Under the pieces are notes generated by a model. The model worked only from the letters and a program-made list of their open reading frames with translations. It made no database searches and was not told the origin of the DNA. Below are positions 1-64,000 of a stretch of DNA of 64,000 nucleotides, piece after piece. This stretch comes from Spongiibacter nanhainus (GTDB lineage: Bacteria > Pseudomonadota > Gammaproteobacteria > Pseudomonadales > Spongiibacteraceae), in the NCBI RefSeq assembly GCF_016132545.1, contig NZ_CP066167.1, positions 3,284,001-3,348,000 on the forward strand. Direction: 5' to 3'. Position 1 is the stretch's first letter; the number at the start of each line of letters is the position of its first letter. Both the position numbers and the translations under genes were made by a program.

Positions 1-883
1 CGGTCTCAGCGAGGCCCGTTACGGCGATCTGCCCCGCTGGCGGGATGCAGTCTCCGCACTTCCCGATCTGTCCCCCACAACCATCGCTCTCAATCAAAGC
101 CGGGTTGGCGCTGACGGGCCAATCACCACCGAACAGCAACAGGCATTGCAGCACACCCTGATGCAACTGCATCCCTGGCGAAAAGGGCCTTTTGAACTGT
201 TTGGAGTGCACATTGACACCGAGTGGCGCTCGGACTGGAAATGGGACCGCCTGGAGAGCGCCATATCTCCCCTGCAGGGTCGCAACGTGCTGGACGTAGG
301 CTGTGGCAGCGGCTACCACTGCTGGCGCATGCGCGGCGCGGGTGCGGCTCTGGTGGCTGGAATCGACCCCACACCGCTATTTGTGATGCAGTATTTTGCT
401 TTGCAACGCTACATCAACGACCCCGCCGTCGCCGTGCTGCCGATGGGTATTGAGCACCTGCCCGAAAAAATGCGGCGCTTCGATACCGTATTCTCCATGG
501 GCATTTTGTACCACCGCCGCTCCCCTTTCGATCACTTGCTCGCTCTGCGAGACGCATTGAGAAGCGGTGGCGAACTGGTGTTGGAGACCCTGGTTATCGA
601 GCAGGCCCAGGGCGACTGTTTGGTGCCCAAGGGACGTTACAGCAAGATGGGCAATGTCTGGTTTATTCCCAGCCCCGAGAGCCTGACGATCTGGCTGGAA
701 AAAGTCGGCTTCAAGCACATCCGAGTGGTAGACGTCAGCACGACGACCACCGAGGAGCAGCGCCGCACAGAATGGATGCGATTTCACTCCCTGGAGCAGT
801 TTCTTGACCCTGAAGATCCGTCCCGCACAGTGGAAGGCTACCCCGCGCCCCGACGCGCCATTCTGATCGCAGAGGCGCCTTAA
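1..883 (+). CDS. cmoB: tRNA U34 carboxymethyltransferase CmoB (5' end missing)
   Basis: CmoB transfers the carboxymethyl group of carboxy-SAM to 5-hydroxyuridine at tRNA position 34, giving cmo5U for wobble decoding. The open frame runs in from the left edge (first full codon at base 2), so the N-terminus lies outside; about 293 residues are visible of a family of about 320. The CmoB-typical stretch FGVHIDTEWRSDWKWDRL is followed by the SAM-binding loop VLDVGCGSGYH and a class I methyltransferase fold ending in APRRAILIAE. The usual partner cmoA would be expected just upstream, off the window. An internal ATG at 146 opens a shorter frame but would cut off family sequence, so I do not use it. 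Confidence 0.95.
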   Translation, partial: GLSEARYGDLPRWRDAVSALPDLSPTTIALNQSRVGADGPITTEQQQALQHTLMQLHPWRKGPFELFGVHIDTEWRSDWKWDRLESAISPLQGRNVLDVGCGSGYHCWRMRGAGAALVAGIDPTPLFVMQYFALQRYINDPAVAVLPMGIEHLPEKMRRFDTVFSMGILYHRRSPFDHLLALRDALRSGGELVLETLVIEQAQGDCLVPKGRYSKMGNVWFIPSPESLTIWLEKVGFKHIRVVDVSTTTTEEQRRTEWMRFHSLEQFLDPEDPSRTVEGYPAPRRAILIAEAP

Positions 884-1040
884 TCACCCAGCACAAGGCT
901 CTGCGCCATATAAGGTACAGCGGCCAAAGCTTTAAGCTCATCACAAAAATAATAAAGCTACCGTTTTATTTTTACTCCACTATGCTATCTTGTGCTAACC
1001 TTAAACGATAAAAGCACAAGCTGAGCGCGGTAACGACGCC

Positions 1041-2513
1041 ATGGACAACCGTCAACACGAATCCCGCCCCCACGCCCTGCGAGCCGTCGCGCTACAATGG
1101 CTGGGCGATACATTGGATCGTTACCTTGCCCGACTGCAGGACAACTTTAATCGACGGGCGCAAAGTGCCGCCAGTCCCGCCGAGAAAGATGACCTGCTAT
1201 CCCACCGGCAACTTATCGCCCTTGGCAAAGAAACCGCCCATAAGGCGTTTTTTACCCACATACTGCACAGCTTCGACCATGCGATTCCCTATAGCCCTGC
1301 CGGGAGCAGCCCGCTGGACCGGCTGTACCAGCATTGCCAAACTGCCGAGAGCGACGAAAGCGCCCGCTTACAGTTGGCGCAACTGTGCCGCAGCCTCACT
1401 CCAACATCGATCCTGGCCGGCTTCCAGCACCTGGCTGAGCCCCTGCGACTGAGCCAACATCGCAACCAGGCCTTAAATCTGTTTCAGATTTTGGTGGTCC
1501 GCAACCTCGGCCAGCTCTACACCCTACTGGACACCGCCCTGAAAGAGGGTCAGCAGGTCAACCAACTGCGGGAGTGGATCGCTCACATTGAGCATCAACT
1601 TCATCACGACAGCCTGTCGGCCCAGGAACGCGCACTGAATGAAGCTCGCCTGCAACGACTGAAGTCCCGATTGAGCGGCAAGCTCCAGTCGGTCGTCGCG
1701 GTCGATGACGATGACTTGCTGGCTGAAGTCGGGGCCATTTTTGAGCTCCGCCACCTTGCCGAGGAACACCAGCGGCGCAGCGCCCCCGATGACCTGAGAA
1801 GCACGCTGAACCGCCTTCGTAAAGTCGTTACCCAGGCGGCGCTGAAGGATCGGGAAGGTTTTCTCAACCCCCTCCACCCGGTTCGGCAAATCAGCCGCCA
1901 GATCATCGCGGCAACAGCCCAGTGGGAGCATGCTGACCCCGACAGCCAACAGCAGTTCGCCACGGCCCTAAAATTATTTTGTGGCCAGCTTGAACAAAAT
2001 ATGGATGCCCATGATGCACTGGCCGAACCGATCTCCGGCATCGACCGCCACTGCCGCCATATGCTGCAGCTGGCCAGGCTGGACCGACGCCGATTACGGC
2101 AGCAGGCCTCCGGCAAGCGGCGCGTGGCCGACCTGCGCAGAGAAGTCCACGCCATCATCGACGACAAAACTCAGCACGCATCCCTGCCCGCCAGCATCGA
2201 CAATATGCTGCACGGGCCCCTGACCTCTATTTTGCTCTACCACTGGCTACGCCACGGCAGCAACAGCGGCGCGATGCGTCGCAACCTGCAACTGGTCGAC
2301 GACATACTCTGGTATATCAAACCTCACCATCAATGGCAGGAGCTGCGCCGCGCCAAAGACATGGCGGTCAGCATTGAGCAGCGCCTCCATGAAGGCCTGG
2401 AGCGTATTAACTACAATCCCACCGCCGCCCAGGCGATGATCGACGAGCTTCACCAGCTCCGTATCGCGGCCTCCAGCCAATCCCGCCTATTGAGCCAGCG
2501 CAGCCCCTACTGA
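1041..2513 (+). CDS. DUF1631-like protein of unknown function
   Basis: The 490-residue product is almost entirely helical and rich in charged residues, Gln and Leu, with no signal peptide or membrane segment. The central part, around FLNPLHPVRQISRQI and the later VDDILWYIKP, resembles DUF1631 proteins, a gammaproteobacterial family without an assigned function; many are longer (700 or more residues), so this may be a short form. It stands alone between cmoB and the aminotransferase, with 157 bases upstream that contain an AT-rich stretch (around 955-1000) which could hold a promoter. The start has no clear ribosome binding site. Assignment to the family is from remembered sequence features, not a search. 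Confidence 0.6.
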   Translation: MDNRQHESRPHALRAVALQWLGDTLDRYLARLQDNFNRRAQSAASPAEKDDLLSHRQLIALGKETAHKAFFTHILHSFDHAIPYSPAGSSPLDRLYQHCQTAESDESARLQLAQLCRSLTPTSILAGFQHLAEPLRLSQHRNQALNLFQILVVRNLGQLYTLLDTALKEGQQVNQLREWIAHIEHQLHHDSLSAQERALNEARLQRLKSRLSGKLQSVVAVDDDDLLAEVGAIFELRHLAEEHQRRSAPDDLRSTLNRLRKVVTQAALKDREGFLNPLHPVRQISRQIIAATAQWEHADPDSQQQFATALKLFCGQLEQNMDAHDALAEPISGIDRHCRHMLQLARLDRRRLRQQASGKRRVADLRREVHAIIDDKTQHASLPASIDNMLHGPLTSILLYHWLRHGSNSGAMRRNLQLVDDILWYIKPHHQWQELRRAKDMAVSIEQRLHEGLERINYNPTAAQAMIDELHQLRIAASSQSRLLSQRSPY

Positions 2514-2595
2514 CGCCAACTGCGGATTGCCGTTATAATTACGGTTCGTTCCCGGCTATCAGCCCGGACATCAGTCCTTTCCCCACGGTATTAAG

Positions 2596-3924
2596 GTGAT
2601 CACTTTGCAAGCCGACAACGCGTCAACAGGCCGACTCTCTCTCGACCAGCCCCTAGATAGCGCCAGCACAGCCACGCTACAGGAATGGGAATCTCAGCTC
2701 AGCCAACGCTACGAGGCCTTCAAACAGGCCAATCTCAAGCTCGATCTCACCCGCGGCAAGCCCAGCAGCCAGCAACTGGATTTGTCCAACGGCATGATGA
2801 CAGTGCTGGGATCAGACTTGAGCAACGAAGCCGGCACCGACCTGCGCAACTACGGTGGCATCGATGGCATCGCCGAGTGCAAGGCCCTGTTTGCGCCAGT
2901 ATTGGACGTTAACAGCGACGAGATTTTGGTGGGCGGCAACAGCAGCCTGACACTGATGTACTTCGCGGTAATGTTCGCCCTTCACCAAGGCTTTGGCGAT
3001 TTAGGTGACAGCTGGGCCAGCGAGGGTAAAACCGCCAAATTCCTGTGCCCGGTGCCCGGCTATGACCGTCACTTCAGCGTCTGCGAGCACCTGGGCATCG
3101 ACATGATCCCCGTTGCCATGGATGAGAATGGCCCGGATATGGACCAGGTTGAAAGCCTGGTTCGCCAGGACGACAGCATCAAAGGCATCTGGTGCGTGCC
3201 CCGCTTCAGCAATCCCACCGGGATTGTCTACAGCGACGAAGTGGTCTCCCGCATCGCCGGTCTCGGTAAAATCGCCGGCCGCAACTTCCGAGTATTCTGG
3301 GACAACGCCTACGCCGTCCACAGCTTCTCTGACGATTCGCCCCAAGTGGCCAGCTTGATGGCCGCCTGCCGCGCGGCTGGCACCGAAAACAGCGTCTACT
3401 TGTTTGGCTCGACCTCAAAAATCACCTATGCCGGCGCCGGTGTTGCCTTTGCCGGCATGTCGGCGGCCAACTTGACGGCCTTCAAGGCCCATCTGGGCAT
3501 GACACAAATCGGCCCCGACAAGATTAACCAACTGCGCCATGCTCGCTTCTTGAAAGACCAAGATGGCTTGGCCCAGCATATGCGCGATCATGCCGCAGCG
3601 CTCAAGCCCCGCTTTGACATCGTGCTTAAGCACCTTAACGAAGGTTTGGCAGACAGCGGCATGCTGAGCTGGACCGAGCCCCAGGGCGGTTACTTCGTCT
3701 CCGTGGATACCCTGCCCGGGCTAGCCAAACAAGTGGTCGGCATGGCGGCTGATGCCGGCGTCAAATTGACTCCAGCCGGTGCTACCTACCCCTACGGCAA
3801 CGACCCCGAGGACCGCAATATCCGCCTGGCGCCCAGCGTGCCTACTTTGGAGGAAATCGACCAGGCGATGGCGGTTTTCGTTACCTGCGTTCAGTTGGCC
3901 TCAGTGCGTCAAAAGCTGGCCTAA
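2596..3924 (+). CDS. PLP-dependent aminotransferase, aspartate aminotransferase-like (MocR-type class I)
   Basis: A fold-type I aminotransferase of about 440 residues. Visible family signatures are LDLTRGKPSSQQLDLSNGM near the N-terminus, NPTGIVYS (substrate/PLP region), the conserved Asn-Ala-Tyr of WDNAYAVHSF, and GSTSKITYAGAGVAF containing the PLP-binding lysine. This matches the bacterial family annotated as aspartate aminotransferase-like (PF12897); the true amino acid substrate is not known. The frame opens with GTG at 2596, but TAAGGTGATC, an excellent ribosome binding site, overlaps that codon and lies about 5 bases before a TTG at 2605. The TTG is therefore the more likely start, giving a protein three residues shorter. 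An Lrp/AsnC regulator follows 154 bases downstream on the same strand and may control it. Confidence 0.85.
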   Translation: MITLQADNASTGRLSLDQPLDSASTATLQEWESQLSQRYEAFKQANLKLDLTRGKPSSQQLDLSNGMMTVLGSDLSNEAGTDLRNYGGIDGIAECKALFAPVLDVNSDEILVGGNSSLTLMYFAVMFALHQGFGDLGDSWASEGKTAKFLCPVPGYDRHFSVCEHLGIDMIPVAMDENGPDMDQVESLVRQDDSIKGIWCVPRFSNPTGIVYSDEVVSRIAGLGKIAGRNFRVFWDNAYAVHSFSDDSPQVASLMAACRAAGTENSVYLFGSTSKITYAGAGVAFAGMSAANLTAFKAHLGMTQIGPDKINQLRHARFLKDQDGLAQHMRDHAAALKPRFDIVLKHLNEGLADSGMLSWTEPQGGYFVSVDTLPGLAKQVVGMAADAGVKLTPAGATYPYGNDPEDRNIRLAPSVPTLEEIDQAMAVFVTCVQLASVRQKLA

Positions 3925-3935
3925 GCAACACCCTC

Positions 3936-3956
3936 GCGGCGCCCGCTCGGCGCCGC
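3936..3956 (+). terminator. possible hairpin terminator after the aminotransferase gene
   Basis: GCGGCGCC at 3936-3943 pairs perfectly with GGCGCCGC at 3949-3956 across a 5-base loop, 12 bases after the stop codon. The bases that follow are C-rich (TCTCCCCC), not a run of T, so it is a weak candidate for intrinsic termination and could equally be a transcript-stabilising hairpin. Confidence 0.35.
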
Positions 3957-4078
3957 TCTCCCCCTTCAACACGCTCTTCCATCAACTTCACCGCTATACA
4001 GCTTATTGCCGGAAGACAGCACCAGCTATCCGCGCTAGGCTATTGTAGAGTCTAATTTAACTACATGGTGGGCTTGGA

Positions 4079-4555
4079 ATGGATAATAAACTCAGTCGCC
4101 AAGACATTCAGATTCTCAGCATTCTGCAAACCGATGCCGGCAAAACCTCTAGCGAGATTGCCGACATGGTGGGCATGTCCCAGTCACCATGCTGGCGTCG
4201 CATCAATCGGGTTGAGCAGGAGGGAATTGTTGCTCGCAAAGTCGCGGTATTGGACCGGCACAAATTGGGAATGGACCTGGTCGCCTTTACCACTATTAAC
4301 CTTACCACCGCCGGCCGGCAGAACCTGGTGGAGTTTGAAGCATCAGTGGAGAACTTCGATGAGGTGGTGGAGTGCTACACCATGACCGGTACCTGGGACT
4401 ATATGCTCAAAATCATAGTGAAGGACATCCGTCATTACGAGACCTTTGTGAGGGACCGCTTACTGGCGCTGCCAATGATCGGCGAAATTCACTCCCACAT
4501 TGCCGTCACCGAAATCAAAAACACCACCGCCCTGCCCCTGACCACCCAGCTGTAG
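4079..4555 (+). CDS. Lrp/AsnC family transcriptional regulator
   Basis: A 158-residue regulator of the size usual for the family. An N-terminal winged helix-turn-helix (residues about 5-60, DIQILSILQTDAGKTSSEIA then VGMSQSPCWRRINRVEQEG) is followed by an RAM/AsnC_trans_reg ligand domain with the typical TGTWDYMLKIIVKDIRHYETF stretch (residues about 95-120). Such proteins usually sense amino acids and act as dimers to octamers. It lies directly after the aminotransferase gene on the same strand, which suggests that amino acid metabolism is the regulated process; the effector is unknown. Its end faces the end of dnaB, 14 bases away. Confidence 0.92.
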   Translation: MDNKLSRQDIQILSILQTDAGKTSSEIADMVGMSQSPCWRRINRVEQEGIVARKVAVLDRHKLGMDLVAFTTINLTTAGRQNLVEFEASVENFDEVVECYTMTGTWDYMLKIIVKDIRHYETFVRDRLLALPMIGEIHSHIAVTEIKNTTALPLTTQL

Positions 4556-4569
4556 CCGCGTTGCGACGC

Positions 4570-5985
4570 TTAGCCGAAATCCTCGTCCTGCTCAAAACCG
4601 TAGGCCAGGTTTTCAAAACGGGTGAACTTGCCGATAAAGCTGAGGCGAGCGGTGCCGATGGGGCCGTTACGCTGCTTGCCGATAATGATTTCAGCGACAC
4701 CCTTGTCCGGCGACTCCTCGTTGTACACTTCATCCCGGTAAATAAACATGATGACGTCGGCATCCTGCTCGATGGCGCCGGATTCCCGGAGGTCGGAGTT
4801 CACTGGGCGCTTATTAGGGCGCTGCTCCAAGGCACGGTTGAGCTGGGACAGGGCCACTACCGGACAATCGAATTCCTTGGCGATGCCTTTAAGCGAGCGG
4901 GAAATCTCGGAAATCTCCGCGGTACGCCCTTCACCACTGCGGCCCGCCACCTGCATCAACTGCAAGTAGTCCAGCATAATCATGCCGATACTGCCGTGCT
5001 CTCGGTAGATTTTCCGCGCCCGGGAGCGGACCTCGGTTGGCGTCAGAGCCGGGGTGTCGTCAATGTACAGGGGCCGGTCCTTGAGCTTACTGACCGCAGC
5101 GCTGAGCTTGGGCCAGTCCTCCTCCTCCAGCTTACCGGTGCGAATCCGGGTCTGGTCAATCTTTCCTATAGAGGACAGCATCCTCATCATCAACTGATTG
5201 GCGGGCATCTCCATACTAAAGACCAGCATTGGCTGATCATGTTTTAGCAGGGCATTTTCTACCAAGTTCATGGCAAAGGTAGTCTTACCCATGGAGGGAC
5301 GGGCTGCGACGATGACCAGATCGGACTTTTGCAGTCCCGAGGTCATATCGTCGAGTTTTTCAAAGCCGGTGCTGAGACCAGTGAGTGCCTCGTCGTTGTT
5401 GAACAGCTCATCGATTTTTTCCACCGCCTGCTTGAGCAGCGGATTAACCGGCTCCAGGCCACCCGTCTTGGGGCGGTCCTCGGCGATCTGCATGATCTGC
5501 CGCTCGGCCTCGTCCAGCAGCTCTTCGCTGCTGCGCCCTTCAGGGTTAAAGCTGGTATCGGCGATGACATTAGCGGCGGTAATCAGCGAGCGGAATATCG
5601 CCCGTTCTCGCACCGCATTGGCGTAGGCGCGAATATTGGCCACTGAAGGCGTAGTCCCCGCTACCTCCGCCAAGTAGGCAGCGCCCCCAACAGCCTCCAG
5701 CTCCCCCGCCCGGGCCAGGGCCTCTGCCACGGTGACCACGTCGATGGGCTGCTGCTGCTCCACCAGGCGAACCATCTGCGCAAAAATTTTGCGATGCTCG
5801 GGGCGGAAGAAATCGGCCTCGTTTACCTGATCGGCGACCGCATCCCAAACTTCACCATCGATCATCAAGCCGCCCAGCACCGACTGCTCGGCCTCAAGGG
5901 AATGAGGCGGCAATTTCAGCTGCGCCAGCTCGCCCTCATCAAACAGGGGTGGCGGGGCTTCTTCAGGAAATGAGTCAGTCTGCAC
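4570..5985 (-). CDS. dnaB: replicative DNA helicase DnaB
   Basis: The hexameric 5'-3' helicase that unwinds DNA at the replication fork. The 471 residues match full length. The N-terminal DnaB domain begins at PPHSLEAEQSVLGGLMID (about residue 26). The RecA-like ATPase domain carries Walker A ARPSMGKTTFA (about residue 225), Walker B-type IMLDYLQLM and the arginine-finger region LSQLNRALEQRPNKRP. The start used is GTG at 5985; no strong ribosome binding site precedes it. It is the last gene of the rpsF-rpsR-rplI-dnaB block, but two terminator-like hairpins separate it from rplI, so it probably has its own expression as well. No intein is present: the Walker A and DNA-binding regions are uninterrupted. 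Confidence 0.97.
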   Translation of the reverse strand: MQTDSFPEEAPPPLFDEGELAQLKLPPHSLEAEQSVLGGLMIDGEVWDAVADQVNEADFFRPEHRKIFAQMVRLVEQQQPIDVVTVAEALARAGELEAVGGAAYLAEVAGTTPSVANIRAYANAVRERAIFRSLITAANVIADTSFNPEGRSSEELLDEAERQIMQIAEDRPKTGGLEPVNPLLKQAVEKIDELFNNDEALTGLSTGFEKLDDMTSGLQKSDLVIVAARPSMGKTTFAMNLVENALLKHDQPMLVFSMEMPANQLMMRMLSSIGKIDQTRIRTGKLEEEDWPKLSAAVSKLKDRPLYIDDTPALTPTEVRSRARKIYREHGSIGMIMLDYLQLMQVAGRSGEGRTAEISEISRSLKGIAKEFDCPVVALSQLNRALEQRPNKRPVNSDLRESGAIEQDADVIMFIYRDEVYNEESPDKGVAEIIIGKQRNGPIGTARLSFIGKFTRFENLAYGFEQDEDFG

Positions 5986-6036
5986 GAGACAACCAAGGCA
6001 TAGCTATCGGCTCAGCATTGTTACAAAGACGCCGAC

Positions 6037-6077
6037 AAAAAAAAAGCGCGCCGGCACCTAAACGGAACCCGACGCGC
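6037..6077 (-). terminator. intrinsic terminator between rplI and dnaB
   Basis: On the minus strand a GC-rich stem (bases 6069-6077 with 6046-6054, one non-Watson-Crick pair) is followed at once by nine T residues (the A run at 6037-6045). It is a textbook intrinsic terminator for the ribosomal protein transcript upstream of dnaB. Confidence 0.85.
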
Positions 6078-6095
6078 CTCAAAACGGTCAGCGTT

Positions 6096-6118
6096 AAAAG
6101 CGGCTATTCAAGCCGCCT
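6096..6118 (-). terminator. second hairpin after rplI
   Basis: GCGGCT at 6100-6105 pairs with AGCCGC at 6111-6116 around a 5-base loop and is followed on the minus strand by TTTTAAC. It begins about 20 bases after the rplI stop codon, so rplI seems to be followed by two tandem terminators. Confidence 0.55.
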
Positions 6119-6137
6119 TTAGCAAGACTCTCTGTGC

Positions 6138-6584
6138 TTACTCGGCAGCCACTACAACAGTGACGGTCTGAACCACATCACTGTGTACCTGGATGTCGAT
6201 GTCGTAGCTGCCGATTTCGCGAATCGGGCCTTCCGGCATACGCACTTCGCTCTTGTTCACTTCAACGCCAGCTGCAGTGATGGCATCGGCGATGTCGCGG
6301 GTACCAATAGAGCCAAACAGCTTGCCACCCTCGCCAACGTTGGCTTCGATGGTCACGCTGACTTCGGCCAGCTTCTCGGCGCGGGCATCTGCCGCAGAGC
6401 GCTTGTCCGCTGCGGCGGCTTCAAGCTCGGCGCGACGGGCTTCAAAGGTTTTCACATTCTCGTCAGTGGCCGCGACAGCCTTACCGAAGGGAATGAGAAA
6501 GTTGCGGCCGTAACCGGCTTTGACGGTCACTTGATCGCCCAGGTTGCCGAGCTTGCCAATTTTTTCCAGTAGAATCACTTGCAT
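6138..6584 (-). CDS. rplI: 50S ribosomal protein L9
   Basis: L9 binds 23S rRNA domain V and helps maintain the reading frame. The 148 residues start [19 protein letters not shown], the canonical N-terminal rRNA-binding domain, followed by the long connecting helix rich in Ala, Glu and Lys (about residues 42-75) and the C-terminal domain. The open frame extends 8 codons further upstream, but the ATG at 6584 follows AGAGG at a proper distance and starts exactly where L9 proteins start. It is the last ribosomal gene of the rpsF-rpsR-rplI cluster. Confidence 0.97.
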
Positions 6585-6623
6585 GGTTCTTGCCTCTTTA
6601 GTCTGCATTTACCCGGCGGAAAA

Positions 6624-7469
6624 TCACTTACCGCGCTGTGGCAAACGCCCTCTAATATCAATCCAACTATCCACAATCGCCGCAAATACCAACGCCATCC
6701 ACAAGGGACTCAGCAATAGCAGCGCAATATAAAAAATCACCAGCCAACCCCCACTCAGGGCCAGTTGACCTACCGTACCGTGCACCAGGGCCAGACCCGA
6801 CATCGCGAAGGGCAGCAAACACATCACCCCCCAAAACCGAAACGGGGTACCGCTGTTGGCCACCAGCAGCATAACAATGACCAATCCCACCGCCATCGCC
6901 GGCGGCAAACGCAGCCGCCACATCTCCTGGCGAAATCCGCCGGGGTTGTAGAGCATGGCCTGCCACCACCGTGCCAGCATTACCGCCAGCACACTCCACA
7001 ATACAGTGCTGGCGCCGATGACAGCGGCAATATCACCGCCACCGATCTCGGGCATGCTGCCCTGCATCTGCGCCTCAAACTGATCCAACATAGGCTGTAT
7101 CAGCGCCAGTATTGAGGCCAAGTAGTCCTCGGCCATACCGTAAAGCAATCCCGCCACGACGTAGCCCGAGGCTACCGCCGCCAACAAGGCCATTGGCCAG
7201 GAGCGGGTATCTCGCAGTACCAGGGCAGTGACGGCTCCGCCTAACAGCATTGTTAGCGGTCCAACGTCGGCGCCCAATATCGCCACGGCGACGGCGGGAA
7301 GCAAGGCCCAAAATACAACGTAGCCTCCTTCCGCAATGCCCTTGCGCAACATGACCAACGCTGCAGCCGCAGCGCCAACCCATGCAAACACCAGGGTACC
7401 CATTGCCAGGCCGGCCACAGCGACCGCCTGCAGGCGCCCTTTCATAATAAATTCAGCGAGTGGGCGCAC
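6624..7469 (-). CDS. conserved inner membrane protein between rpsR and rplI (DUF2232/YybS-like)
   Basis: A 281-residue polytopic membrane protein with about seven or eight hydrophobic segments (for example AVAGLAMGTLVFAWVGAAAA near the N-terminus and GLVIVMLLVANSG in the second half). A protein of this type sits between rpsR and rplI in Pseudomonas and relatives; the family resembles DUF2232/YybS, and its function is unknown. I chose the GTG start at 7469 because the resulting N-terminus, RPLAEFIMKGR, resembles the opening I recall for these relatives; a shorter start is the ATG at 7445. It lies 16 bases after rpsR and 39 bases before rplI, so it is presumably cotranscribed with them. Confidence 0.75.
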   Translation of the reverse strand: MRPLAEFIMKGRLQAVAVAGLAMGTLVFAWVGAAAAALVMLRKGIAEGGYVVFWALLPAVAVAILGADVGPLTMLLGGAVTALVLRDTRSWPMALLAAVASGYVVAGLLYGMAEDYLASILALIQPMLDQFEAQMQGSMPEIGGGDIAAVIGASTVLWSVLAVMLARWWQAMLYNPGGFRQEMWRLRLPPAMAVGLVIVMLLVANSGTPFRFWGVMCLLPFAMSGLALVHGTVGQLALSGGWLVIFYIALLLLSPLWMALVFAAIVDSWIDIRGRLPQRGK

Positions 7470-7485
7470 GGCTCAAACTAACCAG

Positions 7486-7713
7486 TTACTGATGGCTGTC
7501 CGTGTAGGGCAGCAATGCCAGGAAGCGCGCGCGCTTGATGGCCGTTGACAACTGGCGCTGATACTTGGCATTGGTACCGGTGATGCGGCTGGGTACAATT
7601 TTGCCAGTTTCAGATACATAGGCTTTCAGGGTATCCAGATCTTTGTAATCGATCTCTTTGACGCCCTCCGCGGTAAAGCGGCAAAACTTACGACGGCGAA
7701 AAAAACGTGCCAT
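7486..7713 (-). CDS. rpsR: 30S ribosomal protein S18
   Basis: S18 forms a heterodimer with S6 on the 30S platform. The 75-residue product has the family sequence [50 protein letters not shown], and a short basic-aromatic end. The ATG at 7713 follows GAGGAGA at about 8 bases, a strong ribosome binding site. It lies 26 bases downstream of rpsF in the same operon. Confidence 0.98.
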
Positions 7714-7739
7714 AACTCTATCTCCTCAGATTATCCGCT

Positions 7740-8183
7740 TTACTCGGCGCTAGCCGCTTCAGTCTGTTCAGAACTCTCGCTGCTATCGCTGGAGCTGTTG
7801 CCCTCATCGCGACTGCTGCGCTCAGTGCGCTGCTCGCTGCGACCACGGCGCTCGCGGCTCTCTTTCTCAGCGCGCATGATGGGAGATTCTTCAGTCACCG
7901 CCTCGTCGCGACGAATCACCAGGTTCCGCAGTACGGCATCGTTGTAACGGAAGTTAGTGTTCAGCTCGTCGATGGCGTCGGCAGACGCTTCAGCGTTGAG
8001 GAGCACGTAGTGTGCTTTGTGGATTTTATTGATTGGGTAGGCAAGCTGGCGGCGTCCCCAATCTTCCAGACGGTGGACCTTGCCGCCGTCTTTCTCGATG
8101 GTTTGGGTATAACGCTCGATCATACCCGGTACCTGCTCGCTCTGGTCTGGGTGGACCAGGAACACGATTTCGTAGTGTCGCAT
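7740..8183 (-). CDS. rpsF: 30S ribosomal protein S6 with long acidic tail
   Basis: S6 binds S18 and the central domain of 16S rRNA. The conserved core covers residues 1 to about 100 ([58 protein letters not shown]). The last 40 or so residues form a low-complexity tail of Arg/Glu then Ser/Glu, reaching 147 residues in total. S6 tails are substrates for RimK glutamate addition in E. coli, but the Ser-rich extension here is longer than in E. coli. The ATG at 8183 follows AAGGAG, a strong ribosome binding site, and a near-consensus promoter lies 117 bases upstream. Confidence 0.97.
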
Positions 8184-8299
8184 TGTTGCTCCTTACGGGT
8201 TAAAGCCACCCGGCTGCTACTAGCTTCTACTAAAAGCACCACGGTGTGACAAGGAGGGCAAGCCGGCCAGGCCGGATTGCCGATAAATCAGGAGCGCGG

Positions 8300-8328
8300 A
8301 TTTTAGGCAAAGCCCCGCCTAGATGCAA
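8300..8328 (-). promoter_or_regulatory. sigma70-type promoter of the rpsF operon
   Basis: On the minus strand TTGCAT (8328-8323) is followed after exactly 17 bases by TAAAAT (8305-8300), close to the TTGACA/TATAAT consensus. The transcript would start near 8292 and have a leader of about 110 bases before rpsF. That leader contains inverted GC-rich stretches (GGCCTGGCCGG and CACCGTGGTG). A S6:S18 autoregulatory element is known in rpsF leaders of many bacteria, but I could not confirm its structure here. Confidence 0.75.
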
Positions 8329-8383
8329 GAAAATTGGCGAGTTTTTACACAATATGCCGGGATCGGGGCACTAGCGAGACGGA

Positions 8384-9109
8384 TCAGCGACGCTGGCGGA
8401 CCGCCTCAAAGAGACACACCCCCGTCGCCACCGACACATTCAAGCTGCTGACCGATCCCGCCATGGGCAACTTAGCCAAAAAATCGCAGTGTTCTCGGGT
8501 CAGACGACGCAGGCCGCTTCCCTCTGCGCCCATAACTAGCGCCACCGGCCCTTTGAGGTCTATATCGTAGAGCATCTGCTCGGCCTCACCCGCCATGCCC
8601 ACCACCCACAAGCCCGCATCCTGCAGGGCCTTCAAGGTTCGCGACAGGTTGGTCACCGCGACAAAAGGCACCGACTCCGCCGCCCCGCAGGCCACCTTGC
8701 GCACGGTGGCAGTTAAACCCACCGCGTTGTCCTTGGGAGCAATGACCGCTGCCACGCCGGCGGCATCGGCGCTGCGCAAGCAGGCGCCCAGGTTGTGGGG
8801 GTCGGTGACACCATCCAATACCAGCACCAGGGCATCGGGCCGCTCTGCCAGCAGTCCCGGTAGGGCTTTCTCGTCAAAGCTTGGCGCCGCTTCGGCCAGC
8901 GCTACCACCCCTTGGTGACGCCCGGAGACCAGGTCATCCAGCTTGGCGCGGGGGCACTCCACCACCGCCACACTGTGGCTTTTAGCCAAATCAATCAGCG
9001 CGCCAAGGCGCTTATCCCGGCGCCCCTGCTGCACGTAGATCTCCACGACCTTGCCGCCGTCGCGGCGCAGCAGGCTCTCTACCGCGTGCAATCCAAACAC
9101 TTTTTCCAT
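8384..9109 (-). CDS. rlmB: 23S rRNA (guanosine2251-2'-O)-methyltransferase RlmB
   Basis: A SPOUT-class methyltransferase that modifies G2251 in the peptidyl-transferase P-loop of 23S rRNA using SAM. The 241 residues contain an N-terminal RNA-binding domain (VFGLHAVESLLRRD) and the knotted catalytic domain with the three SPOUT motifs: DGVTDPHNLGACLRSADAAG, VMGAEGSGLRRLTRE and AGSVSSLNVSVATGVCLFEA. The ATG at 9109 is 3 bases after the rnr stop codon, so the two genes are cotranscribed, as in many gammaproteobacteria. Confidence 0.96.
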   Translation of the reverse strand: MEKVFGLHAVESLLRRDGGKVVEIYVQQGRRDKRLGALIDLAKSHSVAVVECPRAKLDDLVSGRHQGVVALAEAAPSFDEKALPGLLAERPDALVLVLDGVTDPHNLGACLRSADAAGVAAVIAPKDNAVGLTATVRKVACGAAESVPFVAVTNLSRTLKALQDAGLWVVGMAGEAEQMLYDIDLKGPVALVMGAEGSGLRRLTREHCDFLAKLPMAGSVSSLNVSVATGVCLFEAVRQRR

Positions 9110-9112
9110 GAT

Positions 9113-11554
9113 TTATCGCCGCTTGCTTTGACTTTTACCTGAGGCTTTCTTTGCGGACTTGCCCTTGCCCGACTTACTTTGTCGACTGGGCCTCGGCTTG
9201 CCACCGGCCTTTTTACCCGTGGGCGGCATAACGCCCTCAGCCAACTGCTGCCGGACCGAAGGCTTTTTGCTGCGATTGGTGGGCATGGCCACCAGACCAA
9301 GATCAACTTTGCGCTCGTCCATATCCACATTGAGGACCTGGACGCGCAGCTCATCGCCAAGCTGGTACTTGCGGCGGGTTCTGTCACCGATCAGACGCTG
9401 ATGGGCCTGGTCAAAGTGGTAGTAGTCCTGTGGCAGCACAGAGATGTGAACGAGCCCTTCTATATACAGATCACTGAGCTCAACGAACAGACCGAAGCCA
9501 GTGACAGCGGCAATCACGCCATCAAATTCATCACCGACGTGCTCCTGCAGAAACTCACACTTCAAGAAGGCCATGACATCCCGGGAGGCATCATCCGCCC
9601 GGCGCTCCGCCATGGAGCACTGCTCACCCATGACCAGCATAGCTTCCATATCATAGGGGTAAATCTGGGCACGGGGGAGTGGCGGCGCATCACCGGCACC
9701 GCGGAACACCTTTTTGTCAGACTCAGGGCTACGAACCAGAAAGCGCAGCGCACGGTGCACCAGCAAATCCGGATAGCGCCGGATCGGCGAGGTGAAATGG
9801 GTATAGCCGCCATAATTGAGACCAAAGTGGCCCTCGTTATTGGGCTGATACACCGCCTGGCTGAGCGAACGCAGCATCATGGTCTGAATCAACTGGGCAT
9901 CGGGGCGATCGCTGACGCTGGACAGCAAGGCCTGGTAGTCCTTGGGGTTGGGATCATCGCCACCGCGCAAATCCAGACCTATTTCGCCAAGGAAGGCCCG
10001 CAGATTGCCCAGCTTCTGGCCGCTGGGGCCGGCGTGCACCCTGAATAGCGCCTCCAGCCCGGAGCGCTCCAGTGCGCGGGCAGTCGCTACGTTGGCGCAG
10101 AGCATGCACTCTTCGATTAGCTTATGGGCATCGTGGCGCGCCACCGGCACAATCGCATCTATCCGCTTGTTGTCGTCATACAGCACCCGGGTTTCCACCG
10201 TTTCGAAATCGATGGCACCGCGCTCACTGCGCTCGCTGCGCAAGGCTTTGTATAAAGCATGGAGGTTTTTCAATTGGGGCAGCAGGTGGTGATGGCGACC
10301 GGTATCGTGGGCGGGATCGACATCGGGCAGCTCCAGTAGCGCTCCCACCTCATTGTAGGTAAGCCGGGCGTGGGAGCGCAGCACGCCCTCGTAGAAAATA
10401 TAACCACTCAATCGCCCGCGAGCACTGATGGTCATTTCGCAGACCATGCACAGACGATCTACATCCGGCTTCAGCGAGCAAAGGCCGTTTGACAGCGCCT
10501 CGGGCAACATCGGCACCACGCGATCTGGGAAGTACACAGACGTACCGCGGCGGAAAGCTTCTTCATCGAGCGCTGAACCAATTCCCACGTAGTGGGAAAC
10601 ATCGGCAATCGCCACCCACAGCCGCCAGCCGCCACCTTTTTTAGGCTCGCAGTAGACCGCATCGTCAAAGTCCCGGGCGTCCTCACCATCGATAGTGACC
10701 AGCGGGAGCTGGCGCAGATCGACCCGGTGTTGTTTATCCTGCTCTCTGGGCTCACTGCCGAAGCGGCGAGCCTCATCTTCTACCGCCTCTGGCCAGTCAT
10801 GGGGAATCTCGTGGCGACGCAGCGCAATCTCCGTGGCCACCCCGACAGTGCGGCGATCTCCAAGTACCTCGACCACCCGCCCCCGAGCCTGCTGGCGAGG
10901 ACCGGGCTGCTGGGTAATGGCGACCATCACGTAGTCGCCATCGTTGAGCGACTCACCCACCTCTTCGTCGATGGCAATCCACTGTTGAATGCGACTATTG
11001 TCGGGCTCCACCTGCACTCGCCCACCCTGACGGATCAGCTTCCCAACCAATTGCTGGGTGTTGTGCTCAAGGACCTCCCGAACAATACCCTCTCGGCGCC
11101 CCCGGCTATCAATGCCGGTTACCGCCACACTGACGCGGTCGCCATCAAACACCTGGTGCATTTGCCGACTCGGCAGGTAGACGTCACCGTCGTCGCCATC
11201 CACCAGCACAAAGCCGTAGCCGTCCCGGTGCCCTTGCACAACACCCTCAACGCTGCCCTGCTGACCCGCCGACGGTACCACTCGTCCCCGTCGCCCATCC
11301 AACAACTGGCCATCCCGCAGCATGGCTTTCAAGCGGCGGCGCAGGCCCTCTTTTTCTTCATCGCTACGGAGGTGGAGCACGCGCTGCAACTGTGCGGGAG
11401 TCATACCTTTGTCATGACTTTTAAGCTGCTCGAGAATGTACTCGCGACTGGGAATGGGATTATCGTACTTCCGCGCCTCGCGATCAGAATGGGGGTCGTC
11501 GCTAAGTACAGAAGACGAGCTTTGAGAACGGTCATTTTTGCGGCTTTTAGCCAT
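9113..11554 (-). CDS. rnr: exoribonuclease RNase R
   Basis: A 3'-5' processive exoribonuclease that degrades structured RNA. The 813 residues have the full domain order: N-terminal helix-turn-helix-like region (about 25-100), two cold-shock domains (about 100-260), the RNB catalytic domain with TIDGEDARDFDDAVY (metal-binding Asp residues, about 295) and HFTSPIRRYPDLLVHRALR, an S1 domain (FDGVIAAVTGFGLFVELSDL, about 655-735), and a basic Lys/Ser/Gly tail of about 50 residues. The tail is typical of the RNase R class and not of RNase II. It heads the rnr-rlmB pair; the divergent tRNA-Leu gene lies upstream. Confidence 0.96.
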   Translation of the reverse strand: MAKSRKNDRSQSSSSVLSDDPHSDREARKYDNPIPSREYILEQLKSHDKGMTPAQLQRVLHLRSDEEKEGLRRRLKAMLRDGQLLDGRRGRVVPSAGQQGSVEGVVQGHRDGYGFVLVDGDDGDVYLPSRQMHQVFDGDRVSVAVTGIDSRGRREGIVREVLEHNTQQLVGKLIRQGGRVQVEPDNSRIQQWIAIDEEVGESLNDGDYVMVAITQQPGPRQQARGRVVEVLGDRRTVGVATEIALRRHEIPHDWPEAVEDEARRFGSEPREQDKQHRVDLRQLPLVTIDGEDARDFDDAVYCEPKKGGGWRLWVAIADVSHYVGIGSALDEEAFRRGTSVYFPDRVVPMLPEALSNGLCSLKPDVDRLCMVCEMTISARGRLSGYIFYEGVLRSHARLTYNEVGALLELPDVDPAHDTGRHHHLLPQLKNLHALYKALRSERSERGAIDFETVETRVLYDDNKRIDAIVPVARHDAHKLIEECMLCANVATARALERSGLEALFRVHAGPSGQKLGNLRAFLGEIGLDLRGGDDPNPKDYQALLSSVSDRPDAQLIQTMMLRSLSQAVYQPNNEGHFGLNYGGYTHFTSPIRRYPDLLVHRALRFLVRSPESDKKVFRGAGDAPPLPRAQIYPYDMEAMLVMGEQCSMAERRADDASRDVMAFLKCEFLQEHVGDEFDGVIAAVTGFGLFVELSDLYIEGLVHISVLPQDYYHFDQAHQRLIGDRTRRKYQLGDELRVQVLNVDMDERKVDLGLVAMPTNRSKKPSVRQQLAEGVMPPTGKKAGGKPRPSRQSKSGKGKSAKKASGKSQSKRR

Positions 11555-11612
11555 GTATTGGGCTTCCCCCTGGGAAATTCCAGAAAAATTTCCCCCTAGT
11601 GTAACTCAAGCG

Positions 11613-11641
11613 TTGACAAAAAAGCCGCCACTCAGTAAATT
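11613..11641 (+). promoter_or_regulatory. promoter of tRNA-Leu with GC-rich discriminator
   Basis: TTGACA at 11613-11618, a 17-base spacer and TAAATT at 11636-11641 form a near-perfect sigma70 promoter, 38 bases before the tRNA. The bases just after the -10 box are GCGCGCCTCG. GC-rich discriminators of this kind are characteristic of stable-RNA promoters under stringent control. Confidence 0.85.
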
Positions 11642-11678
11642 GCGCGCCTCGACGGATAACGTCGCTCTCATCCCCTAT

Positions 11679-11765
11679 GCCCAGGTGGTGAAATTGGTAG
11701 ACACGCTAGCTTCAGGTGCTAGTGGCCTCGCGGCCGTGGAGGTTCAAGTCCTCTCCTGGGCACCA
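11679..11765 (+). tRNA. tRNA-Leu (anticodon CAG)
   Basis: An 87-base class II tRNA with encoded CCA. The acceptor stem GCCCAGG (11679-11685) pairs with CCTGGGC before ACCA at the end. The D-loop contains AAATTGGTAGAC. The anticodon stem CTAGC/GCTAG encloses the loop TTCAGGT, with anticodon CAG at 11713-11715. A long variable arm (GGCCTCGCGGCC) and the T-loop GGTTCAAGTCC follow. It reads CUG codons, the most frequent Leu codon in this GC-rich genome. Confidence 0.97.
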
Positions 11766-12042
11766 TTAACTCTCCCAAGTTCTCGCTCCCTGCATACGAC
11801 ACAGTTCCATCAATTGGCCCTTTGTGCCGATGCCCCCGTTTGTGATTAAGCGCCCGCCAATCGAATTCCTATATTGCCGCCAGCACTGGTCATAATTTCA
11901 CCAGCCGCAAAAATTTGCTATTTTAAAGCCACTTTATGGAAACCACGGCATAGGGAGGCCCCTTGCTAGACACACGGGTAGCCACAAAACCGGCGAATTC
12001 GCTGGCGCGCTGTGCTGTGTTGGCCGCGAGCTGGAAGCCGCT

Positions 12043-13242
12043 ATGAACTGGCTGTTATTGAACTCGATTATATCCGCTTCGATAACACTGCTATTCGGCC
12101 TGGTGTTTCTTGCCCTGTACTGGCACCGGACGGATCTACACCCGTCACGATACTGGGGCATCTCTTACATCATGCTGATGATCGCCATGGCCACCACTGG
12201 CGTTCGCATTTTGTTCCCCTATCTAAACCCTTATTTCCTTAGCTCGCTGCTGGCGTCCAGCGCCGGTCTGGGCTGCTTTTATCTGTACTGCGGCATCAGA
12301 ATCTGGCGCCAGGCAGAGCCCTTGACTGATAAAACCCGCGCCCTCGTAGTGATACCACTGGTCGCCATGAGCCTGACCACGTCCTTTATCACCACATTAG
12401 AGCCGGTGGTATTGATCTGGGCCCGGCTCTACATTGGTGGTTTTACCACCATGGCGATTTACGCACTGCTGACTGGCTCTCAGCCCAGCAATATCGGCCA
12501 CTACGTAACCGCCTGCTTCCTGGCCGGTATTCCACTTTCGCAAGTGCTGTCGGCGTACCTGATTGCCAGTGGTAGTTGGGGTCCGGATGGCATCGCCGCG
12601 GTGTCGCTGCAGGCACTATTGTCGTCGCCATTGGCCATCATCAATTTTATTGGCCTGCCCATCGCCTTCACCGGTATCGGCTTATTCTGCCTGCTGGGGA
12701 TATTGCTGGAGTTCAGCACCCGCCTGTACGAAGAATCAATTCGCGACTGGCTGACCGGTTGCTATAACCGGCGGGGATTTATTGAACTGGCGGACAAAGT
12801 CTTTCATCAGAGCCGGCGACAAAACGACAGCTTATCGCTGGTACTGGTGGATATGGATGACTTTAAGGTGATTAACGATAACCATGGCCACGACGTGGGG
12901 GACACCGCGCTTCAGCTTACCGCCAAGGTGCTGGGGGAGCGCCTGCGAGCTAGCGACGTTCTGGCCCGATGGGGTGGCGAAGAATTCATTGTATTGCTAC
13001 CCAATACCAGCGAGGATCGCGCAGCACTGGTGGCGGAGTCCCTGCGCGAGCAGATCTCCAATCAAACGTTACTGCTGGGTAACGGCCACGAGCACCAGCT
13101 GACGGCCAGCTTTGGCGTTTCCTCACTGCGCCGAGGCGATAAGAACCTCGACGCCATTGTGACCCGGGCCGACGTGGCACTCTATCAGGCCAAATCCGCC
13201 GGCAAAAACCGGGTCACCCCGGCAACCATTAACGCCGCTTGA
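12043..13242 (+). CDS. membrane diguanylate cyclase (GGDEF domain)
   Basis: The protein makes c-di-GMP from two GTP. Residues 1 to about 230 hold seven or so hydrophobic segments (for example SIISASITLLFGLVFLALYW), a probable membrane sensor. A full GGDEF domain follows: DWLTGCYNRRGFIELAD, VDMDDFKVINDNHGHDVGD (metal/GTP binding) and an intact active site GGEEF at residues 311-315. An inhibitory I-site RxxD (RASD, 302-305) lies exactly five residues before it, so product feedback is expected. Its end overlaps the end of the convergent crotonase gene by 14 bases. The signal sensed is unknown. Confidence 0.93.
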   Translation: MNWLLLNSIISASITLLFGLVFLALYWHRTDLHPSRYWGISYIMLMIAMATTGVRILFPYLNPYFLSSLLASSAGLGCFYLYCGIRIWRQAEPLTDKTRALVVIPLVAMSLTTSFITTLEPVVLIWARLYIGGFTTMAIYALLTGSQPSNIGHYVTACFLAGIPLSQVLSAYLIASGSWGPDGIAAVSLQALLSSPLAIINFIGLPIAFTGIGLFCLLGILLEFSTRLYEESIRDWLTGCYNRRGFIELADKVFHQSRRQNDSLSLVLVDMDDFKVINDNHGHDVGDTALQLTAKVLGERLRASDVLARWGGEEFIVLLPNTSEDRAALVAESLREQISNQTLLLGNGHEHQLTASFGVSSLRRGDKNLDAIVTRADVALYQAKSAGKNRVTPATINAA

Positions 13243-14107
13243 TCCACTCGTCATAGAAGGCCGGCATTTCGCTGGCTTTGCTGGTGAACTGGGCTTCGCG
13301 CTTTTCCAGAAAGGCGGCGATACCTTCCTTACCATCCTCTTTTGCGGCATAAAAGACACCCAGCGAATCGATCTTGTGGGCCTCTTCGGGGTGCGGTGCA
13401 GCCGAGTTGCGGTATAGCATCTGCCGGGTCAGGGCGATCGCCATCGGGGATTTTTTGGCCAGCCGCCGGGCAATGGCGTAGGCCTCGTCCAATAGCTGCT
13501 CTGGCGAGTACACATCCTTGACCAGACCGCCGCGTTTGGCTTCGTCGGCATCGAAAACATCGGCGGCGTAGGTCCACTCCAGGGCCTGGCTGAGGCCCAC
13601 TACCCGGGGCAAGAACCAGCTGGAGCAGGCCTCCGGAACAATACCGATTCGGTTAAAGACAAAGCCCATGCGAGCCTTATCCGATGCCAAGCGAATATCC
13701 ATTGCCAGGGTCATGGTGATACCAATACCCACTGCCGCGCCATTGATGGCGGCGATCACCGGTTTTTTACAGTCGTAAATGGCCAGTGTCACTCGTCCGC
13801 CGGTATCCCGCAGGCCGTTGATGATTTCCGGGTCGTCCAGGCGCTCGATATCATCGAGGCCGGGATTGGTCGACTCATCCAGCCCAAATACATTGCCCTC
13901 GGCTTTGAGGTCCATACCGGCACAAAAGGCCTTGCCGGCACCCGTGACCACAATGGCACGAACCGCGTCATCCTCACTGGCCCGTTTAAAAGCTTCCTCC
14001 AGCTCGTTTGCCATGGTCACCGTAAAGGCGTTCATGTGATCCGGCCGATTGAGGGTAATGGTGAGAACGGCGTTGTCGATTTGGTAGTCAATTGTGCTGT
14101 AGGTCAT
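13229..14107 (-). CDS. enoyl-CoA hydratase/isomerase (crotonase family)
   Basis: A 292-residue crotonase-fold protein acting on acyl-CoA thioesters. The first oxyanion-hole segment AFCAGMDLKAE and the second AAINGAAVGIGITMTLAMD are present. RIGIVPEACSSWFLPRVVG contains the Glu that is one of the two usual catalytic acids; the position of the first acid is occupied by the Gly-Ile-Gly segment, so a simple hydratase activity is uncertain. The C-terminus (FLEKREAQFTSKASEMP) is typical of PaaG/FadB1x-like crotonases. It stands alone, so the pathway is not indicated. The first ATG at 14107 gives the standard MTYSTIDYQIDNAVLTITLN opening. Confidence 0.9.
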   Translation of the reverse strand: MTYSTIDYQIDNAVLTITLNRPDHMNAFTVTMANELEEAFKRASEDDAVRAIVVTGAGKAFCAGMDLKAEGNVFGLDESTNPGLDDIERLDDPEIINGLRDTGGRVTLAIYDCKKPVIAAINGAAVGIGITMTLAMDIRLASDKARMGFVFNRIGIVPEACSSWFLPRVVGLSQALEWTYAADVFDADEAKRGGLVKDVYSPEQLLDEAYAIARRLAKKSPMAIALTRQMLYRNSAAPHPEEAHKIDSLGVFYAAKEDGKEGIAAFLEKREAQFTSKASEMPAFYDEWIKRR

Positions 14108-14244
14108 CGTTATTTCTGCTGCCCGCGTGGGAATGAAACCTGGAGTGTACCAGAGTGGCCGCGCAGCGGAATCCTGCCCAGCGGATACGCCAAACAGCTG
14201 AAGTGGCGGACAGGCACACAGCCTGCCCGCCTGTGATCACCCCT

Positions 14245-17200
14245 TCACAAGGGTAGACATTGCCCGCCCAGGACGGGTATTTCGTCGGGCGCGCACAGCG
14301 GCAAAGAGGGCTCATCACCGCCGTCGTTGTCGACGCAGGCATCCGCATTGTCGTAGCTGCTGTCGACCACTTCATCAATCCACAAGCTCACCAGCTCAAA
14401 GGCACCCTGATGCACTCTACTGCGAGCCAATGGTGGCATTTTGGCTGCCAGGCTAGTGGCCTCGGGCCCAATCCGATAGGGCAAGATGGAGTCTTCCGCA
14501 GAGCCCGGCACGATGTCATAGAGGCGACCGCCGCGCCCCTCGGTGCCACTGGCAGTGGGGCCTTTGCAGATACCAAAGGTATCGTTGACCGGACGGAATA
14601 CATCCAAATAGAAACCGGTGTTTTGCGCCAGGCCACGGGGATTGTGGCAGTGAGCACAGTTAACCTCCAGGTAGGCCCGCACTCGCGCTTCAATATCCTC
14701 GTCACTTCCGGCCTCGAAGCCAGAATCCCCGGGCACATTGAAAACAGGATTGCGTTCAATGGCGGCGATGTAGCTGGTCACCGGGTCAACAGCGAGATCA
14801 CTGGGACAGTTGCCCATCAGGCCATTTTGGCACCAGTACAGCAGTTGGTTCTCACCATTTACCGGGTGTTGTTCTATACCCGATGCGATAGGCGACTCAG
14901 TAGCAAAGGGCCGGTTCAAGTTGCGGGGTTTAGGGCCGATGGGGGCGGCGCCGGTTTCGGCATCGTCATTGGAGTGGCAACTCAGACACTGGGCGGCATT
15001 GGGTAACAGATAATCGTCTGTCGCGCCCTGATAGAGCTCGCCGGTATTCACGTCGTGGTAGTGCCACTCAACGCTGGCAGTGCTGCCCTCCTGGGTCAAC
15101 AGCGCCACACGCTGGCCGTTTTGCTCCTGCCAGACATACTCCAAGCCATCCCAGTAGACCAGCCCGCCGCTGGTCTGCCGCTTAATCAACAAGCGGGTTT
15201 CGGCCACGGTCTCGGTGAGAGTGGTCTCATCGGCGAAGGCGAAGCTCTTGGCGATGATCGTACCGACCGGGAACAAGATGGTGGCATTGGCGCTGTCTTC
15301 ACCGTCCCGATACAGGGCCTGCTCCCCCTCGGGGATGTAGGCCACCCGGTACTTGGTGGAGAAATCCGAGAACAACTTGCTGTTCAGCACAAAGGGCACA
15401 CCGCGGCCATTGGGCAGACTGCGGGGGTCTTGGGGATCGCTAAACAAATTGTATTGATCCAGACGCGGGCAATTCACCTTGTAGGCATCGGCATTGATTT
15501 CGCCGCCACTGACGTTGGCGTTACAGAGTGCATTGACTTCCGCTTCGGTAGGCTCGGGATCAAAGACGATGCTGGGCTCAAACTCCGGAATCACAATAGG
15601 CGGCAGTGGCGGCAAATTAGCGCCGTATTGCTGCTCACAGCGATGGGGGGTCAAATCGGTATCGGCGGCAAAGTTCTGCAAACCCTGAACAATGTCTATC
15701 AGGTCCTCGGGGGAGTCCGGCGGCAGATTCAGCAATAGTTCCAGGCCATCGGTGCCGTGGAAGTTGGCAAAAGTCTCGCTGTCGTCCTCGAAGGTATTGT
15801 TGTCGTCAATACAGCTAAACCACCAGTCCGGCTTCTTGCGCTCCCCGGTTTCGGTATTGAACTTATAGGCGTTATAGCGGCAGTCCGGGTTGGGATACTG
15901 GTTGCCGGAAATGGGCTTGCCCTCGGCGTCGGCGGGAATAGCTTGGCCCTGCTCATCGGTGGGATAGGGGCAATCGGGGTCGTACTGGTCAGCATAACCG
16001 TCCCAGACGATATGGGCACCGCGAACCTGGCCGGTCGCCGCCGCCACTTTGAGCCCCACCAGCAATGGGAATACCGAGGTAATCTGTTCGCCCTGGGTTT
16101 CGATAATAGTGGCGAGGTCCGGCTGGGAAATATCGTTGCCGTTATTGCGGAAGGTGTTGTTGTAGATATGCATCCCCTCGGTATACATATCCAAGCGGCG
16201 ATCACCAGGCTCGCCAAATAACTCGTAGCTGGTGTGCACGATCCCCGCAACGCCGTGATCTTCAAAAATGTTGTCAAACACGTCGATCTTGTCGTAACCC
16301 AGGGTGATCATACCCACCCCCCGCGGCACATTGGAGACAATGCTGCCGGGCTCGGCAAAATTGTAGGTGTTGTTGTTGCGGGCGTGGTTTTGATACATGC
16401 GGGTGCGGCTGCCATAACGCGTCAGGCCATCCAGGTCGTAGACCAAAAAGCCACCGGTATTACACTCCGCCAGGTTGCCAACGTATTCGCCACCGCGCAC
16501 GTTTTCGATCTCAAAACCGAAGACGTTAAAGGCAGCCCGGCTGTTGCGGATAATGGCGTTATCGGTTTGTCCGACATAGATACCCGCATCGGAGGCACCA
16601 ATCGACTCTGTGTCCTCCACCAGGATGTTCTTGGAATTCACCGGGTAAATGCCGTAGCGGCCCGATCGAACACTGACGTTGTAATCCGGTGAGGTGGTGT
16701 CGTTCTCCAAGGGGTTGGGGTTAGCGGGGTTGTGCCGGGCCGGATCAGTACAGGCCACCTGTAGCTTTTGCTGATAATTGTCAGCGGTCACGGTGTCCTC
16801 GTTCTCGGTGAGGCGACCACTGGACCAAAATGCTCTCACTCGACGCAGGGTACCGTGATCAACGCCCTGGAGTTTGAAGGCGTCTCCGGGGGAATCCAGA
16901 ATAGTCAGGTCCTCCACCGTGATCCCCCGCACCGTGGTCGCCAGCAAGCCCTCCTGGGTATTACTGTTTTTAAAGGAGAGCACGGTCTGATCCATGCCCT
17001 GCCCTTTGATGAGAATGTTCTCGGTGCTGGAAATCTGTATTCCCGACGTCAGCTCAAAATACCCTGCCGCAAACTCGATGGTATCGCCGGGCCGGGCGCT
17101 GACCATAGCCAGCAGCATATCGTTGCTGGCCTCACTGCCGGGCTGGATGGTGAAAACCCGGCCGGCTGCCGGCTCGCCGTCACTGCCGCCGTCGCCTCCA

Positions 17201-17361
17201 CCACCAGCGCCACCATCTGCGCCACCGCCGCCACCATTGCCTGCCCCACCATCGACACTACCCGATGAACCAGAAGAGCTGGACGAACTGCCGCCGCAGC
17301 CAGCTAATACCAACATTAGAACCACAAGGGGAAGGAAGAGCTTTTTCATAATCATACCCAT
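14245..17361 (-). CDS. lipoprotein fusing a parallel beta-helix domain to a diheme cytochrome c domain (SO2930-like)
   Basis: The 1038-residue product starts with a lipoprotein signal (KKLFLPLVVLMLVLAGC; Cys about 22), then a Gly/Ser/Asp linker. Residues about 75-430 form a right-handed parallel beta-helix (repeated short strands such as NILIKGQGMDQTVLSF, NNAIIRNSRAAFNVFGFEIE; IYNNTFRNNGN), resembling pectate-lyase-like proteins. A C-terminal domain from about 640 resembles the SO2930/HNE_0200 family and has two heme motifs, CLSCH (about residue 793) and CAHCH (about 902), with a later MPPLARS that may supply a Met ligand. In relatives I recall these as two adjacent genes (TIGR03805 and TIGR03806); here they are one. 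It is probably an outer-membrane or periplasm-facing redox lipoprotein; substrate unknown. Divergent from the hydrolase operon. Confidence 0.8.
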   Translation of the reverse strand: MGMIMKKLFLPLVVLMLVLAGCGGSSSSSSGSSGSVDGGAGNGGGGGADGGAGGGGDGGSDGEPAAGRVFTIQPGSEASNDMLLAMVSARPGDTIEFAAGYFELTSGIQISSTENILIKGQGMDQTVLSFKNSNTQEGLLATTVRGITVEDLTILDSPGDAFKLQGVDHGTLRRVRAFWSSGRLTENEDTVTADNYQQKLQVACTDPARHNPANPNPLENDTTSPDYNVSVRSGRYGIYPVNSKNILVEDTESIGASDAGIYVGQTDNAIIRNSRAAFNVFGFEIENVRGGEYVGNLAECNTGGFLVYDLDGLTRYGSRTRMYQNHARNNNTYNFAEPGSIVSNVPRGVGMITLGYDKIDVFDNIFEDHGVAGIVHTSYELFGEPGDRRLDMYTEGMHIYNNTFRNNGNDISQPDLATIIETQGEQITSVFPLLVGLKVAAATGQVRGAHIVWDGYADQYDPDCPYPTDEQGQAIPADAEGKPISGNQYPNPDCRYNAYKFNTETGERKKPDWWFSCIDDNNTFEDDSETFANFHGTDGLELLLNLPPDSPEDLIDIVQGLQNFAADTDLTPHRCEQQYGANLPPLPPIVIPEFEPSIVFDPEPTEAEVNALCNANVSGGEINADAYKVNCPRLDQYNLFSDPQDPRSLPNGRGVPFVLNSKLFSDFSTKYRVAYIPEGEQALYRDGEDSANATILFPVGTIIAKSFAFADETTLTETVAETRLLIKRQTSGGLVYWDGLEYVWQEQNGQRVALLTQEGSTASVEWHYHDVNTGELYQGATDDYLLPNAAQCLSCHSNDDAETGAAPIGPKPRNLNRPFATESPIASGIEQHPVNGENQLLYWCQNGLMGNCPSDLAVDPVTSYIAAIERNPVFNVPGDSGFEAGSDEDIEARVRAYLEVNCAHCHNPRGLAQNTGFYLDVFRPVNDTFGICKGPTASGTEGRGGRLYDIVPGSAEDSILPYRIGPEATSLAAKMPPLARSRVHQGAFELVSLWIDEVVDSSYDNADACVDNDGGDEPSLPLCAPDEIPVLGGQCLPL

Positions 17362-17686
17362 AGGCTAGGCCGGTCTTTGGCCGGTTTACGCGCAGTCGGT
17401 GCAACCGCCGCCGTTATTATTCTGGTTAGCAAAATGTATGCCCTGCACACATTCTGCCCCGAGAATAGCAAAGTTTCCCAGCGCCGACAGCAGAATCCAC
17501 CAGCCCTTTGCAACGACTCATCTATGCGGACGACTGATAAATACTGGACCTTGACCTAGCTTATCGGGTTATATAAGTGTGTAGTCAGTGACAACATAAC
17601 GCCAACAATAGCGCCATTCGCACCTGCTCAGAACATCGCCCCACCTTGCTCACATGCAGTTGCCCCGATGCGCGGGATAATTACCC
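17362..17686. other. divergent intergenic region between two lipoprotein genes
   Basis: A 325-base spacer without an open frame I would call. A possible plus-strand promoter is TTGACC (17551-17556) with TATAAG (17572-17577), but the 15-base spacing is short. A single TTGTCAC half-site (minus strand, 17594-17588) resembles half a Pho box without a phased partner. The direct repeat GGCCGG at 17378-17395 lies in the leader of the minus-strand gene. I see no RNA gene. Confidence 0.3.
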
Positions 17687-19891
17687 ATGATTAGTCGCAC
17701 CAATTTCTTCCTTTACCTTTTGATAGCGCTGCTTGCCGGCTGCGGCGGTTCGAGCTCCTCCGACGGCGGTGGTGGCACCACTAACCCGCCGCCTACTCCA
17801 GAGCCATCGCTGAATCGCTACGCGCTGGCCAACGGTTGCTACACCTTGAGACCCGATGGCGGCGCACTGGTGCAAAAAGCAAGCGAAGAGGGATATATCG
17901 CCGACGCCACGCTCACCGGCGCAGAGCGCTTCTTTATGCGCCCCGCCACCCTGGGCAAATACCTGTTTTACGATCGCGACGGCGCCTTGATGACGGTGAC
18001 AAACAACGACGAGATCGCCGCCAATGCACAGCCCTCTGACAACGCGATCTGGACCCTTGACTTTAACGACAGCGCACAGACTTTCTCGATCAGCACCACG
18101 GATGGTTCGCCACTTGGGCTTCGCGATGGTCGCTTGGTGCTCGGCGAACCTGACGATACAAAAACGGCCTTCCGTTTTGATGCCGCGTCAGGCTGCACCC
18201 CCTACCCGGAGATGCCGGTAGCCGTTAACGGCACACCGTTTCGCGGCAACGGCATAGACAAACCGCTGGTGGGCTTTGCCGATATCCATACCCACATGGG
18301 CATGTCCAGCGAGATGTCCTATGCAGGTAACGTCGGTCCCTCTGCGGGTGGCGTGCTCTACGGCGAAGTTATCCACCGTTTCGGGGTGGCCCACGCGCTG
18401 GACGACTGCCAGGATATCCACGGCCCCCAGGGCATCCGGGATGCCAACAATATTCTCGAAGGCGACCCCACCGGCAACCACAACACCGAGGGCTGGCCGA
18501 CCTTTATCGATTGGCCGGCGAGAAATTTTCTGACTCACCAGGTGATGTACTACAAATGGGTAGAGCGGGCTTATCTGTCGGGCCTGCGGCTGATGGTTAA
18601 CCACGGCACCAATATCAAAGCCCTGTGTGAGGTCGGCAAGACCTATTCGCTCACGCCCACCGCTGACTGCAATGATATGAGTGTTGCTATCAAACAAGTC
18701 GAGTACCTCTACGAAGTGCAGGACTACGTCGACGCCCAATCCGGCGGCCCCGGCGAGGGCTGGTTCCGGATTGTCACCAGCCCACAGCAGGCCCGGGAAG
18801 TGATCAACGACGGCAAGCTCGCCGTCGTGCTGGGTGTCGAAGTGGCCCAGGTCTTCAATTGCGGGGTCACCATCCTTCCCGATGGCAGCGAACAGCGCCA
18901 GTGCGATACCGCCCAGATCGATAGCGAAATACAGCGCTTGTGGGATCTTGGGGTGCGCCACGTTTACCCCTATCACGATATCAACTCGTCCCTGGGCGGC
19001 ACCGGGATCTTCAGCGGTGACGTGATTAACTTTCTCAACTTTCTGGACACCGGCCAGTTCTGGGAGACCACCGAGTGCCGCAGTTACCCGGAAGACGAAC
19101 CATCGGTGCGGGAGCCCGGGGTGGAGATGACCACGGCCCTTCCCGGCACGGGTAACGATCCACTGACCCAAGCACTGTTTGACGCTGGTGGCGGAATCCT
19201 GCCTGTTTATCCAGAAGGGGTGCGCTGCAATGCCCGCACCGTTACCGAACTGGGTGACTATGCCATGCGGGCCTTGATGACCCGGGGAATGGTGATCGAT
19301 ATCGACCACGCCGCCTACCATAGCAAGGACATCATGCTGGATATTGCCGAGGAGCTTGAACCCGCCTACCCCATGGCCTCGTCCCACGATGCCCACGGCG
19401 GTCTGACCAGCGATCAGGCCATCCGTATGCTGGCCGACGGCGGCGTCATTTATCCCTACAAAGGCACTGGCGTTAAGCATCGGGAATTCCTGGAGAAGCT
19501 GAAATTCTGGCGTCAGCAGGCCGGTGTCGAGTCCACCGTGCTGGGTCTGGGTTACGGCGCCGATGGCAACGGCTTTGGCGGCCACCCCGGCCCTCGGGGC
19601 GGCGACGCCGAGCCGGTGCGCTACCCCTTTACGCTGTTCCAGGGCAGTGAATGGGGCCCACAGTTCGATAATATCGAGCCGGTGACTGTCGACCTGCTAA
19701 CCATCCCGGAGAGCGGCAAATTCTGGCATATCGACGAGGTGGGCATGGCCCACTATGGTCTGGTGGCCGACTTCGTCGAGGAGGTTCGCCTCGAGGGCGG
19801 CCGAGAGGCCCTGGATGCGCTGTTTAACTCCGCCGAGGCCTACGTACAGATGTGGGAACGGGCCTACCACCATCCGGGCACCTCAAATTAA
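17687..19891 (+). CDS. lipoprotein metal-dependent hydrolase, membrane-dipeptidase/amidohydrolase-like
   Basis: A 734-residue lipoprotein: signal NFFLYLLIALLAGC, then GGSSSSDGGGG and a Pro/Thr linker. Residues about 45-170 form a beta-rich domain of unknown type. The catalytic part resembles the metal-dependent TIM-barrel hydrolases near peptidase M19: ADIHTHMG with the metal-binding HxH at residues 201 and 203, later VIDIDHAAYHSKD, MASSHDAHGG and GLGYGADGNG supply further His/Asp candidates. Several insertions make it longer than renal-dipeptidase-type enzymes. It is the first gene of a tight plus-strand operon (one base before the cupredoxin-like gene), divergent from the beta-helix/cytochrome lipoprotein, whose N-terminal linker is similar. 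Substrate not evident. Confidence 0.75.
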   Translation: MISRTNFFLYLLIALLAGCGGSSSSDGGGGTTNPPPTPEPSLNRYALANGCYTLRPDGGALVQKASEEGYIADATLTGAERFFMRPATLGKYLFYDRDGALMTVTNNDEIAANAQPSDNAIWTLDFNDSAQTFSISTTDGSPLGLRDGRLVLGEPDDTKTAFRFDAASGCTPYPEMPVAVNGTPFRGNGIDKPLVGFADIHTHMGMSSEMSYAGNVGPSAGGVLYGEVIHRFGVAHALDDCQDIHGPQGIRDANNILEGDPTGNHNTEGWPTFIDWPARNFLTHQVMYYKWVERAYLSGLRLMVNHGTNIKALCEVGKTYSLTPTADCNDMSVAIKQVEYLYEVQDYVDAQSGGPGEGWFRIVTSPQQAREVINDGKLAVVLGVEVAQVFNCGVTILPDGSEQRQCDTAQIDSEIQRLWDLGVRHVYPYHDINSSLGGTGIFSGDVINFLNFLDTGQFWETTECRSYPEDEPSVREPGVEMTTALPGTGNDPLTQALFDAGGGILPVYPEGVRCNARTVTELGDYAMRALMTRGMVIDIDHAAYHSKDIMLDIAEELEPAYPMASSHDAHGGLTSDQAIRMLADGGVIYPYKGTGVKHREFLEKLKFWRQQAGVESTVLGLGYGADGNGFGGHPGPRGGDAEPVRYPFTLFQGSEWGPQFDNIEPVTVDLLTIPESGKFWHIDEVGMAHYGLVADFVEEVRLEGGREALDALFNSAEAYVQMWERAYHHPGTSN

Positions 19892-19892
19892 T

Positions 19893-20270
19893 ATGGCGCG
19901 CCCCCAAGCTTGGCTGTATCTGGCGCTGGGCGCCGCGCTGTTGCTTGCGTTGTGGTTCGGGGTTCGCTATCTGGGCGATCTCGACTCATCGGCCAGCGGT
20001 CCCCGGCGCCACCACCTAGAGCTGTCTCTGCACGATGGTGTTCACCGTGGGGCTACCGTGTTTCGGGTCAATCAGGGCGACGAGGTCGCTCTGACCATCA
20101 ACAGCGACAGGGAAGAGGCACTCCATCTCCACGGCTACGAGAAACACATCGTGGTCGAAGCCGGCACCCCCACAACCCTGCGCTTCGACGCCACGTTGTC
20201 GGGCCGGCACCGCATCGAACTGCATCGCAATGACAGCACCCTGTGTTTTCTAGACGTTTACCCCAACTAA
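19893..20270 (+). CDS. small membrane-anchored cupredoxin-like protein
   Basis: A 125-residue protein with an N-terminal membrane anchor (WLYLALGAALLLALWFGVRYL) and a beta-sandwich-like domain. The pattern FRVNQGDEVALTINSD then EALHLHGYEKHIVVEAG then GRHRIELHR resembles cupredoxins such as the periplasmic domain of cytochrome oxidase subunit II. A full set of copper ligands (His, Cys, His, Met in the usual order) is not obvious: the only Cys is in TLCFLDVYPN at the end, so copper binding is open. ATG at 19893, one base after the preceding stop, gives a normal anchor; an in-frame ATG at 19755 lies inside the previous gene and is not used. It overlaps the next gene by 28 bases. Confidence 0.7.
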   Translation: MARPQAWLYLALGAALLLALWFGVRYLGDLDSSASGPRRHHLELSLHDGVHRGATVFRVNQGDEVALTINSDREEALHLHGYEKHIVVEAGTPTTLRFDATLSGRHRIELHRNDSTLCFLDVYPN

Positions 20271-21703
20271 TCCTCGGCAGCGGATTGTTGTGGGCCGGCC
20301 CTGCACTGGCACATTCCTTTGGTGAACCCTACCAGCTGCCACTGCCTTACTGGCTGTATATCTACGCCGCCATGGCGGCACTGATTCTCTCCTTTGTGGC
20401 CCTCGCTTACTTCGTTCGCCATCCGCGCCCGCGGCAGCAATCCGCCACACCGTGGCAGGTCGACTGGGAGATACCCGGCCTCAACGATTGGATCAAAAGG
20501 CTGAAACTGCAAGGTATCGGGCAGGCAGTGGTATCGGGCAGTGTAATACTGGCCATCGTGGCAGGGTTAATCGGTAGCGCCGACCCCTATCGCAATATCA
20601 ACATGACCCTTTTCTGGATTGTGTTTGCACTGGGTGGGCTGTATCTCAGCGCCTTGGTTGGCGACTGGTATCGGCTGGTCAATCCCTGGCGCCACCTTTG
20701 CGGTCTATTGCCGGGGTTGTCCGCGGGCCGTATCAGCTACCCGACGGCACTCGCCTACTGGCCTGCGGTAATCCTGTATATGGCGTTTATCGGCATTGAG
20801 CTATTTGCCGATACGTCACCGTTTTCCCTGTCAGTGATTCTGCTGGGCTATACCCTTATCAACCTGACAGGGGCGTATTTATTTGGCACCTATGCCTGGT
20901 TTCGCTACGGGGAGGTCTTCTCGGTCTTGTTCGGGCTGTGCGCCTGGATGGCGCCGATACAGTTTAAACGCTTGGCGCACGGGAGCATCCGCATCAGACT
21001 TCACCTCCCTTTTTCTGGCCTGATAGAAAAGCGCCCCAGCCACTTCAGCCTGGTGGTATTTGCGCTGTTTATGCTGTCTTCCACGGCATTCGATGGCCTG
21101 CGGGAAACCGCCCTGTGGTTTAACCTATTCTGGAAAGACCCCTTCAACCTGCTCACCCCTTTCCTTGGCCAAAACCCCATCTACCTGTACCTGTCTCTGC
21201 GGCCCTGGTATCTGGTACTGGAGATTGTCACATTGGTGATCTCTCCGTTTCTGTATCTGGGCGCCTTTGTTGGCTTTCTTTGGCTCGGCAAAAAACTCAT
21301 TGGCGCCACCCAGAGCCTGGGGGAGCTGGTCAATCACTTTGCCTTCAGCCTGCTGCCTATCGCCTTGGTTTACCACCTCACCCATTACTACAGTTTACTG
21401 CTGAGCCAGGGGGTTAAGCTGCGAGCACTAATCTCTGACCCCTTTGGCTGGGGCTGGAACCTGTTTGGCACCGCCATTACCGGACGTGTTCCGGTGTTGC
21501 CGGATATGGGGTTTATCTGGAACAGCCAGGTTTGGCTGATACTGATCGGTCATATCGCCAGCGTTATGATCGCCCATATTCAAGCCCTGCAACTGTTTTC
21601 TAACCCAAGGCAAGCGGGTCTGAGCCAATTGCCAATGCTGGTGTTAATGGTGCTATTCACTGGCGTCGGCCTGTGGATTCTGGCGCAGCCACTACAAGGC
21701 TGA
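20243..21703 (+). CDS. polytopic membrane protein of unknown function
   Basis: A 486-residue protein with a cleavable-looking signal peptide (LILGSGLLWAGPALAHS) and about ten to twelve hydrophobic segments. The start HSFGEPYQLPLPYWLYIYAA resembles a family of bacterial membrane proteins (known to me mostly from actinobacteria, loosely annotated as fenitrothion hydrolase); that label is not evidence of function. Conserved-looking features include DWYRLVNPWR, FDGLRETALWFN and LVYHLTHYYSLLLSQG, the last with two His residues within a membrane segment that could bind metal. It overlaps the cupredoxin-like gene, so the two products are likely to work together, perhaps in metal handling or an extracytoplasmic redox step. 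Confidence 0.65.
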   Translation: MFSRRLPQLILGSGLLWAGPALAHSFGEPYQLPLPYWLYIYAAMAALILSFVALAYFVRHPRPRQQSATPWQVDWEIPGLNDWIKRLKLQGIGQAVVSGSVILAIVAGLIGSADPYRNINMTLFWIVFALGGLYLSALVGDWYRLVNPWRHLCGLLPGLSAGRISYPTALAYWPAVILYMAFIGIELFADTSPFSLSVILLGYTLINLTGAYLFGTYAWFRYGEVFSVLFGLCAWMAPIQFKRLAHGSIRIRLHLPFSGLIEKRPSHFSLVVFALFMLSSTAFDGLRETALWFNLFWKDPFNLLTPFLGQNPIYLYLSLRPWYLVLEIVTLVISPFLYLGAFVGFLWLGKKLIGATQSLGELVNHFAFSLLPIALVYHLTHYYSLLLSQGVKLRALISDPFGWGWNLFGTAITGRVPVLPDMGFIWNSQVWLILIGHIASVMIAHIQALQLFSNPRQAGLSQLPMLVLMVLFTGVGLWILAQPLQG

Positions 21704-21812
21704 TGGCACAAACGTCAGCCAAGTAGAATCAGATCTCCCGCTTAGCACGAATGCGGGTGCGACAAATTGTCATATTGCCCCGAAGCCTGGCCTGCACTAA
21801 TGTGACAGGAGC

Positions 21813-21841
21813 TTGTTGTAAATAGGTCTTATTTTTACTAA
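21813..21841 (+). promoter_or_regulatory. candidate promoter of the diheme oxidoreductase gene
   Basis: TTGTTG at 21813-21818, a 17-base spacer and TACTAA at 21836-21841 lie 60 bases before the ATG. Upstream, the 11-base palindrome GACAAATTGTC (21761-21771) and TGTGACAG (21801-21808) could be regulator sites. The TGTCA-type motifs are not 11-bp phased, so I do not call a Pho box here. Confidence 0.45.
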
Positions 21842-21900
21842 CCAGGCACTTACCAGCGTCATCATGGTCAAACCCAGCGCACAGGCTCCTCAGGTTATCG

Positions 21901-23280
21901 ATGAAACATCCGCTCCTAATCGCCGCCCCATTCGCGGTTCTTGTAATGAGTATGGCCCAGGCCAACACCGGTGGCGGCGATACTACCGTTAGCGCCGCGC
22001 ATCAACAGGCCTTCTCCCTACCCGCCGCCAACATGCCCATGGCCGAGCGCCTTAACTTCAGTGTTGGTAACAGTTTTTTCCGCAACCCCTGGGTAACAGC
22101 GCCGGCCAGCACCACCGCCAGGGACGGGCTGGGGCCGCTGTTTAACACCAACGGCTGCCAAAACTGCCATATTCGCGATGGTCGCGGGCATCCGCCGGAG
22201 TTTGATGGCGACAACGCCGTCTCTATGTTGGTTCGCCTTAGCGTCCCCGCCGAGTCTGAGGAGGACAAGGCAACACTCAAGCGCCTAGGGGTGATTCCCG
22301 AACCCCGCTACGGCGACCAATTACAGGATTTCGCGATCCCCGGTACCAAGCCAGAGGGCAAAGTGGCCATTCACTACGACACGCTGAACCGCCGCCTGGC
22401 AGACGGTACCGAGGTAGAGCTGCGTCAACCTACCGTGGAAATCACCGAGCTGAATTACGGCCCACTGGCAGATGATGTTCGCCTCTCCGCCCGTATTGCT
22501 CCGCCCATGATTGGGCTGGGACTCCTGGCAGCGATTCCTGAGCAGACTTTACGGTCTTATGCCGACCCCGAGGACAAAGACGCTGACGGCATCTCCGGGC
22601 GTCTCAATCGGGTATGGTCTGCAGAACTGCAAAAAACTGTGATAGGGCGCTTTGGTTGGAAGGCGGGACAGCCCAGCCTTCGTCAACAAAATGCCGCGGC
22701 GTTCCATGGCGATATGGGTCTCACCACATCCCTGTTTTCCGACATTCCCTGCGGGCCCACTCAAACCACATGCCGAGCAGCCCCCGACGGTGGTGAGCCA
22801 GAAGTCAGCGACAACATCTTGGACAAGGTGACTTTTTATACCGCTAACCTTGCCGTGCCTGCCCGCCGCAACGCGGACGACTCGAACGTTAAAGCCGGCC
22901 AGCGCCTGTTTCGACACGCCGGCTGCCAAAGCTGTCACATAGAAAAAGTATCTACCGGCTCATCGCCTCACCCCTGGTTGAGGGAGCAAGTTATTTCGCC
23001 CTACACAGATTTGCTGCTACACGATATGGGCGAAGGTCTGGCCGATCACCGCAGCGAATTTCTCGCCTCTGGTCGGGAATGGCGAACACCGCCACTTTGG
23101 GGAATAGGCTTAACCGATACCGTTTCCGGCAATGCCTACTACCTCCACGATGGCCGCGCTCGGACTTTGCTTGAGGCAATTCTATGGCACGGTGGTGAGG
23201 CGGAGCAAAGCCGGATAAAGGTGGAAGCCATGACTCAGAAAGAACGGGACACACTGGTGGCGTTTCTGAAATCGTTGTAA
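21901..23280 (+). CDS. di-heme oxidoreductase, DUF1111/DHOR family (putative peroxidase or thiol oxidoreductase)
   Basis: A periplasmic c-type cytochrome of 459 residues. A signal peptide (LLIAAPFAVLVMSMAQA) is followed by two heme-binding motifs, CQNCH at residues 86-90 and CQSCH at 342-346. The layout, with NGCQNCHIRDGRGHPPE early and a C-terminal YYLHDGRARTLLEAILWHGGEAE, is that of the DHOR family, related to the MauG/cytochrome c peroxidase group. Members often occur next to imelysin iron-uptake genes; none is present here. The gene has its own candidate promoter and is followed by a hairpin shared with the convergent TonB receptor gene. Confidence 0.88.
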   Translation: MKHPLLIAAPFAVLVMSMAQANTGGGDTTVSAAHQQAFSLPAANMPMAERLNFSVGNSFFRNPWVTAPASTTARDGLGPLFNTNGCQNCHIRDGRGHPPEFDGDNAVSMLVRLSVPAESEEDKATLKRLGVIPEPRYGDQLQDFAIPGTKPEGKVAIHYDTLNRRLADGTEVELRQPTVEITELNYGPLADDVRLSARIAPPMIGLGLLAAIPEQTLRSYADPEDKDADGISGRLNRVWSAELQKTVIGRFGWKAGQPSLRQQNAAAFHGDMGLTTSLFSDIPCGPTQTTCRAAPDGGEPEVSDNILDKVTFYTANLAVPARRNADDSNVKAGQRLFRHAGCQSCHIEKVSTGSSPHPWLREQVISPYTDLLLHDMGEGLADHRSEFLASGREWRTPPLWGIGLTDTVSGNAYYLHDGRARTLLEAILWHGGEAEQSRIKVEAMTQKERDTLVAFLKSL

Positions 23281-23302
23281 AGGTCTCAAGTAAAAAACTA
23301 AC

Positions 23303-23325
23303 AAAAAAGGCGCCCGTAGGCGCCT
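23303..23325 (-). terminator. intrinsic terminator of the TonB-dependent receptor gene
   Basis: AGGCGCC (23308-23314) and GGCGCCT (23319-23325) form a perfect 7-bp stem with loop CGTA. On the minus strand it is followed by TTTTTT, a good intrinsic terminator 30 bases after the receptor stop codon. On the plus strand it follows the diheme gene but has no T run in that direction. Confidence 0.8.
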
Positions 23326-23355
23326 AAAGTCTGGAATCTAAAGAAAGAACGTCGC

Positions 23356-25980
23356 TTAATACTTCCAGCTCAGGCTCACACCAAAACTGGTACCGACCTC
23401 TTGCTCAAGAATGACGGTATTTCTACCAGCCGAGTTCTTCTGTTCGAATTCACGCTGAGAATCGAGCAGATTGCTCACTTTGACTTTCATCGACAACTGC
23501 TGTGTTGGATACCAGTTGTAGATCAAGTCCAGTGAGTGGAATGGCTGTTCAAAAGCGTCATCATTACCCTGGGTACCAGCAAAGAAAATGCGTTCACCGG
23601 ATACGTTATACAGCAGCGAAGCGCTGTGCTGCTCGTCTGGAGAGTCATATCCGAGAGAAGCATTCATCACGTACTCAGAGTGGCCTGTTAAGCGCCGATC
23701 GGAATTTGTCACTTCGTTATTGTTGGTAATGCTAATCTCAGAGTCACTCAGCGTTACATTACCCGACAAGAAGAATCCAGCTGGTAACGTTACCAAGCCT
23801 TCAAACTCCACACCCATGACCTCGCCACTGTCACCGTTGAGGTAGGTCAACACAGTATCGTCGTCAGAGCCGGCGCCTTCAACTTGTTCGATAGGTAAGT
23901 CCAAGTCTTTGTAGAACAACGAGACAGTGAAATTATCTCCGTCGTCGTAGTAAAACTCACCGCGAATTTCGAAGTTGCTAACTTGAGTGGTTTCTAAGGC
24001 AGGGTTACCAAACACACGAACGTTTAGCTCTGGGTCGATATAGGCAACGTCAGCCAATTCCCGCAAATCTGGACGCACCACCGTTTCACTGACACCGAAG
24101 CGAATCTGATACTCCTCGGTACCAAAAAGGCCGTTACCCAAGTACGTTGCTGCCGCACTGAAATAGGTATCGTCTTCTGTAATGGCAAAGGTCTGGTCCG
24201 GGTCGTTTAGTTGATCGCCAAGTTGTCCGATTGAAACGCCAGTGAAATCTAGCAGGTCTACCGGCAGTACCGCTTGCTGGTATTCTTCCCAACGCGCGCC
24301 GAGAGTAAAGCGCCAGCTCACACCCAGGCGATAATCCAGGCCACCGTAAGTGGCATTGACTTTCTGCGCAGCGACGTAGCTCTCATTACCAAAACCCGAC
24401 CCCATAGACAGGTCGAAGTCGTTGTTGAGGTCAGAGATGTTGGCATCGGTGAAGACCGTTTGTGGTATACCTACATAAGTCTGATTGGTACCAACATTTG
24501 CGGTATAGCCGTAATATTCACGCGTTTTTTCTGATGCCCACCAACCAGCGGTGAAGGTGAGTTCGTCGTTGCCAACAAATACCGGCAACTCAAATTTACC
24601 ACCATAGCTGTCCATCTCATCGATCAGCTCGAGAAACTCAAATTGACCAGCAGTGGCAGAGCTATCGATTGTTGCCGTTGCGGGATTAGTATTAAGGTCC
24701 AGTGAACCCTTAAAGCTTGACGCGTTTGGAATATCGGTTGTGGCCTCTGCGTCAGAGTAAAACCACTCAAAGTCCAGCATCTCCAAGGCTTTAATGGGCG
24801 CCCACTCGCCCAGACGGTGGTTACCCGTTAATTGATTCAACGTTAACTCACGTTCTTCCAACCGGGTTTCATAAGTCAGATTAGGTAAGCGCTCTTGAGG
24901 TGGGTTGTTGTTATCAAAGGCTTGAGTAATCCGCGCCTCTTCATACTCATTGGTAATGACGTAACTACTGAGCTCTACAGAGTGATCTGCTGTATATTCA
25001 GCACCGAGCAGGAATGCCAGGGTTGTGCGTTCGTCCCGCGCTGTACGCTCTATCTTGGCATTGTTGAGGTCTGGGTTACCGACTCCTCGCTCAATCTGAT
25101 CTTTGTTGCGGAATTTTTCGCTGTAGGCACCGCTGATAGATGCGCCAACAACCCAGTCTCTAGAGACATCCCAGGCATTGCCTAAATCGACTTTGACATC
25201 GGTATCGGGATCCAAAGAACCATCTGAGATACCAACTTTACGATTCAAAGACAGAATCAAGTCGCGCTGAATTTGTTCTGCTTGCTGATTTGAAAACGCC
25301 TGACCTGATGCTTTAGCCTCAGTATCGCGGATATTTGAGGTCGATAAATCACCGCGATACCGATTTATTGCTGATTTGATCTGCCCCGGTAAAGAGCTTG
25401 AGCCGCTTTCTGGGAAAGTCAGCCCATCCTCACTAGCGGTATTGATTCCAGTACCTATGGAGATATTAGCAACCGGACCGCTTGGCACGCTCTTAGTGCG
25501 AATATCTATCGCACCGCCGCCAAAGTTTGCCGGCAGATCTGGGCCCCATGATTTCTGAACCTTCAGCGATTCGACGATCGACGCAGGAAAAAGGTCGAGA
25601 GGAATAACGCTTCGTGCCAAATCCGGCGATGGCACGGCGGCGCCATTTACCGTCACGGAGGTATAACGCTCGCCCAATCCGCGAACGTAGATAAACTTGT
25701 TGTCAACAAGGGTCAGGCCGGTCACGCGGCGAAGAGCAGCACCAATGGTGCTGTCGCCGGCACGGGAAATCGCCTCAAAGCCGAGGAAGTCGGCAGAGTA
25801 TCCAAGCTCTAGCCGCTCGTCGGTCAGTGACGCTGCCACACTCTGCAGACGCCCGACGACAACCACTTCTTCCAGGGTGGGCGCCTTAATGCCTTCAGAC
25901 TCTTGAGCCAGAGACAGACCACTTGACCCCACACCGAGTCCGGCCAGGGCGATGGCCGCAACAATTGGTTTTTTACGCAT
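23356..25980 (-). CDS. TonB-dependent outer membrane receptor
   Basis: An 874-residue outer-membrane transporter: signal peptide KKPIVAAIALAGLGVGSSGLSLAQ, a possible TonB box region (LEEVVVVGR), the plug domain with IYVRGLGERYTSVTVNGA, VPSPDLARSVIPLDLFPASI and FGGGAIDIRTKS, then the 22-strand barrel ending in an aromatic residue (SLSWKY). The GLGERY plug variant belongs to a subgroup not tied to a classical siderophore. The frame also has an ATG at 25995, five codons earlier; I prefer 25980 because it starts the typical basic signal sequence. It follows the beta-helix lipoprotein gene after 125 bases containing a hairpin, so it may be expressed from the same Pho-type promoter at a lower level. 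GC content is visibly lower than in the flanking backbone genes. Confidence 0.92.
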   Translation of the reverse strand: MRKKPIVAAIALAGLGVGSSGLSLAQESEGIKAPTLEEVVVVGRLQSVAASLTDERLELGYSADFLGFEAISRAGDSTIGAALRRVTGLTLVDNKFIYVRGLGERYTSVTVNGAAVPSPDLARSVIPLDLFPASIVESLKVQKSWGPDLPANFGGGAIDIRTKSVPSGPVANISIGTGINTASEDGLTFPESGSSSLPGQIKSAINRYRGDLSTSNIRDTEAKASGQAFSNQQAEQIQRDLILSLNRKVGISDGSLDPDTDVKVDLGNAWDVSRDWVVGASISGAYSEKFRNKDQIERGVGNPDLNNAKIERTARDERTTLAFLLGAEYTADHSVELSSYVITNEYEEARITQAFDNNNPPQERLPNLTYETRLEERELTLNQLTGNHRLGEWAPIKALEMLDFEWFYSDAEATTDIPNASSFKGSLDLNTNPATATIDSSATAGQFEFLELIDEMDSYGGKFELPVFVGNDELTFTAGWWASEKTREYYGYTANVGTNQTYVGIPQTVFTDANISDLNNDFDLSMGSGFGNESYVAAQKVNATYGGLDYRLGVSWRFTLGARWEEYQQAVLPVDLLDFTGVSIGQLGDQLNDPDQTFAITEDDTYFSAAATYLGNGLFGTEEYQIRFGVSETVVRPDLRELADVAYIDPELNVRVFGNPALETTQVSNFEIRGEFYYDDGDNFTVSLFYKDLDLPIEQVEGAGSDDDTVLTYLNGDSGEVMGVEFEGLVTLPAGFFLSGNVTLSDSEISITNNNEVTNSDRRLTGHSEYVMNASLGYDSPDEQHSASLLYNVSGERIFFAGTQGNDDAFEQPFHSLDLIYNWYPTQQLSMKVKVSNLLDSQREFEQKNSAGRNTVILEQEVGTSFGVSLSWKY

Positions 25981-26040
25981 GATGATCACATCCAAAGTGT
26001 TCCGAAAAATGCCCTCGAAAAAATGAGAGCGCTAAACAAT

Positions 26041-26074
26041 AAAACGGGCGGGGTGTGGAGCTACGTCCCCGCCC
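26041..26074 (-). terminator. hairpin between lipoprotein and TonB receptor genes
   Basis: GGGCGGGG (26046-26053) pairs perfectly with CCCCGCCC (26067-26074), loop of 13 bases; on the minus strand it is followed by GTTTTATTG. The T run is short, so it may act as a partial terminator or a stabilising hairpin between a highly expressed lipoprotein and a less expressed receptor. Confidence 0.55.
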
Positions 26075-26105
26075 TTCCTGCGGAACAGGACTTTGTCGAG
26101 ACCGC

Positions 26106-27776
26106 TTACGGGTTCAGCGGAGCACTCAGGCCTACAGTCCAGCCACTCAGCCAGTTGTCACCGGCATTGGCGCCACCAACGTAGCTGGGAGCTTCAAAGT
26201 AAGAATCGACTGCAGACACATCGGTTAGATCAGTAGCTTGGTTGAATACTTCAACACCGCTACCGTCTGTGATGGTCGAGGCAGTCAGGTATCCACGTGA
26301 TCCGGGAACACCTGTAATCAGGCTTTGAGCAGGCAAATCAGCGCCAGTGATGATGACATTTTTGGCATTAGTGCTGCCATTTGCCAGCCATTCCGCCGTC
26401 TTAAAATCTTGGTCGTTAGCAGCATCAACACCTTCTTTTGTAGCTTCAGAACAAGCGATTACGTTGCTGCTGGCGATACTAGTGCCATCAATCGCTGCTG
26501 CAATTGTTTGCGGCCCTTCGGAATCATCCAGTTCAAGACACTCGTTACTTTCCATACCAGGGGCATTGGAAGTGATCACCGAGTTGTACATTTCAAAGAA
26601 TGCGCCCTCGCGAAACAAAGGACCTTCTGAAGAGCCTTTGGAAGAGGGGTTTTGACCGGCACCTTCGCTGACAAATGAAGTCACACAAGTCAGGTTAGAG
26701 ATGATCAATTTAGTGGTGGGAGTAATGCCATCGTCACGGTTACCACCAGTGTTATCACCTTCAATACAACGGTTGGCGCCAGAGGTGTGAACAACAACAG
26801 CGTATTGGATCTTGCCGTTGTAACCTTCTGAGTAGTCGATGGAGTCGTCACCGACGTTAACAGCGACGATGTGGTCCAGGTTAACTGCGCCACCAAACAT
26901 CTCGAAGCCATCATCTTGGGAGGTGTAAGTTTGAACGTGACTGATAGTGGTGCCGCTACCAACCCCATTCAAAGTCAGCGCGTTCAGCTCGTTACCGTCG
27001 ACTACTTCGAAGCCAGCGTGCTTGATAACGACATACTCAAGAACACCTGAGTTCTCCGCATCGTTGTTACCACCGTAAGTAGCCGGACGACCTTCTGCAG
27101 TTTGGTTACAGTTGTGAACGTTGTTGTTGGTAGGATCGAAATCGCTCACATTGCCAGAGCCAGAACCTGTGTTGGTACCGTCGTGACACTTGTTGGTACG
27201 GCCATTACCGTTGATCTGAATCCCGCCCCACAGGCCGCGATCGCTTTCAGTCGCAGAGCCATCGATATCTTCATCGGCGGTGAAAATGATAGGCGATCCC
27301 GCCGTGCCTTCAGCAAAAATTTGCGAGCCGCGAGCGATGCGCACATAGCCTTCGGCGCGGGTGAAAACCATGGTAGAACCCGCTGCGATGGTCACAGATG
27401 GGCCTTCACCTTCTTGAGGAATTGGTGTGCCTGCAGCAGCCTCTTGGGCATCAACGTCATCACCGATAAACAGGGAGTCGGCAAAGATGTGGTTGCCGGC
27501 AATCGCGCCAAAGGTGATGTCTGTCAGGATAGGATTGGTAGAGCTAACAAAGCTGGCGGGATAAAAGCAGTCAGAGCCTTGCGCTTCGCCCTGGAAAGTT
27601 TGACCGTTCTCTTCGTAACTAGCGCAGGAGTTGGTAGCGCCGCCACCGCTGTTGTTCTGGCTGTTATCGACGCTGTTGTCGATAGTAGTCGGCTTGAGGT
27701 TGATATCACCACCGCCACCGCAGCCCACCAAGGCCATAGCTGACGCGAGGGCAGTTAAAGCAAAAAGCTTTTTCAT
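26106..27776 (-). CDS. secreted beta-helix-type lipoprotein paired with the TonB receptor
   Basis: A 556-residue lipoprotein: KKLFALTALASAMALVGC (Cys about 18), then CGGGGDINLKP and an Asn/Gly-rich linker. The mature part is rich in Gly, Asn, Asp and Ser and shows the repeated strand-turn pattern of a right-handed beta-helix (TISHVQTYTSQDDGFEMFGG; LDHIVAVNVGDDSIDYSEG; IQYAVVVHTSGANRCIEGDN). Similar proteins occur beside TonB receptors in marine bacteria and in Bacteroidetes; function unknown, perhaps capture of a ligand at the outer membrane. The start at 27776 follows GGAGA at 9 bases; the frame extends 7 codons further without better support. A Pho-box-like array lies 67 bases upstream. Confidence 0.8.
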   Translation of the reverse strand: MKKLFALTALASAMALVGCGGGGDINLKPTTIDNSVDNSQNNSGGGATNSCASYEENGQTFQGEAQGSDCFYPASFVSSTNPILTDITFGAIAGNHIFADSLFIGDDVDAQEAAAGTPIPQEGEGPSVTIAAGSTMVFTRAEGYVRIARGSQIFAEGTAGSPIIFTADEDIDGSATESDRGLWGGIQINGNGRTNKCHDGTNTGSGSGNVSDFDPTNNNVHNCNQTAEGRPATYGGNNDAENSGVLEYVVIKHAGFEVVDGNELNALTLNGVGSGTTISHVQTYTSQDDGFEMFGGAVNLDHIVAVNVGDDSIDYSEGYNGKIQYAVVVHTSGANRCIEGDNTGGNRDDGITPTTKLIISNLTCVTSFVSEGAGQNPSSKGSSEGPLFREGAFFEMYNSVITSNAPGMESNECLELDDSEGPQTIAAAIDGTSIASSNVIACSEATKEGVDAANDQDFKTAEWLANGSTNAKNVIITGADLPAQSLITGVPGSRGYLTASTITDGSGVEVFNQATDLTDVSAVDSYFEAPSYVGGANAGDNWLSGWTVGLSAPLNP

Positions 27777-27830
27777 AAGACTTATCTCCGGAACCATTTG
27801 CGTGGGTTTCTAGGATTGGTTTCGGGACGT

Positions 27831-27886
27831 ATGCTAGGTTCAGGCGGTGACAGCTATGTGAATGTAATATTTCAGTTATGTGACAA
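27831..27886 (-). promoter_or_regulatory. Pho box array and -10 element (PhoB-type promoter)
   Basis: On the minus strand, bases 27886-27843 divide into four consecutive 11-base units. The first begins TTGTCAC and the fourth CTGTCAC, matching the PhoB half-site consensus CTGTCAT/C at 6 and 7 of 7 positions; the second and third match at 5 of 7 each. Six bases after the fourth unit comes TAGCAT (27836-27831), a fair -10 hexamer. Four 11-bp units and a 6-base gap to the -10 is the layout I remember for the E. coli pstS promoter. The start codon of the lipoprotein gene is 55 bases further on. Binding is inferred from sequence only. Confidence 0.7.
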
Positions 27887-28020
27887 AGGACGGCCCAATG
27901 CCGGCCAATAAATAGAGTACTTTTATTTGACGGGCGCAACACCGGTCTTTACGGCGCCTTGGCGGGATTTGCCCTACACAAGACCAATAGGGAGATGACG
28001 AATATTTGAAGGGAAATGCC

Positions 28021-28042
28021 GGAGTGTAAATATTTACACTCC
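28021..28042. promoter_or_regulatory. perfect 22-bp palindrome, possible operator
   Basis: GGAGTGTAAAT followed at once by its exact reverse complement, centred between bases 28031 and 28032. There is no loop and no T run, so it is not a terminator. The core TGTAAATATTTACA looks like a dimeric regulator site. It lies 82 bases after the purA stop codon and about 135 bases upstream of the Pho box array. No regulator gene adjoins it. Confidence 0.45.
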
Positions 28043-28124
28043 GTATGCTAGCGGCACGGCTTAATCGAAACGGTACCTAATGAGCGGAGGCTTTACTAGA
28101 AAGGAGCTCTACTGGAAAGAGCCC

Positions 28125-29438
<1,314 letters not shown>

Positions 29439-30611
29439 TTATTCACCCAGCGGTCGCACTGACCACTGTCCATCGTTTTCGACCAATTGCCGGTCGCAAT
29501 CTTCGCCCGGACGTTGCCCGGGCAATCCTGTAACCACTGTTTCACCGGATTGTCGCAGCGCTTGTACCGCCTGCCATTGTGCGGGCTCCTCACTGTAAGG
29601 AGCGAAAACACCAAGCGTTGATGCAGTATCAGGCAACAAGCCCAGCAAGGCCTTCAGGTCAATGCTGAAACCGGTAGCCGGGCGCGCCCTACCAAAAACT
29701 TCGCCAATATCGTCATAGCGACCGCCGGAAGCTAAGGCCTGGCCGTGCTCTTGTACCAGCGCCGAAAACACCAAGCCGGTATGGTAGTGATAACCGCGCA
29801 ATTCGGCCAGATCAAAATAGAAGGCCACATCGGGCATACGGGCTGTTAGCGCCGCAGCGAGTCCTTCAAGGCTGTCTATTGCCTCAAGCGCCGGCGGAAT
29901 ATCACTGAACAATGCCCTCCCCCGAGCCAAGACATCGCTGCCACCGTGCAGCATGGCCAGGCCACGCAGCTGCTCAGCCTGTTTGTCCGGCAGTGATAGT
30001 TGATCGACAAACACCGCCAACTCGGCAGCGGCTTTGCGCTGGAGGATATCGAAATAAACTTGCTCTTTCTCTCCGCTGAGGCCAGCGGCGGCCGTCACTG
30101 CCTGATAGATGCCCACATGCCCAACATCCAGGGTCAGGCCTTCTAGTCCGGCAGTGCGCAGGGTCTCCAGCATCAGGCATATGATTTCCAAATCGCTGGC
30201 CGAACTGTTGTCACCGTAGAGCTCTGCCCCAAGTTGAATGGGAGAGCGCGAGGCCAGCGGTTTTTTGGGTTTGGTGTGCAATACGCTACCGGCATAACAC
30301 AAACGCACCGGACCTTCGCGCTTCATACTGTGGGCGTCAATCCGGGCAGCTTGGGGAGTAATATCAGCCCGCAAACCCATCATTCGGCCAGTCAATTGGT
30401 CGGTCACCCTGAAGGTAAGTAGGTCAATATCGCCGCCAAGTCCAACCAACAGTGATTCGGTGTATTCCAGCAGGGGGGGGATGACCAACTCATAGCCCCA
30501 GCGTTGGAACAAATCCAGCAGGGAACGCCGCAAGCTCTCCACTTGCCTTGCTTCGGCAGGCAGGAGTTCTTCGACACCGTCGGGGAGTAACCAGCGATCT
30601 ACCAGGGTCAT
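29439..30611 (-). CDS. hisZ: ATP phosphoribosyltransferase regulatory subunit HisZ
   Basis: HisZ is a histidyl-tRNA synthetase paralogue without aminoacylation activity that forms the regulatory part of the short-form HisG enzyme, the first step of histidine synthesis. The 390 residues show the class II synthetase core (PDGVEELLPAEARQVESLRR; GYELVIPPLLEYTESLL; GLRADITPQAARIDA) and the later RGYHYHTGLVFSALV and ASGGRYDDIGEVFGR, but no C-terminal anticodon domain of the HisS type. hisG is not in the window, as is usual in Pseudomonas where hisZ sits beside purA. Confidence 0.95.
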   Translation of the reverse strand: MTLVDRWLLPDGVEELLPAEARQVESLRRSLLDLFQRWGYELVIPPLLEYTESLLVGLGGDIDLLTFRVTDQLTGRMMGLRADITPQAARIDAHSMKREGPVRLCYAGSVLHTKPKKPLASRSPIQLGAELYGDNSSASDLEIICLMLETLRTAGLEGLTLDVGHVGIYQAVTAAAGLSGEKEQVYFDILQRKAAAELAVFVDQLSLPDKQAEQLRGLAMLHGGSDVLARGRALFSDIPPALEAIDSLEGLAAALTARMPDVAFYFDLAELRGYHYHTGLVFSALVQEHGQALASGGRYDDIGEVFGRARPATGFSIDLKALLGLLPDTASTLGVFAPYSEEPAQWQAVQALRQSGETVVTGLPGQRPGEDCDRQLVENDGQWSVRPLGE

Positions 30612-30689
30612 TGTCTCTACGTGCTCTGTCTATCTTTATGGATCTGTGCTTTGTGGATCTGTGGGCTTATTGGCGGTGAGCCCTGGGGT

Positions 30690-30875
30690 TCAGCGAAAAA
30701 CACTCAACAGTATCAGGCCAGATACCATGCTTATCAGCCCAGCAATGCGCACCGAACGGCTGTCCATATCCGCCATCCGGTAGGCCAGCAAACGCCAGCG
30801 CTCGGGGCTCGCAAAGGGTAAAATGCCTTCAATGACCAGCACCAGGCTCAGCGCCACCGCCAGCTCTTGCCACAT
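30690..30875 (-). CDS. small membrane protein, DUF2065 family
   Basis: A 61-residue protein with two hydrophobic helices (LAVALSLVLVIEGILPFA and IAGLISMVSGLILLSVF) separated by PERWRLLAYRMADM, the DUF2065 pattern. The gene normally lies between hflC and hisZ/purA, exactly as here. Function is unknown; location suggests a link to the HflKC membrane complex. Confidence 0.88.
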   Translation of the reverse strand: MWQELAVALSLVLVIEGILPFASPERWRLLAYRMADMDSRSVRIAGLISMVSGLILLSVFR

Positions 30876-31055
30876 TTCTTCACCCCGTTAAAACAAAAAA
30901 ATCCGCGCTGCGCGCGAGACAGCGAGGTCCCGGCTCAGCCCGGATGCGCGCATCATAGCACAATGCGCGAGTCGGTGTTCAGTGCTGGAGAAGCGAGGTC
31001 GATGGACTGCCCGACCGTCGAACCGGTGCCCAGCACCGATTCGACCTGTGATCAG

Positions 31056-31928
31056 CTATTTACCGCCGCTTTGTTCGAGGTAGCGAAAGAACTCATCGTC
31101 GGTGTCGACAACCAGCAAATCCCCTTTGCTAGCAAAGGACTTGCGGTAGGCTTCCAAGCTGCGGACAAAGGCATAAAACTCGGGGTCAGCGCTGAAGGCT
31201 TCGGCGTAGATCGCAGAGGCCTCGGCATCGCCTTCACCACGAATGATCTCCGAATCCCGGTAAGCATTGGCGGCAATGATCGTGCGCTGGCGATCTGCGG
31301 TGGCGCGAATTTTCTCCGCCTGCTCTTTACCGGTCGAGCGGTGCTCACGAGCCTCCCGCTCCCGCTCGGACTTCATCCGGTCAAACACCGATTGGCTGAC
31401 CTGAGTGGGCAGATCGATACGTTTGACCCGGACGTCTACCAGCTCGATACCGAATTCCCGAACGGTGATCTTGTTGAGATCCCGAGTGAGCTCGGTCATC
31501 AGCAAGTCCCGCTCACCGGACACCACTTCGTGGAAGGTCCGCTCACCAAATTTGTCCCGCAAACCGGTGTTGATGCGCTGGGCCAGCAACCCTTCGGCGC
31601 GAATCTCTTCACCGTTGGTGGCGGTGTAGAATTTCTCGGTTTCGCTGACCCTCCACTTGGCGTAGTAGTCCACGTCCAGCGGTTTTTTCTCGATAGTGAG
31701 ATAGCGCTGAGTAGGCGCGTCCAAGGTCAGAATGCGGCGCTCGAACTTGCGTATGGTATGCACAAAGGGCGTTTTGATGTGCAGGCCAGTCTCGACGTTG
31801 GGGTTGACTACCTCACCAAACTTGAGCTGCACCGCGCGCTGGGTCTCACTTACGATAAAAAGGGAATTGTAGGCCAGAACGATCAGCCCCAGCACCACTA
31901 AAAGTACGGTAAATTGACGGCTAGCCAT
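31056..31928 (-). CDS. hflC: HflC, SPFH-domain membrane protease modulator
   Basis: HflC forms with HflK a large cage in the inner membrane around FtsH. The 290 residues have one N-terminal membrane segment (FTVLLVVLGLIVLAYNSLFIV), the SPFH/band 7 domain (KFGEVVNPNVETGLHIKTPF; LTLDAPTQRYLTIEKK; VKRIDLPTQVSQSVFDRM) and a long Glu/Arg/Ala-rich coiled coil (ERAREHRS-type, about 190-250), followed by a C-terminal SADPEFYAFVRSLEAY. The ATG at 31928 is 2 bases after the hflK stop codon, so the subunits are translated together. Confidence 0.96.
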   Translation of the reverse strand: MASRQFTVLLVVLGLIVLAYNSLFIVSETQRAVQLKFGEVVNPNVETGLHIKTPFVHTIRKFERRILTLDAPTQRYLTIEKKPLDVDYYAKWRVSETEKFYTATNGEEIRAEGLLAQRINTGLRDKFGERTFHEVVSGERDLLMTELTRDLNKITVREFGIELVDVRVKRIDLPTQVSQSVFDRMKSEREREAREHRSTGKEQAEKIRATADRQRTIIAANAYRDSEIIRGEGDAEASAIYAEAFSADPEFYAFVRSLEAYRKSFASKGDLLVVDTDDEFFRYLEQSGGK

Positions 31929-31930
31929 GA

Positions 31931-33079
31931 TTAACGACCCTCCCGGCGCGTGCTTTGGCTGTCGCGGCGCAACTGCTCAATGACTTTATCGGTAAGCTCG
32001 CGGATATCCACTTCCTGATTCCGAGGTTGCCGCGCGCTGGCGCTGGAGTCCATCAGCTTGTCCAGGGGCAGGTACATCATGTTATTGCCACCCTCAACAT
32101 CCACCATCACCTTGGTGGACTCCGAATAGACCTCTTGGATCGCATCGATGTATAGACGCTCCCGCGTTACCTTAGGGGCTTTCTTGTACTCAGCCAGCAG
32201 CTGCGAAAAACGCTGCGCCTGACCCTGGGCATTGGCAATCACTTGCTCTTTGTAACCCTGAGCTTCTTCGAGCTGCCGCTGGGCCTTACCTCTGGCCTCA
32301 GGGATGATGCCGTTGGCATAGGCTTCCGCCTCATTCTTGAGACGCTCGCGATCCTCTTTGGCCCGGGTCACATCGTCAAAGGCGTCCTGCACCTGGGAAG
32401 GTGGTTGGGCGTCGTCGATGTTGACCTTGGCCACCTGGATACCGCTCTGATAGGTATTCAGGTAAGCCTGAAGCCGCTCCTGGGTATCCCGAGCCACCTC
32501 TTCCCGGCCCTCGGTGATGACTTGATCCATCCGCGAGCTACCCACCACATGGCGAAGGGCACTCTCCAGCGCATGCTCCAGGCTGAGCTCGGGGCTCTTG
32601 ACCTTCAACAGGAAGTCAGAGGGGTTGGCGACGGTGTACTGCACCGATACCGCAATATCGACGATATTCTCGTCCTCGGTCAGCATTTGCCCCCGGCTAG
32701 ATGCAGCCCGCACCTTGGTGACGTTGATCACATTGACCTCGTCCACCAGCGGAGGATTCCAACGCAGACCCGGCATAACGGTTTGATAGTACTGGCCCAA
32801 GCGCAATACGACGGCACGCTCTTGCTGGTCAACCTGATAGAAACCAAACAGCCCCCATACCGAAACAGCCAACACCGCCAATACCACCAGCGCACTGGGG
32901 CTAAGCTGAAACCCGCCGCCACCGCTGTTGCCGCGATTGCCGTTACCACCACCAAATATCTTGTTTAGACGCTCCTGAAGCTTCTTTAGCGCCTCATCCA
33001 GATCTGGCGGCCCCTGGTTCTTTCCACCACCACCCCAGGGGTCGTTGTCGCGTCCGCCACCCGGTTCATTCCAGGCCAT
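31931..33079 (-). CDS. hflK: HflK, SPFH-domain membrane protease modulator
   Basis: Partner of HflC in the FtsH-associated complex. The 382 residues begin with the typical Gly/Asn/Pro-rich cytoplasmic start (MAWNEPGGGRDNDPWGGG), then a membrane segment (SALVVLAVLAVSVWGLFGFY, about 62-82), the SPFH domain with RLGQYYQTVMPGLRWNPPLV, and the conserved ARGKAQRQLEEAQGYKEQVI coiled-coil region. The C-terminus is Arg/Gln-rich. It heads the hflK-hflC-DUF2065 group and follows hflX after 140 bases. Confidence 0.96.
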   Translation of the reverse strand: MAWNEPGGGRDNDPWGGGGKNQGPPDLDEALKKLQERLNKIFGGGNGNRGNSGGGGFQLSPSALVVLAVLAVSVWGLFGFYQVDQQERAVVLRLGQYYQTVMPGLRWNPPLVDEVNVINVTKVRAASSRGQMLTEDENIVDIAVSVQYTVANPSDFLLKVKSPELSLEHALESALRHVVGSSRMDQVITEGREEVARDTQERLQAYLNTYQSGIQVAKVNIDDAQPPSQVQDAFDDVTRAKEDRERLKNEAEAYANGIIPEARGKAQRQLEEAQGYKEQVIANAQGQAQRFSQLLAEYKKAPKVTRERLYIDAIQEVYSESTKVMVDVEGGNNMMYLPLDKLMDSSASARQPRNQEVDIRELTDKVIEQLRRDSQSTRREGR

Positions 33080-33219
33080 ACCTGTCTCCTGTGTTATATC
33101 GGGACTGTATCGATATATTGTTTGTGGAACTCGCTTTTGCTAAGTCCCTGATTTACGGCGGGCAGTCTAGCAGATTTACCCACAGCTGCTAACTGGAACC
33201 GGCGCCCGCGCCCTCACTA

Positions 33220-34506
33220 CTATCTGGCGTGCAGGGACGCCTCACTCACCGCTTCTGCAGCCAGAAAGCGCTGCCAATCGACTGCCGGCAAACGTAGGTG
33301 TAGTTGAACAGAGCCGTCGTCGTTATGGGTTTCAGACTGCACGGCGCTGAGGCTGTACAGGCGCGCCCTGAGTCGGCCCTGCTCGGCACCGAGGGTCACT
33401 TCGGTCTCTACCACATCTTCACACAGTAGTTCGCTCAGGGCCTGGGTAAATAAATCGAGACCTTCTCTTCGCCGCGCCGACAGCCAAACCCGACGAGGTT
33501 TGCCCTCTTCCCATCGATCAATACGGCATTCGCCGCCCAGCAGATCGGTTTTGTTATAGACCTCAAGCACTGGCAGTTCGTCGGCGCCGATCTCTTTCAG
33601 CACAGTATTAACCTGGAGGATATTGTCGTCCCGCTCGGGATCGGCAGAATCGATCACGTGAACCAGTAAATCCGCCATCGCCGCTTCTTCCAGCGTCGCC
33701 CGAAACGCCTCTACCAATTTGTGAGGCAAGTGGCGGATAAAGCCCACCGTATCGGTCAGCACCACTGGCCCGACGTCGTCGATGGGAATGCGGCGCACAG
33801 TTGGGTCAAGGGTGGCAAATAGCTGATCGGCGGCGTAAACCTCCGATGTGGTCAGGGCGTTGAACAGGGTAGATTTGCCGGCGTTGGTATAGCCGACAAT
33901 TGACACCGCGGGGATATCGGCGCGCTGACGAGCGCGACGGGCCTGCTGGCGCTGGCGACGCACCTTACCGAGCCGCGACTGGATACTTTTGATCCGCGCC
34001 CGCAATAGTCGGCGGTCAGTTTCCAGCTGGGTTTCACCCGGGCCGCGCAGGCCGATGCCGCCCTTCTGCCTCTCCAGGTGAGTCCAGCCGCGGATCAGCC
34101 GCGTCGACATATGTTCAAGCTGTGCCAGCTCGACCTGGAGTTTACCTTCGTGGGTGCGTGCCCGCTGGGCAAAGATATCGAGAATCAAGCCAGTGCGGTC
34201 TAACACCCTGCACTTTAGCTCGCGCTCGATATTGCGTTCCTGACTGGGGGAGAGCGCGTGATTAAACAACACCAGTTCGCCCTGGTGTTGTGCCAGCGCG
34301 GCGCGGATTTCCTCCAGCTTGCCAGAACCGACAAACAAACGGGGATCAGGGTGTTGACGTTGACCACCGATGAACGCCACCGGATCACCCCCAGCGGAGG
34401 TGACCAGTTGGATAAACTCATCGGGATCTTCGCGCTCGTCTTCACTGCGTAAATCCAGGTGAACCAATATTGCCCGTTCACCGGAATCGGGTCGTTCAAA
34501 TAGCAA
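33220..34506 (-). CDS. hflX: ribosome-associated GTPase HflX
   Basis: HflX binds the 50S subunit and splits or rescues stalled ribosomes. The 428 residues comprise the N-terminal HflX domain (LVTSAGGDPVAFIGGQRQHPDP, then ELKCRVLDRTGLILDIFAQRA), a basic helical linker, and the GTPase domain with G1 GYTNAGKSTLFNAL (about 205), G3 DTVGFIRHLP and G4 NKTDL. It follows hfq by 23 bases in the miaA-hfq-hflX arrangement conserved in gammaproteobacteria. Confidence 0.97.
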   Translation of the reverse strand: MLFERPDSGERAILVHLDLRSEDEREDPDEFIQLVTSAGGDPVAFIGGQRQHPDPRLFVGSGKLEEIRAALAQHQGELVLFNHALSPSQERNIERELKCRVLDRTGLILDIFAQRARTHEGKLQVELAQLEHMSTRLIRGWTHLERQKGGIGLRGPGETQLETDRRLLRARIKSIQSRLGKVRRQRQQARRARQRADIPAVSIVGYTNAGKSTLFNALTTSEVYAADQLFATLDPTVRRIPIDDVGPVVLTDTVGFIRHLPHKLVEAFRATLEEAAMADLLVHVIDSADPERDDNILQVNTVLKEIGADELPVLEVYNKTDLLGGECRIDRWEEGKPRRVWLSARRREGLDLFTQALSELLCEDVVETEVTLGAEQGRLRARLYSLSAVQSETHNDDGSVQLHLRLPAVDWQRFLAAEAVSEASLHAR

Positions 34507-34529
34507 GGACGAACCTCAAGAAATGAGTG

Positions 34530-34784
34530 CTACTCGTCGTTTTGCTCGTCATCTTCCGGCGGATGAGCCATAGGCAGGCGCACCACACGGGACGGCACAA
34601 CGGTAGAGATCGCATGTTTGTACACCATCTGGCTGACCGTATTCTTCAGTAACACCACAAACTGATCGAAAGATTCGATCTGTCCCTGGAGCTTGATACC
34701 GTTAACCAGATAAATTGATACCGGAATACGCTCCTTGCGAAGAATATTCAGATAAGGGTCTTGTAAGCTATGCCCTTTTGACAT
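34530..34784 (-). CDS. hfq: RNA chaperone Hfq
   Basis: Hfq is a hexameric Sm-like protein that pairs small RNAs with mRNAs. The 84 residues start [20 protein letters not shown], with the Sm1 motif ([20 protein letters not shown]) and Sm2 [12 protein letters not shown]. The acidic C-terminal tail (PEDDEQNDE) is short, as in Pseudomonas. The open frame goes 13 codons further upstream, but AGGAGG stands 7 bases before the ATG at 34784 and fixes the start. Confidence 0.98.
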
Positions 34785-34907
34785 GGTGTAGCCTCCTGTT
34801 TGCCCAAAACGGGCATTAATCAAAGCGCAATCGCACTGTCCAGCTGATAGACCAACAACGGGACGGTGAGTTCGCTAAAGCCTGGGTAAAGTCAAGTATA
34901 GCGCAAG

Positions 34908-35888
34908 TCATCCCTGGAGCGCATGGTTTATCAGTTGTAAAGCCTGATTTAGCGCCGCCGACCCGGTTTTTGGGCTTGATTCACCCCTTGGGTCGCGGCT
35001 GTCCAGCCAATGTAGGTTATCCCATCCCCGCAGCCATGTCATTTGTCGCTTGGCCAGTTGCCGACTGGCGATCAAGGCTCTGTCAAAGGCTTCGTCCAGG
35101 TCCCACTGCCCTTCCAAGTACTGCCATACTTGGCGATAGCCCACCGCGCGCACCGCCGGGAGCTCGTCGTTGAGGTCGCCCCGAGCGTACAGCCCCCGCA
35201 CCTCGTCGACAAATCCATTGGCAAACATCTGCTTCAGGCGAATCTCAATGCGCTGATGCAGCACTTTGCGGTCATCGGGGGCGATAGCCAACTGCAAAAA
35301 CCGGTAGGGCGGGCGCTGCGCCGCCTGACGGGCTTGCCACTCGCTAATCGGCACTCCGCTGACTCGGTACACTTCAAGCGCCCGAGACAAACGCTGGGAA
35401 TGATTGGGGTGAATGCGGGAGGCTGCCACCGGATCGACTTTCTCCAGTTCGGCATGCACCGCTGGCCACCCCCGCTGGGCGGCAAGGGCTTCGATATCGG
35501 CGCGCACCTGCGGTTCGGCCGCGGGCATCTCTGCCAAGCCCTCCAACAGTGCCTTGAAGTACAGCATGGTGCCACCCACCAGCAGTGGGATACGCCCTCT
35601 TGCCTCCGACTCTGCCATGGCAGCCAGGGCATCCCGGCGAAAATCCGCTGCAGAGTAGGGCTGAGACGGATCGCAGATATCCACCAGGGCATGGGGGTAA
35701 CGGCGCAGGGTGTCGGCGTCGGGCTTGGCACTGCCAATATCCAGCCCCCGATATACCAGCGCCGAGTCCACACTGATCAGATCGCAAGGCAGCGCATCGC
35801 TGATCGCCATAGCCAGGTCGGTTTTACCGGAGGCGGTGGGCCCCATCAGACAAATCGCCAGCGGCTGTTGCGAAGGGTTAGCGGCCAC
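34908..35888 (-). CDS. miaA: tRNA dimethylallyltransferase MiaA
   Basis: MiaA adds a dimethylallyl group to A37 of tRNAs that read UNN codons. The catalytic features are the P-loop [14 protein letters not shown], the [18 protein letters not shown] segment, [16 protein letters not shown], and the tRNA-binding [14 protein letters not shown]. Start: the open frame reaches far back into mutL; the GTG at 35888 gives [18 protein letters not shown], a normal N-terminus of about 326 residues, and overlaps the mutL stop codon by 11 bases, implying translational coupling. Confidence 0.95.
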
Positions 35889-37704
35889 GCAAAAACCACT
35901 TATCCAGCTCGCCGAGGCCGACTTGCACCCAGGTGGGGCGGCCGTGATTGCACTGGCCACTACGCTCGGTGGCCTCCATATCCCGCAGCAGGGCATTCAT
36001 TTCCGGTATGGTGAGGCGGCGATTGGCTCGCACCGAGCCGTGGCAGGCCATGGTCGACAGGATTTCGTTAATGTGGGCGGCGATTCGGTCGCTGCTGCCA
36101 TATTCCAGCAAATCCGCCAACACATCTCTAACCAACTGCTCCACATCACTGTCGGCGAGAATGACCGGCAACTCCCGCACCGAGATGGCTTCCTCGGCCA
36201 TACGTTCAACCTTCAGGCCCAGCTGGGCAAAGACCTCGGCGTGCTGCTCGGCGCAATCCGCCTCCCGCTCACTGACGGCAATGCTGCGTGGCACCAGCAG
36301 CGGCTGGCTGCGCAGGCCTTCCCCTTCCCTGGCGGCCTTCATTCGCTCGTAGGTGATGCGCTCGTGGGCGGCGTGCATGTCCACCAGCACCATACCCTGT
36401 TGATTCTCGGCAAGAATATAAATGCCCTTCAGCTGGGCCAAGGCGTAACCCAAGGGTGGTGGTTCGCTGTCGTCCTGGGGCTCCCCTTCCAGTAGTTGAC
36501 CATAACGTGCCGCGGTGTCAGCGACCTGTCCCGGCGGGGGCGAAAACGACTGGGGCGAGGGCGAATAGCCACGACTCTCTGAGCCGAAGGACGGTGCCGG
36601 CGAGGGCGCCTCCCGCAGTGGCATCGCAGCCTGCTGAGGGGCATGGGCCGGGGCTTGCGACAGCTCTTCAGCTAACGAGGCCGCTTGCGGCGCGGTATCG
36701 GGCCGCACGTCTGCCAACACCTTGTGCAGAGTGCGAAAGATAAAATCGTGCACCGCCCGGCCGTCTCGAAAGCGCACCTCGTGCTTGGTGGGATGCACAT
36801 TGACATCTACCGAGGCCGGATCGAGCTCCAGGTAAAGCACAAACGCGGGATGACGACCGTGGAAAAGCACATCCCGATAGGCCTGCCTCACCGCATGGGC
36901 CACCAGGCGGTCGCGGATATAGCGACCATTGACATAAAAATGCTGCAGATCGGCCTGACTGCGAGAAAAACTGGGCAGAGCCACCCAACCCCAAAGCCGC
37001 AGGCCGATAGCGCTGCGATCCAAAAACAGCGCGTTTTCCATAAAGGCCGGGCCGCATACCGACGCCAGTCGGCGCTCCTGCTCCAGCTGGCTGGCGGCTG
37101 GCTTCAGGCTGTGCACCGCACGGCCGTTATGGCGCAGGCTGAAGCCGACGTCGTAGCGTCCCAGGGCCTGGCGCTTGACCACCTCATCCAGGTGGTTGAA
37201 CTCGGTTTTTTCAGTGCGCAAGAACTTGCGGCGGGCCGGAGTATTGAAGAACAGATCTCGCACTTCCACCGTGGTGCCCTGTGGGTGGGCAACCGGCGCC
37301 ACCACCGCCGCCATATCCCGCCCTTCGCTGCGGGCCGACCAGCCGGTTTCGGCACCGGCCACCGCGGTACTCAAACACAAACGCGATACTGAGCTGATAC
37401 TGGCCAAGGCCTCGCCCCGGAAGCCGAGGCTGGCAACCGCCTCCAGGTCTTCGAGTGCCGCAATTTTGCTGGTGGCATGGCGACTCAGAGCCAGCGGCAG
37501 ATCGTCTTTATCGATGCCGGCACCATCGTCCCGCACCCGGATCAGTTTAACGCCGCCCTCTTCGATCTCCAGGTCGACCCGACGGGCACCGGCATCGAGA
37601 CTGTTTTCCACCAGTTCTTTAACCACTGACGCGGGACGTTCAACAACCTCCCCCGCCGCGATCTGGTTGGCGAGACGCGGGTCTAGCAAGTGTATTTTTG
37701 ACAT
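35878..37704 (-). CDS. mutL: DNA mismatch repair protein MutL (endonuclease-type)
   Basis: MutL links mismatch recognition by MutS to strand removal. The 608 residues have the GHKL ATPase ([52 protein letters not shown]), a Pro/Ser-rich linker (about 345-415) and the C-terminal dimer domain. That domain contains [13 protein letters not shown], which fits the metal-binding motif DQHA-x2-E-x4-E of endonuclease MutL (Met for Gln). This motif is absent from E. coli MutL, which relies on MutH, and present in Pseudomonas. It follows amiB by 6 bases. Confidence 0.97.
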
Positions 37705-37710
37705 GTAGGT

Positions 37711-39039
37711 CTAGGACGCTGGAATCTGGATTCGTTGGCCGGCGCGAATACTGCTGCCGGAGATACCGTTGTGTTGTTGCAGGTCTCGCACCGAGACGTT
37801 GTGGCGCTGGGCAATATCCGACAGCGTGTCTCCCCGGGCGATCACGTACTCTCGAGGCCCCGCCGGAGCCGTAACATCGCCCCGCTTCACCGCAGCAAAG
37901 TAGGTATCCGGTGGCGGACTGTCACGGAAGTAGCGATCGATACCGTCGTAGATAGCCTGAGCCATGCGGCTCTGATAGTGATCGGTTTTGAGGCGCCCCG
38001 CTTCAGTGGGGTTGGAGATAAACCCCGTCTCTACCAGCAGCGAGGGAATATCCGGGGATTTCAACACCGCAAAGCCCGCCTGTTCAACCCGCTTGCTGTG
38101 CAGGCGGGAGATTTTATCCATCTCAGACAACAGCTGCGCGCCCACACTTAGGCTGGCATCCAGGGTCGCAGTCATCGATAAATCGGTCAGCACCCCGGCC
38201 AGTACATGATCTTTGTCGGACAAGCTTACCCCGCCTACCAAGTCGGCTTTGTTCTCCCGCTTGGCTAAAATCCGCGCCGTGGCACTGGTGGCGCCGCGCT
38301 TGGACAGGGCATACACCGAACTGCCATTGGCCCGGGGGTCGGTAAAGGCGTCGGCATGAATAGAAACAAAGAAGTCGGCCTGAGCCTGGCGCGCCAGATC
38401 ACGGCGTTTGGCGAGGCCCACATAGTAATCGCCGTCGCGGATCATCACCACTCGATAACCCTTGCGGGCTTCAAATTTGCGCTGCAGCTTCTTGGCAATG
38501 CGGTATACCACATCTTTTTCCTGCAGCCGCCCCGGCCCGATAGCGCCGGGGTCCTCACCACCGTGACCCGCATCAATGGCAATAACCACATCGCGCTGCT
38601 GGGCATCACTCACACTTTTCACTACCCGCGGCGCTTCGCTTTTGCCTTGGTCGAGAAAATCCACCACCAGACGATCATCCATCCCGGCCTCGGCGTTGGC
38701 GGGCAGAAAGAAACTTCGCGCCTGCACATCGGCACTGAGGTCAAACACTACCCGTAACGTGCCATCGGCCTTACCGGCGTGACGAAGACCCTGAATGGGG
38801 CTGTTTTCAAAGGTGAGGCCCGCGGTAGCGGTGGCCATTTTGGTGCTGGCAATATCCAGCACCAAACGGTGGGGATTGGAAAGGGTGATAACCTCGTGCT
38901 TGGCAGGGCCGCTGAGGTCAAAGACCACTCGACTGTGGTCGGGAGCCCGCCAGAAGCGAATATCCTGGATATCGGCTGCCTGTAGCGGCAACGCTAGGGT
39001 TAAGCTGCCACACAGGGCGAATATGAGTCGTCTAATCAT
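37711..39039 (-). CDS. amiB: N-acetylmuramoyl-L-alanine amidase with AMIN and LysM domains
   Basis: A periplasmic zinc amidase that splits septal peptidoglycan. In order: signal peptide (LIFALCGSLTLALPLQA), AMIN domain (about 25-130, VVFDLSGPAKHEVITL), Amidase_3 domain (about 150-375) with DAGHGGEDPGAIG, the zinc-binding Glu/His positions, FFVSIHADAF and LLVETGFISNPTEA, and a C-terminal LysM (YVIARGDTLSDIAQRHNVSV). LysM-containing amidases next to mutL correspond to AmiB. The gene overlaps tsaE by 8 bases. Confidence 0.95.
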   Translation of the reverse strand: MIRRLIFALCGSLTLALPLQAADIQDIRFWRAPDHSRVVFDLSGPAKHEVITLSNPHRLVLDIASTKMATATAGLTFENSPIQGLRHAGKADGTLRVVFDLSADVQARSFFLPANAEAGMDDRLVVDFLDQGKSEAPRVVKSVSDAQQRDVVIAIDAGHGGEDPGAIGPGRLQEKDVVYRIAKKLQRKFEARKGYRVVMIRDGDYYVGLAKRRDLARQAQADFFVSIHADAFTDPRANGSSVYALSKRGATSATARILAKRENKADLVGGVSLSDKDHVLAGVLTDLSMTATLDASLSVGAQLLSEMDKISRLHSKRVEQAGFAVLKSPDIPSLLVETGFISNPTEAGRLKTDHYQSRMAQAIYDGIDRYFRDSPPPDTYFAAVKRGDVTAPAGPREYVIARGDTLSDIAQRHNVSVRDLQQHNGISGSSIRAGQRIQIPAS

Positions 39040-39508
39040 GCTTTTTCATCGCCGTGACGATCGACCGGCCGCGACCGCTTTCACCCTGTAGTTCCAGCCG
39101 CCGGCCCGCTCCTTGCTGCCCAATGCTAACGCGGATATCCGGCGATGGCAAAACGCCTCGGCCCCGCTCCGACCATTCAACCAGGCAAACCGCAGTCGGC
39201 TCGAAGTAATCGCGAATACCCATGTACTCCAACTCCTCCGGATCGCCCAGGCGGTATAAATCAAAATGGAACACGGCCCCATCGCTGAGGGAGTAAGGCT
39301 CCACCAGCGTATAGGTGGGGCTTTTCACCGGCCCATCATGGCCAAAGGCTCGCAGTACGCCGCAACACAGGGTGGTTTTACCCGCTCCCAGCTGGCCTTC
39401 CAGATAGATCACTGCGCCGCCTTTTGCCGCCGTTCCCAATGCCTGGCCCGCACTCACGGTCGCCGCTTCGTCAAGCAAATTCATCGTTAGGGAGTACTCG
39501 TCAGCCAC
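39032..39508 (-). CDS. tsaE: tRNA threonylcarbamoyladenosine biosynthesis ATPase TsaE
   Basis: TsaE is the ATPase that drives cycles of the TsaBD complex in t6A37 formation on ANN-reading tRNAs. The P-loop EGQLGAGKTTLC, SPTYTLVEPY and HFDLYRLGDPEELEYMGIRDY are all typical; 158 residues is normal length. A GTG at 39508 follows GAGG and overlaps the nnr stop by 8 bases; a later ATG at 39484 (MNLLDEAAT) has no ribosome binding site, so GTG is preferred. Confidence 0.95.
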   Translation of the reverse strand: MADEYSLTMNLLDEAATVSAGQALGTAAKGGAVIYLEGQLGAGKTTLCCGVLRAFGHDGPVKSPTYTLVEPYSLSDGAVFHFDLYRLGDPEELEYMGIRDYFEPTAVCLVEWSERGRGVLPSPDIRVSIGQQGAGRRLELQGESGRGRSIVTAMKKHD

Positions 39509-41063
39509 TGGCGACCTCTATACCGTTTACCGCTGTTATACCATTTACCGCTTTGCGGATATTGGCCACCACGTCGCCGGCAAGCATGCCGACCTGACCG
39601 TCGGCGGCAGCCAGATCGGCAGCCAAGTTATGAACTGCGGCGCCAATCCGCGCCGCCCCCACCGGGGGCAGGTGCTGAGCCAACAGCGCTGCAATCACAC
39701 CGGTGAGCGCGTCGCCCATGCCGCCGCTGGCCATACCGGGGTTGCCCCCCCCCACGACCCAAAGCTGCGAATCGTCGCAAACGATCGTCCCCGCACCCTT
39801 TAACAAGACCACGGCACCATAGCGCCGGTTCAATTCTCGGGCCGCAGCAAAGCGGTCAGCCTGAACCTCCTCAACATCGCCCCCCAACAACCGGGCTGCC
39901 TCGCCAGGGTGAGGCGTAATTATCCGCGCAGCGTGCTCCACGCCGAGGTCAACCTGCTTTGATGCCACCAAATTGAGGGCGTCGGCGTCTACCACCGCGG
40001 GTAAGTCGCTAGCGAGCACCGCACTGAGCAATACGCGTCCCCACTCGGCCTGACCAAGCCCCGGCCCCGCAGCCACCACTGAGGCCCGCGCCAGCAGTGG
40101 TGCCAGCGCATCGCCACTGTCCACAGCGTGGGCCATGACTTCGGGGCGCGCCGCTACCAGAGCGGGAATATGGGCAGCACGGGTAGCGCAGGATACTAGT
40201 CCAGCCCCACAGCGGCCTGCCGCGGACGCCGACAACAGTGCCGCACCCGCCATACCGCTATCGCCACCCACTACCAGTACATGGCCAAAGCGGCCTTTAT
40301 GGGCGGTGGGGCTTCGCCGCGACAGGGCCAGAGCAATATCCCTGTAGTCAGTTCTCAAGGCTGACGGCGGCATAGCATCTAGAATGTCTCGGGGAACCTG
40401 CAAATCGTCAAAGACAAGTTCCCCCACAACCTCGGCGGCGGCACCGGTAAACAGCCCTCGCTTTAGGCCAATAAAGGTCATGGTGGCCTGCGCCCGCAGA
40501 GCCTCGCCAAGCAAGCGACCGGTATCACTGCACAGGCCGGAGGGAATATCCACCGCTATCACCGGAGCCGGGCTGGCATTAATGACGGCAATGGCCTCGG
40601 CATAACGAGCGCGCACCGCGCCACTCAAGCCAGTACCCAACATGGCATCCACTACGATGCCTCCCGCCGCAGGTGACTGGCCTGCCCAGGGAGTAATCGC
40701 AACACCGCTGTTTTCCGCCCAAACTTTCGCGGTCAGCGCATCTCCTTTTAGTTTATCGGACAGCGCCCACACCCTGACCGGGATCCCTGCCTCTGCCGCC
40801 AATGCAGCCACCACATAGCCATCGCCACCGTTATTGCCGCCCCCGCAGAATACCTCTATGGGCGTGCAGTGTGCCCAGCGCTGTTGAATCAGCGTAAAGG
40901 CCGCTCGCCCGGCCCGGGTCATTAGCTCAAAGCCGGGGATACCGCTGCCGATGGCTTGCCGATCCAGCTCACGAACCTGCTCGGCAGTGAACAGTGCCCG
41001 GGGCAACTGCACTCCCCGGGGATTCAGTCGATCTGGTAGCACCACAAGCTCCCTAGTATTCAC
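39501..41063 (-). CDS. nnr: bifunctional NAD(P)H-hydrate epimerase/dehydratase
   Basis: Nnr repairs hydrated NADH and NADPH. The N-terminal YjeF_N epimerase domain (about 20-225) has VFCGGGNNGGDGYVVA and DAMLGTGLSGAVRARYAEAI; the C-terminal ribokinase-like dehydratase domain (about 240-505) has VLVVGGDSGMAGAALLSA, AGPGLGQAEWGRVLL and NPGMASGGMGDALTGVIAAL. The 520-residue fusion is the standard bacterial arrangement. It heads the nnr-tsaE-amiB-mutL-miaA-hfq run and is divergent from queG. Confidence 0.96.
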   Translation of the reverse strand: MNTRELVVLPDRLNPRGVQLPRALFTAEQVRELDRQAIGSGIPGFELMTRAGRAAFTLIQQRWAHCTPIEVFCGGGNNGGDGYVVAALAAEAGIPVRVWALSDKLKGDALTAKVWAENSGVAITPWAGQSPAAGGIVVDAMLGTGLSGAVRARYAEAIAVINASPAPVIAVDIPSGLCSDTGRLLGEALRAQATMTFIGLKRGLFTGAAAEVVGELVFDDLQVPRDILDAMPPSALRTDYRDIALALSRRSPTAHKGRFGHVLVVGGDSGMAGAALLSASAAGRCGAGLVSCATRAAHIPALVAARPEVMAHAVDSGDALAPLLARASVVAAGPGLGQAEWGRVLLSAVLASDLPAVVDADALNLVASKQVDLGVEHAARIITPHPGEAARLLGGDVEEVQADRFAAARELNRRYGAVVLLKGAGTIVCDDSQLWVVGGGNPGMASGGMGDALTGVIAALLAQHLPPVGAARIGAAVHNLAADLAAADGQVGMLAGDVVANIRKAVNGITAVNGIEVASG

Positions 41064-41245
41064 CGTGTTGTAGCAAGGTCTAGTTGATTTCCATGAACGG
41101 CGACCATACTCGCCGCATTGGCAGTGTCAGACACACTCTGGACACGTGTAAACTAGCGCCATGATACCGCGCCCACTGAATTTCCACACCCGGCAAGGCC
41201 GCCGTCCTGTGCAAGATTTTCTCTTCCATTGGGGAGAGCTGATCG

Positions 41246-42325
41246 ATGCCTGATCCCCAGCAACTGGCCGAGCAAATCAAAGCCTGGGGCGAGGAGCTCG
41301 GCTTTGCACATATCGGTATTAGTCCAGCGGCCAATGATCAGCACGCCCAACGGCTTCGTGAATGGCTGGACCGGGACTTTCACGGTGAGATGCACTATAT
41401 GCGTGACCGGGAAGCCCTGCGCAGCGACCCTGACGCCCTGCTCCCCGGCACCATTCGGGTTATCAGTGCCCGCATGGACTACCTGACTTCTGCCAGCACT
41501 GGTGAAAGCGAGGCAGCGTTGGCGGACCCCCGCAAAGCTTACATTTCCCGCTATGCCCTGGGTCGTGATTACCATAAATTGATTCGCAAGCGTTTGGCGG
41601 CACTGGCTACTCGCATTAGCGAAGCCGCGGGCGGGCAGCACCGGGCCTTTGTCGACAGCGCCCCGGTGCTGGAACGGGGCTTTGCCGAACAAGCGGGACT
41701 GGGCTGGATCGGCAAAAACAGCATGCTGATCAACAGCCGGGCGGGCTCGTGGTTTTTCCTCGGCGAGATATACACCGACATTCCGCTGCCCACCGACCCA
41801 CCCCAGCAAACCGGCCACTGCGGTACTTGCCGTAGCTGTATCGACGACTGTCCTACCGACGCCATCGTCGCCCCCTACCAGGTGGATGCCCGGCGCTGTA
41901 TCTCTTACCTTACGATCGAACTCAAAGGCGCCATTCCCGAAACGCTGCGCCCGGCTATGGGTAATCGCGTATTTGGCTGCGACGATTGCCAATTGGTCTG
42001 CCCCTGGAACAAATTTGCCCAAGCTTCCGGGGAAGAAGACTTTCGCCCCCGGCACAACCTGGACGACAGCGAACTGCTGAGCCTGTTTATGTGGACTGAA
42101 CAAGAGTTTCTCGATCGCACCGCCGGCTCGGCCATACGTCGCATCGGCTATGAGGGCTGGTTGCGGAATCTGGCCGTGGGCCTGGGCAATGCGCCCTACG
42201 ATGAAGCTATCGCCGCCGGCTTACAGCGGCGACGGGGGGAAGCCTCGGAACTGGTCGGGGAACATATCGATTGGGCGCTAACTCAGCAGCAACGCAAGCG
42301 GGACCAGCTCGCCACTGACCGCTAA
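41246..42325 (+). CDS. queG: epoxyqueuosine reductase QueG
   Basis: QueG carries out the last step of queuosine synthesis, reducing epoxyqueuosine in tRNA with cobalamin and two 4Fe-4S clusters. The 359 residues include the cluster ligands in CGTCRSCIDDCPTDAI and, further on, CDDCQLVCPWN, plus LGWIGKNSMLINSRAGSWFF and the C-terminal HEAT-like helices. Start at ATG 41246; it is divergent from nnr, across 182 bases. Confidence 0.96.
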   Translation: MPDPQQLAEQIKAWGEELGFAHIGISPAANDQHAQRLREWLDRDFHGEMHYMRDREALRSDPDALLPGTIRVISARMDYLTSASTGESEAALADPRKAYISRYALGRDYHKLIRKRLAALATRISEAAGGQHRAFVDSAPVLERGFAEQAGLGWIGKNSMLINSRAGSWFFLGEIYTDIPLPTDPPQQTGHCGTCRSCIDDCPTDAIVAPYQVDARRCISYLTIELKGAIPETLRPAMGNRVFGCDDCQLVCPWNKFAQASGEEDFRPRHNLDDSELLSLFMWTEQEFLDRTAGSAIRRIGYEGWLRNLAVGLGNAPYDEAIAAGLQRRRGEASELVGEHIDWALTQQQRKRDQLATDR

Positions 42326-42356
42326 ACCCCAGCAGCCGCGCTGCGGTCTTGATAGC

Positions 42357-42899
42357 TTATTGTTTGAAGAAGTAGGCCCGGTAGTGCTTGAGTTCTTCAA
42401 TGGAGTCTTTCACGTCTTCCAGGGCCAGGTGGGCGCCATTTTTTTTCACGCCATCCAGCAGGTCCGGCTGCCAACGCCGGGCCAGTTCTTTGATGGTGCT
42501 GACATCCAAATTGCGGTAGTGGAAGTAGGCTTCCAGCTTAGGCATCTCCCGGGCCAGGAAACGGCGATCCTGGCAGATGCTGTTGCCACACATTGGCGAC
42601 ACCCCTTCATCCACATGCTTGCGCAAGAAATCCAGGGTTAAACGCTCCGCCTCCTCGGCGGTCATACAGGTGTCTCGAACCCGCTTGGTAAGGCCGGACT
42701 GCTCGTGCTGGCGGGTGTTCCACTCATCCATTGCATCCAGAACGTCGTCGCTTTGGTGAATGGCAAACACCGGCCCCTCGTCGATGATATTGAGGTCACC
42801 ATCGGTCACCACCGTGGCAATCTCGATGATATGGTCGTTCTGGGTGTCCAATCCGGTCATTTCCAGGTCGATCCAGATCAGATTCATCTCTTTTGTCAT
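42357..42899 (-). CDS. orn: oligoribonuclease
   Basis: Orn degrades RNA fragments of 2-5 nucleotides, including pGpG from c-di-GMP breakdown, which is relevant given the c-di-GMP genes in this window. It is a DEDDh exonuclease of 180 residues: [20 protein letters not shown] (first Asp and Glu), [17 protein letters not shown] (second Asp), and [14 protein letters not shown] (His and last Asp). ATG at 42899 follows GGAAGGG. Divergent from rsgA. Confidence 0.98.
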
Positions 42900-43005
42900 A
42901 AAAGCCCTTCCCCGTGTCGGTATGACCTCTGAGCATGATTCGCAAAGCCATGGATTGTAGCAGCAGCTGGGTTACCATAGCGCAACACCGTGATAAGCGA
43001 TACGC

Positions 43006-44007
43006 ATGAGTCGACGTAAAATCAGCCGCCAGCAGCGTTGGCGCATTGAAAAAGTCCAGGCCGAGCGGGCCGAAAGGGCCAAGCGCCGCGACGCTCAGCT
43101 CGACCAGAACCTCAGCGAAGGGGACCTCGGCGAGTTGCAACCCGGGCTTATCGTCAGCCACTTTGGCCAGCAGGTCGAGGTGGAGGGGGACGACGGTCAA
43201 CGACAGCGCTGCCACGTGCGCAGCCACCTGGATGGTCTGGTGACCGGCGATCGAGTCGCCTGGCACGCCGGCAACCCCACCGGCGTGGTCACCGCCCGGG
43301 AGGAGCGCCGCTCGCTGCTGAGCCGCCCCGATAGTTTCGGCAAACTCAAGCCGGTGGCGGCGAATATCGACCGTATTGTTATTGTGGTGGCCAGCGAGCC
43401 GGCCGCCCATGCCAACCTGATCGACCGCTATCTGGTTGCTTCCGAGCACCTTGGTATTCCGCCACTACTGCTGCTGAATAAATCCGACCTGCTGAGCGAG
43501 GATCACCCGCTTCACGCGGTGCTGGCGCGCTATCGGCATATCGGCTATCCAGTAGTCACGGCGTCCACCAAGGTGGATCACGGGCTGGACACCCTCAAAG
43601 CCACACTCAGGGACCAAATCAGCATATTTGTCGGCCAATCTGGGGTAGGCAAATCCTCATTGGTTAACTCCCTCCTGCCCGGCACCGAGACACGAGTTGG
43701 CGCGCTGTCCGATGCCGCCGCCAAGGGCCGCCACACCACCACCACCGCCCGATTGTTTCATTTCCCAGAAGGCGGCAGCCTGATCGACTCCCCCGGAATT
43801 CGTGAGTTTGGCCTGTGGAACCTGGACAGAGAGGCTGTCACCGCCGGTTTTATTGAATTCCGGCCTTTTATAGGCCGCTGCCGCTTTCGCGACTGCCGTC
43901 ACGAACAGGAACCGGGCTGCGCCCTGCAAGAGGCCATCGACGCCGGCAAGATCGATGACCATCGGGTGGCCAGTTACCGGCAGATAGTGAACAGCCTGGA
44001 GGAGTGA
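43006..44007 (+). CDS. rsgA: small ribosomal subunit biogenesis GTPase RsgA
   Basis: RsgA checks late 30S assembly. The 333 residues show an OB-fold (about 45-110), the circularly permuted GTPase with G4 NKSDLL before G1 GQSGVGKSSLVNSLLPG, G3 DSPGIREFG, and the C-terminal zinc-binding segment CRFRDCRHEQEPGC. The N-terminus is Arg/Lys-rich (SRRKISRQQRWRIEK), as usual. In Pseudomonas I recall motAB between this gene and the rhodanese; here they are absent. Confidence 0.97.
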   Translation: MSRRKISRQQRWRIEKVQAERAERAKRRDAQLDQNLSEGDLGELQPGLIVSHFGQQVEVEGDDGQRQRCHVRSHLDGLVTGDRVAWHAGNPTGVVTAREERRSLLSRPDSFGKLKPVAANIDRIVIVVASEPAAHANLIDRYLVASEHLGIPPLLLLNKSDLLSEDHPLHAVLARYRHIGYPVVTASTKVDHGLDTLKATLRDQISIFVGQSGVGKSSLVNSLLPGTETRVGALSDAAAKGRHTTTTARLFHFPEGGSLIDSPGIREFGLWNLDREAVTAGFIEFRPFIGRCRFRDCRHEQEPGCALQEAIDAGKIDDHRVASYRQIVNSLEE

Positions 44008-44061
44008 GCGTCTAATACTTTGCTACACTCTTTAATCACGACGACCAAAAGGACCACCACT

Positions 44062-44898
44062 ATGCAAGACTGGCCGCTGCTACTGGAAGCCGATCAACTG
44101 GACGATCACCTCAAGGCTCACCCAGATGATCCGGAGCTGCTGATTCTGGACACCAGCAGCGCCGATAACTATCACAAGCACCACGTGCCCGGCGCCATCC
44201 ATATACCGCCCGCCCGCCTCCAGCGGGGCGAAAAGCCGGCAGTGGGCAAACTTCCCAGCCAAGAGCAGCTGGAGGCCCTGTTTTCTGAAGTGGGGCTCAC
44301 CCCCGACAAACATGTGGTTGCCTACGACGATGAGGGCGGCGGCTGGGCCGGGCGACTGATCTGGACCCTGGATGTGATCGGTCACACCCGCTACTCCTAT
44401 CTCAATGGCGGACTGCAGGCCTGGGTTAACGAGGGGCATCCGGTGGAAACCGCCCCCGCTACCGCCACCCCCAGCAATGTGGATATCCACATCGACAGCA
44501 CCGTTATGGCCGATATCGAAAGCTTCCTGAAACTGCTGGGCAACAGCCAGCTGGCCATCTGGGATGCCCGCTCGGCGGAGGAGTATCGGGGAGAGAAAGT
44601 ACTGGCCAAGCGTGGCGGCCACATCCCTGGCGCCGCTAACCTGGACTGGCTGGAGTTGATGGACAGGGACCGCAACCTACGCCTTAAGGACCTGTCTACC
44701 CTGCAATCTATGCTCAACGAGCGGGGCATTACCGCCGACAAAACGGTGATCACCCACTGCCAGAGCCACCACCGTTCCGGCCTGACCTATCTGGTGATGA
44801 AACTGTTGGACTACCCCCATATCAAAGCCTACGACGGCTCCTGGGGGGAATGGGGCAACCGCGAAGACACCCCTGTGAACACCGGCGACGAGCCGTAA
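44062..44898 (+). CDS. rhdA: two-domain sulfurtransferase (rhodanese, RhdA-like)
   Basis: A thiosulfate sulfurtransferase of 278 residues with tandem rhodanese domains. The N-terminal inactive domain has LILDTSSADNYHKHHVPGAI; the C-terminal domain has IWDARSAEEYRGEKVLA and the active-site loop THCQSHHRSGLTY, like the loop of the Pseudomonas/Azotobacter RhdA group. Frames open at 44020, but the ATG at 44062 follows AAAGGA at 9 bases and gives the usual N-terminus. It stands between rsgA and psd as in Pseudomonas. Confidence 0.9.
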   Translation: MQDWPLLLEADQLDDHLKAHPDDPELLILDTSSADNYHKHHVPGAIHIPPARLQRGEKPAVGKLPSQEQLEALFSEVGLTPDKHVVAYDDEGGGWAGRLIWTLDVIGHTRYSYLNGGLQAWVNEGHPVETAPATATPSNVDIHIDSTVMADIESFLKLLGNSQLAIWDARSAEEYRGEKVLAKRGGHIPGAANLDWLELMDRDRNLRLKDLSTLQSMLNERGITADKTVITHCQSHHRSGLTYLVMKLLDYPHIKAYDGSWGEWGNREDTPVNTGDEP

Positions 44899-44976
44899 AA
44901 ACGACAAACGCAACGCAGGGAAGCGCTTGCGCTATAATGCCGCCGCCCACGTGCTGACCAAAAGCGAGACCCTGTC

Positions 44977-45831
44977 GTGCAAGCTGCCTTTATAGCCCTG
45001 CAACACCTGCTGCCCCAACACCTGTTATCCCGCTTGATGGGGTGGCTGGCCGAATGCCGCTGGCGCTGGCTAAAGAACCTGTGGATCTCGCTGTGGATCA
45101 AGCACTTCCAGGTTGACATGTCGGAAGCCGAGAGCAGCGACCTGGACGCCTACCCCAATTTCAATACCTTTTTTACCCGTGCGCTCAAGGAAGGTGCCCG
45201 CCCCCTGGCCGATGGCAGTGATGCCCTGCTCTGTCCCGCCGACGGTGCCATCAGTCAGCTGGGACGCATCGGCAACGGCCGCATCTTTCAGGCCAAAGGT
45301 CGGGACTACAGCCTGGTGGAGTTACTGGGCGGCGACCGCTCCCTGGCACACACCTTTGACGACGGCCACTTTGCCACCATCTATCTGTCGCCCCGGGACT
45401 ATCACCGGGTGCATATGCCGGTCACCGGCACCCTGCGCAGCATGCACTACATCCCCGGCAAGTTGTTCTCGGTAAATGCCACCACTGCCGCCAGAGTCCC
45501 CTCTTTGTTTGCCCGCAACGAGCGGGCGGTCTGTATTTTCGAGGGCGACAACGGCCCCTTCGCGATGATCTTAGTGGGAGCGATGATTGTGGCGGGCATC
45601 GAAACAGTGTGGGATGGCCAGGTGGCACCGCCAACTCGGTCAGTGCAGGTCAGACACTATCCCGACCAGCGGGAGATCGTATTGCAACGGGGCGAGGAAA
45701 TGGGCCGCTTCAAGCTGGGCTCAACGGTGATTCTGCTGTTTGGCCGGGACCAGATCAGCTGGCTGGAATCCTTCCAGGCTGGCAGCCCAACCCGAATGGG
45801 AGAAGCGCTGGGCCAGATAACGTCAAAATGA
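44977..45831 (+). CDS. psd: phosphatidylserine decarboxylase proenzyme
   Basis: Psd turns phosphatidylserine into phosphatidylethanolamine at the inner membrane. The 284-residue proenzyme contains FNTFFTRALKEGARPL, CPADGAISQLG, YLSPRDYHRVHMPVTG, and the self-cleavage site LGST within FKLGSTVILLFG, where Ser becomes the pyruvoyl group. The start is GTG at 44977; no better ATG exists in frame. A TATAAT hexamer at 44933-44938 is a plausible -10 box, without a clear -35. Confidence 0.96.
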   Translation: MQAAFIALQHLLPQHLLSRLMGWLAECRWRWLKNLWISLWIKHFQVDMSEAESSDLDAYPNFNTFFTRALKEGARPLADGSDALLCPADGAISQLGRIGNGRIFQAKGRDYSLVELLGGDRSLAHTFDDGHFATIYLSPRDYHRVHMPVTGTLRSMHYIPGKLFSVNATTAARVPSLFARNERAVCIFEGDNGPFAMILVGAMIVAGIETVWDGQVAPPTRSVQVRHYPDQREIVLQRGEEMGRFKLGSTVILLFGRDQISWLESFQAGSPTRMGEALGQITSK

Positions 45832-45850
45832 GCAGCGTGAAATCTGCCAG

Positions 45851-46813
45851 CTAAACCCTCTCCAGAGGGAAGGCAATCACCTCATCAATCGTAGTGGCGT
45901 CGCAGTGCAGCATGGCCAGGCGATCAAAGCCCATGGCCACCCCCACGCAGGCCGGCAACCCCGCCTGCATAGCCTGCAACAGCGCCCGATCAATCGGCGG
46001 CATGGACAGCCCGGCCTGCTGCCGTTGTGAATGATCGGCACGAATGCGGCGCACTAACTCACCGGCGTCCCGCAACTCATCGTAGCCGTTAGCCAACTCC
46101 ATACCCCGGTAATAGACCTCAAAGCGCTTCGCCACAGCATGACCACTAGCATCGTCTTCGACCCGAGCCAGTGCTGCCTGGCTGGCGGGGAAATCTTCAA
46201 CCACGGTAATCTGATCCGCGGGCAGCGATGGCTCCACAACCGCGGACATCAATAGCTGCAGCCAGGTATCCCGGTCTTCGCTGTCAAAGCTCAGCTCCAA
46301 GTGGTGCTGGGCACAATTGCGCAACTCGGACAGCGAAGCCGCAAACGGGTCCAACTCCAACTCTTCAACAAAAAGATCGCGGTAACTTCGGCGAATGACG
46401 GCAAGGTCCGCGCCGGCCGCCAGTTGCACGATGGCGCAGACATCGTCGATGAGCCCGTCGAATGACTGGTCGGGCCGATACCACTCCAGCATGGTAAATT
46501 CGGGGTTGTGGCGACGCCCCCGCTCGCCGCGACGAAAGGCCTTACAGATCTGGTAGATGGGGCCGCTGCCAGCGGCCACCAGCCGCTTCATGGCAAACTC
46601 AGGGGAAGTCTGCAGATACAGCCAAGTGTCGTTATCGGCAGGATGGCGGGCGGCGATGGCTTCAATATGGGGGTCCGTCACCGGGGCCGAGGCCAGCAAT
46701 GGCGTCTCCACCTCCATCACGCCCCGCTGAGCGAAAAACTGCCGCACGGCCATCAGCAGCGCGGCCCGGCGACCCAGCGCATCAAAGGAGGCTGTGGGTC
46801 GCCAGTCAGACAA
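45851..46813 (-). CDS. epmA: EF-P (R)-beta-lysine ligase EpmA
   Basis: EpmA, a class II lysyl-tRNA synthetase paralogue, attaches (R)-beta-lysine to Lys34 of EF-P. The 320 residues contain only the catalytic domain: LQTSPEFAMKRLVAAG, CKAFRRGERGRRHNPEFTML (motif 2), GMELANGYDELRD, and VGVAMGFDRLAML (motif 3). It follows efp after 1 base on the same strand. With epmB divergent next to efp, the module is complete except for the hydroxylase EpmC, which is not here. Confidence 0.97.
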   Translation of the reverse strand: MSDWRPTASFDALGRRAALLMAVRQFFAQRGVMEVETPLLASAPVTDPHIEAIAARHPADNDTWLYLQTSPEFAMKRLVAAGSGPIYQICKAFRRGERGRRHNPEFTMLEWYRPDQSFDGLIDDVCAIVQLAAGADLAVIRRSYRDLFVEELELDPFAASLSELRNCAQHHLELSFDSEDRDTWLQLLMSAVVEPSLPADQITVVEDFPASQAALARVEDDASGHAVAKRFEVYYRGMELANGYDELRDAGELVRRIRADHSQRQQAGLSMPPIDRALLQAMQAGLPACVGVAMGFDRLAMLHCDATTIDEVIAFPLERV

Positions 46814-46814
46814 C

Positions 46815-47384
46815 TTAGCTTTTCACCCGGCTGACGTACTCACCAGTGCGGGTATCAACCCGGATCACTTCCCCCTGACTGATAAACAGCGGGACTTTTA
46901 CCACCGCACCGGTGCTGAGGTGGGCCGGCTTGGTGCCACCCTGAGCCGTGTCGCCTTTTAGACCCGGGTCAGTCTCGACAATCTCCAGCTCGACAAAATT
47001 CGGCGGCGTTACCGAAATGGGCGCACCGTTATAAAGGGTAACCGAGCACACGTCCTGCTCTTTGAGCCAGCTGGCGGCGTCGCCAACGGCCTTGAGGTCG
47101 GCCTGAACCTGGTCGAAGGTGGTGGGGTCCATAAAGTGGTAGAACTCACCATCGTTGTAGAGGTATTCCATATCTTGGTCGATGACGTCCGCGCCCTCCA
47201 GGGACTCACCGGACTTAAAGGTACGCTCCCAAACCCGACCGGTATTGAGGTTACGCAGCTTAACGCGGTTAAATGCCTGACCCTTGCCGGGCTTTACAAA
47301 CTCGTTATCGAGAATGGAACAGGGTTCACCATCGAGCATGACTTTCAGCCCGGAACGGAATTCATTGGTAGAATAGTTGGCCAT
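46815..47384 (-). CDS. efp: elongation factor P
   Basis: EF-P relieves ribosome stalling at polyproline stretches. The 189-residue protein has three beta-barrel domains; the modification site is Lys34 within VKPGKGQAF, the lysine used by EpmA/EpmB systems. The C-terminal [12 protein letters not shown] is standard. Divergent from epmB across 74 bases, and 1 base before epmA. Confidence 0.98.
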
Positions 47385-47458
47385 AACATCCCTCGGAAAT
47401 TGGGCAAATTCGCTGACCGGCGCCGCCAGGTTCTGCCGCCGGAGTTAAAAAGGGCACA

Positions 47459-48469
47459 ATGATACCTGTTAACACAACAATTTTGCAGACTGCCGGCTGG
47501 CAGGAGCAATTACGCGATATGGTCCGCGATGGCAAGGAACTGTTGCAGCTGCTGCAACTGGACCCTGACGCCATGCCAGATATCTCCGCCGCTCTGCGCC
47601 AGTTTCCCCTGCGGGTGCCCAGGCACTTCGTCGGCAAGATGCGTCCTGGCGACTGGCGCGACCCCCTGCTGCTCCAGGTTTTGCCACAAAAGGCGGAAAA
47701 CGACCTGCAGCCGGGCTTTGTTGACGACCCCCTTGGGGAGCGCCATGCTAACCCGGCACCGGGGCTGATCCACAAGTATCACGGCCGGGTATTGATGATT
47801 ACCACTCCGGCTTGTGCGGTGCACTGCCGCTACTGCTTTCGGCGCAACTTCCCGTATCAGGACAACAACCCCAGCCGGGCACACTGGCAGCAGGCGTTGG
47901 ATTACATCTCCGCCCGCCCGGATATTGGCGAGGTCATCCTCAGTGGTGGCGACCCGCTTTCCGCCAGCGACGACTACCTGGCAGAACTTATCGCGCGAAT
48001 TGCGGCGATTCCCCATGTCCACACCCTCAGACTCCACAGCCGCCTGCCGGTAGTTTTACCGGCACGCGTGACCGACTCACTGCTGCAAGTATTGACGCAG
48101 CACCGGATGCAAACAGTGTTGGTCATTCACAGCAATCACCCCAACGAGCTGGACCAAGACACTGCCACTGCCCTCCAGAATTTGCGGCGGGCGGGGATTA
48201 CCCTGCTCAATCAAAGTGTTCTTCTTAAAGGGATCAACGACGATGCCGATACACTGGCTACGCTAAGCGAGCGGCTGTTTCAGTGCCACACCTTGCCTTA
48301 CTATCTACATTTGCTGGACAAAGTTCGCGGCGCCGGGCATTTTGAATGCAGTCAGCAGCGCGCACAGCAACTGCGTGAGTCACTGTTGGTCCGCCTACCA
48401 GGCTACCTGGTGCCTCGCCTGGTTAGAGAAGAGGCCGGCGCAAGCAGTAAAACGCCAATTGCGATATGA
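47459..48469 (+). CDS. epmB: L-lysine 2,3-aminomutase EpmB
   Basis: EpmB makes (R)-beta-lysine for EF-P modification. It is a radical-SAM, PLP-dependent enzyme of 336 residues with the 4Fe-4S motif Cys119-x3-Cys123-x2-Cys126 (CAVHCRYCFRR), DVGEVILSGGDPL-type segment (here IGEVILSGGDPLSA), and HSNHPNELD. The PLP-binding lysine is probably in the C-terminal LLDKVRGAGHFE. ATG at 47459 follows AAGGG. Divergent from efp. Confidence 0.97.
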   Translation: MIPVNTTILQTAGWQEQLRDMVRDGKELLQLLQLDPDAMPDISAALRQFPLRVPRHFVGKMRPGDWRDPLLLQVLPQKAENDLQPGFVDDPLGERHANPAPGLIHKYHGRVLMITTPACAVHCRYCFRRNFPYQDNNPSRAHWQQALDYISARPDIGEVILSGGDPLSASDDYLAELIARIAAIPHVHTLRLHSRLPVVLPARVTDSLLQVLTQHRMQTVLVIHSNHPNELDQDTATALQNLRRAGITLLNQSVLLKGINDDADTLATLSERLFQCHTLPYYLHLLDKVRGAGHFECSQQRAQQLRESLLVRLPGYLVPRLVREEAGASSKTPIAI

Positions 48470-48508
48470 TCTAATAAACGGTATTTAATTAAGCGTGTTT
48501 GCCAAACC

Positions 48509-50308
48509 ATGAGTCACAACTCCAGCCTGCTGGTCCCATTACCAGAGATCACACGCCACAAGCACAGCCTGTTCGAGCTGAACGGCGATGCGGCCGCCAA
48601 GTGGCTCGAAGCTCTGCCTATGGCAAACCTGGGAGAGACCACCAAGCAGCTCTATCAGGCCCTGACCGAGCTCAGCCATGTCCGCTGTAAGCCCAAGGAT
48701 CGGTATGAAATTCTGGAGAAGATGCGTCCCCGGGTTCACACCATCACCAAAGGCTTGGCCCAACACTATCTCAACAAACCCATTGTACTGCCGGACAAAG
48801 CAGAGAAGGTCGTGCTCTTAGCTGACACCTTGAACTCCCAACTGGCGCTGGGCTACTGCCAGAGTTTTGTCGGCCTGGAGTCTGAGAGCCGCCTTATCCG
48901 GCCCAAAGAGGCAATGGCCACCTGCCTGCACCGGGCGCTCAGCGAATACGGCCAGGTACTGCTGCGCACATACCAACTTTACCGCACACCGCCCCACCAC
49001 TTCTGGCTGCACAATCACCATCTTTATCGAAGCGCACAATTGCAGAAGCTCACCACCCAAAAAGTGGCGGATAAAATCCTCGGCAGTGGCACAGTACAGC
49101 AAGCTTATGTGCGTAGTCTGCTACTTGCCTGCAGCCGCTGCCATCAACTACCCCAGCCCCACATCGAACAGGTGTACACTGGTCTACGCTACTGGAGTAA
49201 CCTCGTCGACATTCGCGATTATAGGCTGGAGAGCTGCACCTTCCTGCTGGATCCGGATCGCGATACCGCCCCGACCTATCGACAACTCACTCAGCAGGCC
49301 CCGTCACCCGGCTGGCTGGGTATCGATACCAATGGTTTAACAGAAGGCGACATCCTTAGCGCCGCCCAAGCCACCGGCAAAACTAAGCTTGATTTGCAGC
49401 TACCCAAAGCCACCCTCGAACAGCTTAGCAACGCCTGGCATGCACCCACCACCCGCAGTAGCCAGCGCGTGGAGCGCGATGACACTGCGCTGATCACACT
49501 GGGGCTCAATGCCACCCACTACTACTGTGCCAATCTTGCCGATTTTGATCAGTTCCAAATCGAAAGTAGCGATGCAGAATTACAGCCCGACCCATTTTCA
49601 GAGCGACACCACCGGGATATATGGAGCCAAGGCGCCAGCGATGACACCCGAGAGACCGATCACGCCGGGACCGTCAACTTTGGCTTGACCCCCAACCGGC
49701 ACGATGAACCTATAGAGGCGATTGACTACAGCCTGACTCAAGCGCCCGGAGACAGCAGTCGGCGCCCCACAGAGCGCCAATATAGCTATCTCAGAGCTCG
49801 CATCCTCGACTCCAGCGCAGGGGGCTTTAGGATTGAGTGGCCAGTGGAACAAGGCGTTCGAATTCGCACTGGCGAAATCATCGGCATCAAGACCGAAGAT
49901 TTCGACGACTGGCGCATCGCCGTAGTGCGCTGGATTCGCAGCGACGAGCAGCATCAAATGGGAGTCGAGGTCCTGGCCACGGCAGCCATTCCCTACAGTG
50001 CCAGACTGATGCAATCCGGCCTGCCAGCCAGCGACTATCAACGCGCCATCGTACTACCCAGCGACGGTACCGATGAGTCACCGAGAGTATTGTTGGCCAA
50101 TATCGCCAGCTTTGCCGAGGGCCAGACCATTGAGCTGGTTCGCCCCGGGCACGCCCTTCGCGCCCGCCTGTTAAATAGCATCGAAAGCTCGGGCTCATAC
50201 AAATTGTTCAACTACAAGGACGCAGTAAAAAATGCGCCCCCCAAAGCCGTTGTTGGGGAACCCGAAAAGAACGAGGGTGAGTTCAATAACTTATGGGAAA
50301 TACTGTAA
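48509..50308 (+). CDS. PilZ-domain protein encoded next to fimX
   Basis: A 599-residue protein whose first 400 residues are helical and of unknown type. A C-terminal PilZ domain (about 415-520) has the c-di-GMP-binding pattern RxxxR (RPTER) followed by DSSAGG at residues 434-439, matching (D/N)xSxxG, then the beta-barrel strands GVRIRTGEIIGIKTED and WRIAVVRWIRSDEQHQMGVEV. Gene order (psd region, PilZ protein, fimX, serB) is that of P. aeruginosa, where I recall the equivalent as PA4958. A role with FimX in c-di-GMP-controlled surface behaviour is inferred from position. It lies 73 bases before fimX. Confidence 0.8.
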   Translation: MSHNSSLLVPLPEITRHKHSLFELNGDAAAKWLEALPMANLGETTKQLYQALTELSHVRCKPKDRYEILEKMRPRVHTITKGLAQHYLNKPIVLPDKAEKVVLLADTLNSQLALGYCQSFVGLESESRLIRPKEAMATCLHRALSEYGQVLLRTYQLYRTPPHHFWLHNHHLYRSAQLQKLTTQKVADKILGSGTVQQAYVRSLLLACSRCHQLPQPHIEQVYTGLRYWSNLVDIRDYRLESCTFLLDPDRDTAPTYRQLTQQAPSPGWLGIDTNGLTEGDILSAAQATGKTKLDLQLPKATLEQLSNAWHAPTTRSSQRVERDDTALITLGLNATHYYCANLADFDQFQIESSDAELQPDPFSERHHRDIWSQGASDDTRETDHAGTVNFGLTPNRHDEPIEAIDYSLTQAPGDSSRRPTERQYSYLRARILDSSAGGFRIEWPVEQGVRIRTGEIIGIKTEDFDDWRIAVVRWIRSDEQHQMGVEVLATAAIPYSARLMQSGLPASDYQRAIVLPSDGTDESPRVLLANIASFAEGQTIELVRPGHALRARLLNSIESSGSYKLFNYKDAVKNAPPKAVVGEPEKNEGEFNNLWEIL

Positions 50309-50381
50309 GACTAAGGTACGGTGACACAGCAATAAAAACCGCTAGCAACAATGCTAGACAAAACACCCAGTCACATAGTTT

Positions 50382-52397
50382 ATGACCCGTATGCACCGCA
50401 TTCGCACCACCAACTTGCTCACTATCGGCCTCAATGACTCGCAGCTTGAGGAAGTGGTCAGCGCTTTTCGACGAGCCGGTACCATAGCCCATGCCCAAGC
50501 GCTTGAAGATGGCCAGCAATTGCGCAACATCCTCAATGATCAGAACTGGGATGCCTTGGTGTTCTTTGCCAGCGGGGCCTCTCTCAGCCTAGAGCAATGC
50601 TGCGACACTCTCCGGCAAAGCGAGAGCGATCTGCCCCTGATCGTTTTGAGTGAAGGCGCCTCTCACGGCACCATCGACCCTCATGTGGCGGCCATTTGTC
50701 GCAGAGACGAGTTGACGCTGCTAGCCCACATGACGCAACGGGAAATTCTTGCCCGTCAAACTCGACATCAGCTCAGTGCCACCCTAGCCGAACTAGAGGA
50801 AGCGAAACAGCGCCAGAACTTGCTGCTGAGCGACCATCAAGACCCGCTGATTTATATCATCGACGGCATGATTATCTACGCCAACCAGGCCTTTTGTGAA
50901 AAGCTGGGCAGTGACGAACTGGATGGCTTCCCCATCGTTGACTTGATCGCCAACAGAGACCAGGAGAGATTAAAGTCCGCGCTGAAAAAACAGAATTCGA
51001 GCTCCACCAGCTCCCGTTTGGAGCTTACCCTGCTACACAGTGACGGCAGTGAGCTCACCTGTATGGCCACCTGCGACAATACCCGCTACGAGGGTGAAGA
51101 TTGCATTCAGATTGCGCTGAGCGACAAAGACAGCCAGCAGATCGCCGGCGACACCGACCCAAGCACCGGGCTGGCCAACCGCTTCCACTTCAATGAACTA
51201 CTGCAGGAGTTCCTCAATACAGAGCGCAACAGTAACAGCAGTTTTTTGATGCTGGGCCTGGATCGCTTCGAAGAGCTGCGCCACGGCAGTGGCCTGATCG
51301 CCAGCGAGGCACTGCTCAAAGAGGTGGCTGACTTTGTCAAAACGCGGCTCCCTGCACAGCACTACGGCCGGCTCAGCGACGATATACTGGTCGCGATATT
51401 GCACCATGTACCCGCTGATCAAGCCCTTGAACAGGCCAACGATTTGCTGCGAGAGGTCGAGAACCATATCTTTGAGTTCGAGAACCAATCCCTACAATGC
51501 ACGTTGAGCGTGGCAGTCCAGTCAATCAACCACCTGACGCCACCTGAGAACGCTCCCCTGTTGGAAAATGGTTTTACCTGCCTGGAATCCGCTCGCCTTG
51601 CCGGCGGCAATCGCGTGGATATCTGTGTCCGAAGCCGACAGCAGCTGGGCGAAGAGGACTCCCCCTCACAGCTGATAGAAAGCGCGCTTTCTGACCAGCG
51701 CTTGCAGCTCATCTACCAACCCATGATTAACCTCAGCGATGCAGAGGGGGATCATTATGAGGCAAGCCTGAGCATTCGCGACTGGCAAGAAGGAGAAGCC
51801 ACCGCCGGAGAGCTCATGCGGGCCATAGAGCGAGAGCCAGATAACCACAAACTGGATCGCTGGCTGATTGTGGAAGCGACCAAACAACTAACTGTAAAGC
51901 GGCAAACTGGTGAGGACGTGCACCTTATCATTAACCTGAGCGGCAATGTGTTCCAGGACCTAGAATTCTGCTCTTGGCTAGGGGTCGCCATGAAGGCCGC
52001 TGGACTGCATGGCAATGCACTGACACTGCAGTTTAGCGAGGACAGTATTGGCCGGGCACTAAAACCCGCACTGGATTGTTGCCGGGAGCTACGCGCACTG
52101 GGCGTCGGCGTGTCGGTGAGAGAGTTTGGTCGCAATAAAACCGCTATCAAGTTTTTGCGGCATATCATGCCCGCGCTGCTAAAACCGGGAATTCGTCAAT
52201 CTGACCCACTGGAAAACGATATGGTCAGAGAAATCGTGCAAAGCGCACGCACCCTGAACAGTCGAGTGGTGATACCCAATGTCGCCAGCGCCGCGACATT
52301 GGCCATGCTGTGGCAAATTGGTCCAGACTTTATTCAGGGCAGCTATGTCAGCGAGCCGCTGCCTGAGATGGATTATGAGTTTGCCTCTTTCAGCTGA
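50382..52397 (+). CDS. fimX: FimX-like c-di-GMP receptor (degenerate GGDEF/EAL)
   Basis: A 671-residue protein with the FimX domain order: receiver-like N-terminus (residues 1-130), PAS domain (about 145-250, PLIYIIDGMIIYANQAF), GGDEF domain and EAL domain. Both catalytic motifs are changed: LSDDI at 331-335 for GGDEF, and Glu-Ala-Ser at 460-462 for EAL. The protein is thus unlikely to make or cleave c-di-GMP but may bind it, as known for P. aeruginosa FimX in type IV pilus twitching. The ID by synteny (PilZ gene before, serB after) is strong. Its end overlaps the convergent serB end by 8 bases. Confidence 0.85.
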   Translation: MTRMHRIRTTNLLTIGLNDSQLEEVVSAFRRAGTIAHAQALEDGQQLRNILNDQNWDALVFFASGASLSLEQCCDTLRQSESDLPLIVLSEGASHGTIDPHVAAICRRDELTLLAHMTQREILARQTRHQLSATLAELEEAKQRQNLLLSDHQDPLIYIIDGMIIYANQAFCEKLGSDELDGFPIVDLIANRDQERLKSALKKQNSSSTSSRLELTLLHSDGSELTCMATCDNTRYEGEDCIQIALSDKDSQQIAGDTDPSTGLANRFHFNELLQEFLNTERNSNSSFLMLGLDRFEELRHGSGLIASEALLKEVADFVKTRLPAQHYGRLSDDILVAILHHVPADQALEQANDLLREVENHIFEFENQSLQCTLSVAVQSINHLTPPENAPLLENGFTCLESARLAGGNRVDICVRSRQQLGEEDSPSQLIESALSDQRLQLIYQPMINLSDAEGDHYEASLSIRDWQEGEATAGELMRAIEREPDNHKLDRWLIVEATKQLTVKRQTGEDVHLIINLSGNVFQDLEFCSWLGVAMKAAGLHGNALTLQFSEDSIGRALKPALDCCRELRALGVGVSVREFGRNKTAIKFLRHIMPALLKPGIRQSDPLENDMVREIVQSARTLNSRVVIPNVASAATLAMLWQIGPDFIQGSYVSEPLPEMDYEFASFS

Positions 52398-53607
52398 TGT
52401 CCATTAAGCGGTCACTGATCCCCAGCAGATAAAGGATACCATCGAGCCCAAGTGTCGAAATCGACTGGTTGGCGTTCTCGCGAACAATGGGCTTGGCGCG
52501 GAAGGCGATACCCAGGCCCGCTATACTCAGCATCGGCAAATCGTTGGCGCCATCACCCACCGCGATAACCTGCTCCAGATCAATACCCTCTCGCTGGGCA
52601 ATCTCCTTGAGCAATTCAGCTTTGCGCTGCCCATCCACCACCGTGCCCGTCACCTGTCCGGTGACTTTGCCATCGGCAATAGCCAAATCGTTGGCATAGA
52701 CATAATCAATACCCAGTTTCTTTTGGAGGTATTCACCAAAATAGGTAAAGCCGCCAGACAGAATCGCGGTTTTGTAGCCCAGCCGTTTCAGCGTGGATAC
52801 CAGTCGCTCAGCACCCTCGGTGATGGGTAGCGAGGCCGCGACAGACTCTAGCACTGACTCGTTCAAACCTTCCAGCAATGCCACTCTGGCGCGAAAACTC
52901 TGGGTAAAATCCAGCTCGCCACGCATCGCCCGCTCGGTGATGTCCGCCACTGCCTCACCGACCCCCGCCGCCTTGGCAAGCTCATCGATCACCTCAGCCT
53001 CAATCAAGGTGGAGTCCATGTCGAAAGCCACCAGACGCCGAGTGCGCCGGAATACACTGTCTTCCTGGTAGGCGATATCGATGTCCAGCTCCCCCGCCAG
53101 TTGCAGCAGCTCGCGGCGAAAGTCGGAAGGGTCATCTAGGTTGCCCCGCACCGAGAGCTCCACGGAGGCTTTAGACTTTTGCGGCGACGCCCCCAGTGGC
53201 ACCCGCCCGGACAGACGATCAATCCGATCAATATTGAGCTGGTAGCGGTACACCACATCGGTCACAGCCGCGATATGGCGGGCGCTGACTCGGCGCGCCA
53301 ACAGCGTTACGATATGGCGCTGCTTGCCCTGCCCCGCCACCCAGTGCTGGTAGCTGTCGGCACTGACCGGCAGAAAACGTACCTGCAAGCCCATTTCGTG
53401 GCAGCGAAACAAGATGTCTTTGAGAATAGTCGCGGCCTCGGTACCGGCGGGCATCTCCACCAATAGCCCCAGAGTCAAGCTGTCGTGAATCACCGCCTGA
53501 CCGATATCCAGCACAGTCACATCGTGGTCCGCCAATATGCCGGATATTGAACTGGTAACACCGGGTCGGTCATCCCCGGCGACATTGATCATAATGACTT
53601 CGTTCAC
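52390..53607 (-). CDS. serB: phosphoserine phosphatase SerB
   Basis: The last enzyme of serine synthesis. About 405 residues: two N-terminal ACT-like domains (VAGDDRPGVTSSISGILADHD and VTLLARRVSARHIAAV), then the HAD phosphatase with DMDSTLIEAEVIDELA (nucleophile Asp), LSGGFTYFGEYLQKKL and GDGANDLPMLSIAGLGIAF. The frame runs on upstream to 53805 through the repeat element, but GTG at 53607 follows GAGGGGAG and matches the family N-terminus, so I start there. Confidence 0.94.
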   Translation of the reverse strand: MNEVIMINVAGDDRPGVTSSISGILADHDVTVLDIGQAVIHDSLTLGLLVEMPAGTEAATILKDILFRCHEMGLQVRFLPVSADSYQHWVAGQGKQRHIVTLLARRVSARHIAAVTDVVYRYQLNIDRIDRLSGRVPLGASPQKSKASVELSVRGNLDDPSDFRRELLQLAGELDIDIAYQEDSVFRRTRRLVAFDMDSTLIEAEVIDELAKAAGVGEAVADITERAMRGELDFTQSFRARVALLEGLNESVLESVAASLPITEGAERLVSTLKRLGYKTAILSGGFTYFGEYLQKKLGIDYVYANDLAIADGKVTGQVTGTVVDGQRKAELLKEIAQREGIDLEQVIAVGDGANDLPMLSIAGLGIAFRAKPIVRENANQSISTLGLDGILYLLGISDRLMDIS

Positions 53608-53719
53608 AGTGCTCCCCTCAGCCGAGGCGCTATTGTATGGTCTGGCGACGGGAAATGCATTGCCCTTGTACCCCAGCGGACCGCCACCAAGGGCGGTAAA
53701 ATCACCATAGAAACAGCCG

Positions 53720-53992
53720 ACTGGGGCCTGTTCACACCAATTGCATTGGGCCTGCTGGCGGTAATTTTTGCCTCCAGCTAGGCGGAAGGAGCGCAGTTTG
53801 GTCATTCCAAATAAGCGACCGACAACAACGCTGGGGGCAAAAATGGCCCCAGCCCTTTGGGTTGTGGCTAAAAATCCACCACTCTTCGTTGTTCGTCATT
53901 CATTTGGAATGACCAAACCTCTCTCCTCACGCCTTGATTGGCGAATTTTTAGTCACAACAGGCCCAATGCAATTGGTGTGAGCAGGCCCCAA
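53720..53992. repeat. imperfect inverted-repeat element between serB and smp-like gene
   Basis: Two arms of about 110 bases (53720-53830 and 53884-53992) are imperfect reverse complements around a centre near 53857. A 23-base stretch matches exactly (53732-53754 with 53959-53981; core CACACCAATTGCATTGGGCC), as do GGGGCCTG/CAGGCCCC at the ends and TTTGGTCATTCCAAAT (53797-53812 with 53902-53917). Each arm itself contains small hairpins (CCAAT...ATTGG; TTTGG...CCAAA), and the centre another (53831-53852). There is no open frame inside, so it is a non-coding palindromic element, like a MITE or a BIME-type pair. It fills most of the 433-base gap upstream of serB. Confidence 0.85.
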
Positions 53993-54040
53993 TACACACT
54001 TATTGCTATACTCGCCATTTCGCCTGCGGATACCCGATAG

Positions 54041-55249
54041 ATGTTCAGCTTGTTACTCCGGCTACCCCTCGCGGCTAAAAGCGGTCTGGTGGCTGCATTG
54101 ATATGCGCGATAGCGGGGCTCACTCTGCTCCTGACCAGCATGACCGCCAGCAAACAAATCCTGCTGGAAACCACCCAGTTGATCGGTCAGCAGTGGACCA
54201 CTCAGCTGGCCTCCCAAGCCCAGCACGCGCTGCTGCGCAACGACCGGGTCAGTTTGCAGGCGATCTTGCAGGACTATATCAGCAACCCCTTGATTACCTA
54301 TGGCAGCATTGAGAATGCTCGGCAGGAAACCGTGGCGGAGGCAGGTCTGTGGCAGGAAGACGACCTCAACTACGAAGCTGGGGTGGCTGACGACGGCATT
54401 CTGGGCCGAGTCCAACTCTCACTCAGCAAAGACACCATTGCCAACGAGATACGCGACCTGGGTAAAACACTGCTTATCCTAACCGCGATTTTGGCTAGCC
54501 TGAGCTATGCGCTGGTCGCCGTGCCCATGCGCCGCATTGAATCCCATCTGGAACTGGCCCGGCAGCGCCTCGCGCAACCCTTGCGGGACGACGAGCCCGA
54601 GTACCGGGGCGATGACAGCCTCGGTCGTCTGCTGCATGAAATCCACAACCCCCAGATTCGCCTCACCGAGCTGGAGGACGATCGCTTCCGGGACTACTAC
54701 CTGATTCACTGTCACTGGCAGGGGCTGGCAACACTCAAGGAGCAAATGTCGCCGGACGCGTTTCGCACCCACCGACGAACTACCCTGGCTCGAGCCGAGG
54801 CCATTGCCAGGCTGTACCAGGGCGAAATGGTTATCCGCCGCCACGACGCCCTGACTCTGCGTTTCTTCGATATCAGCGGCTGCGATCACCCGCTGTTTCG
54901 GGCATTGTGCTGTGCCGACCTATTCCAAAAGCTCGACAAAGCGCTAAAGACCCGCTGCGGGGTGGCACGGGTGTGCTGCGACGGCGATAGCTGGGAGTGG
55001 GCCGCCAGCGAGAGCGAAACCATTGAGCGGCTGCATATCTCGACTGCCGAAGGCCGCTATACCTGGCTGGACAACAACTGCCGGGATCACGAGCGCATCG
55101 ACGCCTGGAGCAACCGCCGGGGCGGCCAGATCACCTCGATGAAGGCGCCCTACAGCGACCTCCTGGCGCGCCAGCAGACCCAGCTGAAAAATCTCAGCCT
55201 GGAGTCACTGCAACGCTCTGCCGAAGCCGCTCAGGAGCAGACCGACTAG
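54041..55249 (+). CDS. Smp/YtjB-like membrane protein
   Basis: A 402-residue protein with an N-terminal membrane segment (LVAALICAIAGLTLLLTSM), a periplasmic-looking region (about 45-140, ASKQILLETTQLIGQQWTTQ) and a second hydrophobic segment (TLLILTAILASLSYALVAVP), then a cytoplasmic HAMP-like and soluble part. The N-terminal half resembles the Smp/YtjB family, whose gene is divergent from serB in E. coli, as here. The C-terminal 200 residues are not part of E. coli Smp (about 214 residues) and I do not recognise them. The stop codon lies in a short repeat at the parC end. Confidence 0.65.
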   Translation: MFSLLLRLPLAAKSGLVAALICAIAGLTLLLTSMTASKQILLETTQLIGQQWTTQLASQAQHALLRNDRVSLQAILQDYISNPLITYGSIENARQETVAEAGLWQEDDLNYEAGVADDGILGRVQLSLSKDTIANEIRDLGKTLLILTAILASLSYALVAVPMRRIESHLELARQRLAQPLRDDEPEYRGDDSLGRLLHEIHNPQIRLTELEDDRFRDYYLIHCHWQGLATLKEQMSPDAFRTHRRTTLARAEAIARLYQGEMVIRRHDALTLRFFDISGCDHPLFRALCCADLFQKLDKALKTRCGVARVCCDGDSWEWAASESETIERLHISTAEGRYTWLDNNCRDHERIDAWSNRRGGQITSMKAPYSDLLARQQTQLKNLSLESLQRSAEAAQEQTD

Positions 55250-55268
55250 GGCCTGCTCACACTAACTG
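55245..55268. repeat. short copy of the inverted-repeat end, containing two stop codons
   Basis: ACTAGGGCCTGCTCAC at 55245-55260 differs from the end of the large inverted repeat (53720-53735) at 2 of 16 bases, and the following ACTAA also resembles it. It supplies the TAG stop of the smp-like gene (55247-55249) and, on the other strand, the TAG stop of parC (55264-55262). Confidence 0.6.
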
Positions 55269-57517
55269 CTTACAACCTCAAGCCCATCGACTTTCTGGAA
55301 ACCCCGGGGCAGTTTGTGGCCGCGGCGCCCACGCTCACCCAGATAATGTTCCAACTCGGTCAATTTCATCGACAGATGGCGACGGCCCGACAGCACTTTG
55401 ATGCTATCGCCGGGACCCATGACCGCAACGGCCACCACGAACTCCTCCCGGTTAGCGACCCGGGCCGAGGGAATGCCAATCATCTTGTTACCCTTACCCC
55501 GGGCCATCTGCGGCAGATCAGCTGTGGGGAAGGCCAACATCCGGCCATCGGTGGTCACCGCCACCACATGGCTATCCTCAACCTGCTTTACTGCCACCGG
55601 CGGCAATACCTTGGCACCTTTGGGCAAGGTCAATGCGGCTTTACCCGCCTTATTCTTACTCTGTAGATCCCCCAGCTGGGCAATGAAACCGTAGCCGGCG
55701 TCGGAGGCCATCAAATACAGCGACTGATCAGTGCCCATCATCAGCCCTTCAAAGCTCACGCCTGAGGGCGGATTGATCCGCCCCGTCAATGGCTCGCCCT
55801 GGCCCCGGGCCGAAGGCAACGAGTGGGCCGCCACACTGTAGCTCCGTCCGGTACTGTCCAGCAGCACCACCGGCTGATTGGTCTTGCCTCTGGCAGATAA
55901 TTTATATCGGTCGCCGGACTTGTAATTCAGTGCCTCGGCGTCGATATCGTGACCTTTGGCCGCACGAATCCAACCCATCTGAGACAACACCACGGTGACC
56001 GGATCGGCAGAAACGATGTCCTCCTGGGCAAAGGCCTTAGCCTCGGTACGCGCTACCAGTGGAGAGCGCCGCTCGTCACCGAACTCTTCAGCAGTGGCCA
56101 GCAGCTCCTTGCGCACCAGAGTCTTCATCCGCCGGGTCGAACCCAGCGTCAACTCGATGCTGTCCCGCTCGGCGGCCAGATCTTCCTGTTCGCCACGAAT
56201 CTTCATCTCTTCGAGCTTTGCCAAATGGCGCAACTTCAACTCGAGAATGGCTTCAGCCTGCACATCGCTAAGCCCAAAACGCTCCATCAACACCGGCTTG
56301 GGCTTGTCTTCCTCGCGGATAATCGCGATCACCTCATCGATATTGAGGTAGGCGATCAATAAGCCATCAAGGACATGCAGTCGCTTGAGCACCTTGTCCA
56401 GCCGGAACTCCAGGCGGCGACGGGTGGTAGCAGTACGAAACTCCAGCCACTCGGTAAGGATGCGGTCCAGGCTTTTGACCTGGGGCCGACCGTCGATGCC
56501 AATCATATTGAGGTTGACCCGGTAACTGCGCTCCAGGTCTGTGGTGGCAAACAGGTGGTTCATTAAGGCCTCGAGGTCAACGCGGTTTGACCGCGGCACC
56601 ACCACCAACCGAGTCGGGTTCTCGTGATCGGATTCGTCCCGGAGGTCCACCACCATAGGCAGCTTTTTAGCCTGCATCTGCTGGGCGATCTGCTCCAGCA
56701 CCCGGGAGCCCGAGGTCTGGTGAGGCAGGGCGGTGATCACCACATCACCCTGCTCTTCCTGCCAAACGGCGCGCATTTTCAGCGATCCGCGCCCCGTTTC
56801 ATAGATGTTCCGCAGGTCTTCACTGGGGGTGACGATCTCCGCATCGGTCGGAAAATCCGGCCCCTTGATGTGTTCACACAAGGCCTGCACATCCGCCTTG
56901 GGTTCGTCCAGCAGGTGCACGCACGCGCTGACCACCTCCCGCAAGTTGTGGGGCGGAATATCGGTGGCCATGCCCACTGCAATCCCCGTGGTGCCGTTGA
57001 GCAGGATATTGGGCACTCGGGCCGGCAGCATCGCCGGCTCGTCGATGGCACCGTCAAAATTGGGCACCCAATCCACCGTGCCCTGACCCAGCTCGCTCAG
57101 TAACACTTCGGCGTAGTGAGTGAGTTTAGACTCGGTGTAACGCATTGCAGCGAAGGATTTGGGGTCGTCCGGTGAGCCCCAGTTGCCCTGGCCGTCTACC
57201 AACGGATAGCGATAGGAGAAGTCCTGGGACATCAATACCATCGCCTCGTAGACAGCACTGTCGCCGTGGGGGTGGAATTTACCGATCACATCCCCCACCG
57301 TGCGCGCTGACTTTTTGTACTTGGCGGTGGCCTTCAGGCCCAGCTCACTCATTGCATACACAATGCGACGCTGCACGGGCTTAAGCCCATCACTAATACT
57401 CGGCAGCGCACGATCGAGAATTACGTACATCGAATAATCGAGGTAAGCCTTCTCGGTATAGCGCTTTAGCGGGATTTGCTCGACACCATCGGCGCCGATC
57501 ACAACATGTTCAGACAT
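55262..57517 (-). CDS. parC: DNA topoisomerase IV subunit A
   Basis: ParC cuts and passes DNA in topoisomerase IV, separating daughter chromosomes. The 751 residues contain the winged-helix region with [20 protein letters not shown], where the Ser and Glu that change in quinolone resistance have wild-type identity, the catalytic Tyr in [15 protein letters not shown], and a C-terminal beta-pinwheel with repeats ([20 protein letters not shown]). It matches ParC in length, while GyrA is usually longer (850 or more). parE is not in the window. Confidence 0.95.
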
Positions 57518-57666
57518 AGAGTAAGAATTCTTCTCGTGATGGTTATTACTTGATTCAGGGCCTATTTTCGCTGGCGAGATAGGCGAAATCCCAGTAGGGG
57601 TAATTACGAAGCGCCGACCCCGGCTCCTCCGCCCTATACTGCTCGGGCATACTTAGGAGAGACGAT

Positions 57667-57912
57667 ATGGCTGCTTCAAAAATCGTGGCTCTGTCTGATT
57701 ACCGCGAAGACAACGAGCAAATGCACATCGACGACATCAGCGCCCAGGCGTTCCTGTTTTTACAGGAACAAGCTCAGGAGCACAATCTTCCGATGCGCAA
57801 ATTGCTGCTGGAGCACCTGCTTGGCATCGCCAGCGTAGTCAAGGCGGTTGAGGGCCTGGATGAGGCCCAACACTGGCTGAGTGAAATCAGCAAAGAACTG
57901 GGTAGCGCCTAA
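57667..57912 (+). CDS. small acidic protein of unknown function
   Basis: An 81-residue protein, MAASKIVALSDYREDNEQ at the start, then a helical body (AFLFLQEQAQEHNLPMRKLL; EHLLGIASVVKAVEGLDEA). No signal peptide, Cys or known motif. GGAGA precedes the ATG by about 6 bases, and the codon use fits the neighbours. I do not recognise a family; the gene stands alone between parC and the next convergent gene. Confidence 0.6.
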   Translation: MAASKIVALSDYREDNEQMHIDDISAQAFLFLQEQAQEHNLPMRKLLLEHLLGIASVVKAVEGLDEAQHWLSEISKELGSA

Positions 57913-57950
57913 CTTGTAGTCAGTCACACCGGGCGTTCCACGCTGGGCGC

Positions 57951-58148
57951 TCAGTGCGCCTTGGTTTTGCGCGCGCCACAGCGCGCGCAAATGTACACCG
58001 TTACCAATTTCCCTGCCTTTACATCAAACTGTTTCGTCTTATCCACCCGCCACTTGTGATGCCCTTCCCGGCACAGCGTGTTGTTCTTAGACGAAGGCCG
58101 TCGGCCAAAAGGTACTACGTCTCCCACACCTTTACCCTCTTCACCCAC
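57951..58148 (-). CDS. small zinc-ribbon-like protein
   Basis: A 65-residue protein: a polar start with DVVPFGRRPSSKNNTLCREGHHKW, then KLVTVYICARCGARKTKAH. Cys and His residues (Cys-x3-His-His, then Cys-x2-Cys) could bind one zinc ion. I believe small proteins of this pattern are widespread in Pseudomonas relatives, without known function. The opposite-strand frame is poorer. It ends 38 bases from the convergent 57667 gene. Confidence 0.65.
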   Translation of the reverse strand: MGEEGKGVGDVVPFGRRPSSKNNTLCREGHHKWRVDKTKQFDVKAGKLVTVYICARCGARKTKAH

Positions 58149-58292
58149 ATCTGCTCCAGCACACCCACTAGCAACGCGTCAATCTGGCGATAAACCGCCT
58201 GGATCGGTACTATACGGCGCTTTCGATCGTAGTTCGAGCACTCGGCAAGGCACTGACCACCCGAGTCTCCCCCCTCTGGAGACACCGCGAAT

Positions 58293-58775
58293 ATGAACAT
58301 CGCAAACAATACCGTTGTCGCATTTTTCTATGAACTTCGCGACGGCGGCGGACAGCTACTAGAAGGGAATATCGGTGAAACACCAACCCTCTACCTGCAC
58401 GGCGCCAACAATATCATTCCCGGACTCGAAGAGGCCATGGCTGGGCGCCAGGCCGGCGACAGTTTTGAGGTGACGCTGCCACCCGAGCAAGCCTACGGAC
58501 TCGTGCAAGAAAACCAGCAACAGCGCATTCCTGCCAAATACCTGAAACACGAAGGCAAGCTCTCCCCGGGCAAGATCGTCCGCTTCAACACCGACCAGGG
58601 ACCGCGTACTGCAACTGTGGTCAAGGTGGGCAAATTCTCAGTGGATATCGATACCAACCACCCACTGGCGGGCAAAACCTTAACCTTCAGCATCACCATC
58701 GATAGTGTGCGGGAGGCGACCGACGAAGAGCGCCAGCACGGCCACGCCCACGGGGTTGGTGGGCATCAGCACTAG
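58293..58775 (+). CDS. slyD: FKBP-type peptidyl-prolyl isomerase SlyD
   Basis: SlyD is a cytoplasmic prolyl isomerase, chaperone and metal-binding protein. The 160 residues have the FKBP core split by the insert-in-flap domain: VVAFFYELRDGGGQLLEGN, YLHGANNIIPGLEEAMAG, then FEVTLPPEQAYG, GKIVRFNTDQG, and VDIDTNHPLAGKTLTFSITI. The C-terminal His-rich tail is short (HGHAHGVGGHQH), against about 45 residues in E. coli, so nickel storage is likely reduced. GGAGA precedes the ATG. Confidence 0.95.
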   Translation: MNIANNTVVAFFYELRDGGGQLLEGNIGETPTLYLHGANNIIPGLEEAMAGRQAGDSFEVTLPPEQAYGLVQENQQQRIPAKYLKHEGKLSPGKIVRFNTDQGPRTATVVKVGKFSVDIDTNHPLAGKTLTFSITIDSVREATDEERQHGHAHGVGGHQH

Positions 58776-58786
58776 GGCCTAGTCAC
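58771..58786. repeat. second short repeat copy at a convergent gene end
   Basis: ACTAGGGCCTAGTCAC shares 14 of 16 bases with the copy at 55245. Its core CTAGGGCCTAG is a palindrome that holds the TAG stop codons of slyD (58773-58775) and of the convergent hydrolase (58781-58779). Confidence 0.5.
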
Positions 58787-59684
58787 CCGCAGGAGCTGCC
58801 ACTGGCTGCCTGTCTTTCCAGCGCTCGGCGCCGCGGTGAATAAAATCCAACAGCGCCTGACGATTGTCGGGGCTGTTAAAGGTCTCGATATGCCCGCCGT
58901 CGTAACTCAGCAGCTGTTTAGGCTGCTGGGCCCGCTGGTACAGACGCTCCACATGCTGATAGCCGATCACCGGATCGCTGCGGCCGTGAATCAGCAACAG
59001 TGGCAACGGCGACAGGTCTGCAACCCGATCAATGAGGTCAAAGCCGTCGGGCATCGCCCGGGCGGCGGGGTACTGGAATAACCAGGTCAGCCAGTGCCTG
59101 GCCGCCACCTCCGCCGCAACTTGCGAAAACTCTGCAAACCCGGCGTCCAAAATAACACCCGCCAAATGACTGGATTCAGACTCCTGCAAGGCGTTGCCAA
59201 TGATGCTGGCACCGAGACTTTGTCCCAATGCAAACCAGGGGGTGTCAGTGGTAGCGGATCGCGCCTCGACGTCGGCGACCGCCAGGGTCATATCGGAGAC
59301 CGCGCCGGCGACACTGGGCACCCCCTCAGAGAGACCGTAGCCGCGGTAATCCACCAACATCACATTGATGCCGTATTGGGGCAGCCAGTAGACGCTGGCC
59401 AAGTGCGTGCTGATATTCTCGGCGTTGCCGTGGGCAAACAACACGGTTGCCTGGGGCTCACCTCTGGCGGGCAACCACCAGCCGTGGATTTTAAGTGCCC
59501 CTTCCTGCCCCTCTGTGGGGTGCTCAAATGTGACATCGCTGTAGTGCAGCCCCACATCCGCGGGCGTCCGCAGCAGCGTTTTCTGCGGATAAAAAAGCAT
59601 CGCCTCACAGCCCACCAGCGCGGGTGTGAGACAGAGGGCAAACAGGCAAACAAGCAGAGCGCGCTTGGTTTTGTTTCTCCTCAT
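58779..59684 (-). CDS. alpha/beta-hydrolase lipoprotein
   Basis: A 301-residue lipoprotein (RALLVCLFALCLTPALVGC, Cys about 26) with an alpha/beta-hydrolase fold: oxyanion region LFAHGNAENIS, VDYRGYGLSEG, nucleophile elbow ALGQSLGASIIG (Ser), then HGRSDPVIGYQH (Asp) and DGGHIETFN (His). It resembles the YfhR/BEM46-type hydrolases (family of serine aminopeptidase S33-like); substrate unknown. ATG at 59684 follows GAGGTGG; the frame also opens 25 codons earlier. It lies 26 bases after the DUF4105 gene on the same strand. Confidence 0.82.
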   Translation of the reverse strand: MRRNKTKRALLVCLFALCLTPALVGCEAMLFYPQKTLLRTPADVGLHYSDVTFEHPTEGQEGALKIHGWWLPARGEPQATVLFAHGNAENISTHLASVYWLPQYGINVMLVDYRGYGLSEGVPSVAGAVSDMTLAVADVEARSATTDTPWFALGQSLGASIIGNALQESESSHLAGVILDAGFAEFSQVAAEVAARHWLTWLFQYPAARAMPDGFDLIDRVADLSPLPLLLIHGRSDPVIGYQHVERLYQRAQQPKQLLSYDGGHIETFNSPDNRQALLDFIHRGAERWKDRQPVAAPAGD

Positions 59685-59710
59685 ACCCACCTCACCTAAC
59701 CGTCGGCCAG

Positions 59711-61522
59711 TTAAAAATACCGACGCCATGAAAGTGCTCCGCCGTGACTGTAGCCCCAAGGTTGATCGCGATACTCCAAGTCTAAACGAAGGGCACTGCG
59801 CTCGCTCACCGCCCGGTTGAGGGACAGGCCCACGGCGTGGCGAACGCCCTGAGACCCGAAGTCATACAGTGTCGTTTTAATCTCGGCCGCGTATCGCGCG
59901 CCCTGCCAGAGCTGCCCCAGCTCAATGCCGGGTGCGATTCGCCAGTCTTCAGGAAGCTCAGAATTATATTCCAAACGCCCGTTGGCCATGACAAAACTGG
60001 TGCCACCTAAGCGCGCCCAGCCGAGCCCACCGCCGGCGGTAAAATGCGCCACCAGGGGTTGCTCTGGGGCATCACTCAAACGCTCTACACCCGTCCCCAC
60101 CTGCCAACTGATTGGCGAGAAAAACCGGTCACGGGTAGACAAGGATCGAATACTAATAGGAGTAAAACGCTGCAAACGCAGACCTTCACGGTCCTGCCAG
60201 CGCAATACAATATCCCCCATGGTCAGGGTGGCGCCCTCCGGGTATCCCGACAGCGAGTCCAAGGCGTCGTGATAGCTGATACGCCAGTTAAGATCGAGAT
60301 ACTGGTCTGCCCCGTCTACACCGGCAGACAAGGCCAGCAAAGAGGTATCGTGACCACGGTCGGGACGTTGTGGGCGGGGCACCTCGGGAAAGGTCAAGTC
60401 GCCGGTAGACCTGGCGGCCCGGAGCAGTGACAAACTCCGCTGGGCGATTTCAGGATCCCGCTCCGCTTCGTTGTAGCGATAGCGCAAATAGCGATACGCC
60501 GCCAGCAGCACTCTCTGCTGATGCACCTCGGGTGCCTGCTGCATAAAGGCATCAATGGCCAGCTCCCCGTCCGCCAGGGCCTTGGCTTGTTTCTGCTCCC
60601 CGCGGCTCAAACCACCTAACAGGGTATCCAGCTCCAAGCGCCGGGACGGGCGGTAACCAATGTCGTAGACCATGCCGTCTAACACCACCTCTCTGACCGT
60701 ATCCACTGGCATTGCCGCGTATTCAAAGGGGCTGGTGAGATCGATGCCCGGCCTTGCCACCTCCAGCAATTCCAACAAACGATAGGAACAGTTCTCGTCA
60801 AAAAAGTAGTAGTCAAAGTTTACCTGGCGCAACTCCCAGGCGTGGCTGAGCAATCGATCAATCTCAGTGGCGGTGAGATTGAGGTGGTACTCCCACATAT
60901 CGCGATTTTCCAGGCGATTATATTCCTGAATCTTTTCGTAATAGGGCTGCAAACTAAACAGCCCTGGGTAACCCCCAAACAGCCCGCGGTAGATATAGAG
61001 CATATCCTGCTCCTCCGCGCCGATATTGGCACCAAAATTAAGGGCGTAGGAGAGAAAATCTGACTCGCCACGATCACCGGCGGGGTCGAGGCGCAAAAAC
61101 GTGTGGCCGTACATCGATGAAGGGCTGTTAAGGTAGCTCGATGCCAACACCAGGGATACTTCGGCGACATCCAGCTTTTGACGCCACTGCTGGTACTCAT
61201 CACACGGTGGCACTGCAACGTCGGTTAAATACCCCTGTTCCCGCAGCCAGTTATACCGGGCCGGGTAGCGACAGATAAGTTGCGGTTCTTCACGCAATCT
61301 TTCCAAGGTTGCCCGCAGTTCGCTGCGAGGTGAGTTGACGCCATCTTTAGCCAGGAAAAATCCAGCATCATCGACATAGCTTTTGCTGCCTTGAACATCA
61401 CCTTGTGTGGGAAAGTGAAGCAATGCCAGCCATTGCGGGTTAGATGCCAGGGCATCAATTTCTGTGGCGACAGCAGACGGCGCATACACCCACGTCAGCA
61501 GTAGCAATAAAACTCTGCGCAA
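59711..61522 (-). CDS. DUF4105 protein, Lnb-like periplasmic/outer-membrane protein
   Basis: A 603-residue protein with a signal peptide (RRVLLLLLTWVYAPSAVA). The DUF4105 domain (about 90-320), typical of the lipoprotein N-acyltransferase Lnb group, has SSYLNSPSSMYGHTFLRLDP (His) and FFDENCSYRLLELLE (Cys). The C-terminal half is beta-rich (LGWARLGGTSFVMANGRLEY; ALRLDLEYRDQPWGYSHG), suggesting a small barrel. The start is TTG at 61522, with AAGGA about 9 bases before. It follows a DUF3015 gene, a pairing common in gammaproteobacteria. An Lnb-type acyltransferase activity is inferred from the family only. Confidence 0.85.
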   Translation of the reverse strand: MRRVLLLLLTWVYAPSAVATEIDALASNPQWLALLHFPTQGDVQGSKSYVDDAGFFLAKDGVNSPRSELRATLERLREEPQLICRYPARYNWLREQGYLTDVAVPPCDEYQQWRQKLDVAEVSLVLASSYLNSPSSMYGHTFLRLDPAGDRGESDFLSYALNFGANIGAEEQDMLYIYRGLFGGYPGLFSLQPYYEKIQEYNRLENRDMWEYHLNLTATEIDRLLSHAWELRQVNFDYYFFDENCSYRLLELLEVARPGIDLTSPFEYAAMPVDTVREVVLDGMVYDIGYRPSRRLELDTLLGGLSRGEQKQAKALADGELAIDAFMQQAPEVHQQRVLLAAYRYLRYRYNEAERDPEIAQRSLSLLRAARSTGDLTFPEVPRPQRPDRGHDTSLLALSAGVDGADQYLDLNWRISYHDALDSLSGYPEGATLTMGDIVLRWQDREGLRLQRFTPISIRSLSTRDRFFSPISWQVGTGVERLSDAPEQPLVAHFTAGGGLGWARLGGTSFVMANGRLEYNSELPEDWRIAPGIELGQLWQGARYAAEIKTTLYDFGSQGVRHAVGLSLNRAVSERSALRLDLEYRDQPWGYSHGGALSWRRYF

Positions 61523-61554
61523 TGGAAAGTCCTTGAGATAAAAAAGTCCTTGGA

Positions 61555-61580
61555 TAAAAAAACGGCCCCGTGGGGCCGTA
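61555..61580 (-). terminator. intrinsic terminator after the DUF3015 gene
   Basis: ACGGCCCC (61562-61569) and GGGGCCGT (61572-61579) form a perfect 8-bp stem around 2 bases; the minus strand then has TTTTTT (61561-61556). It separates the DUF3015 gene from the DUF4105 gene, so expression of the latter depends on readthrough or a promoter inside. Confidence 0.85.
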
Positions 61581-61604
61581 TCGATCTAAAAAAGTACGCC
61601 CGAC

Positions 61605-62084
61605 TTAGGACACGTACTTAGACAGGCGGGCATCGCCTTTCATCAGAGATACGATGGAGTCCATAACGGTAGCCGCATCAACATCAGCAGAGGGGAACAG
61701 CGTGTCGAAGTTGCTGTGCAGTGTTTGCTTAAATACCGGACGATCCTGCTCGCTGATACCCATAGATACCGCAACTGCCGTCAGAGCTTCTCCATCACCA
61801 CGAGCAACATCTTCAGAGAACTCGTCCATGATCGCACCCACGTTGACCATTTCTTTGCCGCCATAGGTCAGAGTGCCATCTGAAGAGCAACCGTTGGTGC
61901 CAGAAGTCATACCAAAGGTAGCGTTACCAGACGTCCCGTTAGTCCATGAAGCCAGGAAGTGGGCGGGCAAACCAGATTGACCTGAGAACAGCATGTTTCC
62001 CCAGCCGCAGTTGGGGCCACCGGGGGCAACGGCGAAGGCGCTTGAGCTAGCGATAAAAGCAGAAGCAATAAGCAATTTTTTCAT
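61605..62084 (-). CDS. DUF3015 family exported protein
   Basis: A 159-residue periplasmic protein: signal peptide KKLLIASAFIASSSAFA, then the DUF3015 pattern PNCGWGNMLFSGQSGLPAHFLASWTNGTSGNATFGMTSGTNGC (two Cys that may form a disulfide), and a helical C-terminal part. GAGG precedes the ATG at 7 bases. Function is unknown; it precedes the DUF4105 gene but a strong terminator lies between them. Confidence 0.88.
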   Translation of the reverse strand: MKKLLIASAFIASSSAFAVAPGGPNCGWGNMLFSGQSGLPAHFLASWTNGTSGNATFGMTSGTNGCSSDGTLTYGGKEMVNVGAIMDEFSEDVARGDGEALTAVAVSMGISEQDRPVFKQTLHSNFDTLFPSADVDAATVMDSIVSLMKGDARLSKYVS

Positions 62085-62254
62085 GGTGAATCCTCTTTCG
62101 ATTGTTGTGATATTTCCTTAAACCGCAGGCTAAGACTACCACAAGCAAGTGACGTGTCTAGAGACGAAAACACCAGAGGGAAATGATAATTTTATGAAGG
62201 CTGCGATCATTGTGAGCGCAGTTAACTACTAATAAGGAGGGATAATTCAGGAGG

Positions 62255-62292
62255 AGTGAAGACCCCACGCAGTGACGATACACCGCGTGGGG
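62255..62292 (-). terminator. hairpin after pnp
   Basis: CCCCACGC (62263-62270) pairs with GCGTGGGG (62285-62292) across a 14-base loop, 10 bases after the pnp stop codon. The minus-strand bases that follow, TCTTCACTCC, form only a weak T-rich tail. Confidence 0.5.
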
Positions 62293-62301
62293 GGGAAGCG
62301 C

Positions 62302-64000
62302 TTATTCAGCCTCTGTGGCTGACGGCTCTTGATCAGCCGCTTCAGCAGCCGCTTCTTTCATGGACAGTTTGATCCGGCCGCGCTGATCGACATCCAGCAC
62401 TTTGACCTTCACTTCCTGACCTTCTTTCAGGTAGTCGTTGACATTCTCGACCCGCTCTTCAGAGATCTGAGAGATGTGCACCAGACCGTCTTTGCCGGGG
62501 AGAATGGTCACGAATGCACCGAAGTCGACGATGCGCGCCACAGTACCGGTATAGATCTCGCCTATTTCCGCCTCAGCAGTAATGGCAAGAATCCGGTCCA
62601 CGGCGGCGTCGCGAGATTCGGCGCTGGCGCCGTAAACCCGCACAGTGCCATCGTCTTCAATATCAATTTGCGCTTCGGTTTCTTCGCAGATGCTGCGAAT
62701 AGTCGCGCCGCCTTTACCGATAATGTCGCGAATCTTGTCGGCTTCCACCTTCATGATGTGCATGCTGGGTGCATTGTCCGACACGCCTTCACGGGATTGG
62801 GCGAGAACCTGATTCATCTGACCGAGGATATGCAGTCGCGCCTGTTGCGCCTGCTCCAGAGCGATTTCCATGATCTTCTGGGTAATACCCTCGATTTTGA
62901 TATCCATCTGCAGCGCAGTGATACCGTCGGCGGTACCGGCCACTTTAAAGTCCATATCGCCGAGGTGGTCTTCGTCACCCAGAATATCGGTCAACACGGC
63001 AAAGTTATCGCCGTCTTTCACCAGACCCATAGCGATACCGGCAACCGGTGCCTTCAGAGGCACACCCGCATCCATCAGCGACAGGCTACCCACGCAGACT
63101 GAGGCCATGGAGCTGGAACCGTTTGACTCAGTGATCTCAGAGACAACACGAATGGTGTAGGGGAACTCTTCAGCGCTGGGCAATACCGCAGCCAGACCGC
63201 GACGCGCCAGACGGCCGTGACCGATTTCACGACGCCCAGTGCCGCCCATACGACCACACTCGCCCACCGAGTAAGGGGGGAAATTGTAGTGCAGCATAAA
63301 GTTATCTTTGCGCTCGCCTTCCAGCGCGTCAATCAACTGCGCATCGCGAGTAGTACCCAAAGTGGCCACACCAATGGCCTGAGTCTCACCACGGGTAAAC
63401 AGCGCTGAACCGTGGGCGCTGTTAAGCATACCCACTTCTACAGCGATAGGGCGCACTGTACGGCTGTCGCGACCATCGATACGGGGCTCGCCGTTGAGAA
63501 TGCGCTGACGCACAATCTGCTTTTCCAGTTTGCCAAAGGCCGCTTTGACTTCGTCAGCGTCGAACTGCGGTGCATCGCCACTGGCCAACTGTGCCACAGC
63601 TTGCTCACGCAGCTCGCCAACTTTGGCGTAACGGGCCATTTTGTCAGTGATGCGATAGGCCTCACCCAGACCGTCTTTAATCTGTGCCGCTACCGCTTCA
63701 TTCAATGCGGTATTTTCCGGCTCGGGCTGCCATTCCCAAGCGGGTTTACTCGCCTCGGCAGCCAGCTCTTGGATGACCTTAACGACGGCTTGCATTTCCT
63801 GGTGGGCATACAACACCGCACCCAGCATTTGATCTTCGCTGAGCTGGTCCGCTTCGGACTCAACCATCAGTACCGCGTCCTGGGTACCGGCAACCACCAT
63901 ATCCAGCAGGCTGTCTTTCAACTGGGCGTAGCTGGGGTTAAGCAAATAGCCGTCCTGGGCGGTAAAGCCAACCCGAGCCGCGCCGATAGGACCGGCAAAG
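62302..64000 (-). CDS. pnp: polynucleotide phosphorylase (5' end beyond window)
   Basis: PNPase degrades RNA 3'-5' with phosphate and is part of the degradosome. The frame continues to the right edge ([20 protein letters not shown] is readable before the first internal ATG), so the first 140 or so residues of a protein of about 700 are missing. Visible are the second RNase PH core ([53 protein letters not shown]), the KH domain ([20 protein letters not shown]) and the S1 domain ([20 protein letters not shown]). The end is a short acidic tail. Confidence 0.97.

Follow-up and report, generated by a model that had tools for sequence, protein, structure and literature searches.

A predicted PhoB-controlled beta-helix lipoprotein gene and its TonB-dependent receptor partner in Spongiibacter nanhainus, with a probable role in the uptake of a phosphorus compound

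To our knowledge, little is understood of how, in phosphate-poor water, phosphorus compounds that exceed the size limit of porins get across the outer membrane. In this study, we asked whether a lipoprotein gene and the TonB-dependent receptor gene behind it, found in a 64-kb stretch of the S. nanhainus genome (the whole stretch analysed, hereafter the window), are under phosphate control, and what such a pair might do for the cell. The lipoprotein family is common, promoter and neighbouring genes both link it to the Pho system, and the function of its published founder was left open; the evidence assembled here recasts a "phosphatase helper" as a hypothesis of transport that can be tested, in which residues, partner and candidate energiser are all named. 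The kind of pair is already known, from ElpS/CC0171 and from Flavobacterium counterparts. What is new here are the counts of receptor position, the Pho, type II secretion and TonB neighbours, the recurrent hairpin in the gap, the invariant acidic ladder and the occurrence of the beta-helix in one to three copies. The features of the locus are as follows.

27843..27886, minus strand: Pho box of four contiguous 11-bp units (27886-27876, 27875-27865, 27864-27854, 27853-27843), from unit match counts and a weight matrix, kept in relatives
27836-27831, minus strand: -10 hexamer TAGCAT, 6 bases past the fourth unit, TAnnnT kept in the genus
26106..27776, minus strand: lipoprotein of 556 aa with one predicted pectin-lyase-like beta-helix domain, ATG start at 27776, lipobox LVGC (Cys19)
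26046..26074, minus strand: intergenic hairpin with a folding energy of -17.1 kcal/mol, then GTTTTATT
23356..25983, minus strand: TonB-dependent receptor of 875 aa, Pfam plug and beta-barrel

The Pho box and its conservation

Read on the minus strand from 27886 to 27843, the Pho box is TTGTCACATAA CTGAAATATTA CATTCACATAG CTGTCACCGCC, and TGAACC fills the 6 bases between the fourth unit and TAGCAT. A sequence-only reading of this DNA had scored the four units at 6, 5, 5 and 7 of 7 positions of CTGTCA(T/C), with a -10 hexamer 6 bases on, and we reproduced this exactly; it had also ascribed four phased units and a 6-base gap to the E. coli pstS promoter, an arrangement confirmed on the MG1655 sequence, where units of 7, 7, 5 and 7 of 7 are followed by TTGTCC and then TATTTT. 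The layout is the same at the two promoters. The total of 23/28 is the top four-unit count on both strands of the window (the runner-up has 20), and the weight-matrix score of 33.3 compares with 9.1 for the next independent site in the window, the matrix having been built on E. coli half-sites, of which those of pstS were checked against the sequence. In dinucleotide shuffles of the lipoprotein upstream region the box has p = 0.0025, the floor with 400 shuffles. A simple consensus scan found no sigma-70 pair over the Pho box; a fixed distance to the -10 element in the absence of a sigma-70 -35 element is a feature of PhoB promoters, and the window site has it.

The source genome holds a phoB-phoR-pstS-pstC-pstA-pstB-phoU cluster, with phoB at 1808298 and pstS at 1810533. 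PhoB scores above the TIGR02154 cut-off, phoR, pstA, pstB and phoU above their family cut-offs and pstC just under its own, and the interval from pstS to pstC contains a Pho box of three units with a score of 33.6. When the whole genome was scanned with a three-unit pattern, 28 matches emerged, some of them overlapping, and because the reversed pattern gave 12, many of these rows may be chance and we rely on the pstS-pstC box alone. The genome also encodes a paralogue of the lipoprotein at 3948724; the 16 kb examined there contain neither a homologue of the receptor nor a box above the thresholds used. Elsewhere in this genome a metallophosphoesterase-like gene (L146:3336-4151, minus strand), with weak LpxH/YfcE-type matches that fall below cut-off, is closely preceded by a four-unit site with a score of 18.1; we take it to resemble PlcP of phosphate-starvation lipid remodelling.

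Among 145 relatives searched, 55 have a lipoprotein homologue at E <=0.001, many of these being paralogues or partial matches. In a first set, made up of the window and the loci of 27 relatives, 27/28 upstream regions contain a box of two or four units at p <=0.01 against dinucleotide shuffles, compared with 8/28 on the opposite strand. A second set, of named-genome loci, comprises the best 80 of 580 relatives, a selection that favours close ones; here the box was present at the same level in 58 of the 79 upstream regions used (L101 was omitted, being too short upstream) and on the opposite strand in 21/79. Raw counts are somewhat overstated because the opposite strand is enriched too, an excess that may in part reflect real boxes of divergent genes, as at L050. 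Over the two sets, 16/107 upstream regions reached p 0.05 by neither measure. Measured against other stretches of the same named-genome loci, which themselves contain Pho boxes, 45/79 four-unit scores had p <0.01 (best 80 of 580 relatives). More widely, a sample of 397 genomes from the phylum gave a family match at E <=1e-20 in 57, among them the source genome of the window. The box was found in 20/29 loci of this sample and on the opposite strand in 9/29; the 29 are the 30 best-match loci minus the window's own, rather than the loci of all 57 matching genomes, and at least three of them (L151, L162, L167) look misplaced, the match having begun in the second domain, and were scored as misses.

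The -10 hexamer, which the weight matrix does not use, provides a separate check. At a distance of precisely 6 bases from the end of the box, TAnnnT is present in 17/17 genus sequences (the window and 16 loci, a count that leaves out the same-genus genome G003, 84% complete and with a weaker homologue only), in 6/11 other relatives and in 23/47 named-genome loci with a significant four-unit box, that is, the loci of the 79 with four-unit p <=0.01 (best 80 of 580 relatives). At eleven other offsets it occurs at most once per set, bar offset 11 in the genus (7/17). The sequences that bear it are kin, so these are not independent events. The 11-bp phasing on which the sequence-only reading had staked its case is thus conserved in orthologues, together with the -10 spacing, and on promoter sequence we regard it as very probable that PhoB controls the lipoprotein promoter. 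Control by phosphate starvation, as that reading proposed, is strongly supported by box, spacing and conservation; the import of a phosphorus compound, its other half, is something that we infer and weigh below.

Upstream of the Pho box, between it and an adenylosuccinate synthetase-like gene (28125-29417), sits a perfect 24-bp palindrome, CGGAGTGTAAATATTTACACTCCG (28020-28043), the sole perfect palindrome of at least 20 bases in the window. Of 19 further upstream regions checked (16 of the same genus, 3 of the same family), none contains it, and only L008 has a palindrome at all, of 30 bp and different sequence.

The lipoprotein, the receptor and their neighbours

The lipoprotein begins MKKLFALTALASAMALVGCGGGG, with the lipobox LVGC, and its structural model is a pectin-lyase-like right-handed beta-helix. 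Searches of Pfam and NCBIfam at E 0.001 assigned it to no family, the PDB gave no sequence match at E <=1, and Foldseek gave no match to the model at E 0.001, the best having E 2.8e-3 and a TM of about 0.2; VIA-align merely re-ranked the Foldseek candidates. The surface proteins Vag8, pertactin and PfbA are among the fold matches. Considered against GH28 polygalacturonases, the protein has conserved Asp pairs, which may or may not stand in catalytic register, and no GH28 Pfam match. A ladder of acidic residues (D288 D289 E292 / D310 D311 D314 / E339) is identical in 45/45 aligned sequences, namely the window protein and 44 single-module proteins chosen from the best 80 of 580 relatives. The family contains the beta-helix in 1 to 3 copies. 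Three-module proteins of about 1330-1410 aa occur at L080, L086, L095, L096, L097, L100, L101 and L108, and every module of these keeps the acidic motif (L101 is cut by a contig end).

The receptor matches plug and barrel domains only in Pfam. Searched alone it has no PDB match at E 0.01, and its alignment gave one weak match, to 5fok, at E 3.3e-4. A receptor lies directly downstream of the lipoprotein gene in 71/80 loci (best 80 of 580 relatives), although among these it is cut by a contig end in L036 and L037 and in pieces in L076. It lies upstream in L102, L107 and L110 and kilobases off in L098 and L104, and it was not found in L081, L093, L099 and L111, all four near a contig end. The L076 homologue, from Colwellia maritima (L076:12945-15378), is split into three open reading frames, by either a real break or an assembly error. 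In the window, a di-haem oxidoreductase gene (PF06537; 21901-23280) adjoins the receptor gene and is transcribed towards it, with no preceding site among the top Pho-box sites of the window.

The interval 26106..27886, to which the sequence-only reading had assigned both genes, contains the Pho box and the lipoprotein gene, while the receptor gene lies outside it, at 23356-25983. Nor is the term "operon" established, since a gap of 122 bases with a terminator-like hairpin of -17.1 kcal/mol parts the two genes. This hairpin is possibly an attenuator or a 3' mRNA stabiliser. A hairpin with a T-rich tail follows the lipoprotein stop in 49/73 stretches, against 19/73 mononucleotide shuffles. By folding energy, 49/51 gaps reach -12 kcal/mol or lower (mean -22.3) compared with 52/204 dinucleotide shuffles (mean -9.7) and, as a further control, 26/50 coding ends of equal length (mean -12.0); the gaps are those of the window and 50 loci (best 80 of 580 relatives) in which the gap by first start codon spans 20-260 bases, with a minimum length of 60 bases. 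Stem sequences vary from group to group. Binding-protein operons elsewhere have unequal output, with the binding protein in excess, and the recurrent hairpin likely leads to unequal output here too, with lipoprotein above receptor.

Within 10 kb of the pair, phoB or phoR occurs in 12/80 loci, pst or phoU in 14/80 (L107 weakly), and one or other of these in 18/80. TonB-ExbBD-DUF3450 genes are present in 16/80 (L098, L104 and L110 weakly) and type II secretion genes in 15/80 (L103 weakly), and 40/80 loci have some Pho, type II secretion or TonB-energiser neighbour; no such neighbour was found within 10 kb in the other 40, some of which are cut by contig ends (all counts from the best 80 of 580 relatives). 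The window itself yielded no Pho, type II secretion or TonB-system genes (phmmer, E 1e-4). In the Alteromonas-type order (L079, L086, L108), phoB, phoR and pstS are followed by lipoprotein, receptor, DUF3450, ExbB, ExbD, TonB and a TPR protein. Of 13 DUF3450 genes above 200 bits, 8 have a Pho-box-like site upstream by score threshold only (L071, L074, L078, L079, L080, L090, L094 and L108; best 80 of 580 relatives). No recurrent phosphatase or phytase was recognised by eye among the 40 largest neighbour clusters.

Known counterparts

The sequence-only reading knew of no description of such a mechanism, which is too strong a statement given that the same kind of pair appears in two papers, on Caulobacter (PMC2996285) and on Flavobacterium (PMC8115612). 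As described in the former by Le Blastier et al. 2010, ElpS (CC0170) of Caulobacter crescentus is a phosphate-repressed lipoprotein, made on phosphate starvation, that is anchored at the surface and from there, at a later stage, set free by a process that type II secretion assists. Its gene adjoins the TonB receptor gene CC0171 and gspC-N; the authors remarked that lipoprotein and receptor occur together and suggested a possible part in phosphate uptake. The same paper reports that neither refolded ElpS nor ElpS immunoprecipitated from supernatant had alkaline phosphatase activity, that deletion of elpS left phosphatase activity unchanged and overproduction of ElpS raised it, that no change in intracellular phosphate was seen, and, as data not shown, that cc0171 is constitutive and that its deletion did not abolish ElpS production (PMC2996285). 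The PhoB regulon of Caulobacter includes TonB receptors and type II secretion genes, CC0171 not being named in the portion of that paper available (PMC11208175).

We measured homology on a Phenylobacterium locus, L089, which links the window to ElpS through gene order: lipoprotein, receptor, GspC-like (below family cut-off), GspD, GspE and GspF, the order published for Caulobacter. Its lipoprotein is 33% identical to that of the window over 449 aligned positions and its receptor 27% over 926, and its Pho box scores weakly. The window and Caulobacter loci both have a lipoprotein followed by a TonB receptor, and they share phosphate-starvation control, predicted here from the promoter. They differ in that the Caulobacter locus has adjacent type II secretion genes, which the window and most relatives lack and which we do not treat as defining, and in that the window has a clear four-unit PhoB promoter whereas cc0171 was reported to be constitutive. 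Judged on these sequence comparisons, the window pair very probably belongs to the ElpS/CC0171 kind.

In Flavobacterium johnsoniae, a 2020 study describes three lipoproteins, FI, FII and FIII, strongly induced by phosphate depletion and 31-36% identical to the Caulobacter protein; two of them adjoin TonB transporters (PUSIII and the phoBR cluster) and FIII is an orphan (PMC8115612). We liken these pairs, from a different phylum, to the window pair by that published description of a lipoprotein beside a TonB transporter. SusCD/PusCD of Bacteroidetes offers an analogy of working, a surface lipoprotein and a TonB transporter for nutrient capture, but the window lipoprotein has no Pfam match to SusD-type lipoproteins, is modelled as a beta-helix, and its gene comes first. 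The energiser genes that accompany the pair in a number of loci, chiefly of Alteromonadales (DUF3450, ExbB, ExbD, TonB and a TPR protein), resemble the TonB2 system of Vibrio (TtpB, TtpC, TtpD), in which DUF3450 is TtpB, a needed part of transport; the Vibrio system carries a potential Fur site and responds to iron limitation by induction (PMC6957404). Fur and iron there contrast with Pho-box-like sites before DUF3450 genes here, and the window is without energiser genes. In the open-access literature, as far as its accessible text goes, we recognised no paper showing import by a lipoprotein/receptor pair of this kind.

What the pair may do

We favour, at a probability of about 0.6, a role for the pair in surface capture and TonB-driven import of a phosphorus-containing compound, in which we infer the ligand, the surface location and the import itself. 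When phosphate runs out, PhoB would occupy the four half-sites, which stand in for a -35 element, as the promoter sequence suggests, and much lipoprotein would be made. The hairpin past the lipoprotein stop would let less message reach the receptor gene, or would protect the upstream message, leaving more lipoprotein than receptor. The lipoprotein would be anchored by its N-terminal cysteine, probably facing outward by analogy with ElpS, and the acidic ladder of its beta-helix would bind the phosphorus-containing ligand, perhaps with bound calcium or magnesium. Without a bridging cation, an acidic face would be ill suited to phosphate. The ligand would then be handed to the receptor for TonB-driven import to the periplasm, where phosphatases and PstS would take over. 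The TonB-ExbBD energiser genes beside the pair in 16/80 loci (best 80 of 580 relatives) point to transport. Some results reported for Caulobacter fit a non-import role instead: the unchanged phosphatase activity on elpS deletion, its rise on ElpS overproduction, constitutive cc0171 and the lack of an observed change in intracellular phosphate (PMC2996285). Surface exposure of the window lipoprotein is not secure because CGGG follows its lipobox, a sequence that the same paper lists among the inner-membrane retention signals of Pseudomonas aeruginosa (PMC2996285).

One alternative is that the lipoprotein is a surface enzyme or activator, which either uses its acidic ladder to cut a polymer, be it a glycan, a nucleic acid or something else, in the manner of polygalacturonases on pectin, or activates a phosphatase, the receptor importing the product. 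We consider this possible, with odds well below even: the best Foldseek match (E 2.8e-3, TM about 0.2) and the lack of a Pfam or NCBIfam family at E 0.001 speak against it, as does the inactivity of refolded and immunoprecipitated ElpS in alkaline phosphatase assays (PMC2996285), and beta-helices, as seen among the fold matches, also act as binders and adhesins. In another alternative the pair imports nothing and acts in signalling or at the surface, with the receptor as a sensor of phosphorus compounds or the lipoprotein as an adhesin or coat protein. Vag8, pertactin and PfbA are among the fold matches, and the two- and three-copy forms would suit adhesins. This alternative seems improbable to us, given the TonB-ExbBD genes adjacent in 16/80 loci (best 80 of 580 relatives), the absence of recognised sigma/anti-sigma genes from the 40 largest neighbour clusters, and the production of ElpS after cc0171 deletion (data not shown in the source; PMC2996285).

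We give very little credence to the idea that the Pho box arose by chance or has decayed and that the pair is devoted to some other nutrient. Among the four half-sites, two do match at only 5 of 7 positions, and opposite strands are above chance in some loci; against this, the window and 16/16 same-genus loci keep the box together with an unvarying distance to the -10 hexamer, phoBR or pst neighbours occur in 18/80 loci (best 80 of 580 relatives), and ElpS is phosphate-repressed (PMC2996285). Capture and import of a phosphorus compound, the reading we prefer, can be extended, tentatively and with a good deal of doubt, to a widespread, self-contained outer-membrane phosphorus import machine, apart from porins and SusCD. 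In such a machine, PhoB-controlled surface beta-helix lipoproteins of 1-3 modules, each with a cation-binding acidic ladder, would capture a phosphorus polymer or calcium-bridged phosphate and pass it to a dedicated TonB receptor, Alteromonadales would have a private phosphate-controlled TonB2/Ttp energiser, and the hairpin would set the excess of lipoprotein.

Among the relatives, an Asp directly after the lipobox cysteine (CD) accompanies nearby type II secretion genes in L035, L038, L046-L048, L055 and L087, and may mark lipoproteins routed via type II secretion, an association confounded by relatedness. CD also stands in L033, L036, L037 and L057, where type II secretion genes were not found, and L049, L091, L092 and L106 have type II secretion genes with no CD.
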